Below, piece by piece: positions 1-60,000 of a DNA stretch of 60,000 nucleotides. A program made the position numbers and the translations under genes. Numbering within the stretch: position 1 is the stretch's first letter; the number at the start of each line of letters is the position of its first letter. Origin of the DNA: Bolinopsis microptera (Eukaryota; Ctenophora; Tentaculata; Lobata; Bolinopsidae); contig NC_087083.1 of assembly GCF_026151205.1 (NCBI RefSeq), positions 14,936,280-14,996,279 of the forward strand, given 5' to 3'. A model generated the notes under the pieces. The model had not been told where the DNA came from and did not search any database. It saw only the letters and a program-made list of their open reading frames with translations.

Positions 1-3000
1 ACAGGTACTAACTATTTAAACCCCTAAACCTGTTCCAGATACCCCGAAACATAAATCCCCTACAGGGGTAAAGATTTTCGATCTTGATTTTACCTGGATT
101 TCAGCTATTTTGGGATGGGCGTTGCCCCTGGGAGTGGCCTGAGTGGGTTGGGAGGTCAAAACTTGATTTTTCTGATGGTTTAGGACAGGTACTAACTATT
201 TAAACCCCTAAACCTGTTCCAAATACCCCGGAACATAAATCCCCTACAGGGGTAAAGATTTTCGATCTTGATTTTACCTGGATTTCAGCTATTTTGGGAT
301 GGGCGTGGCCCCTGGGAGTGGCCTGAGTGGGTTGGGAGGTCAAAACTTGATTTTTCTGATGGTTTGGGACAGGTACTAACTATTTAAACCCCTAAACCTG
401 TTCCAAATACCCCGGAACATAAATCCCCTACAGGGGTAAAGATTTTCGATCTTGATTTTACCTGGATTTCAGCTATTTTGGGATGGGCGTGGCCCCTGGG
501 AGTGGCCTGAATGGGTTGGGAGGTCAAAACTTGATTTTTCTGATGGTTTGGGACAGGTACTAACTATTTAAACCCCTAAACCTGTTCCAGATACCCCGAA
601 ACATAAATCCCCTACAGGGGTAAAGATTTTCGATCTTGATTTTACCTGGATTTCAGCTATTTTGGGATGGGCGTTGCCCCTGGGAGTGGCCTGAGTGGGT
701 TGGGAGGTCAAAACTTGATTTTTCTGATGGTTTAGGACAGATACTAACTATTTAAACCCCTAAACCTGTTCCAAATACCCCGGAACATAAATCCCCTACA
801 GGGGTAAAGATTTTCGATCTTGATTTTACCTGGATTTCAGCTATTTTGGGATGGGCGTGGCCCCTGGGAGTGGCCTGAGTGGGTTGGGAGGTCAAAACTT
901 GATTTTTCTGATGGTTTGGGACAGGTACTAACTATTTAAACCCCTAAACCTGTTCCAAATACCCCGGAACATAAATCCCCTACAGGGGTAAAGATTTTCG
1001 ATCTTGATTTTACCTGGATTTCAGCTATTTTGGGATGGGCGTGGCCCCTGGGAGTGGCCTGAGTGGGTTGGGAGGTCAAAACTTAATTTTTCTGATGGTT
1101 TGGGACAGGTACTAACTATTTAAACCCCTAAACCTGCTCCAAATACCCCGGAACATAAATCCCCTACAGGGGTAAAGATTTTCGATCTTGATTTTACCTG
1201 GATTTCAGCTATTTTGGGATGGGCGTGGCCCCTGGGAGTGGCCTGAGTGGGTTGGGAGGTCAAAACTTGATTTTTCTGATGGTTTGGGACAGGTACTAAC
1301 TATTTAAACCCCTAAACCTGTTCCAAATACCCCGGAACTCCGGAACATAAATCCCCTACAGGGGTAAAGATTTTCGATCTTGATTTTACCTGGATTTCAG
1401 CTATTTTGGGATGGGCGTGGCCCCTGGGAGTGGCCTGAGTGGGTTGGGAGGTCAAAACTTGATTTTTCTGATGGTTTGGGACAGGTACTAACTATTTAAA
1501 CCCCTAAACCTGTTCCAAATACCCCGGAACATAAATCCCCTACAGGGGTAAAGATTTTCGATCTTGATTTTACCTGGATTTCAGCTATTTTGGGATGGGC
1601 GTGGCCCCTGGGAGTGGCCTGAGTGGGTTGGGAGGTCAAAACTTAATTTTTCTGATGGTTTGGGACAGGTACTAACTATTTAAACCCCTAAACCTGCTCC
1701 AAATACCCCGGAACATAAATCCCCTACAGGGGTAAAGATTTTCGATCTTGATTTTACCTGGATTTCAGCTATTTTGGGATGGGCGTGGCCCCTGGGAGTG
1801 GCCTGAGTGGGTTGGGAGGTCAAAACTTGATTTTTCTGATGGTTTGGGACAGGTACTAACTATTTAAACCCCTAAACCTGTTCCAAATACCCCGGAACAT
1901 AAATCCCCTACAGGGGTAAAGATTTTCGATCTTGATTTTACCTGGATTTCAGCTATTTTGGGATGGGCGTGGCCCCTGGGAGTGGCCTGAGTGGGTTGGG
2001 AGGTCAAAACTTGATTTTTCTGATGGTTTGGGACAGGTACTAACTATTTAAACCCCTAAACCTGTTCCAAATACCCCGGAACATAAATCCCCTACAGGGG
2101 TAAAGATTTTCGATCTTGATTTTACCTGGATTTCAGCTATTTTGGGATGGGCGTGGCCCCTGGGAGTGGCCTGAGTGGGTTGGGAGGTCAAAACTTGATT
2201 TTTCTGATGGTTTGGGACAGGTACTAACTATTTAAACCCCTAAACCTGTTCCAGATACCCCGAAACATAAATCCCCTACAGGGGTAAAGATTTTCGATCT
2301 TGATTTTACCTGGATTTCAGCTATTTTGGGATGGGCGTTGCCCCTGGGAGTGGCCTGAGTGGGTTGGGAGGTCAAAACTTGATTTTTCTGATGGTTTAGG
2401 ACAGATACTAACTATTTAAACCCCTAAACCTGCTCCAAATACCCCGGAACATAAATCCCCTACAGGGGTAAAGATTTTCGATCTTGATTTTACCTGGATT
2501 TCAGCTATTTTGGGATGGGCGTGGCCCCTGGGAGTGGCCTGAGTGGGTTGGGAGGTCAAAACTTGATTTTTCTGATGGTTTGGGACAGGTACTAACTATT
2601 TAAACCCCTAAACCTGTTCCAAATACCCCGGAACTCCGGAACATAAATCCCCTACAGGGGTAAAGATTTTCGATCTTGATTTTACCTGGATTTCAGCTAT
2701 TTTGGGATGGGCGTGGCCCCTGGGAGTGGCCTGAGTGGGTTGGGAGGTCAAAACTTGATTTTTCTGATGGTTTGGGACAGGTACTAACTATTTAAACCCC
2801 TAAACCTGTTCCAAATACCCCGGAACATAAATCCCCTACAGGGGTAAAGATTTTCGATCTTGATTTTACCTGGATTTCAGCTATTTTGGGATGGGCGTGG
2901 CCCCTGGGAGTGGCCTGAGTGGGTTGGGAGGTCAAAACTTAATTTTTCTGATGGTTTGGGACAGGTACTAACTATTTAAACCCCTAAACCTGCTCCAAAT

Positions 3001-4494
3001 ACCCCGGAACATAAATCCCCTACAGGGGTAAAGATTTTCGATCTTGATTTTACCTGGATTTCAGCTATTTTGGGATGGGCGTGGCCCCTGGGAGTGGCCT
3101 GAGTGGGTTGGGAGGTCAAAACTTGATTTTTCTGATGGTTTGGGACAGGTACTAACTATTTAAACCCCTAAACCTGTTCCAAATACCCCGGAACATAAAT
3201 CCCCTACAGGGGTAAAGATTTTCGATCTTGATTTTACCTGGATTTCAGCTATTTTGGGATGGGCGTGGCCCCTGGGAGTGGCCTGAGTGGGTTGGGAGGT
3301 CAAAACTTGATTTTTCTGATGGTTTGGGACAGGTACTAACTATTTAAACCCCTAAACCTGTTCCAAATACCCCGGAACATAAATCCCCTACAGGGGTAAA
3401 GATTTTCGATCTTGATTTTACCTGGATTTCAGCTATTTTGGGATGGGCGTGGCCCCTGGGAGTGGCCTGAGTGGGTTGGGAGGTCAAAACTTAATTTTTC
3501 TGATGGTTTGGGACAGGTACTAACTATTTAAACCCCTAAACCTGCTCCAAATACCCCGGAACATAAATCCCCTACAGGGGTAAAGATTTTCGATCTTGAT
3601 TTTACCTGGATTTCAGCTATTTTGGGATGGGCGTGGCCCCTGGGAGTGGCCTGAGTGGGTTGGGAGGTCAAAACTTGATTTTTCTGATGGTTTGGGACAG
3701 GTACTAACTATTTAAACCCCTAAACCTGTTCCAAATACCCCGGAACATAAATCCCCTACAGGGGTAAAGATTTTCGATCTTGATTTTACCTGGATTTCAG
3801 CTATTTTGGGATGGGCGTGGCCCCTGGGAGTGGCCTGAGTGGGTTGGGAGGTCAAAACTTGATTTTTCTGATGGTTTGGGACAGGTACTAACTATTTAAA
3901 CCCCTAAACCTGTTCCAAATACCCCGGAACATAAATCCCCTACAGGGGTAAAGATTTTCGATCTTGATTTTACCTGGATTTCAGCTATTTTGGGATGGGC
4001 GTGGCCCCTGGGAGTGGCCTGAGTGGGTTGGGAGGTCAAAACTTAATTTTTCTGATGGTTTGGGACAGGTACTAACTATTTAAACCCCTAAACCTGCTCC
4101 AAATACCCCGGAACATAAATCCCCTACAGGGGTAAAGATTTTCGATCTTGATTTTACCTGGATTTCAGCTATTTTGGGATGGGCGTGGCCCCTGGGAGTG
4201 GCCTGAGTGGGTTGGGAGGTCAAAACTTGATTTTTCTGATGGTTTGGGACAGGTACTAACTATTTAAACCCCTAAACCTGTTCCAAATACCCCGGAACAT
4301 AAATCCCCTACAGGGGTAAAGATTTTCGATCTTGATTTTACCTGGATTTCAGCTATTTTGGGATGGGCGTGGCCCCTGGGAGTGGCCTGAGTGGGTTGGG
4401 AGGTCAAAACTTGATTTTTCTGATGGTTTGGGACAGGTACTAACTATTTAAACCCCTAAACCTGTTCCAAATACCCCGGAACATAAATCCCCTA
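1..4494. repeat. 184-bp satellite array, about 24 copies
   Basis: Head-to-tail copies of a 184-bp unit; the landmark ACAGGTACTAAC recurs at 1, 185, 369 and 553. Copies are nearly identical. Some carry an 8-bp insertion (CTCCGGAA, near 1334 and 2630). Others share linked variants (AACTTAATTT followed in the next copy by CCTGCTCC). Each unit holds a short stem, CCCC-TACA-GGGG. The array runs off the left edge and ends abruptly near 4494. If the BACE-like gene continues leftward, this array lies inside one of its introns. No gene is seen within it. Confidence 0.97.
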
Positions 4495-4769
4495 CAAGCG
4501 TCAAATCCCATACAAATCCCCTACAAAAATCAAGGAAACGTGCTCTCTATGACATTCATCCAGGGGGTGTTTTCTTGGTTTATTGTGGCACTGCCCCGTC
4601 TTGAAATTTGCATATCATTTAAAACTAACACGCAGCATGATCAGTCTAAACTCTTACTTTATATAGATTCTAGCGCATTGCAGATATTTAGGTCTTTTCA
4701 ACATTTTATAATTGTAATATGTAACAGCAATAAATTAAGCTTTAATAACAGCACTTTTAAGATCCTTAC

Positions 4770-7700
4770 CTCAAAGCACTCCTCAACAATTGCAGTTCCG
4801 TTAACAGTGAGATCAGTTAGTTCTATTTGATAATACCACTCCTTAACCAGATCTGTGTACTGGTAACTTTCATCTGCTGTAGCATTTAATTCCTGAAATT
4901 ATTTGTATTTGTATCATATATTGCATGAATTAAACGAAATCAAAGATATATCTGCATGCAACAGATGTTGGGAAAATCTGTTTCAAGGGTACAGTTTACC
5001 ACATTAAGGTATTTTTATGAATCATTTTTGTCTGTAAGATCCTGTTTTATAATAATAATAATGTATCAGATGCTATCTTAGAGTAGGTGTTCTCCTGCAC
5101 ATTTTCAGTATCGATATGGTGAAAATACTTAGCAAGCTGCAATCTGCAATCTGAGGGTCATCGCAGCCTTTACAGTAGACTATAAGGTCATCATTTTCCT
5201 ATATTTAATGCTACAGAACCTATATTTAATGCTACAGAACGATAGTTTTAAACTGTTTTCACAACTACAATACATACAAAAATGTATGGAGGATGTACCT
5301 AGTATGTACCTAGTATGTACCTATAGTATGTACCTAGTATGTACCTATAGTATGTACCTAGTATGTACCTTACCATTCTGACCTATGGAAGTGAGATGTG
5401 GGGCACGACTCAAGTGCAGACAAGAAGATTGGAGTCTTTCCATCAGTGCTGCTTACGCGGAATCCTGGGGGTGGGGTGGTTCCATCGAGTAAGAAATGAA
5501 GATGTTTTAAGAAGGGCTTCAATAACTGCTCTTACTGACATAATAGCAACAAAACGGCTACGTTGGTTTGGACATGTCAGTAGAATGCCTGAAGATCGGT
5601 TACCTAACTATCTACTTGAATGGAAACCCAAGCATGGGAAACGATCAAGAGGCAGGCCTAGGAAGAGCTTAAATGATGTATTTATTGAAGATGCTGAGCA
5701 GAGATTGGATCGTAATGGACTCACGATTGATTGTATGAGAAGATTGGCTGCAGATCGAAAAGGATGGAGAAATATTACCCGCCGAAGTTGTATAATACAA
5801 AGTAATGACGCAGATGACGCAGACTAATCCTTTTGGATGGAGATCTCGCCATGTAACATGTAATGTAGTATGTACCTATAGTATGTACCTATAGTACTTA
5901 CCTTTAAAGGATATATGATCAGTTATGTTTTATAATTCTCATGGTTCATTATCATATTATAATCATTCTCATTGCATTATTTATGTCATCACTTCAAGAA
6001 CAGGATAAAACTAAGGAATCAATTTTCCCTTTTAGAGTAGATATTCGTTGGATGTCTCTCGCCACATCTTAAAATAATTAGGAAATTTTGCCAGAAACAG
6101 CCCTGGAAAAATAACTGCTAATACGTGATGATTTTTGATAAAGATTTGATTTGAAACTTTTATGTAAATAGTACATTTACAATACAACAATGGAATAAAA
6201 GAAAGAAACAACATCATGAAGCATGACGTACTAAGGTAAAAAGTTTAACAGTAAGAAAAGTACAACAATTACTAACGAGTAACCCGTCAAGTTTTGTAGT
6301 ATTCTGGTCTCTTCGTCCACATAGCTCAATACTGAACACTTGGCTCACTGCACCTTTTGCAGACAGACTGTCTAGTACGGTATCAGCTGTACTCGGATCA
6401 GGCTGAAATATAGTCACGTGATATTATAGGGAGCAGGTTGAAATATAGTCACGTGATTTTATAGGGAGCAGGTTGAAATGGTCACGTGATATTAAAGGGA
6501 GCAGGTTGAAATATAGTCACGTGATATTATAGGAGCAGGTTGAAATGGTCACGTGATATTATAGGGAGCAGGTTGAAATGGTCACGTGATATTATGGGGA
6601 GCAGGTTGAAATGGTCACATGATATTATAGGAGCAGGTTGAAATGGTCACGTGATATTATAGGGAGCAGGCTGAAATATAGTCACGTGATATTATAGGAG
6701 CAGGTTGAAATGGTCACGTGATATTATAGGGAGCAGGTTGAAATGGTCACGTGATTTTATGGGGAGCAGGTTGAAATGGTCACGTGATATTATGGGGAGT
6801 AGGTTGAAATAGTCACGTGATATTATGGGGAGTAGGTTGAAATGGTCACGTGATATTATAGGGAGCAGGTTGAAATGGTCACGTGATATTATGGGGAGCA
6901 GGTTGAAATGGTCACATGATATTATAGGAGCAGGTTGAAATGGTCACGTGATATTATAAGGAGCAGGTTGAAATGGTCACGTGATATTATGGGGAGTAGG
7001 TTGAAATGGTCACATGATATTATAGGGAGCAGGTTGAAATGGTCACGTGATATTATAGGGAGCAGGTTGAAATGGTCACGTGATATTAAAGGGAGCAGGT
7101 TGAAATGGTCACATGATATTATAGGGAGCAGGTTGAAATGGTCACGTGATATTAAAGGGAGCAGGTTGAAATGGTCACGTGATATTAAAGGGAGCAGGTT
7201 GAAATGTCAAATGATATTATAGGGAGCAGGTTGAAATGGTCACGTGATATTAAAGGGAGCAGGTTGAAATGGTCACGTGATATTATAGGGAGCAGGTTGA
7301 AATATAGTCACGTGATATTAAAGGGGAGCAGGTTGAAATGGTCACGTGTTTTTAAAGGGAGCAGGTTGAAATGGTCACGTGATATTATAGGGAGCAGGTT
7401 GAAATGGTCACGTGATATTATAGGGAGCAGGTTGAAATGGTCACATGATTTTATAGGGAGCAGGCTGAAATATAGTCACGTGATTTTATAAGGAGCAGGT
7501 TGAAATGGTCACGTGATATTATAGGGAGCAGGCTGAAATATAGTCACGTGATATTATAGGGAGCAGGCTGAAATGGTCACGTGATTTTAAAGGGAGCAGG
7601 TTGAATGATGAAGGTAGTCGTGTTGGTCGCCATTACTTACTAGCAACATAATTTCCAATATGTGAGTTCTGGACAGTGCGGACAGTTGAACGAATGATTC

Positions 7701-10700
7701 ACAGAAACACAGCAGAACAAAGTAATGACATGTTATTCGTTGTTAGAGGTAAATTAGGTGTTAACCAGCCTAGCCTATGATGTGTCCGTGAAATAGGTTT
7801 ATACTGCAACTGTATAGGTTACTGTGAACGAGCACAGTAACCATGTACTAACAAGGTCCCCATACGTCCGCATGTAACGTGTGTTTGAATTATTCAAATA
7901 CCCTGAGTGTCGAACAATACTGTCAACCCCTCGTTACCACATTTGGCTGGATAACAAGTATGCCGTGGCCTGGTAACTGGGCCTGTTTAAGTGGTTTACG
8001 GTGTAATTTAGGGGTAACAGTAATGTGTAATTTAGGGGTAACACTTAACAGGGTCGGGACACACAGTGTGTTCTTCAGTGAAGCAATGGGAAAATGGCTA
8101 AAAGGTATTGTGTAGATTGCGGGAAGTGGCCGGTGGTGGTATAAGATGTAGGAGTTATAAGGTATAAGTTACCTATAAGGTACCACCTATAAGGTACCAC
8201 CTATAAGGTACCACCTATAAGGTACCACCTATAAGGTACTTATAAGGTATTTATACCTAGTAAACGGTACCTGCATGAGTCTTTTGTAGCCGAGACCCAG
8301 AATTCCCTGCCATAATGTAGGCGAAACAAAGAAGTTTGAGGAAGATGTTATCAGAGCGACATCGACAATGCCACTACCACCTGAGATAATGGGAGGTTAG
8401 TTAGAGGTAATTTAGAGGTGAGTTAGAGGTTAATTTTAGGTCCAAAGTTAGAGGTAAGTTAGAGGTAAGTTAGAGGTAAGTTAGAGGTAAGTTAGAGATA
8501 AGTTAGAGGTAAGTTAGAGGTAAGTTAGAAGTTAGTTAGAGGTAAGTTAGAGGTTAGTTAGAGGTAAGTTAGAGGTAAGTTAGAGGTAAGTTAGAGGTTA
8601 GTTAGAGGTAAGTTAGAGGTTAGTTAGAGGTAAGTTAGAGGTAAGTTAGAGGTAAGTTAGAGGTTAGTTAGAGGTAATTTAGAGATAAGTTAGAGGTAAT
8701 TTAGAGGTAAGTTATAGGTTAATTTTAGGTCCAAAGTTAGAGGTAAGTTAGAGGTAATTTAGAGATAAGTTAGAGGTAAGTTAGAGGTGAGTTAGAGGTT
8801 AGTTAGAGGTTAAAAGTAAGAGGTAAGTTAGAGGTAAGTTAGAGGTAAGTTAGAGGTAAGTTAGAGATAAGTTAGAGGTAAGTTAGAGATAAGTTAGAGG
8901 TAAGTTAGAGGTTAGTTAGAGGTAAGTTAGAGGTAAGTTAGAGGTTAGTTAGAGGTAAGTAAGAGGTAAGTTAGAGATAAGTTAGAGGTTAGTTAGAGGT
9001 AAGTTAGAGGTTAGTTAGAGGTAAGTAAGAGGTAAGTTAGAGGTAAGTTAGAGGTTAGTTAGAGGCAATTTAGAGATAAGTTAGAGGTAAGTTAGAGGTA
9101 AGTTAGAGGTGAGTTAGAGGTTAGTTAGAGGTTAAAAGTAAGATGTAAGTTAGAGGTAAGTTAGAGGTAAGTTAGAGGTAAGTTAGAGATAAGTTAGAGG
9201 TAAGTTAGAGGTTAGTTAGAGGTAAGTTAGAGGTTAGTTAGAGGTAAGTTAGAGGTAAGTTAGAGGTAAGTTAGAGTTTAGTTAGAGGTAATTTAGAGAT
9301 AAGTTAGAGGTAATTTAGAGGTAAGTTATAGGTTAATTTTAGGTAAGTTAGAGGTAAGTTAGAGGTAAGTTAGAGGTAAGTTAGAGGTAAGTTAGAGGTA
9401 AGTTAGAGGTAAGTTAGAGGTAAGTTAGAGGTAAGTTAGAGGTAAGTTAGAGGTAAGTTAGAGGTTAGTTAGAGGTAATTTAGAGATAAGTTAGAGGTAA
9501 TTTAGAGGTAATTTAGGGATAAGTTAGAGGTAAGTTAGAGGTAAGTTAGAGGTAAGTTAGAGATAAGTTAGAGGTAAGCTAGAGATAAGTTAGAGGTAAG
9601 TTAGAGGTAATTTAGAGGTAAGTTAGAGGTAATTTAGAGGTTTAAAGTTAGAGATAAGTTAGAGGTTAAGTTAGAGGTAATTTAGAGGTAAGTTAGAGAT
9701 AAGTTAGAGGTGAGTTAGAGGTAAGTTAGAGGTAAGTTAGAGATAAGTTAGAGTTATTAATTGGGATATAGTAAAGTTAATCGGACTAATCAGAAGAATA
9801 TAAGAATATATCGTTTTTAAGATAATGAATACTGCAAGTCGTAAACAGTACAATGTATTGCATATTGCATATTATATATATACCGCGATGAAGCTAAATT
9901 AGTTTAACGCTTATATACATGTATAAAAGCTGAAAGTAATAGTAATCGTTAGTTGATATCTAGATCCTTTCTAATTTGCTGTCACAATGTAACGTTGTGT
10001 CACAACACATACATTTATATTATGATGAATCATCAAATCGGGGTTTGCAGTAAATCGAGGTTTTTTGTTTACATTGCATTGTGTATGTTAAGCCCTATTT
10101 GGGGGAAGGAGATGGCTGCGGTAAATCGGGGTTTGCGGTAAATCGGGGTTTTACTATACAAATTGAAATACTCACAGGTTTCACAGAACATAAAGATATC
10201 ACTAGCGAAGTATCCCTGCCAAGTGCCATTAAAGTACTGAACTTTTATACTTTTATCAGGACTTCCTTTGAATGAAGTAGATCTGAAATATTGGAAAATA
10301 AGCTATTAAAATTATGAGAGCTGTCATGTGAATAATTTCAGTTTCAAGAGCCACCCATAAAACAATTGGAGATGATGCAGATGGGCGATGTTTTACTGTA
10401 TTTAGAAACTCGATATGTAAGCATCCATCTCGATAAGTAAATATTAATCGGCGCGGCGTCGTTGTGTACCCCTGAAACCTCCCACTTCCTCCTTAATTTC
10501 ACCTACAACTGGTTACTGGCGCCACTGGTTACTGGCGCCACTGTCAGCGCTATTAACATCATGATTATACATTGCATCTTAGTGTGGCAATAAATGCAAT
10601 CATTACAATAATCAGACGGCTGTACTTATTCATGGTTAAACTCATGCGATAAGAATTTCATTTGTCATGTTAGATCATTGATTTTCCGATTATCATGGGA

Positions 10701-13700
10701 TTCAAATTAGCACCACTTGTTAAATTTAGAGTTCTGTGTTACACATTTGCATTACCAGTATAATTAATATCAAAGTAAGATAATTATATCAGAATAATTT
10801 ACGGGTTATCTACGCATGTAGCTCCAAATCATTACGGAATAAGAATGGAATTAGGGAGGTCTGATTTAAGACACTCATTATTTATTCATTATTCATTATT
10901 CATTATACCTGTTCATTATTCATTAATACCACACTGCGAATAATAGAATTTCAATAATGTTAAACGGCTATAATGGCAGACGCATATATACAGATCTTTG
11001 ATATTGATCTTTAAATTTCACTAGCAGCATGGATATCAAGGATAATATATAAACCTTATTCAGATCTGACATTTAGGAATCATGATAATTTAAAAAGAAC
11101 CTGCCTGTTAAAGTAATAAGTCGCCTCTATTTAATTTGTTAGCTAAATTTTCACTCGCAGGTCATCTGTTCTCACAAAATCAAGCTAGGGGACGTCGAAA
11201 ATTGTATCAAATATCTTTATAAAGGAGCAAGGTAGGAAAACGTTCCGTATCTTGCAGCCATATTATTATATAATATATTCTATTCGAAACCAAAACTCAT
11301 ATTCGAAACTAATACATATGTAGTCAAAAAACGAACTTTTTCTATTTTCTATTAATCTGAGTCTACATGAGTTACTTGTTCACATTGGAGTTAAGTTTTA
11401 CTTTAGTTTTAAACATTCATAATATTCTACCTGTACTTACCATAAGTAACAGGTAATTAATACTACATATATATATGTAAAAAAGAATACCTATATTACT
11501 TACTTTATGTTACTGTATGTCACTGTATTACTTACACACCTCATCTAGTGGTACTCACAAAAGAAACAGATGTAAGCTGTACAGCTGTTAACCTGTTAAC
11601 CTCACATACACTGATATACAAATTAGTACGGTATATATTACATATATTATATTACTATATTATATAGTATTGTAGTATAGTATTTATTATGGTACTGTAT
11701 ATATTAGCGACAAGAGAAACGCCAATGTCGCGTCGGACGTGAGGACTCCTCAAACTACATTAAATATATTCCTTAGCTGGAACGTCCTCAATAAATGTAC
11801 TTAATAGTAGTTGTGAAAATAGTTTAATGGTATTGAATGTTGAATATACATCATACATGTTGGGGACTATTACACGTTATTTCGAGGTAACATGCAGTAA
11901 CGCGATAACTTCTCTCTGTTTCTCTCCTTGTTACCATAACAACACGAGATGTTGGACACTTAGAACAGCTGCTGACTGATTGTACCACGTGATTGTACCA
12001 TTATGCCTGATTGTTAAATTTAAGGCGCCCAAAACGGAGAATATATCGTTATATCGGTCGGATTTTAAAAAGACATCTCATGTGTCTTTTAAGTTGAATA
12101 ACTGAATTAGTCCCAACCCTATGGACAATTTTTCTTTTATGAAGTTTCTATTTTATAATGGTCCTTTCCTTACAATAACCACTGCACGGTACGTATAATT
12201 ACTCTCACATCGCCACCTTCATCTAACAAGAGTTCACTTGACGTACGCTCTTTTTAAGCTGGGAAGATCCTATGCTTCATTTACACAGGAATATCTAGGG
12301 ACTACGGGTGGAAGATGAATAATTGATATTCCAACAGCATCTTGTTCCCTGCATTGTGCTGATTCCGGGAAGCATTTTGTTTACGCTCTCATCATTCTGT
12401 AGGATGAGATATCGTTCATTTAAAATTGGGTAATTATAGGCCTGTCAAGGATTTCAGCCTAATTAAGAGCTGATCAATTGCAGCTAGTTGTGCCATATAA
12501 GGGATAACTGAGGTCACGTGACATTCAGTCCTATCACGTGACCGCTAATCCTATCACGTGACCTTGATTCGTAAAGCCTCGGGCACGTGATCACATTCGT
12601 AACGTGTCGTATGCCGACTAGGAGATTTTGTGACGTCACCAGAGCTGAAGCTACTTGATCAGACCTTATATGGAATAATATCGTGTATCGGGTGTAATTG
12701 GACCCAATTAGAGCAGCTGAGCGCTCAATTATAGCAGCATCTGGTACCACCTTCTGAAACCCAGCAGACAGCTGGCCCAGAGAATCGAAATTAGAAGGAT
12801 TTTTTATTGATGGAAATCGAAGCGGAAACCTTGTAACCCTATGTTTTCGATGACGCCGAACAAGATTAAACAGGTTATAATTGTCCTACTCTCGTGTAAA
12901 TTGCTCTAAAACGTGATTGAAATTGTAATGATGCTATCAATTGTAATACAGTTTTTACATTAAGCTGAGCGGCGTAACGGCTGGCATTCCTGGGCCGCAC
13001 TCATCCCAGATTGTCATTCCGCCGCAGCTTCAATTTATCTGGATATTACAGCCTGGGGTCCCCAGGTAACGACTGGAACCACTATATCTGCCTAATCTCA
13101 GTTATTGTCAATAACGAAGCCTGTGATCCGCACATCAGTCATTGAATGGGCTTGAATTGAACGTCGTGTTATTACTATAAAAAATATCATAGTATCGGGT
13201 AAATTTTTTCAAAATGCACTTGAATGTCATCAATTTGATTAAGTTATCATAAGTTGAATAGCTGGTGCATTTACAGTGCTACGTTTTCAATTATTCTACG
13301 AACACTTGGAATTAAAATCTATTTATATATATATTGCATTGTTTAATACTTATAATCAAGATTGCTAAGTTCAGTGTGTGGACGAAGTATAGCGATGGAA
13401 TCACTAACATATTTATGACTGTTTGATATTTCTTTGCTGCAGTCTGCATATCATCCAGAGAAAGCTAATTTTAAAGAAGTAGTCTCGAAATTTTCGGGAA
13501 TAAACTCAATATTGTGAAACATCATACAAAATATTATATAACGAGTGTTCTCTTTTAATAAATCATTTCATTAGTTTTTTGAACTTCCTCTGTTTTCCTG
13601 GATTTTGTTGCCTCTCCTCAGAGACAACAATGTGGTGTCCTGCTTTCATGTCTTTGTTAGCACACTTCAGCTTTGATTCTGTCATCAGTGCCACCGCTCT

Positions 13701-16700
13701 TTCGACTGCTTGCTGGTGGCAGGGATATTTCGTCACCAAAGGTGATTCTATGAACCTGTCGAATTGATCAGGATCAGAGGGATGCACCCTTACTACCGAT
13801 GGAATAGTGACTGCAGCCCACTTCAGCTCTTCTGAAATATAACTTGTTATCATAAACTTTCCTTTTTAAATTCAATACCATCCGTATTGTTTTCACTTTG
13901 ACCTTATAGCTATGTCAATAACTTTATTAATACAATAATATAATATTAATAGTTACGTCATAGTAAATACAATTTGAAATGAACTTACTGCACGCAGTTT
14001 TGTAACAGAGACCAAATAAATGGTACGGTTTGAAAGACTTAGTCTTTCTCACCGGATCTTTATCCTCGATGTCAGTGTTGTAAATGACAAGGTCAAGGTA
14101 CGATTTTGCATTTCTGTTAATCTCTGGCTTGCAAAATATCCGCGGTTTTCCATTCGGGCGTATTGTCCGGTTCATGCCCTTCTGCTCTAGTTCTATAAGC
14201 TGCCTGCAGAGAGCCACGCCTTTTTCCCGAACAGCTCTATCTGCGTCACCTTGAGGAGTATTTTCATTCACATTTATTTAAAGGAACAGAACCAAAAGCG
14301 GGGACAAAGGTGAACAATTTAAATAACTAAACTGTAACAAGAGCTTCGTGACAACAAATATCCACTAAAATAAAACATGTACTAATTTCTCACCGAGACT
14401 GCAAACAATAATTGCTTCAGGATGAGCGAAGTAACTATTGTTACAAACTTTCTTCAAAACTGCTGTTCGTTCTTTTGGGGAAAGTTGTATGTCATTATTG
14501 AGTGTGAGGCTTGTAAAAACATGATAAGCCCCATCCTCAATAAGAGGACGCAGTTTGATCTGAGCGTGCATCTGAAATTTGAATGCTTGAGTTATGAGTA
14601 TAATTATTACAGTATCACTTATCAGGAACAGAATATATGGCTAAATTTAGTTTCATTTCATAAAGTGACGATTTAAATATTTAGCAAAATTGATTAATAA
14701 TTAATATTCATCAAATTTCTGGTCTGGAAAAATGTGATGATTGGCACAAATGTACGTAAATGGGTATTGTAGCTACAGTCAATAGTTTGGGGGCATGATA
14801 ATTAATTCAAATTGCAAAAACTATATTATGCAATTTTTATTTTTATTCAAAATCTCAGATAAGACCTAGGCGAGGTGATACTCGAACTATTGAAGTACTT
14901 ACCCTATAGTACACCTGAACCACATAACGTGCCAGCGTGTCCACCTCCTCTCTCCTGACTACAGGATCAGATACGTAGTACCTTAGTATCCGCGATGCCA
15001 GGGTCAGCCACCGTGCGTGATTCATTGCTCCAAGTTTTGCGGAAGCAAGGTCATCAGGAACATATCCTGAAACATTATTTGTACTACCTGTTTTCCTTCT
15101 TTGGCTCCCAAAGAGACAATCCACTACAAAATCTGAGTTATGAACAGATATAGATGGTCTTACATGTAGTCTAGAGTTACTTAATATAAACATAGGTAAA
15201 ACATTTTTACTTTTAATTGGCATGTACCATCGAGACAGGCGAGGCAAAGTCGATAAAGCATTCTGTTGTCCTGGCTTAGCTGCTGAATAACGGTTGACGT
15301 TAACCTCGGAAAATCAGCACAGGAGATCGTATTAAACTTTGCAATTTTCCTTTTGTATACGTCATCACTTAACAGAACTTTACCCAGTCTGCCACCAAAC
15401 TGACCTTTTCCTGAAGTTGCATATTTAATTGAAAAGTATGCATTATGCCTGGCTATATAGAAAAGGTCGTAATAATTCATTCCATGCAAATTTGGACTAC
15501 AGAAAGTTTGTTTAAATTTAATTTACCTTCTTTCACGTTATCAAGCTCACAGAACAATCCACGAAGTGGTAACTCCACCGAGTGAAGTAAGCACACAGAC
15601 AGAAAGCAGGGCTTTCCGATCATTTCCTGTATGTGTCTTAAAGCACCCTCCTGTAAAGATTACAAATTAGGTATTGTTTTCGTTATATCATAAAAAAGTG
15701 ATCCTTAAACCGTTTGATCACAAAGTCGTTTTTTATTACATTAAATTCTTACATTGTATCCCGTAAGCGTGTTGGTACCGTCACTCCCTAGCACCTCTAT
15801 CTTCTTGTAGTTGATTCGCTTACTCTCCAAGTAATTGATAATTGTTGATGCGATACCTCTTCCTGAAGGTACCAACAAGAATTAATAACCATTATTATAT
15901 AATAACCATTTAACTTTATATTCAATAACGACATGATTAACTCAAAAAGTATTTTACTACTATACTATCAGAAACTTGTTTTGAGCTTTAAGTTTTATGT
16001 TTCAAGTTGAATTAAGTTCAAGCTATGTCGACGATAAGATGTTAAGATGTTAAGATGTTAAGATGTTAAGATGTTAAGATGTTAAGATATTAAGATGTTA
16101 AGATGTTAAGATGTTAAGATGTTACGATGTTAAGATGTCATAATTTTAAGATGTTAAGATGTTAAGATATTAAGATGTTAAGATGTTAAGATGTTACGAT
16201 GTTAAGATGTCATAATTTAAAGATGTTAAGATGTTAAGATGGTACGATAAGTTGTTTGACTTGAAACACAATGCACAATAAAAACCTGTCTTGTCATCTA
16301 TAGTGACGAATCCTAGAGAATGTGCACCAGGATATGCCAATATAGTGTATGTTTCTTCCCTGATCTTTTGGTTCTTTCCGTCGAGCCAAACCAAACTCTC
16401 GCTTTCTTTGCCGTCAAAATAGATAGCTATAAAAATTAAAACGTGTAAATCGGGTGATGATCTATATTTTTGTACAATATATCTTTCATTATTTGGATTG
16501 CTTCTTACTTCTTACCATTGAATTCGAGCTGTCCCAGACTAGAAATGAACTGTTCCCGGACGTTATTGGCAGCCGTCCTCATCTCAGCCTCTGTCAAGAG
16601 CCGATGGGTCCCCGTCAATGGCTGTTTCTCTGTTACAATGGAGTGGTGAATCACTCGAAAAACGTCTACCATGGCGGCACAGCTGATTCCACGCCGAAGC

Positions 16701-19700
16701 ATCACAGGGACCATGTTGTCGTACATCTGGTGCACGTCTAAATCCTTGTCATGCACGTTTGGTAACCAATCTTTGTCCTGTGAATTAAAATGTCAGGCTT
16801 GTAAACTTTGATCCTTTTTACGTGATTAATTACGAGACCAATTAAATATTGCCTCTAGAAGCACGTCTTCAAATATGCCATAGTTTTAAGCTTAGTGAGG
16901 CCGCACCTTAGTTATTACTCCCTCGTATGGGGTTTTACTGCCAACAAACACTTTTTGTGAAACAAAATATGGGTCTTAGAGCAGTACTACCTAGATTCGC
17001 CAATTTCTGGTACAAACAAACTTCTTCGCAGAGTCTATTCAACGTTAACATCTATAAAAGGTGAAAAAAAGCAGCAAAACGAGAGCATTCCTGAAGGATG
17101 GCCCAACTTGATGTTACATAATATAGCGGGATAAGGATATCAAAGCGCAACATTAACCGCAATGCTGATAACAACCTCGTCTTAATACCATAAGCACGCA
17201 CGGAAGCATTACTGAATCAATTTCACTGCATACCATCACAATTACACTGTCAACAATTCATATTATATTCACCAGCAACCCCGGCATGGGCTTATCCTAC
17301 TGATAACAGTCGTACTACACAATTTGTGTGCGTTTTGACTTTTGATAGCTAACAATTAATTAATATATATTTTGAGTAAAGATTGGCTAGCACTTTAGGC
17401 CAGCACCCAACAAACTAATAAAATACTTTATGATTAGTTATGATAATAATAAACATGCCGAAGAAGGAATAAAGTTATACTTGGCGAAACCTAAAAGACA
17501 AGCTGTTTCGTAAAGCAGCTTTATCATGTGGCTGTCAAGAAAAGCAAAACATTTAAGTTTGGAAGCATACCTGCGTACTAAATCGGCTGTTTGACATCTC
17601 TTCAAGCAAATATTTTAGATCGGGTGTTAGGAAATTTTCTGGATCAGAGGAGGATGTTGTCTTATCAGCAGATCTCGTAGTCATCCCACTACTACTAGAA
17701 AAATCGTTTAACCTGTCTCGGATATTCCTGAAAATAATAATTGCTAAATAATTCAGTTGATTTATGTATAAATATTATATAATACTAGAATGCCCGTGGT
17801 CACAGGGAGGAAGGTTACAGTATTCTTTGGTCAGTTTTTATAGCGTACATAGAGACATAACCTTTCGAATTATTACAATGATATATTATATATTTATATT
17901 AATGTACATTAGTTAGCCACAGAAATAATTGAGGCACACAAGTGATCTCAACTTTCGGTCATATTAACCTTATCAATAATGACATTGGTTATAATATAAT
18001 AGTATTGAAACTATTACAACTATTACGGACTGGAACATTATTAGTCGCATAACAATAGACAGATGATAATTTCTGATTATTCTGATTTCTGCAACACATG
18101 ATACTGTGCACACTGTTAGGATAAACGACGTTTCAAAGTAACAACTTCGTATTTATGCTGACAAAATTGGTAAATATGTGAGAAAACTGTCCCATAATAT
18201 TTATAAATCAACAAGAGAATGAAAAGCTAAAATATCTAAAATTCTTCAGTACTATATAGCTATGATAAAACTAGCTATCATTCTCTTTTTATTGCGTACA
18301 GTTTCAGGTTCTAGTAGTAGTAAGTTTTAGTGTTTTTACACATCTCGCTCACAATCATTAACCACTCACTATATTTTCACTCACATTGTGTATACACCAT
18401 CTCACATGTATTGTATCTTTTACCTTATCATCTGTTATCACTGTACATGTCATTACATCACACGATCACAATCACGTACTAGCTGTTCAGTTGATGTTTT
18501 AAGTTTATTGAATAGCAGATCGAGTAATTTGTGTATACATAGATTTTGATTCTAACTTTAATCTAGTATTTGAACAATTTGTTGTCGTTTAGCCTTTTTG
18601 ATTTATAACTTTTATGAGACAGTTTTCTCACATATTTATCAATTTTGTCAGCATAAATACGAAACAGCTTTTATTTAGTTAGATGAACTTACTGAATGGG
18701 GTCGACATCGTCAGGAGTTGAGGAACAGCTAGGCTGGTTGTAATCTGCTGCTAATCCAGTTATATTCCCGGAGTTCGAAGAGGATGGTGACTGTTCAGGA
18801 GATCTCACTCTTGTGGAAAGATTGGTCAACCTGTCCCGCATATTCCTGAAAAGAATGAATTCTAGATTATTTAGTTGATTTAAATATTATATATTATACA
18901 TCTTAATCTAGTTCCGGTGAACCTGCATCCACTCTGATTCTAACATAGACTCCCTTCCGACCAATTTACTTTTACTTATTATTCCTGACATCACTTTAAA
19001 GCTTTACTGAGTAAACATTACATCTATCAACGAACTAATCTTGTTTCGAGAATCGAGAGAGATATTATTTAAGAATTTTAGATATATCAGAGCATGTGTA
19101 TAATCTATCAGTCTTATCCGCTCCCAGTATCTTATCTTAATATAACTTACTGTAATGGATCAGGAACATGGGAATCAGGTACATGGTGATCGTCTGCAGC
19201 ACGATCTCTACCAAGAAGGAACTCCTTGTCCAAGAAGGAGTCAAAATTTTCAATCGTTTCCCTTTTCCGCATGTTCTTACGCTTTTTCAATTTGTCGTAG
19301 AGGCCCTTGATCTTCCTGAATTATAATTACATTAATATTGTCATTTCAAAATAAAATGAAAACGATTTTTCTTACCTTGTTGCCAGAACTAAAAGGGCTG
19401 TCATTGCTAGATGAATATCATGAGATCACTGACGGGATCATCGTCGACGTGGCTGGATCGGCAATATACTGCAGTCTCGTGTGAAATATTGCTCTGGCCA
19501 GCATGAAGTGCAGTCTTTGCTCAATTAAATGTAGAAAGTTTCTAAATTACATTAATATAAGAGAAACTAAGTGCCTAATATAAATATGCATACAGTACAA
19601 CTACAGATTGTTCATGAAACATTGGTCATTGGTTTGGTTTCAAACATCTGTAGATTAATTTATGAAAGATCGATCGGCTATATTTCTCTTATTTCCCCCA

Positions 19701-22403
19701 GCAGAAAATATATGTTTGAAACCGGACTGATGTATCGTGAACAACCTGTGCTGTAGGGTAAATACCTAAAAAACACTAGCACTTACTTGACAATATTGCA
19801 AGGCTGAAAGAAGTCCGTTTGCCTGTACATTTCGATGGTACTGTAATGACTTAATATCAAACTTGAAACCTCGGCCAGCATTAAATCGACATGAGTCGCA
19901 TGGTTTTCCTTGTGGCTCAAAAGAAAACGAAGGATGTCCTTGTTTGACGGAGGACTGTGACATGGAAGGCTGTCACACGTTCCATCAATAAAATCGGACA
20001 ACTTCATTGCAATATTGAGAAAACTATTTGAGAAATGATCACTATTCATATAGCGGTGTTACATTGATTTTAGTTACGTTGCAATTTTACTCGACTCTTA
20101 TCAGTTCACTTCTTATCAGCGCGATCGCAGTAAGTTTTACTGTGTGCAACAGTTACATAACTGTAACTGTATAATACACATAACATTAACTCTGTAATGC
20201 ACTTCAAACTGCAGTATAAAGAGTACGCACTTCGCACAAATGACAAGAAGGTAATCTAGTAATACGATTTTTGGTATTAATATCTTTAATATTAATAACA
20301 CGGCTTGTTCGATTCAAGTCCGTTCAATGTGGTCAATACCTGATGTGCGGATCACAGGCTTCGTTATTTACAATAGCTGAGATTAGGCAGATATAGCGGT
20401 TCCAGTCGTTACCTGGGGACCCCAGGCTGTAATATCCAGATAAATTGAAGCTGCGGCGGAATGACAATCTGGGATGAGTGCGGCCCAGGAATGCCAGCCG
20501 TTACGCCGCTCAGCTTAATGTAAAAACTGTATTACAATTGATAGCATCATTACAATTTCAATCACGTTTTAGAGTAATTTACACGAGAGTAGGACAATTA
20601 TAACCTGTTTAATCTTGTTCGGCGTCATCGAAAACATAGGGCTACAAGGTTTCCGCTTCGATTTCCATCAATAAAAAATCCTTCTAATTTCGATTCTCTG
20701 GGCCAGCTGTCTGCTGGGTTTCAGAAGGTGGTACCAGATGCTGCTATAATTGAGCGCTCAGCTGCTCTAATTGGGTCCAATTACACCCGATACACGATAT
20801 TATTCCATATAAGGTCTGATCAAGTAGCTTCAGCTCTGGTGACGTCACAAAATCTCCTAGTCGGCATACGACACGTTACGAATGTGATCACGTGCCCGAG
20901 GCTTTACGAATCAAGGTCACGTGATAGGATTAGCGGTCACGTGATAGGACTGAATGTCACGTGACCTCAGTTATCCCTTATATGGCACAACTAGCTGCAA
21001 TTGATCAGCTCTTAATTAGGCTGAAATCCTTGACAGGCCTATAATTACCCAATTTTAAATGAACGATATCTCATCCTACAGAATGATGAGAGCGTAAACA
21101 AAATGCTTCCCGGAATCAGCACAATGCAGGGAACAAGATGCTGTTGGAATATCAATTATTCATCTTCCACCCGTAGTCCCTAAGGAATATCACATCTGGC
21201 CAAGGTCGCTCTACACAGTGCAGGCACACAAACAACAATGGGCTATAATACTAACGACAATGCAGTGCACCTAGACCTAGTTATAGTATTACGTCTTGTG
21301 TATGTAGATCTGTCGATTTGTGGGTCGATCATGCATGATAATAAAAGGGAAAAAACATCGTGCAAATCGTGATAACTCAGGACGATATGAGAGCGAGAGC
21401 CTCCACTCGCTATAAAATTAAATATAGAATTCAATTGTCATTTCGGCTATGCTCTAACTAAACATCTCTTTCCAGTTCTGCTGTAAGCAAAAAATTTAAA
21501 GATTATGTAGATCAACAAAAATTGGCAAACATGATTGGACAGCTAATTGCTAATTAATTAATTAGCTAATTGCTTCCACGTGTCAAAACATTTATGTCAA
21601 CTCCTCCCCAGCATCCAATTTAATTGGAATTTTTAAATTAAACTGAAAATCTTAACAAATTCTTACTGTTCACTGCTGAAGTATTTATCAATCCCCACAT
21701 CAGCAGACCCCGCAATTGCAAAGTTTGAGCTGCCAGTGTCAACCACTACACTAAACTTCTGGGCAGGACTTCCTGAATTATAGGTAATTTAGAGGTAAGT
21801 TAGAGGTAATTTACCTCATTATCACATAAAAATTGATTTCTGAAAATTTTTGAACATGGTCATTTTAGCTAATATTTGGCGGAAAGACTTTTAAACCACA
21901 ATATCATAATCGAAAATTTGAGTATTTCAAACTAAGACGCGCAACCCCCTCATCAACTTAATAAAAATTAATTAATTAGTATAAGACCTAGGAATATGTC
22001 TATGAAGTATCCTTGTTCGGGTCTCCCGGTAACCTGCACATCTGTCTCTCTCTTCCACACCCTGTTGTTGTCAGGATCTATTGTGTAATTCAATGTTTAG
22101 TTCTAGAGAGTATTAACATAAATGTTTAAGATGACAATGGCGATGTGTGCCCATTATATTATGTTACAAAACTGAATATGAAATATGAGTTCATGCTTTC
22201 AATGCATTATTTCTACAATATACTTTTGTTTTTGGGGAACACAGAACTTCTAATTAAATAACGATATAATCACAAACCAATGAGACATATTATTATAGAA
22301 TGCAAGTGTAGTTACCTTGAATACTCCCTCGTAGAGGAAGTTTGATGGCTGACTCAATGTGAACAGTTAGTAGAATACAGAGGAGGGAGAGCGATACTGC
22401 CAT
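4770..22403 (-). CDS. BACE: BACE-like aspartyl protease, 5' seven exons (3' end outside window)
   Basis: A pepsin-fold aspartyl protease of the beta-secretase type; the family are secretory-pathway or membrane proteases. Exons on the minus strand: 22316-22403, 21988-22077, 21667-21772, 10176-10282, 8271-8380, 6277-6402, 4770-4892. All junction phases agree and sum to 750 nt (250 codons). Exon 1 starts at ATG 22403 with a hydrophobic signal peptide (MAVSLSLLCILLTVHIES). Exon 2 ends EQGYFIDIFLG, like the BACE strand before the catalytic loop. Exon 3 has the first catalytic motif VVVDTGSSNFAIAG. Exon 4 reads VQYFNGTWQGYFASD. Exon 5 has NFFVSPTLWQGILGLGY, exon 6 VFSIELCGRR and exon 7 KEWYYQIELTDLTVNG. 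The second catalytic Asp (DSGTT) must lie left of the window. Joining exon 6 to 7 omits the usual Gly-rich 'GGSxxxGGxD' stretch, so a small exon may be missed or lost. The long exon 3-4 intron contains the 8.9-kb transposon. BACE is the best match by motif; another membrane aspartyl protease is possible. Confidence 0.85.
4894..6276. other. intron between BACE-like exons 6 and 7
   Basis: AT-rich intron sequence. It holds a GTATGTACCTA-type tandem repeat at about 5295-5370 and 5865-5905 and a non-LTR retrotransposon fragment between the two. I looked here for the expected Gly-rich BACE segment and did not find it. Confidence 0.6.
5363..5827 (+). mobile_element. non-LTR retrotransposon (LINE) fragment, C-terminal end of reverse-transcriptase ORF
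   Basis: An open frame of 154 codons reads LTYGSEMWGTT..., RLESFHQCCLRGILGV, KRLRWFGHVSRMPEDRLPNY and GKRSRGRPRKSLNDV, ending at TAA 5827. This is the stereotyped C-terminal region of the ORF2 protein of RTE- or Jockey-like LINEs: the 'YGSETW' block, the 'RWxGHVxRM' block, then basic 'RGRPR'. The polymerase and endonuclease domains are absent, as expected of a 5'-truncated insertion. It lies inside a minus-strand intron of the BACE-like gene in the opposite orientation. Copies of GTATGTACCTA flank both sides. Confidence 0.85.
6403..7605. repeat. 33-bp minisatellite carrying a copy of the BACE-like exon 6 acceptor
   Basis: About 35 tandem copies of a unit built from GGGAGCAGGTTGAAATGG followed by TCACGTGATATTATA, with 33-, 35- and 37-bp length variants. 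The array touches the acceptor of BACE-like exon 6 (exon edge 6402). On the gene's sense strand the exon boundary reads TATTTCAG/CCTGATCC, and the repeat reads TTTCAACCTGCTCC or, in a few copies, TATTTCAGCCTGCTCC. The repeat therefore appears to be a multiplied splice-acceptor region. The 33-bp period keeps frames open, producing spurious KWSRDIIGSRL-type ORFs. Confidence 0.93.
7606..8155. other. intron sequence, no gene seen
   Basis: About 550 bp of BACE-like intron between two minisatellites. It contains two close copies of GTGTAATTTAGGGGTAACA near 8000-8045. A 78-codon plus-strand open frame here has no recognisable features and I treat it as chance. Confidence 0.5.
8160..8262. repeat. 14-bp tandem repeat next to BACE-like exon 5 donor
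   Basis: Repeats of CTATAAGGTACCAC end about 10 bp from the exon 5 donor (exon edge 8271). The donor on the sense strand is CAG/GTACCG, and the repeat contains the same GGTACC word, so the array may have grown from the donor region. Confidence 0.9.
8395..9757. repeat. 11-bp minisatellite (GTAAGTTAGAG)n, about 120 copies
   Basis: A 1.36-kb array of an 11-bp unit with variants GTTAGTTAGAG, GTAATTTAGAG and ATAAGTTAGAG. It starts 15 bp upstream (sense) of the acceptor of BACE-like exon 5 at 8380. On the plus strand the unit is a 5' splice consensus (AG/GTAAGT). On the sense strand of the BACE-like gene it gives CTAAC, a branch-point-like word, in every unit. The natural acceptor tract begins CTAACCTCCCATTATCTCAG, which suggests the unit grew from the branch-point region. 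A small piece of the same repeat is at about 21783-21812, just upstream of exon 3. Confidence 0.95.
10020..10155. repeat. short imperfect repeats of GTAAATCGGGGTTT
   Basis: Four imperfect copies of a TAAATCGGGGTTTGCG-like unit lie between 10035 and 10155, ending about 20 bp from the exon 4 donor (edge 10176). Two overlapping plus-strand ORFs here are products of the repeat. Confidence 0.6.
10290..12286. other. AT-rich intron, no gene seen
   Basis: Left part of the BACE-like exon 3-4 intron. It contains a direct repeat of GGTTACTGGCGCCACT near 10510-10542 and short ATTCATT runs near 10880-10925. I see no exon or transposon ends here. Confidence 0.5.
12287..12295. repeat. left 9-bp target-site duplication of the transposon
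   Basis: AGGAATATC directly abuts the first base of the left inverted repeat. The identical AGGAATATC directly abuts the last base of the right inverted repeat (21183-21191). Confidence 0.92.
12296..13138 (+). repeat. left terminal inverted repeat (843 bp)
   Basis: Near-identical reverse complement of 20340-21182. Around 12512-12592 it has three close copies of a TCCTATCACGTGACC-like word plus another CACGTGATC. These subterminal repeats are candidate transposase-binding sites. A 78-codon open frame occurs identically in both arms and is not considered a gene. Confidence 0.95.
13563..20049 (-). CDS. transposase-like protein, 809 residues, 13 exons, unclassified family
   Basis: Exons: 19787-20049, 19151-19315, 18693-18845, 17571-17727, 16516-16777, 16286-16426, 15753-15862, 15527-15650, 15228-15410, 14903-15066, 14394-14571, 13989-14249, 13563-13831. 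They sum to 2,430 nt (809 codons plus TGA), every phase matches and there is no internal stop. ATG at 20049 is the first in frame. Recognisable blocks in order: a basic segment (KKRKNMRKRETIENFD); AIYFDGKESESLVW, a likely first RNase-H-fold Asp; EVLGSDGTNTLTGYN, a likely second Asp; SVCLLHSVELPLRGLF; GAMNHARWLTLASRILRYYV; YPCHQQAVERAVALMTE, with a candidate acidic residue; then a basic tail (KQRKFKKLMK). I recognise this block order from uncharacterised repetitive proteins in invertebrate genomes. The catalytic assignments are inference. Exons 3 and 4 look like duplicates (NMRDRLTNLS, NIRDRLNDFS). Exon 12 has an alternative in-frame acceptor 9 bp downstream. Confidence 0.88.
16037..16245. repeat. 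8-bp tandem repeat (GATGTTAA)n in transposase intron
   Basis: About 25 imperfect copies of GATGTTAA in the intron between transposase exons 6 and 7. It ends about 40 bp from the exon 6 donor (edge 16286). Confidence 0.9.
16880..17110 (+). pseudogene. possible degraded LINE reverse-transcriptase remnant
   Basis: Frames read SYYSLVWGFTANKHF, then after a frameshift KQNMGLRAVLP. The spacing resembles the 'SxxxYgxxvWG ... LQxraxR' block near the C-terminus of Jockey/CR1-type ORF2. It contains stops and frame breaks. It lies in the intron between transposase exons 4 and 5, so it would be a nested insertion older than, or acquired by, this element. Confidence 0.35.
18147..18662. mobile_element. 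nested non-autonomous inverted-repeat element in transposase intron
   Basis: About 75-bp arms: CGTATTTATGCTGACAAAAT on the left and its inverse ATTTTGTCAGCATAAATACG on the right, extending inward through the words for TGTGAGAAAACTGT. Flanks AACAACTT and AACAGCTT form an imperfect 8-bp target duplication. No coding capacity is seen. It lies in the intron between transposase exons 3 and 4. Confidence 0.7.
20340..21182 (-). repeat. right terminal inverted repeat (843 bp)
   Basis: Inverse of 12296-13138, with single-base differences such as CCGCTATATC against CCACTATATC. The transposase start codon is 291 bp inside its inner edge, so this arm probably supplies the promoter. Confidence 0.95.
21183..21191. 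repeat. right 9-bp target-site duplication of the transposon
   Basis: AGGAATATC, identical to 12287-12295. Confidence 0.92.
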
Positions 22404-23580
22404 CCATTAATATATCATCTCTTTGCTGCATTGATTACAATGTAGTGGAAAATAAAGTGTGTAGTAAATTTATAATATGTGAACAACCCCTAAATTAAAA
22501 CTCTGATTCAACAGGATTATACATTTGCAGTGAAATTTATGCTAAATTTTCTTTTACCAATACTCCTGGAAAGTGTAATAAAAATATTCTCAGAGACACA
22601 TTGTGCATCTACATCAATTATTTATTCACATTGAACCTAGTAAAGGGCTCAATTTTTTGGTGGTATTTTCTTTATAATGGGGTACAAGACGAATTTTTCA
22701 AGGATCTAGACAACTAGAGAAACCAATTCAGTTGTATCCGGTCTTGTTAGCAATTAGGATATTAGGAACAGCATTCCAGTATTTTAAGTAGGAGAAACAT
22801 AAAAATAACTACACTGTGCTGTTAAGTTACCAGTAGGATACAAATACTGATCCTTGAAGTTAACATGTACACCCTTCACACACATCTGAAAGGGGATTCA
22901 ACTCAAAAAAGTGTCTCGACAGGGATGATCATTGATCCTGGCTCCCTTAATCCACCAATAAGCCAGTACTACTTTACTGTCAGAGGTACCCAATGTGGCA
23001 AAAAAAGTAGGGCTTGTGAAGAATGAGCTGCCAAGTGCCAGGATAGCTCAATGGAAGAATGGCAGTATTTCCACGATCAACAAATTTAAACGAGACAAAT
23101 TGACAAACGTATCTAAGCTAATAATAAGACAATACCTAAGTTTAGCAGGAAGACTAAAGAACAATACCCGAACTACACTACGTCTACAGAGAATAACTAT
23201 GAAAGCTAAATTGTTTTTATGTTTTAGCACATAGGAGAAGAGTGGCAAATATAGGTATGAAACAAACAAACAGATCTGAGTAATGGTCATATAAACCTTG
23301 TTATATGATACTTGTAAACTGTAAAACAGTGGACAATATTATATTGACCATTATGGATCCAAAAAAACCTCAAATCAAAATTAATGTATTTTTACATGGA
23401 CCAATATTTATTTGCAAGTAAATTTTCATGGTTAAATTTTGCGTGCGCCAATTTTCGAATGCGCGGCGTAGCCTGTGCAATTTTGAAATAAAGTTATAAT
23501 TTGGAAAAATTTGTTTTTGAATCTCTCAGTTTTGACACCCCAGAAAACCTTACTACCTGCCGGGCTCGCTAAAGGTGCAG
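22404..23580. other. intergenic, upstream of the BACE-like gene
   Basis: AT-rich sequence between the BACE-like start codon and the relic at 23590. Opposing 79- and 80-codon frames around 23000-23290 show no family features. It should contain the BACE-like promoter, but I see no convincing element. Confidence 0.4.
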
Positions 23581-23589
23581 TGATCGATT

Positions 23590-23725
23590 TTCAACGGCGC
23601 GTTTGTCGGCCTCGCACGTCACATCAAGTTCACCTTTCGCCTACTGGGCCGCGCTCAGCCTGTCATTCCGCCGAATCTCTATTCTATGAACATAATAGCC
23701 TGAGGTCCCAGGTAATGCATCGCGC
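23590..23725. repeat. relic resembling the inner part of the transposon's terminal repeat
   Basis: Words in order: CTGGGCCGCGCTCA, TGTCATTCCGCCG, ATAGCCTGAGGTCCCAGGTAA. The left transposon arm at about 12985-13070 has CTGGGCCGCACTCA, TGTCATTCCGCCG, ACAGCCTGGGGTCCCCAGGTAA in the same order. This looks like a diverged solo arm of a related element. Confidence 0.6.
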
Positions 23726-23940
23726 TACAATACATGATATTATATTATATTACCTCTACTTTACTCACTTCTAACAGTAACACCGCTTTTTATATAATTA
23801 GCTAGAAATAGAGAGTTGAAGGGAATCAAAGGGACAGACGGACGCGCGGATGGTATAAATAAATCTTAAATGGGATGTTCTGATTTGGTGATGTTGCATG
23901 TTGGCATCGTCAATCATTCCCAGAAAAACTTACGGCAGTA

Positions 23941-24218
23941 ACGCGCACACAGCACAGGGACTGCACAGGAAGAGCAAAGTGCAAAGAAACTGCCACAAAC
24001 TGCTACTAACTGCTACAAACCGGCACTAACTGCCACAAACTGCTACTAACTGCTACAAGCGGGCACTAACTACCACAAACTGCTGCAAACGGCGCGCGAA
24101 TGCTGCAGTTAGTGGCAGTTCTTAGCAATTTGTGGCAGTTAGTAGCAGTTAGTAGCAGTTAGTAGCAGTTTGTGGCAGTTCTTTGCACTTTGCTCCTCCT
24201 GTGGTACTGGCGCGTGCC
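23941..24218. repeat. large imperfect hairpin (foldback element)
   Basis: The left arm (AGCAAAGTGCAAAGAAACTG, then ACTGCCACAAACTGCTACTA repeats) is the inverse of the right arm (repeats of TAGCAGTTTGTGGCAGTT, then CTTTGCACTTTGCTC). The centre is CGCGCG-rich near 24095. ACGCGCACAC and GGCGCGTGCC mark the outer ends. No coding potential is seen. Confidence 0.85.
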
Positions 24219-24239
24219 CGGTAAAGACGACTGCAGACT

Positions 24240-25359
24240 GGGGACCCCTCTGAAAATTCAAATGTAGAGTCAATGGTCAAGAGCGATCGAGCACGTTCGG
24301 ATTACCTCGGAATAAAATTTAATTTAATTTCACACTTTTCTTCTAAAGAATCTGAACATTTTTTATTGAAAAACTACCAGTACCATCACCAATCATCGTA
24401 ACCTACATCCTATTATTTAATGTTAATAATACTAGAGGTTATACTTATCAGACAATGAAAACGAGCAATGTAACAGAAAGCAAAGTATAAATTCATCAAA
24501 CATATCACATAAAATAACATATTAATATCTTATTTAATGTCGTAAATTAGTTTTCTAAAATAAACTTAATTTTAAGGCTATCGCGATTAATAAAAAACAG
24601 GAGGCGATCTTTTAAAAATATTCAGCAGACAAATTAAAACATAATTGCACAATTTATAATGCAAAATTGTAAAATGTACTGCTTTATCATATCAAGTACG
24701 TAACGATATTATGGCCGATGACTTCAAATGTTTACCAGAACATAGAATACATATTGCGTTAGAATTCCAATTCCAAACATTAAATTTCTATCTGATGCGA
24801 GATTATCCTGGAAATCAGCTCATAAATGAACTCAAACCATAACGTAAGACATTGGCATTAAATTAACATATTCATCGCAAAATCTATCTTAATGAACATG
24901 CATGACATCAACTTGGTTAAAACATTATATTTGATTTCAGGAAAGGTTAAAGTTCATGCTACTTACTATTATATTGTCATGCAGGTTAACGGAAAATCTC
25001 AAAATAACGATACTAAAACATTAATTTGATTTTTGTAGATACTATTTATAGATTGCCATTGTCAGTTATGAATTTTTATAATTTCAAAAATACTTCAAAT
25101 GATGGGAATTAATGTGCTTGTGCAGCTTTAGTCCATCCACGAAAATTCTAACAAATCACTCATTTCTTCAAAGTTTATCATATTTATCTAAAGCTTCAGG
25201 CGCTATATCTTTAAATTGACAAACATCACGACATTCTTCGCGGGTATTATTAGCTCAACTGCTCGCGTTGGCATAAAATAAAATGTTGAAAATTCTAAAA
25301 TACAATTGATGAGCTATACTAGAAGTTAGATGATATAATCTCTAAATTGAGTAATGGTG
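24240..25359. other. AT-rich sequence downstream of the septin stop
   Basis: No exon, repeat array or transposon end is recognised. It should contain the septin 3' UTR and polyadenylation region, which I could not place. Confidence 0.4.
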
Positions 25360-28300
25360 TTACTGCTTCTGCATAGCGGCCAGCATGTTTTGTTGCTTGG
25401 TCAACTGTTCGACCATTCTCTGCATTCTCTTCAACTGAAATAGGGAGAACGTTTAGTTTCAATAAATAAATTAATATCCCAGTGGAATATTAACTAGGAT
25501 ATTTACTCGAATATCAACTAGAATATTAACTAGAATATTAACTAGAATATTAACTAGAATATTAACTAGAATATTAACTAGAATATTAACTAGAATATTA
25601 ACTAGAATATTAACTAGAATATTAACTAGAATATTAACTAGAATATTAACTTTAATATTAACTAGAATATTAACTAGAATATCAACTAGAATATTAACTA
25701 GAATATTAACTAGAATATTAACTAGAATATTTACTTGAATATTAACTCGAATATTAACTCGAATATTAACTAGAATATTAACTACTATGAACGTTGAACA
25801 ACCACTGTCTTTATCTAAGTTGGTATATTATAAAATAACCTTCAGTAGGACGAATTTATGTGAGAATTCAAAAATGCGAATTTCAAAAAGTTAGATTCCT
25901 TCATAAACAGACTTCATGAAACTTGATTGTAGATATTTAAATTCCTCGCAGCTTGTAGCTGGGCAGGAGCACGGGCGGTGCATGGGGTGGTATTTATTAT
26001 TTAACCTCCACGATCCCCTCTGGCACAGACACGAAAGCCAACCCAAAATAACACGTACCTCTTCATCCTTCTCACGGATTATCTTGTCAGTCTCGTCAAC
26101 AACCTTGGGGCCTGTGCTCTCGTTTATACTGGTGTTCGTACTGGGAGTCGTACTGGAGTTAAACATTGATCAACCGTTATTTACTGAGCAGCGTTTTAAT
26201 GGAACACGTGACATGACGTCACACCACGTTACATGACGTCACACCACGTGACATGACGTTACACCACGTGACATTACGTTACATCACGTCACACCACGTG
26301 ACATTACGTCACATCACGTGACATGACGTCAAAACACGTGACATGAAGTCACACCACGTGATTAAGACGTCACACCACGTGACATGACGTTACACCACGT
26401 GACATGACGTCACACCACGTGACATGACGTCACACCACGTGACATGACGTCACACCACGTGACATGACGTCACACTTAAGACGTGTAGTGTTATTGAGGA
26501 TCATTTGATGGTTCTTTCAAGAAAATTTCTGATTAGAATTTATATATTTATCTTCATTAGAAAAATGTCATCACTGAGTCTATTCAGAAACAAAATCAGG
26601 CATTTTCTTGAAAGATCATCTTCTATTGACACTGGTGTCACTTTGATTGAGTGGATGAAATAAATCAGACAAAATTCAGACAGAAAATCAAATTCCTACG
26701 TAAGATTAAGAGTGGTAAAGGATGGTGAGTGCATAGTGAAGTTGTGTGCTGCAGCTGGATTTTTTTGCAGTACTGATCCCTCGAGATCACTGGGGAGAAA
26801 TAGTATTGAGGTAAGGAACTACAATCAGTATTCATGTCAAACAACAATTAAAGGACATGGTTTTCAAGATTGTTTGTTTGGATATCTTCTTATTCGTAAT
26901 TATGTTCGTGGAATACTAGTAGGTGATTTTAATGTGAATCTAAAAAGATGCTTAGATCCTAAAGACAAGTATTACACACATTGCGATATGATGATTTGTC
27001 ACGTCACTCCGTCGAGTACTAATCTGTTATATAATCAAATCAGATTCACATGGCAAAATTTTAGAATGAGCGCTTCAAACAACACACAGCAGAAAACAAT
27101 CAGCCCATATCACTATCATAAGAACCTATAACACCACGTGACATGACGTCACACCACGTGCCATGACGTCACACCACGTGACATGACGTCACACCACGTG
27201 ACATGACGTGACAATCAGCCCATATCACTATCATAAGAACCTATAACTGAGCTTTTGAGATCGGAAGTTTTCGTAATGAACGTCACGTGTGACCTCCTTT
27301 AAGTCTTGCATGTGAGTCCTTATCAGCATGTTCCTCAACTTGCCAAAGTCTGAGTGCTCTGGGTTCTCAACTGAGAGAGAAGGAGGTTGAGGGTGACGTC
27401 ACACCACGTGACATGACGTCACACCACGTGAGGGTGGGGTTAGGGGGTGTACAGAAAGTTAGAATGATCTGCCTTTGAAAACAATTCGTTATTTCTGTGG
27501 ATTTTATACGGAGGTTTACGATTTTAAATTTCTCTCAGATAAAAAGGAATGCAAATTTATGAAGAAAGAAAGATAAGAAATAATAGAAAGATAAGAAATA
27601 ATGGGGACCAACCTTCAACAACTCCCCAGGGGTATTGTCTACCTATGACCCGGTTACCCTCTTTAACAATAAACGTGTTACTCCCAATAACTGCAAATGG
27701 CAGACTTTCCTGAAGAAAAAAAAGTTGAATGAATATTTTAGATAAACTTTTTAATTTTTTAATTTTTAAAACTTTTTTTAGCTATTTGAATTTCCATTTT
27801 CTCTTTCAGATTGACTATTCATCGTTATAAAAAGGCAGAAAAAACATCGTATTTATGGTTATAAGCTTCTAAAGTAACTGCGAATAAAATACCTTGAGAT
27901 CTTTGTTCATCTCAACAAAGTCCTCATCTTCATCGCTGTCACACTCTGGAAACTGATATATCCTAATACTGGCTTCTTCAATCTCTTCTAGGATCTGCAA
28001 GAAAAGGATGGTGAAATGACGTTACACCACGTGACATGACGTCACACCACGTGACATGACGTCACATCGCTGTCACACTCTGGAAACTGATATATCCTAA
28101 TACTGGCTTCTTCAATCTCTTCTAGGATCTGCAAGAAAAGGATGGTGAAATGACGTTACACCACGTGACATGACGTCACACCACATGACATGACGTCACA
28201 TGACATGACGTCACATCGCTGTCACACTCTGGAAACTGATATATCCTAATACTGACTTCTTCAATCTCTTCTAGGATCTGCAAGAAAAGGATTTAATAAA

Positions 28301-31300
28301 CTGATATATCCTAATACTGGCTTCTTCAATCTCTTCTAGGATCTGCAAGAAAAGGATGGTGAAATGACGTTACACCACGTGACATGACGTCACACCACGT
28401 GACATGACGTCACATGACATGACGTCACATCGCTGTCACACTCTGGAAACTGATATATCCTAATACTGGCTTCTTCAATCTCTTCTAGGATCTGCAAGAA
28501 AAGGATGGTGAAAGGACGTTACACCACGTTCCATGACGTCACACCACGTGACATGACGTCACATGACATGACGTCACATCGCTGTCACACTCTGGAAACT
28601 GATATATCCTAATACTGGCTTCTTCAATCTCTTCTAGGATCTGCAAGAAAAGGATGGTGAAATGACGTTACACCACGTGACATGACGTTACACCACGTGA
28701 CATGACGTCACATGACATGACGTCACATCGCTGTCACACTCTGGAAACTGATATATCCTAATACTGGCTTCTTCAATCTCTTCTAGGATCTGCAAGAAAA
28801 GGATTTAAACTGATATATCCTAATACTGGCTTCTTCAATCTCTTCTAGGATCTGCAAGAAAAGGATTTAAACTGATATATCCTAATACTGGCTTCTTCAA
28901 TCTCTTCTAGGATCTGCAAGAAAAGGATTTAATTGTTGAAAAATTGTAGTATTAATTTGAATATTCAATTTTATTCTCATCGGCCATTATTAATTAAATT
29001 GATGCAGTTATCTGTAAACTCTAAAGTACAGATTAGTTAAAGCATTTGGCGTACAAAATTTTGTTGAACTTTATCCTAGTATCTCAGGTGAATAAGGCCA
29101 AATAAAAGTTTGGCGTTTGAAGTAGAACTGGGACTTCCAGTCTGGATTGGCTGACGGAAGAGTTTCGCACTCGATTTAAAATACTCACTCTGGCTTTTAG
29201 ACTTCGAATTTCAGTTTTGGTGAGGGTATCAGCTTTAGCAATGACGGGGACGATGTTAACTTTATCGTGGAGTGACCTCATAAACTTGATGTCGATTGGT
29301 TTCAACCTGAAAAAGTTCAATTGAATTAACTAACCTAGACACACTGACAATACCATAATATTATCACAAATCACCATTTGGTAAATCGCGCAGTTCAAAA
29401 TTTAGAATTTAGAATCTTCACGATAGGTTGGGATCGGGCTGTAATTTGAGACTCCATCGTGCAAGGCGATGTAATAGAAATTGATTCGTAATCGTTAAAC
29501 AATTTACACGCGTTCGTTATCATCAACTCGGTCAACGTAAAGAATGGACCTAATTTCTACAAAACCAAGAAAAGTGAGCGTGTTCCTGCGCGACATGTCT
29601 TTTCGAAACATTACCGCGCGTTCCAAAAACGACACAAAATTTGTGGCCAAAATTGGCACTTGGCGGGTTTAGCTCGCAAGACACCGGTCAAACGAGTGAA
29701 TTTGACAAGTAGAAACTTCTAGTAGCAATTACAAATTCACTTTATGAAAACACTTACCCTCGACCGTAAGGACTAATAAAATACAAACAGCAATGAACTC
29801 TGTTATCAACGATGTTTCTTCTGTTAAGTCCACTTTCGTCTTGTAAATATGCTTCGTATTGATTTGCGACGTATTTAATGATAGATTCCTCGCTGAAATA
29901 AAAAATGTACGATGAGCTATAGAAATTAGTAATCACAGTAGGTATTAGTGTTCACACACAATATTATAATTTCTGTAATTTAACTCCTTGATTGATTTAG
30001 GGAAGAGGAAACTCGAGTTCAACTGAACACTGAGCAACTTTTTAATAGAGCACGTGACATGACGTCATACCACGTGACATGACGTCATACCACGTGACAT
30101 GACGTCATACCACGTGACAAGTTCCACAACTCACCACTTATCGTTGTTCAAAGCATCCCCAAAGCCCGGCGTATCTACAACAGTCAGCCTCAACCTCACT
30201 CCCTTCTCCTCTATCTCAACACAGTTCGTCTCGATGGACACTGTCTTGTTAATGCGATCTGGGAATATGTCTGGTCTTATTTAGAACATTATTGACATTG
30301 TCTGTTTAATAACTGATTAACTGGACAAGTTACCTAATGTACCTTTCACATTTCTATTCATAATGTCTAATCGTGATATTTTTAATTTAATATTTCACTC
30401 GGTATTTCGAATATGTTCTAAAACATCTGAACTGAAGCTTGGGGGATTTTGTAAAATTCAGTCATATTTTATATTTAGGTCCACCCAAAATTGTCCAGGT
30501 CCAGTGTCTAGTGTCTACTGTGTAAGTTACCTGGTAAAAAGTCAAACCAACCCGCTCTGCTTCGTGGAAATTAGGATTCAACTATCAAATAGAATTGTTA
30601 TCTAAAATAACGAGCAGTATTTACAACATATGCCAAGTTAGTAAGTGACAATATCACGACAAGAACCAGAAAATGAGCTAACAGTGTACATCAGGGAAAC
30701 CATACAACTGTGGACTATGAGTTAGTGATACCATTATAACTACGTGTTAATTAGATATATAGGAGGGAACTAAGTCCAGGGACAAAAGAATTTCGCGATT
30801 ATTTTGGCCAAAAATCGCGATACCGCGAATTTTAACAGACTATACATAAAATTTGTCGCAAATAATGGAAAAAATCGCGATTCCGTACATGCCGCGATTT
30901 CCTTTTGTCCCTGGAACTAACTAACCGTTTATCAGGTACCACCGAGAATGGGTTCTTCATGAACTGTTAGTAAAATAACTTTTTATAAAACAACTTTTTA
31001 TAGACTATTTTCCTCCCAACGTTAGTAGTATCTGATACGTTAGAGTTACTCTAACTTAGAGTATCTGCACTGATACCAATTCTAAATAAAGCCATTAAAA
31101 TGATTGGTCGTGTTTCACTGCCAGTAACTTTCCCGCCAAAATGCGCAAATCCTAATTTAAAGACGTAATATTTCCGCGTTGAGTTGAAACATTACTTACC
31201 AGTATCTGCCCTTACATTTTATACAAGTTTTCACTAAACATAAGACCGATAATTAGAGCGTTACAAAGTTCTTTATATCAAACGAGTAACGACAATATCA

Positions 31301-34300
31301 CGTGACATGACGTCATACCACGTGGCATGACGTCATACCACGTGACAATATTTCTGTCACCTGTTCCACGAATTAACCAATCAACACACCTTTGCAAACC
31401 ATAAGAGTTATCATAACTGAGCTGTAATATTTGACCCAACTACCTCTAAAACTACCTCTAAATCTTTATCACGTGTCAACGAATAGGTGTGACACGTGAC
31501 AGCAATAAACCAACAGCTACCTCTGAAATGGTAATTAGTTGCAAGCTACCCGTCTGTACTATATCTATTATCTAATATTAGTGACATATAAAAACACCCA
31601 TGATGTAATATACTGTATGTGATCTAATTTACATCTGATATTCGTTTTGAATTAGCTGAGGCTGTAAAAATACTGTCATAGCCCTATTTATCTAGCCCTA
31701 TACCTAGATAGAGTACTAGACCGGGGTAATATTGTATATTGTATAGATGTGGGATCCTGGAGCACAGAGAGGAGACGTACTTTGGGTAATGAATATTGCT
31801 TTGACTAGAAACAGGAACAAGTAGTTTGCTGGAGCACAGAGAGGAGACGTACTTTGGGTAATGAATATTGCTTTGACTAGAAACAGGAACAAGTAGTTTG
31901 CTGGAGCACAGAGAGGAGACGTACTTTGGGTAATGAATATTGCTTTGACTAGAAACAGGAACAAGTAGTTTGCTGGAGCACAGAGAGGAGACGTACTTTG
32001 GGTAATGAATATTGCTTTGACTAGAAACAGGAACAAGTAGTTTGCTGGAGCACAGAGAGGAGACGTACTTTGGGTAATGAATATTGCTTTGACTAGAAAC
32101 AGGAACAAGTAGTTTGCTGGAGCACAGAGAGGAGACGTACTTTGGGTAATGAATATTGCTTTGACTAGAAACAGGAACAAGTAGTTTGCTGGAGCACAGA
32201 GAGGAGACGTACTTTGGGTAATGAATATTGCTTTGACTAGAAACAGGAACAAGTAGTTTGCTGGAGCACAGAGAGGAGACGTACTTTGGGTAATGAATAT
32301 TGCTTTGACTAGAAACAGGAACAAGTAGTTTGCTGGAGCACAGAGAGGAGACGTACTTTGGGTAATGAATATTGCTTTGACTAGAAACAGGAACAAGTAG
32401 TTTGCTGGAGCACAGAGAGGAGACGTACTTTGAGTAATGAATATTGCTTTGACTAGAAACAGGAACAAGTAGTTTGCTGGAGCACAGAGAGGAGACGTAC
32501 TTTGGGTAATGAATATTGCTTTGACTAGAAACAGGAACAAGTAGTTTGCTGGAGCACAGAGAGGAGACGTACTTTGGGTAATGAATATTGGTTTGACTAG
32601 AAACAGGAACAAGTAGTTTGCTGGAGCACAGAGAGGAGACGTACTTTGGGTAATGAATATTGGTTTGACTAGAAACAGGAACAAGTAGTTTGCTGGAGCA
32701 CAGAGAGGAGACGTACTTTGGGTAATGAATATTGCTTTGACTAGAAACAGGAACAAGTAGTTTGCTGGAGCACAGAGAGTAGACGTACTTTGGGTAATGA
32801 ATGTTGCTTTGACTAGAAACAGAAACAAGTAGTTTGCTGGAGCACAGAGAGGAGACGTAATTTGGGTAATGAATATTGCTTTGACTAGAAACAGGAACAA
32901 GTAGTTTGCTGGAGCACAGAGAGGAGACGTACTTTGGGTAATGAATATTGCTTTGACTAGAAACAGTAACAAGTAGTTTGCTGGAGCACAGAGAGGAGAC
33001 ATACTTTGGGTAATGAATGTTGCTTTGACTAGAAACAGTAACAAGTAGTTTGCTGGAGCACAGAGAGGAGACGTACTTTGGGTAATAAATATTGCTTTGA
33101 CTAGAAACAGTAACAAGTAGTTTGCTGGAGCACAGAGAGGAGACATACTTTGAGTAATGAATATTGCTTTGACTAGAAACAGTAACAAGTAGTTTGCTGG
33201 AGCACAGAGAGGAGACGTACTTTGGGTAATGAATATTGGTTTGACTAGAAACAGTAACAAGTAGTTTGCTGGAGCACAGAGAGGAGACGTACTTTGGGTA
33301 ATGAATATTGCTTTGACTAGAAACAGGAACAAGTAGTTTGCTGGAGCACAGAGAGGAGACGTACTTTGGGTAATGAATATTGCTTTGACTAGAAACAGGA
33401 ACAAGTAGTTTGCTGGAGCACAGAGAGGAGACGTACTTCGGGTAATGAATATTGCTTTGACTAGAAACAGGAACAAGTAGTTTGCTGGAGCACAGAGAGT
33501 AGACGTACTTTGGGTAATGAATATTACTTTGACTAGAAACAGGAACAAGTAGTTTGCTGGAGCACAGAGAGGAGACGTACTTTGGGTAATGAATATTGCT
33601 TTGACTAGAAACAGGAACAAGTAGTTTGCTGGAGCACAGAGAGGAGACGTACTTTGGGTAATGAATATTGCTTTGACTAGAAACAGGAACAAGTAGTTTG
33701 CTAGTTTGCTGGAGCACAGAGAGGAGACGTACTTTGGGTAATGAATATTGCTTTGACTAGAAACAGGAACAAGTAGTTTGCTGGAGCACAGAGAGGAGAC
33801 GTACTTTGGGTAATGAATATTGCTTTGACTAGAAACAGGAACAAGTAGTTTGCTGGAGCACAGAGAGGAGACGTACTTTGGGTAATGAATATTGCTTTGA
33901 CTAGAAACAGGAACAAGTAGTTTGCTGGAGCACAGAGAGGAGACGTACTTTGGGTAATGAATATTGCTTTGACTAGAAACAGGAACAAGTAGTTTGCTGG
34001 AGCACAGAGAGGAGACGTACTTTGGGTAATGAATATTGGTTTGACTAGAAACAGGAACAAGTAGTTTGCTGGATCACAGAGAGGAGACGTACTTTGGGTA
34101 ATAAATATTGCTTTGACTAGAAACAGGAACAAGTAGTTTGCTGGAGCACAGAGAGGAGACGTACTTTGGGTAATAAATATTGCTTTGACTAGAAACAGGA
34201 ACAAGTAGTTTGCTGGAGCACAGAGAGGAGACGTACTTTGGGTAATGAATATTGCTTTGACTAGAAACAGGAACAAGTAGTTTGCTGGAGCACAGAGAGG

Positions 34301-37300
34301 AGACGTACTTTGAGTAATGAATATTGCTTTGACTAGAAACAGGAACAAGTAGTTTGCTGGAGCACAGAGAGGAGTCGTACTTTGGGTAATGAATATTACT
34401 TTGACTAGAAACAGGAACAAGTAGTTTGCTGGAGCACAGAGAGGAGACGTACTTTCGGTAATGAATATTGGTTTGACTAGAAACAGGAACAAGTAGTTTG
34501 CTGGAGCACAGAGAGGAGACGTAATTTGGGTAATGAATATTGCTTTGACTAGAAACAGGAACAAGTAGTTTGCTAGTTTACACATAAACAATAAATAGAT
34601 AAATAATAGACGTTGCTACTGGTGGGGAGGTGAGGCATATTTTTTACACGTGTAAGGGATTCTGCACTGGGTGTTGTTTGGTCAATAGTGGAAGCTGATT
34701 GGTTAATATCTGTCACGTGTCATATTGTATTGTAACAATTTATGTCGTCAAAGCAACATACCAACAGCGCAGATTACATGTTAGATGTTTGTGTGTAACA
34801 GGGACAAAAGAAAATCGCGATTATTTCGGCCAAAAATCACGACACCGCGATTTTTCGTTATTTTAATAACAAACGACATATAAAATTTGTCGCAAAGAAT
34901 GGGAAAAATCGCGATCCCGCACATGCCGCGATTTCCTTTTGTCCCTGGTGTGTAATACCTTGGACCTTGGTTTGTACCCAAACAGAGGTGACCAGTGGCA
35001 ATAGGAACATACCCACATCCAGAAAGTTTTATATTTCCTTCCAATTTTCTTTCCTAAAACTCTAAAATAGGTCAGGTCTTCTAACAATGTCCCCTTTAGC
35101 ACAAATTTCTCTCAAACCCAAAAATTTCCTTCCAGTCAGACTGCCCTTTTTCTGAATGTTGTACGAGAAAACATATTTAATTTGTTTGAATTACCCGGTG
35201 AGCGATTAACAGCGTTTAAAAAGCAACCCTTAGTCTCCCGAGTAACCTGAATTATAATAAAAAATGTGCCACTATTATTATAGACGGTATATTAGAGGAC
35301 TATTAGATAAGCTATTTTACAGGCTGGTTCAAAGTGTTGATAAATTACAGCAGATGGTCTAACTGTTGACCATTAAGCTACTATTATTATAACATGTTAT
35401 ATTAATCTGTATTATGCTGTATTAATATAATATGTTATATTACTCTGTATTATGCTGTATTACTATATGTTATATTACTCTGTATTAAGCTGTATTACTA
35501 TATGTTATATTACTCTGTATTATGCTGTATTACTATATGTTATATTACTCTGTATTATGCTGTATTAATATATGTTATATTACTCTGTATTATGCTGTAT
35601 TACTATATGTTATATTAATCTGTATTATGCTGTATTACTATATGTTATATTAATCTGTATTATGCTGTATTACTATATGTTATATTAATCTGTATTATGC
35701 TGTATTACTATATGTTATATTAATCTGTATTATGCTGTATTACTATATGTTATATTACTCTGTATTATGCTGTATTACTATATGTTATATTAATCTGTAT
35801 TATGCTGTATTACTATATGTTATATTACTCTGTATTATGCTGTATTACTATATGTTATATTAATCTGTATTATGCTGTATTACTATATGTTATATTAATC
35901 TGTATTATGCTGTATTAATATATGTTATATTAATCTGTATTATGCTATATTACTATATGTTATATTACTCTGTATTATGCTGTATTACTATATGTTATAT
36001 TAATCTGTATTATGCTGTATTACTATATGTTATATTAATCTGTATTATGCTGTATTAATATATGTTATATTAATCTGTATTATGCTGTATTAATATATGT
36101 TATATTACTCTGTATTATGCTGTATTACTATATGTTATATTAATCTGTATTATGCTGTATTACTATATGTTATATTACTCTGTATTATGCTGTATTACTA
36201 TATGTTATATTAATCTGTATTATGCTGTATTACTATATGTTATATTAATCTGTATTATGCTGTATTAATATATGTTATATTACTCTGTATTATGCTGTAT
36301 TAATATATGTTATATTACTCTGTATTATGCTGTATTACTATATGTTATATTAATCTGTATTATGCTGTATTACTATATGTTATATTAATCTGTATTATGC
36401 TGTATTACTATATGTTATATTAATCTGTATTATGCTGTATTAATATATGTTATATTAATCTGTATTATGCTGTATTACTATATGTTATATTACTCTGTAT
36501 TATGCTGTATTACTATATGTTATATTAATCTGTATTATGCTGTATTACTATATGTTATATTACTCTGTATTATGCTGTATTACTATATGTTATATTAATC
36601 TGTATTATGCTGTATTACTATATGTTATATTAATCTGTATTATGCTGTATTAATATATGTTATATTAATCTGTATTATGCTGTATTACTATATGTTATAT
36701 TACTCTGTATTATGCTGTATTACTATATGTTATATTAATCTGTATTATGCTGTATTACTATATGTTATATTAATCTGTATTATGCTGTATTAATATATGT
36801 TATATTAATCTGTATTATGCTGTATTAATATATGTTATATTACTCTGTATTATGCTGTATTACTATATGTTATATTACTCTGTATTATGCTGTATTACTA
36901 TATGTTATATTACTCTGTATAATGCTGTATTAATATATGTTATATTAATCTGTATTATGCTGTATTACTATATGTTATATTACTCTGTATTATGCTGTAT
37001 TACTATATGTTATATTAATCTGTATTATGCTGTATTAATATATGTTATATTACTCTGTATTATGCTGTATTACTATAATATGTTATACTACTCTGCTGTG
37101 AGGTGTACTAAATCTCTTGTTTCAGGCGCGCGTGCAAGTTTTGACAGGCATAAAGTCATTATTTTCGGAGTACAGTGCTGGAGTTTTTAAAAGTTGAGTT
37201 AGAGAATTCTATCATGTTCTAATTTAGGAAATATGTATTTAGTAAAGTACATGACACGTGGCACGTGACACAAGACAAGGTACCTGACAGAAATATGTGC

Positions 37301-40300
37301 AGTGGCAGGTAGTATTACTTTTTAGAAAAACGTTCGAGGCAACGTGTTAAACGTTATGTAGTTCCCTGTCACAGCACACGCTCAGTGTTATAATACAGGA
37401 TGGGCCTCAAAAGTCTACCCGTCCTTATCTCTGTAACAGCTCGCTGAGATCTCACTAATTATTTTATTTCAGAATGGAAAAGCGCCATAACTTACGTTCT
37501 GATTAATATTTTTGATTCAAATTTTTAGAGAATGTCAATCATAATTAGACACAACTTCGTGCTAAGTTTTGTGTGAGTCTGAGCTTGTCTGACAAAGTTA
37601 GCTCCTGAGCGTGCTAGCTTTAATTTCTCACCCAGAAATGTTTACATTGGTTAATAGGAACCACCAAAAAAAATCCTGGGTAAAAAAATTAAAAAACCAC
37701 CGATTTATTTATGTTTTACCAATTCTATTCATCGCACATTCCATGTGAGAAGAACGATATAAACAAGCAGGGCGGATCATCTGTGATAGTCCTTATCAGT
37801 TAAAATATAGAGAGAATGGAATGTGCGATGGATCGTGGTGAATAGAATTGGTAAAACGTGAATAAATCGCTGGTTTTTTGATTTTTTTACCCAGGATTTT
37901 TTTGTGTGGTTTCTATTAACCTATGTTAACAGTTCTGGGTGAGAAATTCAAGCTAGCTCGCTCAGGGGCTAAATTGGTCAAATAAGCTCAGTGAAGCTCG
38001 CAATCACACAAAACTTGCCACAAAGGTTAAGCTACTTGTTATTAACATTCTGTGAAATTTAGAAGCAAAAATATTTATCAGAACATAAGTTATGCCACTT
38101 TTTGTTTTACAAATAATTAGTGAGATCTCAGCGAGCTGTTACAATTTTAAGAGATAAGGACGGGTAGACTTTTGAGGCCCACCCTGTATAACTGGACTGT
38201 GCTCCAGGACACTATTGTTAGCATCTACTAAGATCGTTACTTTACTTTTTAAAGCAAAACGAGGTTAACAATTAGCGCAGATATCCGTTAATAACTCAAT
38301 TAAAGAGAGCTAAATATTACCTGCTTGTTTGTAGTTGTCAGCTAATAGTAAAAAAAGGAAACGTAACTTCATTAAAGTAAAGAAAGAAATACGAAAGTGA
38401 AATACGAAAGTGAAATACGAAAGTGAAATACGAAAGTGAAATACGAGGAACTAACCTTTAGCGCTGTTAGGAGCTCTTTTAGCGTAGAGGTCCGTTAGGA
38501 ACAAAGAGTTAACTAGGGTGCTCTTACCGAGACCACTCTCACCTGGGAAATATTGAGTTAATTTACTGATTAGTTAATTAACTGATTAGTTAATTGACTG
38601 ATTAGTTAATTGACTGATTAGTTAATTAACTGATTATTTAATTGACTGATTAGTAAATTGACTGATCAGTAAATTAACTGATTAGTTAATTGACTGATTA
38701 GTTAATTAACTGATTAGTTAATTGACTGATTAGTTCTTTATTTAATTGACTGATCAGTTAATCGACTGATTAGTTAATTGACTGATTACTTAATTGACTG
38801 ATTAGTTAATTAACTGATTAGTTAATTGACTGATTAGTAAATTGACTGATTAGTTAATTAGCTAATATATATTGGTGTACCTTCATTATATTGACTTATT
38901 GACATTGTGTTATTCGATGAAGTGTTTTCTGGCATGTATAATAATTGAATTTTTTAATGGTCCGCTTTTCAAGAATCTTTTACAATTCATAAGGTTTTAT
39001 TTCTAATTTTAGCTCGATCACAATGCTAAGAATATGCCTGAATCCATCTGTATTTCAGAGCTAAACGATCGTGACGGAAATATTCTACGTAACTACACAC
39101 AATAATTACATAATTACATAATTACATAATTAAGCACTTATGCTAATCACATACCACTACACACAATAATTACATAATTAAGCACTTATGCTAATCACAT
39201 ACCACTACACACAATAATTACATAATTAAGCACTTATGCTAATCACATACCACTACACACAATATAATAATTACATAATTAAGCACTTATGCTAATCACA
39301 TACCACTACACACAATAATTACATAATTAAGCACTTATGCTAATCACATACCACTACACACAATAATTACACAATTAAGCACTTATGCTAATCACATACC
39401 ACTACACACAATAATTTCATAATTAAGCACTTATGCTAATCACATACCACTACACACAATAATTACATAATTAAGCACTTATGCTAATCACATACCACAT
39501 GTTCTCCACACAATATTAACATTATCCTTGCACACTGACATCTCTACTAGCACATACACACAGAGAGACACAAATCATCAGATTTAACTGTAAGCTCAGC
39601 CCCCGCTTACATATACTCTACCATAATATGTAAACAGGCCGTCAATGATGACGTCACGTCACGTGACATGACGTCACACCACGTGACATGACGTCACGTG
39701 ATACACCAAATTACATAATCAGACCGATGAAACATGGCACGGTGACACACAACACATCAATAATCAATGTGTTATCACGGGGGGAGTGGAAACCTTACAG
39801 AGCCCTGTTTACTAGCTCTCCTCTTTGAAGAGATTGTACTGTGTACATGTGACAAGTGTGTACTGTGTATAGTTGGAGGAGGAGATGTATAGTGTATGGT
39901 TCTTAGCTGGTTTTATGGCTTTTATTATGGGCCTTTTTTGTGGTTTTATTGGGTGGGACAAAGGAGTCTATGGAAAAAAGGAGGTGGTCAATGACTAGAA
40001 AGTTGATGTGGGACCAGGATACAGGATGGGAAGAATTGTAGAATTGTAGAGAAAATTAAGTTTTAAAATTCCACTTACCAACAACCATAAGAGTAAACTC
40101 GAATCCTTTTTTCACACTTTTTCTGTGTACCTAAATACAAATTGCTCATCAGAACAGGCTTTTCCAAAAATAATTTTGCTAATTATTGTTGAGCTTTTTA
40201 TGATAACAATTAAGAATTAAGAAGTTATTACCAGAAGTGTTAAAATACTCGCACTCAAATAAGCAAAACCTATTTAAAATTTAACTCAAATAAAACAATA

Positions 40301-40393
40301 AAGTTAGCTGAATATTACCTGGTTTGGAAGATCAGCGAACCCAACATATCCCCCAGTTCTTACACGACCTCTCCCTTCTTTACCCTCTGACAT
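25360..40393 (-). CDS. SEPTIN2: septin, SEPTIN2 group, complete, 11 exons, 362 residues
   Basis: A GTP-binding cytoskeletal protein that assembles into hetero-oligomeric filaments at membranes and the division furrow. Exons: 40319-40393, 40079-40130, 38456-38542, 30135-30258, 29758-29892, 29189-29306, 27893-27994, 27613-27709, 27241-27370, 26059-26152, 25360-25434. They sum to 1,089 nt (362 codons plus TAA) with every phase matching. Visible features: N-terminal [21 protein letters not shown]-loop GESGLGKS followed by [12 protein letters not shown]; switch [30 protein letters not shown]4 motif AKADTLT; septin element [31 protein letters not shown]; and a short C-terminal coiled coil ([17 protein letters not shown]). 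Length and C-terminus match the SEPTIN2 group (about 360 residues) rather than SEPTIN7. Exon 10's acceptor could instead give a start at 26140. The third intron (8.2 kb) holds two large arrays and three mobile elements. Confidence 0.96.
25495..25790. repeat. 12-bp tandem repeat (TAGAATATTAAC)n
   Basis: About 24 copies in the septin intron, beginning about 60 bp upstream (sense) of the acceptor of the last exon. Confidence 0.95.
26199..26478. repeat. 20-bp minisatellite ACACCACGTGACATGACGTC
   Basis: About 14 copies, starting about 45 bp from the acceptor of septin exon 10. Each unit combines a CACGTG palindrome and a TGACGTCA palindrome. The same unit recurs at 27131-27210, 27395-27430, 28017-28065, throughout 28153-28726, 30050-30118, 31300-31345 and 39650-39700. 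Confidence 0.95.
26480..27130. other. septin intron with an unassigned 139-codon plus-strand frame
   Basis: An open frame at 26712-27131 (plus) contains [12 protein letters not shown], faintly like a LINE endonuclease block, but nothing else in it supports that. It runs into the splice-edge duplicate at about 27097-27131. Probably chance or a decayed insert. Confidence 0.3.
27097..27246. repeat. duplicated septin exon 9 donor edge around a CACGTGAC array
   Basis: The stretch CCCATATCACTATCATAAGA, followed by ACCTATAAC, occurs twice (ending about 27131 and about 27246). Copies of the 20-bp minisatellite lie between. The right copy is the real exon 9 donor edge (sense TTATAG/GTTCTT). Confidence 0.85.
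27995..28931 (-). repeat. eight tandem partial copies of septin exon 7's 5' edge
   Basis: Upstream (sense) of the real exon 7 (27893-27994), eight copies of its first part lie in tandem, each with acceptor TTGCAG/ATCCTAGAAG. Five long copies carry the first 64 nt of the exon and begin (in plus coordinates) near 28065, 28214, 28428, 28577 and 28726. Three short copies begin near 28297, 28807 and 28869. Long copies are joined to 20-bp CACGTGAC/GACGTCAC repeats; spacing is 134 or 149 bp. Copies are nearly identical to the exon. Each retains a usable-looking acceptor but no clear downstream donor. Confidence 0.95.
30045..30120. repeat. CACGTGACATGACGTCATAC array beside septin exon 4 donor
   Basis: Three to four copies of a 20-bp unit ending about 15 bp from the exon 4 donor (edge 30135). 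Confidence 0.92.
30777..30913. mobile_element. short hAT-like MITE, copy 1
   Basis: Ends CAGGGACAAAAG and CTTTTGTCCCTG, with an interior rich in ATCGCGAT words. Flanks GAACTAAG and GAACTAAC look like a decayed 8-bp duplication. Related copies are at 34799 and 53100. Confidence 0.85.
31300..31345. repeat. CACGTGACATGACGTCATAC repeats
   Basis: Two to three copies of the dispersed 20-bp unit in the large septin intron. Confidence 0.85.
31747..34577. repeat. 72-bp minisatellite, about 39 copies
   Basis: The unit starts CTGGAGCACAGAGAGGAGAC, continues GTACTTTGGGTAATGAATAT and ends AGTAGTTTG; 72 bp long. Copies differ by scattered single-base changes. One partial duplication (GCTAGTTTGCTGGAG) near 33702 shifts the phase. 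Because 72 is a multiple of 3 and the unit lacks stops in two minus-strand frames, it yields overlapping open frames of about 650 codons that are not genes. Confidence 0.97.
34799..34947. mobile_element. short hAT-like MITE, copy 2, with perfect 8-bp target duplication
   Basis: Ends CAGGGACAAAAG and CTTTTGTCCCTG. GTGTGTAA lies directly on both sides (34791-34798, 34948-34955). The 149-bp length, CAGGG terminus and 8-bp duplication fit a hAT-derived non-autonomous element. Confidence 0.92.
35391..37088. repeat. 35-bp AT-rich minisatellite, about 48 copies
   Basis: Unit CTGTATTATGCTGTATTACT followed by ATATGTTATATTAAT. Copies alternate between TTAATC and TTACTC at one site and TACTA and TAATA at another. 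A 112-codon frame over its right end is an artefact of the repeat. Confidence 0.97.
37394..38188. mobile_element. about 795-bp foldback element, Tc1/mariner-like ends
   Basis: The ends ACAGGATGGGCCTCAAAAGT and ACTTTTGAGGCCCACCCTGT are inverse to each other. Inverted similarity continues inward through AGCTCGCTGAGATCTCACTA, AGTGTGAGTCTGAGC-like and CCTGGGTAAAAAAATTAAAA words to a centre near 37790, so nearly the whole element can fold on itself. A CAGGGTGG-type end next to TA suggests Tc1/mariner ancestry. No transposase is present. Confidence 0.8.
38385..38447. repeat. 13-bp repeat (CGAAAGTGAAATA)n
   Basis: Four to five copies ending about 9 bp from the donor of septin exon 3, the P-loop exon (edge 38456). 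Confidence 0.92.
38556..38870. repeat. 16-bp repeat (TGATTAGTTAATTGAC)n
   Basis: About 19 imperfect copies starting about 14 bp from the acceptor of septin exon 3. The sense strand reads GTCAATTAACTAATCA, with branch-point-like CTAAT words. Confidence 0.93.
39091..39498. repeat. 48-bp tandem repeat, eight copies
   Basis: Unit ACTACACACAATAATTACAT followed by AATTAAGCACTTATGCTAAT and CACATACC, in the septin intron between exons 2 and 3. Confidence 0.95.
39645..39705. repeat. CACGTGACATGACGTCAC cluster
   Basis: Two to three copies of the dispersed CACGTG plus TGACGTCA unit in septin intron 2. Confidence 0.85.
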
Positions 40394-41365
40394 ACTAGCT
40401 AATCAGTTTAATGGTTAATCGAGTAATTAGTTAAGTAATTAGTTATTGAACGGGTGATCAGTCAAAAAGATAAATCTTATGATTTGAAAAGATTTCCGCA
40501 ATAATCAGGAACCAGATGATTTAAAACGAGATTATTGACAAAATCCTGACAGTTCAATTTTGTAGGACAATTAAAATAAGATTTTCGTAGCAAGACTTTT
40601 AAACCCAAGTTTTCACGAAAAGGTTGGTAATAAATTAGTTTGACGGAACCAAAGTTCAGACCTGGAAAAAAACATCACAAAACTTAATCTGACCTCGCAA
40701 CAGAAACATCAAATATGAGTCACGGTATCACTACACAGTACACAGTACACTGTAAGGGAGACTATCACAACATTAGGTACATGAATATAAATTTCATAAT
40801 TATATTCACGTAAATTTATAAATAAATTCAGTGCTTTTAATCATGACGGAGAGGGTTCAGTTGAGGGTTGTTGCATTCATTTAGATAGTTTACTAGTGAC
40901 TTACGACTAGAAACAGACTAAAGGACCCTAAGTTTACTGTGATCACCAGATTGTGTTGTTAAGTCCGTACTGGTCAGTGGGCCGTCAAAGTTTCACAGAT
41001 CGTGGTAAATTGTGATTCAACACAAAATCTACCAAAGAGCTACGCCCACAAAGATGTTTGCCAATTTTGGTTTTTTTTTAATTAAGGGTCACCCAGAGTT
41101 GTTTCTCTCTGAAAGACGTCAAAAAAATATAAAATGGGGTGTACAAAAATGTTATGGAATGGACATGATCATGATATGATAACTTTCCCTTGTAAGTTGG
41201 TTCATGATTTCTCAAGTCTTGACTTTCTGAATCTTCCTTCCTCACGGCTCTCTCCTCTTCTAATTCAGGTTCTGTTCTCGAGTGTTGCAAGCCACAATAA
41301 TGGAATTATTGCAGAAAAGTCAGCTTTAGGGAAATTCGGTTCCGAGCTGGACATATGAGCTACAG
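40394..41365. other. intergenic: septin upstream region and CHCHD4 downstream region
   Basis: The 0.97-kb gap between two same-strand genes should hold the septin promoter and the CHCHD4 3' UTR. A minus-strand frame around 41160-41280 is strongly charged (EPELEEERAVRKEDSESQD). It could be an extra C-terminal exon of CHCHD4 if the donor CAT/GTAAGA at about 41378 is used, but I do not see a good acceptor. Confidence 0.4.
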
Positions 41366-44300
41366 TTACAGTCTTACATGGAGAATATACTTTTCAACTT
41401 TGGTTTCACTTTCAGTTTCCGTTACCGCAGGTAGTACTACAGGAGTTTCACTTTCAGTATTCTCCAACGCTTTCAGTTCCTCTTCAACTGCAGCAAGTTT
41501 TTCTTGTTCCTCTGCCTCGTATTTAGAGAGTGCCTCCTCAGCAGCTGCCTTGTTCCGTGCGTTCAAATCGTCGTAGAACTCCTGAAAACACACACAATTA
41601 ATATCACGTTTAGTGTGATTTTATTCTTGCATCATGATTTTATAAAGGTTTTTAAATGAGGCAGCCCCATTTAAAAACTTTTATAGTGCAGCCCCAATAA
41701 AATTACTCAGGGGGTTGATTAATGACAAAAAACATTGCACCACGATAATCAAATAACAAGATCAACAACACACTATACATAGTTCATGGCAAGGTTATGA
41801 CGAAAGCGGAAGTAGCCAACAATTTGCCCCTTCTCAAAACTCAGTTATTCCCTCCTTAATGATATGACAAACCATGCCTTGAGAAAAATTTGGTGTACAG
41901 ATAACATAAAATTTAGTGCAGATAGCAATAAGATTCATATCAGCTTGGTCAAAAGAAATATGGAATTGCTCTTTTCACGAGAAGTACCAGGATATTTACT
42001 GAGTTAAAACGGCAATATGAGGCACAGATGACCTTTCCAGAACTGCATACCGATATGTTTCCAGAACTGCATACCGTATGTTTCCAGATTTTCAGAGCGC
42101 CAACTTGGTTACTACTTGGTTACTACTAGGTAACTTTCAGTGCAATAAACTGCATGAGGTGGTACACACAGGTCATTGAAAACTGTTACAATGGTACGTC
42201 AATCTAGCAGTACAACACATCTAAACCTGCTAAACTGCATGAGCTTCACAGCATAATGTTACAACACGCCAATTTAGACAACACGTACAACACAATTATC
42301 TACATGGTCTCTAAAATGTTACATTCTTAAAACGTTTAAAAATAAATCGCGGCTAAGGTTAGCCGAATTTAAACTTTAATAACTTGATTTTATACACGTT
42401 GCACCGAAGTTGTAGTGAGCGGATTTTCTAAGCTTCAGTAGTTTTACTGGTAGTTGGCTTACCATCTGATATGAATCGGATGAAGGACTTGAAGGTGTCA
42501 TACAATACGTTAGCACATTATTAAGTACCACCTCTCGGGTAAAATAAGTCGCTTCAGTAACGTAGCCAGTGATCTGAGCGTGAAATCTTGAAACAACAAA
42601 TAAATATTCTGTAAATTACCGATTGTAGCCCAAATTCAGTATATAAGAACAATGAATTGATATATAAATATTTAATCCCGAACCAAAACTAAGATCTTAC
42701 TACAGAAACGAAACGAGGAAAAAGGGAAAAGCAAAACAAAATAGTAAACCAACAGACTTAGCGGTTATCCGTTAGAAAACAATACCTGGGTCGGGTCCAG
42801 AAAACTCTAAAAAGAAGTCTCTAAATATATGTATTAAACAATAAGCTGATGTATAATTAATACTTAACTTAAGTAAGATCAATAGGTATATTTAACTACA
42901 GAAACTACACAATTCAAGTTAAACAACATCTTACATCAACAGGCTTTAAAAATGTTAGCAAGCAATACCTGGGTCGGGTCCAGAAAACTTTAAAAAGACG
43001 TCTCTAAATATACGAGTGTATGGGCGTACTTTGGATGGTTATCCTCCAGAGAGAAAGAGCAAGGAACGATTAAGCTTTTAACACTCGTTCTAATTTACAC
43101 AACTCTCAAGACCATTACAGTATGAACATAACATTTACTTGTGTTCGGGATATCTAAACTGCATGTTTCATTCTGAACCAAGTTTTCAACCACGCCTCGA
43201 TTTAAGGCCGATTAAATCATCATAACTATACAGCGATGATTTTACATATTGGCAAGTTCGTAATGGACACCAGAAAAATTACATTGTCGTGCCAATTTGT
43301 CCGGTAAATCGGAGTTATTTCGTCGTACAGACACAAGAACAGTCGACAAATGGTCAAATTAATGGTACACTCAACACTACACAGTTACTATAATAGTAAC
43401 GACACAGTTACTAAAATAGTAACTACACAATTACTATAATAGCAACAAAGTACTGCTACCCACCAAGTGCAATGTGCACACCAAGTGCAATTTGCACACA
43501 CACAACTCACATAGAAACCTCTAACGAGCAATGAAAACGACAAGCACTAAACTCTAAACTGTAATATTATGTCACGTCAGAGTAGAGCGACTGCGTACAA
43601 ATGCAAATTACACACCTAAGCTACTAGGTATAATATGTGCTAACAATGATAGTGAGGGGGCCGAGAACTGACCCCTGAGGTACACCTGCACGTGTGAGAA
43701 GGAATAACACACTGCACAATGATAAACGTAATCAAAAGTTACCCACGGGAGAAAGAGTGACATGACTCAGGGTATAGTAGTAGCCCTGTGGCCGGTATTA
43801 TGTGGGTGAGGTTTCAGGGTTTCCTATAATATCATGTAATATGTTAGATAATGCTATTCCAGTTATTCGGAGAGTCGCTAATTACACGTCCTAACCTGGG
43901 TTTAGAACACATTATTAGTATTGCCTAATATGGGCATTACTGCCTAATATGGGCATAATATGTACTGCCATAAATGGAATGGTGGTGTCGGGAGGGCGGG
44001 TATTAACATGTTGTGTGTGTGGTGTTACATAGTTTTGTATATTGTGTAGGGAAAAGTGAGGGCTTTAAAAGTTGAAATATTCTCGGTATGTAGGTATACT
44101 GTTGGAAGAAGTCGGCAATGTATAATTTGTAATTTGTAATAACTTATAAAGATTAGATTACAGGTCATAATATATTCGCATATCAGTTTCTTACTGATTG
44201 ACAGGTCCCAGACGCGAAGAAGATACTGAAATTTCTTCCTATCTAAAAATATGACGGAACTGTGCTGCAGAATGATATACTTTGAGGATACAAAATGAAA

Positions 44301-47300
44301 CGACCGGTTGAGTCAGACAAATGTTTCAATCATGATACAAAACCATGATATATATATATGATAACTATTTTAATACTTTCAACACTACTATATAACAAAT
44401 AATTTGAGGAAACGATGTCCCCATACATTGTCAAATTACTCGTAAATGGACATTAACACAGGTACTCAGCTAATTAAGTTAAATTTTTTTTAAAACAATT
44501 AGTTATCAACATAACTTTAACAAACACAGCACGATTCAACAAAACACGTACCACTTTCTGTTAGGAATCAATAATTCCCGCAATCAGACAACGAATGAGT
44601 TTCAAAATTCAAATAACATTTTTACAACATTGGCAGAATATCTTACCTCATCATCAATACCTAATATAGATATGATGAGTACTCCAATAAATGAAAATTA
44701 CCTCATTTTGTTGCATGCAGTTGCTCATGGCGAAGAAATTGTCCACACAATCATCGCCCCTCTCTCCTCCTTGCTCGTCAGCAGGGCTGAACATCCAGCA
44801 GCTGAATGCAGATCTAAACTCTTCCACACACGGTCCTTCTGTACCCATACCACCTGGAGAATATACTATGTAGTACTATGTACTAGATCATTTTAGGAGA
44901 ATGTAGAAATGTAGAAATACATTGTTATACATTAAATATTGAGAATACATTCGATAGTTAAGAAGTTGAGAATTTTCAACGTTTTATAACACACATAACT
45001 CCGGCATGCGCAGGGATTACATTTCAATTTTTCCCGCGACGCGAGGGAAAAGTTAATAATAATTTCGAGTGCGAAGCACGAGGGATTATTATGAAAATAA
45101 CGCCGACGTGCTTTAGCAAGAGGGGTTATTTTAATATAACCTGAGCGGCCGGCCGATCTGTGTTATAAACACCTCCGGGGTGTTGCTAAGTGCTACTGCT
45201 AGGGCTAATTCGTTTTAATATTTACCTTTCATTCTAGCTATATGAGATCCTGAAAGTTGGATATTATCCGGTTGGAAGAGACAAGGATAAGTGAAACAAG
45301 GAAGTTCGGCAGGAAGGGCATATTTTTCGGCGTCAACGCCATCTTTCAGGCTAAATTTCAGGCTGAAGATGGCGTTGAGCCGAAAATTTGCCTTACTCCT
45401 AACTTCCTTGTTTCACTTGTCTTGTCTCTTCCAACGGTAATATCCAATATCAGTATATTTTAATCCTGAGAACTAATAAACAGCGAAAACTACTCGTTTT
45501 TTGATATTCCTTAAACTATATGAGATCCAGTTATATATATATTATGGAAAAAATATTGAAATGGAATTGGGGACGTATATTTACTACTTAGATAAATAAA
45601 ACTAAGGTACTATGACATTTAAATTGACGTTCTATTTAAAAGTTTAAACATTATTCTTCAGTCAGAACGTACAGTAAGGGCCGGCGTCGAGTTAAGCCTG
45701 GCAAGCGATAAAAGGTGGAGTTGATATCGTGTCATGATGTTCATCAAAGTATACGACTATAATATATGGCTCATATCAAAGTTCAAACAGTGCAATTGCT
45801 ACGAAAAAATTTACCGGGCAAACGTAAACCGTCGAGACAAGTTCTGGACACTGGTCAAGTAATGTAAGTGTCCAAACATTACTTGTAATGTAAGCAGTAT
45901 GTGGAGTTTTGACCCAGCGCTGCAATCAAACCGATGGTAGTTCAACTGTATTTAATAGTTCTTACGTTAAGTCATAGGATCGCGTTGACATGTTTTCCCA
46001 ATGCCCACTGATCGTCGTAGAGTTAGTCACGTGATACAGCCCCGTGATACACCCGTGATGTTATTAAGCGTTATTATTAAGCGTTATTTATTAACGCGTA
46101 TTTACACCCAGTTCAGAACGCAACCGTCGCTTTATTAAGCGTTATTTATTAAGCGTTATTTATTAAGCGTTATTTATTAAGCGGGAAAAAAAACTATCTG
46201 CCGGGATTATCAGAAATCTCATCCGCCTCCTGATTATAACCGGAGGAGTTTTTAATTGAAGTACACATAATATAATTTGCTGCTTCTGGTGTGTAACATG
46301 AGGTATACTTTTGCAAACATGCTCTTTAGGCGTTTTATAGTATTTGAACTTAGGAGCAAAGAAAGCCAGAGGTAGCAAATTTAAATGATCTTTGACAATA
46401 TTTTGTTATTTTATGAACCTCCCTACTGGACAAGGCGTCATGTATTATATGAGTAGATATATACACATTGTTATACATTTAATATTGAGAAATTACATTT
46501 AAACAATGAGCGTTTTGATAATTCAAAATATGTATATGTATAAATGTGTATTCTGGTGTGGAACATAATATCACATGATGTATACTTTGATAAAACAAGC
46601 TATTTAGGGGGGGGGGGGGGGGGGGTCCAAGGGGATTTGGGGAGTTTTGGGGGAACTTTTTTTTGAGGTAACTGCAGGAAATACCTGGGGGGACTTTCCC
46701 AAAGTTCCCCAAAAAAATTTTCATGCCAAAAAATTATATGCTGAAAGTATCAACAAGTAAGTTAGAATATACCTTATAATATACATACATGTTACATTAA
46801 TGGGTTTAATGTATATTAGAGAAATTTTTGGAATAAATTTTGAATAAGTTTGAATAATTTTGAATAATTTTTGGAGGAATTTTGGGGAACTTTATTTTGG
46901 GGGAACTTCAGAAATCTGGGGATTCCCAAAGTTCCCCAAAGTTCCCCTTGGACCCCCCCCCTATTTAGCGTGGCCCCGTATAGAAGGGAAATGCTTACAG
47001 TATTAATTGTGGCGGGGTGCAGGAGAAGCATATTTCATATATTGTCCAATAATCTCGGTTTTCAACACTAAGTCTCGCTTGGAAATGACTTAAATGTACA
47101 TCTTTGTTGGGTATATTTTAATGTCGAAAGGTGTAATAATGTTAGAATTTATTCATTTCTTTATATTTTATGGTTTAAATACACGTTGTCATCATCAAAG
47201 TTCTCGGTGTGAAATTGTATATTTCTAACTTTACAAACTTCCTAAAATTATGGAATTCATGGCTGTTGATTATTACTGCTAATCTCAAAGCTATATTAGA

Positions 47301-47944
47301 CACCATAACTTAACAATTAAAAAGTAATAATTAATTAAAAATGTATGCAATGAAAACGTAACATAGTATTGTTTATAGGGTGTTCACGAAACATCGGTAC
47401 GGTTTTAAACATCATGTTGTTTTTGTCCGTTTTTGTCTGTTTTGAAAATACAGGGTTCCAAACAGGACAAAAACGGACACAAACATGAGCCCCCCACTTT
47501 TCTTTGTCAAAAACTATTGTATAAAACCCACCTAAACACGGGCCAGTCCCAGTTTATATCGCCACTCTCCGCCAATCCCCGGAAACACTACAACACCACG
47601 CGACGTGACGTCACAACACACGTGACGTCACAACACCCGTGACGTCACAACACACGTGACACAGGGGACAATACCACCTAAACACGGGACAGTCAGTTTA
47701 TCTCGCCCACTCTCCGACACAGCCCCCGGATACTGCTCCTGTACCTCCTCACTCACAGGTCCACCTTGTGCCATCGCGTCGCTTGGCGGCACGTCGGCGG
47801 CATCGTCGGCAGCCCGTCCTCGCGTGCAGCAGCGATTTCCTCGTGCAGTGCTGTGACCTCCTCGCGCGAGGCTGCATATTCCTTTAGGTCTGATTCTGTT
47901 ATGAAGTGAACATCGTCCTTACCTTCGATGTAGCTGTACGACAT
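41366..47944 (-). CDS. CHCHD4: CHCHD4 / MIA40, mitochondrial intermembrane-space import oxidoreductase
   Basis: MIA40 oxidises incoming cysteine-rich proteins in the mitochondrial intermembrane space through a CPC motif and is re-oxidised by the ALR/Erv1 partner. Exon 1 starts at ATG 47944 with MSYSYIEGKDDVHFITESD, close to the vertebrate start MSYCRQEGKD. It runs to a donor at 47678 (or a duplicate donor at 47532). Exon 2 (44702-44853) encodes GGMGTEGPCVEEFRSAFSCW and CVDNFFAMSNC, a perfect twin CX9C. Exon 3 (41366-41581) encodes an acidic Ala/Glu-rich tail (EFYDDLNARNKAAAEEAL) ending at TAA 41366. Phases at exons 1-2 and 2-3 fit. The CPC region at the end of exon 1 is present twice (about 47532-47580 and 47678-47760), and neither copy reads cleanly. 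One gives NWDWPV where one base less would give NWDCPCL; the other gives TVPCLG. Small insertions or deletions, possibly assembly errors, break the frame of exon 1 near 47790-47830 as well. Confidence 0.85.
42750..43020. repeat. direct repeat in CHCHD4 intron
   Basis: ACCTGGGTCGGGTCCAGAAA, followed by a CTTTAAAAAGACGTCTCTAA-like stretch, occurs at about 42785-42835 and about 42967-43015. The two copies are roughly 180 bp apart. Confidence 0.75.
43030..44640. other. CHCHD4 intron 2, mostly unannotated
   Basis: AT-rich intron. A small tandem of ACACAGTTACTATAATAGTA occurs at 43378-43445 and a TGGGCATTACTGCCTAATAT repeat at 43925-43960. No exons are seen. Confidence 0.4.
45257..45446. repeat. 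190-bp near-perfect hairpin
   Basis: The left arm TTGGATATTATCCGGTTGGA, then AGAGACAAG, is the inverse of the right arm CTTGTCTCTTCCAACGGTAA, then TATCCAA. The inner arms GGCGTCAACGCCATCTTTCA and TGAAGATGGCGTTGAGCC also pair. It lies in the CHCHD4 intron. A 68-codon frame over it is an artefact. Probably a foldback MITE. Confidence 0.88.
46040..46185. repeat. short repeats of TTATTAAGCGTTA
   Basis: Five to six copies of a TTATTTATTAAGCG-type word at 46070-46180 in the CHCHD4 intron. Confidence 0.8.
46608..46960. mobile_element. 353-bp inverted-repeat element with G-run ends and 8-bp target duplication
   Basis: Starts with a run of about 19 G, then TCCAAGGGGATTTGGGGA. Ends with the inverse, TCCCCAAAGTTCCCCTTGGA followed by a C run. 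Direct repeats CTATTTAG flank it (46600-46607 and 46961-46968). Inner words such as GGGGGAACTT and AAGTTCCCC are also inverted. The G-run length may be unreliable in the assembly. Confidence 0.88.
47590..47665. repeat. CACGTGACGTCACAACAC array between duplicated CHCHD4 exon 1 ends
   Basis: Three to four copies of ACGTGACGTCACAACAC sit between the two copies of the CPC-encoding exon edge. Confidence 0.88.
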
Positions 47945-48870
47945 AGCAACCTCTTTACTGGGTTATTAATTAAGTGAAATTAAATTAATATAATTTGAAA
48001 TTAAACGTGAAAGTACAATTTTATCATAGGAAGTTATCAGGGCACTTATTTTATAAGGATTTGACTGAAAGAAAGAAGCTGATAAAAAAAACAGATAGAT
48101 TAACGTTAACATATTCTGTAGTTCAAGAAACTCGGTGTCTTTTACCAGCTCACAGTTTTGAGTTTAAAAACTTAAATTCGCAATCAACAAATGAAGACAA
48201 TAAGAAAGCTGAGTTTATCTTTAAGTCTACAAAATAGATCAAGATACAAGGACAAAAAACACTGTCTAAAACATCACAAGGCCTTTCGTAAACTAACACT
48301 TAAACATTAAACTTTTCATAATAACTTTCAACTGTTGTACAATGTACACCATAAGACTGATACTACAATCTGTACACTACTGTAACACCACTTGCAAACC
48401 CACTGTAACACTACTGTAAGTGTAAACATGTTAATAACCTTCATAACAAAAGTAAGTCTGAAACAATAAAATATATACATAATTTTAAGGTCATACCGTA
48501 TTCGGATTCTAATCTAATCGGCTTCGAACTCATGCAAAAAAAATGTTAGTGAAGACTAATGTTTAGGATAATATAAAGCATAAACACATTCAAAGAGATA
48601 ACACTTCAAATTTAATTTATGTCAAAACAAAATTTACATAAAATAACAGCTACCACATAAATACATTTCTATTAAGATTTAAACAACTTCTTAATTTTAA
48701 CAGTTGCTTCTGAAGGTACATTTGAAACATAATTCGGAGCCCTAACTAAAAACCCCACGCAATAAATTTAATAACCATTCCCCTAGAGCCTAGTCACAGT
48801 AACCACGTGCACCGCGGCGTGCACTGATTAAACTCGTGCCCAAAATACCACCATTGTCACCCCCCAGGTA
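47945..48870. other. CHCHD4 upstream region, no further gene seen
   Basis: AT-rich. An 80-codon plus-strand frame (47995-48237) is lysine-rich without family features. The promoter of CHCHD4 should be here. Short repeats of CACTACTGTAACAC occur near 48375-48420. Confidence 0.35.
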
Positions 48871-49690
48871 ACCACGTGAAATACCACCCTAGTTCATGTA
48901 ACCACGTTGCAATACCACCATTAGTCACAGTAAACCACGTGCAATACCACCTTAGTCACAGTAAACCGTGCAAGACCACCTTAGTCACAGTAACCACGTG
49001 CAATACCACCTTAGTCACAGTAACAACGTGCAATACCACCCTAGTCACAGTAACCACGTGCAATACCACCCTAGTCACAGTAACCACGTGCAATACCACC
49101 TTAGTCACAGTAACCACGTGCAATACCACCTTAGTCACAGTAAACCACGTGCAATACACACTTAGTCACCAGTAACCACGTGCCAATACCACCCGAGTCA
49201 CAGTAACCTCGAGTAATACCACCCTAGTCACAGTAACCACGGGCATTTCCAAACTCTGAGTCACAGTAACACGTGCAATACACCTTTGGCACAGTAACCA
49301 CCGTGCAATACCACCTTTTGTCAACAGGTAACACGTTGCAAAATACACCTTAGGCACAGTAACCACGGGTGAATACACCTGTAGTCACTGTAAACCACGG
49401 TGCAATACCAACTAGGTCACAGTAACCACGTGTTGTGCATACCACCTTAGTCTCAGTAACCACGGGCTATAACACCCTAGTCAAATTACCACGTGCAATA
49501 CCACCTTAGTCACAGTAACCACGTGCAATACCACCTTAGTCACAGTAACCACGTGCAATACCACCTTAGTCACAGTAAACACGTGCAATACCACCTAGTC
49601 ACAGTAACCACGTGCAATACCACCTTAGTCACAGTAACCACGTGCAATACCACCCTAGTCACAGTAACCACGTGCAATACCACCCTACTT
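48870..49690. repeat. 30-bp minisatellite with CACGTG, about 27 copies
   Basis: Unit AGTAACCACGTGCAATACCA followed by CCTTAGTCAC. Copies between about 49150 and 49490 carry many one-base insertions and deletions unlike the clean flanking copies, suggesting poor consensus there. Open frames on both strands (repeats of CNTTLVTVTT) are artefacts of the 30-bp period. Confidence 0.95.
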
Positions 49691-49699
49691 AATCTTCTT

Positions 49700-52165
49700 T
49701 CTCTCCCTCTCATAACTAATAAAACGAGAGGGAAAGTCTGTCATTATCCCACTAAACCCGTACCAGTCAGCTGTTTCGTACTCCTCAGCGTGGTTGTATG
49801 TACCCAGGCTACGGTTCTTACTCCTCGTTTTACTAGATAGATGCCAGAGTAACATCTGGGTGGTTACTTTTTTATGTTTAAAGCAAGGTTTTGTATAGCT
49901 TACAGTTTTTTAAATCAATATAAAATTTCAAATTGTATTAATTGTTCCTTAATTCCTTTCAAAGAAATTTGCGATTGACCTTTCATCTATTCATGCCTTG
50001 ACAAGTGACCGAGTGTAAACAAAATAGGGGACACCGAAACACCAGTTGGGACCAGTAAACTGGTCATCGCAATTACATCGGGCCCTATCTCAACCTTAAT
50101 AACACCAGAATGTGTGGGTGTGTGTGTCTGTTGTCTGTCTGTGTGTAATTTCCGACACGGTTATACAAAAAAACGGTAGAGTTACGGGACAGGTTTTTTT
50201 GGTATAGTTGCCGACAAAACTCTGATGAAAGCCGTAAGCAAATTTTTTTAAATCGGCCGGTGGTAGTGGTATAATTGACCGTTTTGTACCACAAAATGTT
50301 GCATTAAAATGGCTTTAGCAGAAAGCACAAGAGATAGGGGAGGCTTGCTCTCTATATTCACTACTGATAATATGTAGCTCGCATTTTAAGTAGCGTTCAT
50401 AATTGCGTTTAGCCCGGATGGGGAAGATTCGCTGTAATGTAATTCCATAAGCTTATTAGGGGAGGAGGACTGATAGTGTTTGGGAGGTCTGATTGGACTG
50501 CAGAGAGAGAGAGAGTTCATACGACAATGTTATGGGGTTTTTCAACTATAAATGGTTGCGGGTGTGGTGCCGGAGTTTTAACCAAGGGTTATTTCTATAA
50601 ACGATTTAAATCAAATAGAAGCGGTTCAAGACGGGAGTGATGAGGTGTATACTCGGTGTTCAGACCTTATGATCTTATGGAATGTGGCTGCCTCATGGCT
50701 AATAATGACTTAATTATCCACAAAAATAACTGATTATGAGATTATTGTTTAAGAAACTATTGGGTCCTAATGCGGGTTTTGGATCTCAAACGGGTAATTA
50801 ATCCTACCCTTTTTAACCTGCGGCAGTGAAATCCCGGCGAAGGGCGGGTTACACTAGTGCACATCTAATTGAAGAGATACTATTACTGATTTAATGACTA
50901 TGTGGCATTTGTACGGGGTTGTAGAGTACCAAAAAAAATACGATAATTCGTGAGCATTAATGCCAGGAATGCGCACAGATCTTTAATCAGTTAAATTACA
51001 GTGAAGTTGTCCAGATCAGGTGTGTAGCACGATTGTAAAACCACTCGAGGTTAATCAATAATCATATTTCGTCATGATAGAGAATGTATTGTTTCGTTAT
51101 TGTTATCAAAGTTTGTGTGTCTGATCATCGTGACAGGGTAGGTAGATATAAGGCATTCATGGTTTTAGGTTGGTCTTATTAGGATCCTGGTTCTTGGTAG
51201 AGAAGTATGTATATGTATAATGAATGTTATGTTTATATTACATTAATATGTAATATAATATTACAAACGAAAAAAAAAAAAAAAAAAAAAAAACACTTAC
51301 GGATTGCACATGTGGGGATAATAGATGGACAGAACACTTAGGAAAGGTGGAGAGGAAAACCACTTTTGTTGCTGATATTAGGATTGGTATTTGGTAGAAT
51401 TCAGCTTTCAGCAGTGGAATCCAGGGTAGGAGCCCTGAGGTTGTAAATTATTAATTACTAATTACTTAATTAGATTATTTACTAATTAGACTATTTACGA
51501 ATTTGAATAATTTACTAATTAGATAATTACTAATTAGCACTTAATTACTTTATTAGTCAATTATTGCTTGATTAAATTACAGATTATTCTCAGCTTGAGA
51601 TTAAAATTTATATAATTAAATGTTTTGTAATATACAATTGGGCACATGCAACCCATGTCGCGGGTTTTCTACTACTTAAACTCAATATCAGAAAACTCAA
51701 TCCATTAACTTGAATTGTATATGAATTAAATTTATTCTAATAATCACATTTCCCTTACCGATTAACATGAGTAGTGGTAAATTGACCACTTCCATCATAC
51801 TACAGAAGACAATCGAATATTGGTGATAAGGTTTGGTTAGATGAATCGTGAATGTCTAAACTAATCAACTATTCAACAAACATGGAACATATGTAATTAT
51901 GTCTAATCGAATGCTACAAGCTTACCTTTTATTTAGCTAAATTATAAATTATAACATTGCTTATGTAGGATAAAGGAACCTAACGCAAGTCATCGAGCTT
52001 TACTTCAAATTAAAATCAGGCGTTTTCTCTCCAACACAAAATCTTTGATGGATTTCGTCTAGAAGCTAGTGCTATGACCACAAAACAAGCTAAAACCAAG
52101 CAAATTAAATCAATCTAATTATCCACATTAATTATCCATTACCCAATTAACCCACATGTTCGGGT
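49700..52165. other. intergenic region without a recognised gene
   Basis: Contains a GT/TCTG-rich stretch at 50105-50145, a GAGAGAGAGAG run near 50502, a 24-A tract at 51270-51293, and short TAATTA-type repeats near 51445-51560. No exon signals with family similarity were found. Confidence 0.4.
51270..51293. repeat. poly(A) tract of 24 A
   Basis: Uninterrupted A run, possibly the tail of a retroposed sequence. I could not define a body or target duplication. Confidence 0.85.
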
Positions 52166-52172
52166 TATGTAC

Positions 52173-52781
52173 CTACACAGGGAAGTGGTAAGATGGACTA
52201 AATGTCCCCAAATATGTGAGATGCTCTCTGTTGTACTGCTTCGTCACTATCTGATACTTTGCGGATATAAGCTCGTCCCCACCAGGCTTCAGGTCATCTG
52301 ATCGGTACTGTACAGAACGGCACATAAAGTTATACAATATCAATTCTCTGTAAAGAACCAGTAACGTGACGTTATATGGAGTTTTTCATCATACAATACA
52401 CTCATTTGGGATGTTAAAAGAGAAATATTTTATCAATATCGTTATATTTTTAAAGCTGTTTTACAAATCAACGGGTTAGAATATCTTTCAATTTCATTCT
52501 CAATAATATGATAATAAACTAATGAAATGAATACAATATATATATTATATGTCAGTCACACCTGCCCAAGCTAGGAGAGCCATGGCAGGGCCAGCAAGGC
52601 AGGCCGGACCAAAGCAAAACCTGGAGCCGGGACGGGTATAAATAAAAAATATCAAATATGGAAACAATAGTAACAATAATGAAATGAATACTAACAGTAG
52701 GGAACTTCTTGTAGAGATCCTCCAATCTACCCAGTGGATGCTGTACCTCGCATCTCATAAACTCTCCGGCTCGCAGGCGAC
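52173..52781 (-). CDS. last two exons of an unrecognised gene
   Basis: Exon at 52696-52781 (acceptor TTTGCAG, donor ACT/GTTAGT) encodes RLRAGEFMRCEVQHPLGRL, then EDLYKKFPT. The terminal exon at 52173-52307 (acceptor TGTACAG) encodes YRSDDLKPGGDELISAKYQI and ends HLTYLGTFSPSYHFPV then TAG. Phases join exactly, and both exons have good splice signals and a protein-like composition, so I believe they are coding. I do not recognise the family. Upstream exons should lie at higher coordinates. A possible one ends QFDPQFKTRPL/GTGAGT near 53308, but it has no clear acceptor or ATG. The carboxyl end has no membrane segment or localisation signal that I can see. Confidence 0.6.
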
Positions 52782-53099
52782 CTGCAAATTATGGGGTTAA
52801 TTTACTCCTTATGTTAATGGGGGTAATTTGGTGTATTAATTAATGCTCGTTTATATTTGTTATAATGGATAAGTACTTAGTACATACCCCTGTATTTGGT
52901 CTTTTATTATTTTGTCCACACAATTACAGAAATCTAGTTTTACTACTGGAAAATGGTCGTACATGCCTTGCGAAATTTGCAGCAACATAAGATATTTGCA
53001 GTAGGATACATATCAGTTTGTCCCAAAAAAAGTGGATGTGCAGTTAGAATGGCTCTGCAGATATCAACGGTTACCAGGGTTTTCTTCTACCCATGTCTA

Positions 53100-53255
53100 C
53101 AGGGACAAAAGGATTTCGCGTTATTTTGGCCAAAAAAATCGCGATTACCGCGCAATTTTACCAAGACTATACATTAAACTATACATTTAAAATTTGTCGC
53201 AAATAAATGGGGACAACTCGCGATTCGTCCATGCCGCGATTTCCTTTTGTCCCTG
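53100..53255. mobile_element. short hAT-like MITE, copy 3
   Basis: Ends CAGGGACAAAAG and CTTTTGTCCCTG and shares the AAATTTGTCGCAAATAA interior with the copies at 30777 and 34799. It is slightly longer, with a local duplication of ACTATACATT, and its flanks are only weakly similar. Confidence 0.88.
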
Positions 53256-53399
53256 ATGACTATACTCGATGACGTCATGATGATGACCGTAATGATGGAT
53301 ATCATGCTACAAGTACTCACAAGTGGTCGGGTTTTAAATTGAGGATCAAATTGCACGGCGCAACGTATTTATTTTACATCCCCTTGTATCTTAAATTGA

Positions 53400-53990
53400 T
53401 ACAGTAATTATGTAATCGATTGTATTTATATTGTACTCGATAGTTGCTAGTTCCCCTAATTTCATGGTTGTTTGCGCCATAATAAGGCGTCTGCCACGAA
53501 TAAGCCAGAAGTAATATAATAAATAGTAATCTACCAGGGGATAGCATTATAGAAGTGGGACCACATACAAAAAAAAACTGGGTTTTAGGCTCACTTTTTA
53601 AGGGTTCGGTATGTTTTGGCCACAGATGGGCGTGCCGGCACTGACATGTCCGGAGATTAGCCAAACTTCGTGAGTTATATAATAGTGTGTGTGAGCCCGG
53701 TATATTGTTATCACGATATTTCGCGAGGAGATGTTGACGGACTGTTGAAATGTTGTTGAATGTTGATAGACTAACCCACACATGAGTTATACAGTATTAT
53801 ATTACCAGGAGCATGTTAAAATCTGTGCTTCTGGTCTGGGAGGAGTCTAGCCACTTTCGTAATAATATGCGGGTTATTAATAGAATGGGTCTAACCGGTG
53901 CCGGTGGTTCTAACGACCTTTAACAAGTATGTTTAAAACAGGTTTGTTAAATTATAATATCATAACTAAAACTAAAGTAACGCAATAAAA
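53400..53990. other. sequence without recognised gene
   Basis: Overlapping minus-strand frames at 53374-53783 have no family features. No repeats or transposon ends were noted. Confidence 0.35.
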
Positions 53991-54009
53991 GCTTGATTTA
54001 AAGAAGGAG

Positions 54010-54715
54010 GGGGGTCATGAGTATTTTTGAGAGTCCGACGAAAATGCCAAATTCTCATTCTCAAAAAATATTTTTGTGTATTTTTGAGAAACGTTTCCGG
54101 GAGAGGCGAAAAACTCATTCTCAAAAATTGATTTTGAGTATTTTTGGACCACATTGCACTGATAATCTGATATGAAGAATATCACTATTTTTGAGTGGAC
54201 AATTTTTGAGAAAATGAGAAATCCATGGCATGCTGAATTTCTCAAATTCAAAAATACTCAAAAATACTCGACTAAAGTATGCCAAATTACCGTGCTCAGA
54301 ATGCTATTTATAGACACCACAGCACACTTACCAATTAAAATTGGCACTTTATATTTAGAATATTCTGAAATGATAACAATAATTTAGAATAATTCAATGC
54401 AATAATTGTTATGCCGTGAAGAATATCATATAATGCTCTTGGTGATAAAGTAATAAAAATATTTATTTTGTAAACATTGGCCGGTGTACCAAAAACCGGT
54501 CCCCAAACAAAGAAACAAACATATTCAATTTCTCAGATTCGAAAACAATTTTTGAAAAAGTGAGAAATCCATGCTGAATTTCTCAAATTCAAAAATACTC
54601 AAAAATACTCGACTAAAGTATGCCAAATTACCGTGCTCAGAATGCTATTTATAGACACCACAGCACACTTACCAATTGATCTTGGCACTTTATATTTAGA
54701 ATATTCTGAGTAATC
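54010..54715. repeat. duplicated segment with inverted TGAGTATTTTTGA words
   Basis: A segment of about 150 bp (CTCAAATTCAAAAATACTCA through TATTTAGAATATTCTGA) occurs at about 54240-54372 and again at about 54583-54712. The first copy is preceded by inverse words (GAGTATTTTTGAGA) at 54018-54150, giving an imperfect foldback. Confidence 0.8.
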
Positions 54716-55035
54716 ACCTGCAGTTGGTTACCTCTTCAACCACAACCATACATCACTCTCTTTACAGCATGCAAATGCTGTTTAAACATGAGTCTCACTC
54801 GGACGAGATAAGTTAAAAGTTGTGTACATTATATTAGGCACTCTAACAGTTCATGATTACTTCACCACTATGAAGCTATCATAAATTAATTACAACACTA
54901 CAAATCTATTATGTATTTATTGAGTATTATGTATCCTGATGGAAATATTTTAAGCGGGTAAAAGCCTGTTCAAACCCAGGGGCCAGGATACATAACAGAC
55001 TTTGTTGTAAATTGTATAAAAAGCATTAATAAGCT

Positions 55036-55638
55036 CAGGAGGTGACCGGGATTCCCGGTTCCGGGTTAATTCAGGATTCTTGGTCCCGGTCCCGGTCCCG
55101 GTCAATCACTCAAATTTGCCGGGATTTTGACCGGGATCTTTTACATAATTTCATTCACTGTGATTGGAGAATGAAACTGTTGAATAATTTGAGAGATCAT
55201 TGATTGAGGAATGAGGAATGAGGGTGAACTTGAGTAATCAGTACATGAACATTATTGGTGTAGTACATTAGGCCCATGCCCCATATTGACGGGTTTTTTC
55301 TAGTTTTTTCTAATTTAATATTCTAGTTATTACTTATTCAAATTGGTCAATTATAATGTAAATGAAAGTTGCAGCTTTCAATATGAGAATACCAGTTTTG
55401 GTCCCGGTCATCCCGGTCATCCCGGTCAAATCCCGGTCATCCCGGTCATCCCGTTCATCCCGGTAAAAATTGGATTGTTGGTCCCGGTCCCGGTAAGATA
55501 GAAATTATTGGTCCCGGTCCCGGTCCCGGTCCCGGTAAATTGATAATCTCAGTCCCGGTCCCGGTCCCGTTCAAGTCACATTTTGTATCCCGGTCCCGGT
55601 CCCGGTCAGGCCTGAAATCATGTCCCGGTCACCTCCTG
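55036..55638. mobile_element. 603-bp non-autonomous element, hAT-like, filled with CCCGGT repeats
   Basis: Inverted ends CAGGAGGTGACCGGGA and TCCCGGTCACCTCCTG, flanked by a perfect 8-bp duplication AATAAGCT (55028-55035 and 55639-55646). Much of the interior is GGTCCCGGTCCCGGT repeats. No coding capacity. Confidence 0.92.
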
Positions 55639-55659
55639 AATAAGCTATCATAAGCTATA

Positions 55660-56362
55660 ATATATTAATACTGTAATACTAACGTTATACAGTAAAATAA
55701 GCCATATAATAATACTGTAATACTTACGTTATACAGTAAAATAAGCCATATAATAATACTGTAATACTTACGTTATACAGTAAAATAAGCCATATAATAA
55801 TACTGTAATACTAACGTTATACAGTAAAATAAGCCATATAATAATACTGTAATACTTACGTTATACAGTAAAATAAGCCATATAATAATACTGTAATACT
55901 TACGTTATACAGTAAAATAAGCCATATAATAATACTGTAATACTTACGTTATACAGTAAAATAAGCCATATAATAATACTGTAATACTTACGTTATACAG
56001 TAAAATAAGCCATATAATAATACTGTAATACTTACGTTATACAGTAAAATAAGCCATATAATAATACTGTAATACTTACGTTATACAGTAAAATAAGCCA
56101 TATAATAATACTGTAATACTTACGTTATACAGTAAAATAAGCCATATAATAATACTGTAATACTTACGTTATACAGTAAAATAAGCCATATAATAATACT
56201 GTAATACTTACGTTATACAGTAAAATAAGCCATATAATAATACTGTAATACTTACGTTATACAGTAAAATAAGCCATATAATAATACTGTAATACTTACG
56301 TTATACAGTAAAATTTACTTACGTTATACAGTAAAATAAGCCATATAATAATACTGTAATAA
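55660..56362. repeat. 44-bp tandem repeat, about 15 copies
   Basis: Unit ACGTTATACAGTAAAATAAG followed by CCATATAATAATACTGTAAT and ACTT, almost invariant. It starts 20 bp after the hAT-like element. Confidence 0.96.
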
Positions 56363-56369
56363 GGTAATA

Positions 56370-58600
56370 TACGTTATTGAGTAAAGCCCCGACCTACCAC
56401 GGAGTAAAGGTAACAGCAAAAGTACGGTGTTGTAATTATATATTTAACATGCAACTACTAGTTAAGTTGCAACTACTAGAGCTTTTCAATTACAACTGAG
56501 ACAAAGCCTGCTATATAACACAGGGGTTAAAACGTGTAAATCCCATTACGTAATATTCAATAAATTTATTAAATCTGTTATTAGTTTAAAACATCTGCAA
56601 TACACTAGATTTAACACAATATCTTGTTACATAACAACAGAGAGCTGGTGTTCACTCCGCAGGAGTTTAAACAAAATGAACATCTGCATCATATAATACA
56701 CAAAATCTGCATAATCTGCATAATCAGTAATCTGTATAATGAACATTTGCGAATTTAAAAATCACAAAGAATTTAAATATTTAAAAACTAAACACCAAGA
56801 AACATTACTTCTGAAGAGAAAAAACAACAAGAAAAATGTATAATTTATAAATGTTCATTAATATCTCCCAGAGAGAAACATTGTTAATAAAGTTTCACAA
56901 ATCTCTGTTTAAGACAATGGTTTCAGTTTAAATTTGATTATCAGAGGTTCTTCTTCTCCCGACAATTATACCATTATGGAGAAAATATTTGGAATATTTA
57001 ATTATCAACACATCAGTTTAGAACAAACCCTTATAATTAGTTAGATTAATTAATTAGATGGGACCATTCTCTGGTTTAGATATGGTATAATCTCAGTCTT
57101 CAAAATCTGTAGAACATATTGATTGAATTGAGAGATGTAGAGGATAGTTGAACGATAGCTGCCTGCTGCAGTAGTGCCGCCACAGTGCCACGAGAGTGCC
57201 GCGACAGTGCCATGGGGATACGGATGTTTGACCGGTATAAGGTCAAAATTGAATTAATTATCGAAAGGAAAGAAGAAAGAGATTATCGCCAAGGAAAGGG
57301 GATCACCATCACCATAAATGTCCAATTCAAATATTCACTCAATCTTGATACCTAATCGTGATACCTTTGCTCTAATACTAATCTCTCAAATAAGTGGATG
57401 TAAGATATCGTTGAGCTCAATAATTGACATCAAGGAGAGGACCAGTAATTGAGTTAGACTAAATAAGTTTTGTTAAGAGTTCGCACTTAAAACGTAAGGT
57501 ACTCTGCCCGAATTAGACTAAATAAGTGTTGTAACCACGAGTTCGCACTTAAAACATACTCTGCCGAATTGTCATAATTGCAACGTCCCATTTTTCCGTG
57601 GGAACATTTCATTCTTAATGATCCGGGGAATTCCGCATAATTTTGGCGAGAATTTAACTCTGAAACTTCTTAACTTCTTTTAACTTCTTAACTTCTGCAC
57701 CATGAAAAATAAGAAGATAGCTGTAACCATAACTAGCTAGCTGGTTGTTACAATGTTAACTTACTTCGGTATGTGCTATGCGGCCACCCTTTGTATGATC
57801 CATTATAAAGACCCCGCCACTTATATCAAATATTAGCATAATATTCAGGTTCAGGTTCTTTTCCAGGCGTTGTAATGACGTTTACCGTACTCAGCTCACA
57901 TTTCTCTCTCACTACTGTGTTAGTACAGTGTTTAACAACAACAATATCTACTTATCATTACGTGTAAAGTAATATTCCTGTTTTGGTTTTGGATAAAACC
58001 ATAAACAAGCTGTGATTGGAAAATGTTAATAACTAGACCCCACGTGAGCTCGTCTAGACTTATCGTCCCAGAGAAACCAGACAGGAGTTACCTAGAGCTT
58101 CTCTCATGTTGCCGCTACTCATTATCTGTGGTCATCACCCCTTGGGCACTTGAGCGTCTACTCATTCCCCCTAATTTCACATTGCCATTTCATCTCCACA
58201 TAGATAACTCCTTCTTCAGGTTGCCACACCCCAGAGGCAGTCAGAGCATTCTCATGCTATCCTCTCGTGGGCCATCTAGGTCCAGCTTCTCTTTTTTAAA
58301 ATATGTTTAATATCCCACGTGACCACTACTAGAACTAGAAGAAATAAGTCTTTGTGACCTCTTATTCGTGTATCACTGCCAGGGTCACGTGATGATAGTG
58401 TAATTAATAGAGTTGTTGGTTAATGAGGTTAATGATTGTGTGGTCTTAATAATATTGTTATGGTTGTTACTACCTAGCTAGATTATGAAATTAAAAGTGG
58501 AGAATACTATAGAACTTTCTCAAGAAGTGAAAGTTACACTGTCCTTAAACCAACATAACTGCTTAATTTTCTAGATTATTAGTTGATTCCTTATTAATTT
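56370..58600. other. region without recognised gene
   Basis: AT-rich. A pair of GTTCGCACTTAAAAC copies (57480, 57542) and CAGTGCCACGAGAGTGCCGC-type repeats (57175-57210) are the only structures noted. A 95-codon plus-strand frame at 58023-58310 shows no family features. The 5' exons of the calpain fragment were sought here and not found. Confidence 0.4.
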
Positions 58601-58607
58601 TTTTCAG

Positions 58608-59192
58608 TGAGCTTGTGAATCTGAGCGAGGAGCAGATAACAACCGACCCAATTAAGAAAGAAAAGTTCTTCAAGTCCATGATCAAAGCCTTTAAACGTCA
58701 TGCTATGATCAGCGCTTCAATCGAGGTTTTTAGCTAATTGGATTTTAATTTAATTAATTTAAAAGTTAATTAATTTTAGTCACGTGATTAAAAATAATAC
58801 CATCTGACTCACTCTATTTCAGTGTGAAGAGAACCAGGAGATGGAAGCTAAGTTGGAAAGTGGTCTGATTGTTGGTCACGCTTACGGAGTGTCTCGTGTC
58901 TACGAGGTGAGCTAGAAAGTGTAGACTAAGTGTATATTAAGTGTAGATTACGTTTAGATAAAGAGTAGATTAAGTGTAGATTAAGTGTAGATTACGTGTA
59001 GATAAAGAGTAGATTAAGTTTAGATTAAGTGTAGATTACGTGTAGATTAAGTGTAGATTAAGTGTAGATTAAGTGTAGATTAAGTGTAGATTAAGTGTAG
59101 ATTAAGTGTAGATTAAGTGTAGATTAAGTGTAGATTGATGCTCATTTCAGAGACTTGTCCGTGAATTAAAAACCTACACAACAACACTGTAG
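58608..59192 (+). CDS. calpain protease-domain fragment (CAPN5-like), possibly truncated
   Basis: Calpains are calcium-dependent cytosolic cysteine proteases. Exon 58608-58725 (acceptor TTTTTTTCAG) encodes ELVNLSEEQITTDPIKKEKF and AFKRHAMISASIE. Exon 58823-58906 encodes CEENQEMEAKLESGLIVGHA followed by YGVSRVYE. The order ISASI, then E..LESGLIVGHAYGV, matches the segment around the catalytic His of CAPN5/TRA-3-type calpains. Phases agree. A possible terminal exon at 59151-59192 (acceptor CTCATTTCAG) adds RLVRELKTYTTTL and a stop. That would end the protein before the catalytic Asn box (RNPWG). Exons with the catalytic Cys were not seen upstream. Either the model is incomplete (missed exons, Asn exon beyond the window) or this is a gene fragment. 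Confidence 0.7.
58918..59138. repeat. 11-bp repeat (GTGTAGATTAA)n between calpain-like exons
   Basis: About 20 copies beginning about 12 bp after the donor of the His exon and ending about 12 bp before the next possible acceptor, so the intron is essentially the array. Confidence 0.95.
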
Positions 59193-59199
59193 AAAATGT

Positions 59200-60000
59200 G
59201 ATATTTCCAACATTATTATAATATGTATATTATGGGAATACTATATTTTTCCCGATCCATGACTCAATGTGCCGTAGGCTCTAACGATTCAAGGATAAGG
59301 GTTAGCGAAGGAGGTTTTTTTTTTGTATATGGTAGCTTGCGTACGTGCCTGCGTATGTGTCCTCGCGCAAAAGAAAAGTGGCCGCATTTCTTGTTAACAT
59401 ACTTTTTAAAATTCATATCAATATTTAGTAGGATTTGTTGACATGTGAGCACTATCTCTGAAGTCAGTTTTGAAACTGCCTCATTCCCTACTAAATTTCA
59501 TAGACATTTCATCAGCTGCTCAAAAAGCCAAAGCACCGTCGGTGGCCAGCTTTTAAAAAGCTCTTACATAATTTTCTTTCAATTGCAGTGTTGAGACAAC
59601 ACTAAACACGGTACCGAAAGTGTTTGACATCGGCGCTTTTGGATGAAAAACATATATTCTGTGGGAAGCTGGGAAGTGATGAAAAGTTTGGAATTTGACT
59701 TACCTGGTCGGTTCCGGCAAGGTTTCGGGCAAAATTTCCGTTTCAGCGAGTTATTCAGGAGCTGAAATGGCTGCTTTTCTACTAAAACTAGCTACCATTA
59801 ACTGGCTCCCTGTGTACTGTGCTGTGTCCTGATAATACTTTAATACAGTGATGTCATTGGCTAGAACAGAGTCGCGTGACATTACTACTGTGTTTTGATT
59901 GGTCGACTCAGATTTGTTGACAGAAGGTACTCGTCTCGGAGCTCGCTACAGAACACATTCGTTTGATTATCTCTGCCTCCGTTTTCTGGAGTTATAATAA
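59200..60000. other. right edge, no gene seen
   Basis: Overlapping opposite-strand frames at 59223-59452 have no family features. No further calpain exon was recognised up to the window end. Confidence 0.4.

Follow-up and report, generated by a model that had tools for sequence, protein, structure and literature searches.

Does the long gene lying between two inverted repeats in this stretch of Bolinopsis microptera DNA belong to a transposon, and if so, to which group of transposases? In the 60,000-nucleotide stretch analyzed here (the window), the preliminary description had proposed an intact transposon with 843-bp terminal inverted repeats (TIRs), a 9-bp target-site duplication (TSD) and an unclassified transposase of 13 exons, and had matched the protein to none of several named superfamilies, hAT included. 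A Pfam profile search, a structure prediction and a genome search for further copies and empty sites had been suggested as checks; their outcomes are given below.

Element Boundaries and Target-Site Duplication

The element at window positions 12296-21182 is a real, intact 8.9-kb (8,887 bp) DNA transposon with ends of the form TAGGG...CCCTA (Table 1). The two TIRs differ at only five of 843 positions (12836, 12903, 13081, 13102, and 13109), a divergence of 0.6%, and identity collapses outside the arms; the coordinates and arm length first proposed thus hold to the base. Roughly 220-295 bp inside each TIR are 20-bp CACGTG repeats, including a fourth CACGTG situated 289 bp from the element end, and these units are candidate binding sites for the transposase or a host factor.

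Elsewhere in the genome, the 150 bases of the left flank are matched at a single locus, L086, which lies on the contig of the window. This locus is 94-97% identical to both flanks and reads through the site with AGGAATATC present once and no element, so the 9-bp duplication of the window copy is real. With both ends, the duplication and the gene confirmed, the element is complete as had been claimed, and the low arm divergence together with this empty paralogous site upholds the view that it is recent.

Table 1. Coordinates of the element, its repeats and the exons of the gene model within the window.
Feature	Position	Strand	Basis or remark
Left TSD, AGGAATATC, 9 bp	12287..12295	.	Flank reading; single copy in empty paralogous site
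Left TIR, 843 bp, first bases TAGGGACTACGGG	12296..13138	+	Arm comparison
20-bp unit with a CACGTG core, three copies in tandem within the TIR	12514..12573	+	Sequence
Exon 13	13563..13831	-	Stop codon; predicted catalytic E764 at 13701-13703
Exon 12	13989..14249	-	Gene model
Exon 11	14394..14571	-	Gene model
Exon 10	14903..15066	-	Conserved RW (R538/W539) at 15008-15013
Exon 9	15228..15410	-	Gene model
Exon 8	15527..15650	-	CxxH: C437 at 15591-15593, H440 at 15582-15584
Exon 7	15753..15862	-	Predicted catalytic D408 at 15780-15782
8-bp-period minisatellite, unit TAAGATGT, about 26 copies, intron 6	16035..16241	.	
Exon 6	16286..16426	-	Predicted catalytic D338 at 16413-16415
Exon 5	16516..16777	-	Gene model
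Exon 4	17571..17727	-	Resembles exon 3
Exon 3	18693..18845	-	Junction with exon 2 outside alignment to P0001
Exon 2	19151..19315	-	Gene model
Exon 1	19787..20049	-	Model ATG at 20049; residue 15 is another possible in-frame start
Right TIR, 843 bp	20340..21182	-	Arm comparison
Right TSD, AGGAATATC	21183..21191	.	Flank reading

Copies in the Genome, Empty Sites and Deletion Derivatives

In the assembly searched (264.65 Mb, 232 contigs), the first 32 bases of the element have 56 exact occurrences (29 forward, 27 reverse) and a reversed-pattern control has 0, so the element is not a product of chance. An initial search for copies had 296 candidates, of which 40 were scored. Of the exact ends, 12 are single, and the others form 22 pairs of adjacent, convergent ends. 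Both flanks of all 22 pairs were read: an exact 8-bp duplication is present at 17, an exact 9-bp duplication at four and a 7-of-8 match at one, a count that omits the 12 of 56 exact ends without an exact partner nearby (at one of these, C7:19384640, a partner exists whose last bases differ). Read in the 8-bp register, the four 9-bp duplications agree at only 0-3 positions, so these are not 8-bp duplications lengthened by a chance base. The first base of the 8-mer is C in 13 of the 17 exact cases. The window copy is one of the 9-bp cases, a minority length in the family; the preliminary description was therefore right about this copy and misled about the family. The genome search that it suggested, for other copies with 9-bp duplications and for empty sites, did recover copies and empty sites, but with 9-bp duplications at just those four pairs.

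Copy L021 lies in a repeat. When its flanks were joined with one copy of the 8-mer, bases 1-200 were matched at 98-99% by 15 repeat copies, the other 25 of 40 scored copies (from 163 candidates) matching partially or at lower identity; in the six repeat copies fetched, the 8-mer is single and intact, and the element ends are absent. A near-identical empty paralog was not found for L026, where only its own two flanks matched the genome, or for L032, where its own flanks were joined by seven distant matches at 70-77%. That the element has been mobile in the past is shown by its damaged siblings together with the intact, unoccupied target sites.

All 12 siblings compared end to end (L021-L028 and L030-L033; 1.9-9.6 kb) are internally deleted. 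Their shared segments are 96-100% identical to the window copy, the minisatellite excepted, and some carry foreign inserts. The C3 element (L029, L034, L035) was covered except for about 0.5 kb, and the remaining siblings were read at their ends. Seven deletion junctions were inspected: 1-3 bp are shared at five of them and 2-3 extra bases are present at two, the pattern that would be expected from incomplete repair of an excision gap. The DNA of exons 6-9 (15228-16426), which holds both conserved aspartates and the CxxH motif but not the predicted catalytic glutamate, has a full-length match only at the window in a DNA search; of its 23 matches, with 16 of 16 candidates scored, the C8 family copy holds most of the segment and the others are fragments at 74-100% identity. 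The window copy is accordingly the sole candidate autonomous element found in the assembly, although a divergent autonomous relative could escape a DNA search.

Several further features were seen among the siblings. The TAAGATGT array of intron 6 seems longer in copy L023. Sibling L025 has a 4.05-kb insertion (L025:777-4830) with inverted-repeat ends of its own (GGACCTTTACTGATAGTTGAAATTCG...) and an exact 8-bp duplication, GATTAAAC, and on the strength of these ends and this duplication is another nested transposon. At G000 C10:4171390-4226952 (L072, L073, L082, L083, L084), facing family ends lie 55.5 kb apart with an exact 8-bp duplication, CCCATCTG. In this interval, which was read in parts, the left part stops near element base 690 and the right part begins near base 7903, and the pair seems to be a deletion derivative holding about 54 kb of foreign DNA. 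Inside the same 55-kb interval, an open reading frame on the minus strand (L082:3-737) scores 37.9 bits against the N-terminal portion of the family profile and is probably the genome's second, divergent representative of this transposase family.

Gene Structure

On the minus strand, between 20049 and 13563, 13 exons encode 809 residues in 810 codons that include a single terminal stop; all 12 donors are GT and all 12 acceptors AG. Aligned to model residues 15-806, the Mnemiopsis leidyi protein P0001 is 50% identical (408/808) with 73 gap positions. Eleven of the 12 exon junctions fall inside aligned stretches, which is good evidence for the proposed exon joining; the exception is the junction of exons 2 and 3 (residue 143), which lies in a gap, exon 3 having no counterpart in P0001. 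The single long spliced gene of the preliminary description is thereby borne out. Translation may start at residue 15, where P0001 begins.

Exons 3 and 4 are alike at their starts (NMRDRLTN.. and NIRDRLND..), and the flanking intron sequence looks similar by eye. At the exon 2/3 stretch of the window protein P0001 has a gap, so it lacks one of the two copies of this repeated exon; since Mnemiopsis has one such stretch, an exon duplication is probable. Two other exon candidates were rejected. A short first exon starting at 19404 keeps the frame as far as it was built but lacks the N-terminus common to P0001 and exon 1, and an extra exon at about 19421-19538 is in frame after exon 1 but, by eye, hits a stop. 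Intron 3 contains 70-bp inverted repeats (93%) placed 378 bp apart (18146-18663), possibly a nested MITE. Elsewhere in the window, a long repeat array on the minus strand (31687-34615) has stop-to-stop frames of up to 785 codons and is probably a minisatellite rather than a gene.

Protein Relatives

When the last 542 residues of the model were used as the query, 104 of 7,997 scored candidates were relatives at E ≤ 0.001. The best, P0001 (hypothetical protein ACHWQZ_G015204, 752 residues), is 63% identical to the query. Others, at 24-38% identity, come from Hydra (P0080), Amphibalanus (P0048), Psylliodes (P0090) and unnamed environmental clusters. The names given by their sources are few (hypothetical, uncharacterized, unnamed), with one exception, P0029, labeled "DNA-binding protein YbaB"; this exception aside, the protein group is the one of uncharacterized invertebrate proteins to which the product had been assigned. 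Most of the conserved blocks are common to the aligned invertebrate relatives, P0090 lying outside the alignment and P0048 being a fragment that begins at the second aspartate. The family consensus has an N-terminal cysteine-rich stretch that is absent from the window protein and P0001. In a midpoint-rooted tree of 31 sequences these two group together (100/100), and the branch separating them from the other sequences measures 2.35 changes per column, so the ctenophore pair forms a divergent lineage of its own. A second homolog search, with alignment A1, returned five proteins among 7,983 scored candidates, a low yield that probably reflects common words filling the candidate list. In viral contigs, 36 stretches fitted a pattern and none was a relative; in BFVD nothing was found at E ≤ 0.001, the top match being a bracovirus protein (1.8e-3).

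Profile Searches and Predicted Fold

Pfam contains models for hAT dimerization, BED zinc fingers, KDZ and MULE transposases. The window protein matched no Pfam family at E up to 10, in line with its description as unclassified. Searching Pfam with 55 family members gave 10 families at E up to 0.05, none a transposase model and none hAT-related, and the 25 families listed at E up to 1 include no known transposase family. NCBIfam and a single-sequence search of the PDB offered no route to a known family, and a profile search of the PDB gave five weak unrelated matches, the best to RasGAP (E 0.079).

The predicted structures were more informative. For two family members the closest solved structure among the matches listed is Hermes, a hAT transposase, and the models contain the RNase-H DDE core and all-helical insertion domain found in Hermes, which is the kind of fold that the structure prediction had been meant to look for. 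In the P0001 model, D282 lies in the first strand, D352 just past the fourth and C381/H384 just past the fifth; C-terminal to these come the helical insertion, with RW at 481/482, and E708 in a late helix. The equivalents in the window protein are D338, D408, C437/H440, R538/W539, and E764, and D338, D408, and E764 are predicted to be catalytic. The conserved blocks FDGK, SDGTN, VCLLH..ELPLR, ARWLTLASRILR and QAVER correspond to the D, D, CxxH, RW, and E positions, which are kept in that order in 53-55 of 55 members. The hAT transposases, Hermes among them, have the order D-D-CxxH-RW-ER; the likeness is one of motif order, drawn without residue-level superposition. The preliminary description had set hAT aside, a decision that does not hold in view of the Hermes-like fold of two members, the usual 8-bp TSD and the order of the blocks.

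Relationship to hAT and Alternative Classifications

From the ends, duplications, empty sites, deletion derivatives and open frame, which are read in the sequence, and from the predicted fold, we consider it very likely that the window element is a complete, probably autonomous cut-and-paste DNA transposon of a hAT-like clade lying outside current hAT profiles and using a hAT-type mechanism. The TAGGG end fits the hAT end consensus, and the family resembles hAT further in its fold, in its residue order and in the 8-bp TSD of its majority (17/22 pairs), with which the empty sites agree, the window copy itself having 9 bp. However, there is no match to the hAT dimerization or BED profiles of Pfam, 9-bp duplications occur at 4/22 pairs, and the 843-bp TIRs and 8,887-bp length contrast with the 10-25 bp and 2.5-5 kb stated for hAT elements in the available portion of one source (PMC3942097), a difference that is descriptive rather than diagnostic. 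The element is not filed as a hAT member because it fails the sequence-profile comparison and because its TIR and size lie outside that range; it belongs to a hAT-like clade, hAT membership not being demonstrated. To our knowledge, a mixture of 8- and 9-bp TSDs in one family is unusual. In the excerpt consulted of a further source, other hAT groups have TSDs of 5, 6, or 7 bp, one length per group (PMC12730594).

How far from hAT this clade stands can be read in two ways. We tentatively entertain, at somewhat less than even weight, an unnamed superfamily-level clade, sister to hAT by fold and invisible to current profiles, with ctenophore, cnidarian and arthropod relatives, of which this member is marked by TIRs of great length and a stagger relaxed to 8 or 9 bp. 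To the other reading, that the element is a divergent but already catalogued hAT lineage in which only the ctenophore family is new, we likewise give credence short of an even chance. Repbase contains Hydra-derived hAT subgroups, and a Hydra relative (P0080) exists here; the Hermes-like fold, the predominant 8-bp TSD, the TAGGG end and the variety of TSD lengths on record for hAT groups, as far as the excerpt goes (PMC12730594), point the same way, whereas no hAT-related Pfam model matches any of the 55 members at E up to 0.05 and the TIR and element lengths exceed the range in the portion of PMC3942097 available. The formal novelty of the family is unproven, its newness resting on comparison with Pfam, NCBIfam, the PDB and the literature. 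In the literature searched, at the level of titles and the beginnings of abstracts, no description of the element was found, which is weak evidence of novelty, and the part seen of the Beroe genome paper names no such family (PMC11184263).

P elements/THAP9 and Zisupton (KDZ) are other eukaryotic groups whose duplications measure 8 bp, and P elements also give internal-deletion derivatives. Placing the element with one of them would suit the TSDs of 17/22 pairs and, for P elements, the deleted siblings, and Zisupton TSDs are 8 bp in the excerpt of PMC12730594; the placement is nonetheless improbable, as no Pfam transposase model was matched, KDZ included, and in both predicted models the nearest solved structure is that of Hermes. 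Neither P-element nor Zisupton structures were among the fold matches listed, which for P elements excludes nothing. Still less credible is a Mutator-like (MULE) element, for which the 843-bp TIRs and the 9-bp TSD of the window copy would speak, since 9 bp is found in only 4/22 pairs against a family mode of 8 bp, no MULE profile matched in Pfam and the nearest fold is a different one. The last alternative, a host gene that has been domesticated and lies between chance or segmental inverted repeats, might be suggested by the long many-exon gene and by the DNA search, in which a single genome match spans the whole core segment. As an account of the unit it is refuted by exact TSDs at 21/22 end pairs, empty sites and many siblings with the same ends.

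Proposed Mechanism

For the hAT-like cut-and-paste element preferred here, the course of events set out below, from catalysis with its hairpin step through repair of the donor site to movement in trans, is inferred, and so is any current activity. The transposase would bind the ends, possibly via the 20-bp CACGTG repeats, and would excise the element at its TAGGG...CCCTA ends by hAT-type chemistry, with hairpins presumably formed on the flanking DNA; the hairpin step and the order of cleavage are borrowed by analogy from Hermes. The excised element would then be joined to target strands cut 8 bp, or sometimes 9 bp, apart. At the donor site, repair of the double-strand break may at times be incomplete; copies would result that have lost internal segments but retain the two long TIRs, and these could be mobilized in trans.

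Implications

A set of "uncharacterized" invertebrate proteins is here tied to a mobile element with defined ends and a predicted fold, which opens the way to looking at these proteins afresh as transposases and to building a profile for them. If the superfamily-level clade is real, it would have in the window copy the first representative for which the ends are defined and both empty sites and deletion derivatives are available. The mixed 8- and 9-bp duplications raise the question of how rigid the stagger is in hAT-type transpososomes. In ctenophores, the part seen of a study of chromatin loops places DNA-transposon insertions at loop promoters (PMC12221973). One copy with the whole core, many near-identical deletion derivatives and ready empty sites together make a testable two-component system in a ctenophore. 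Ctenophores are an early-branching animal lineage, and we know of no transposon tool for them.
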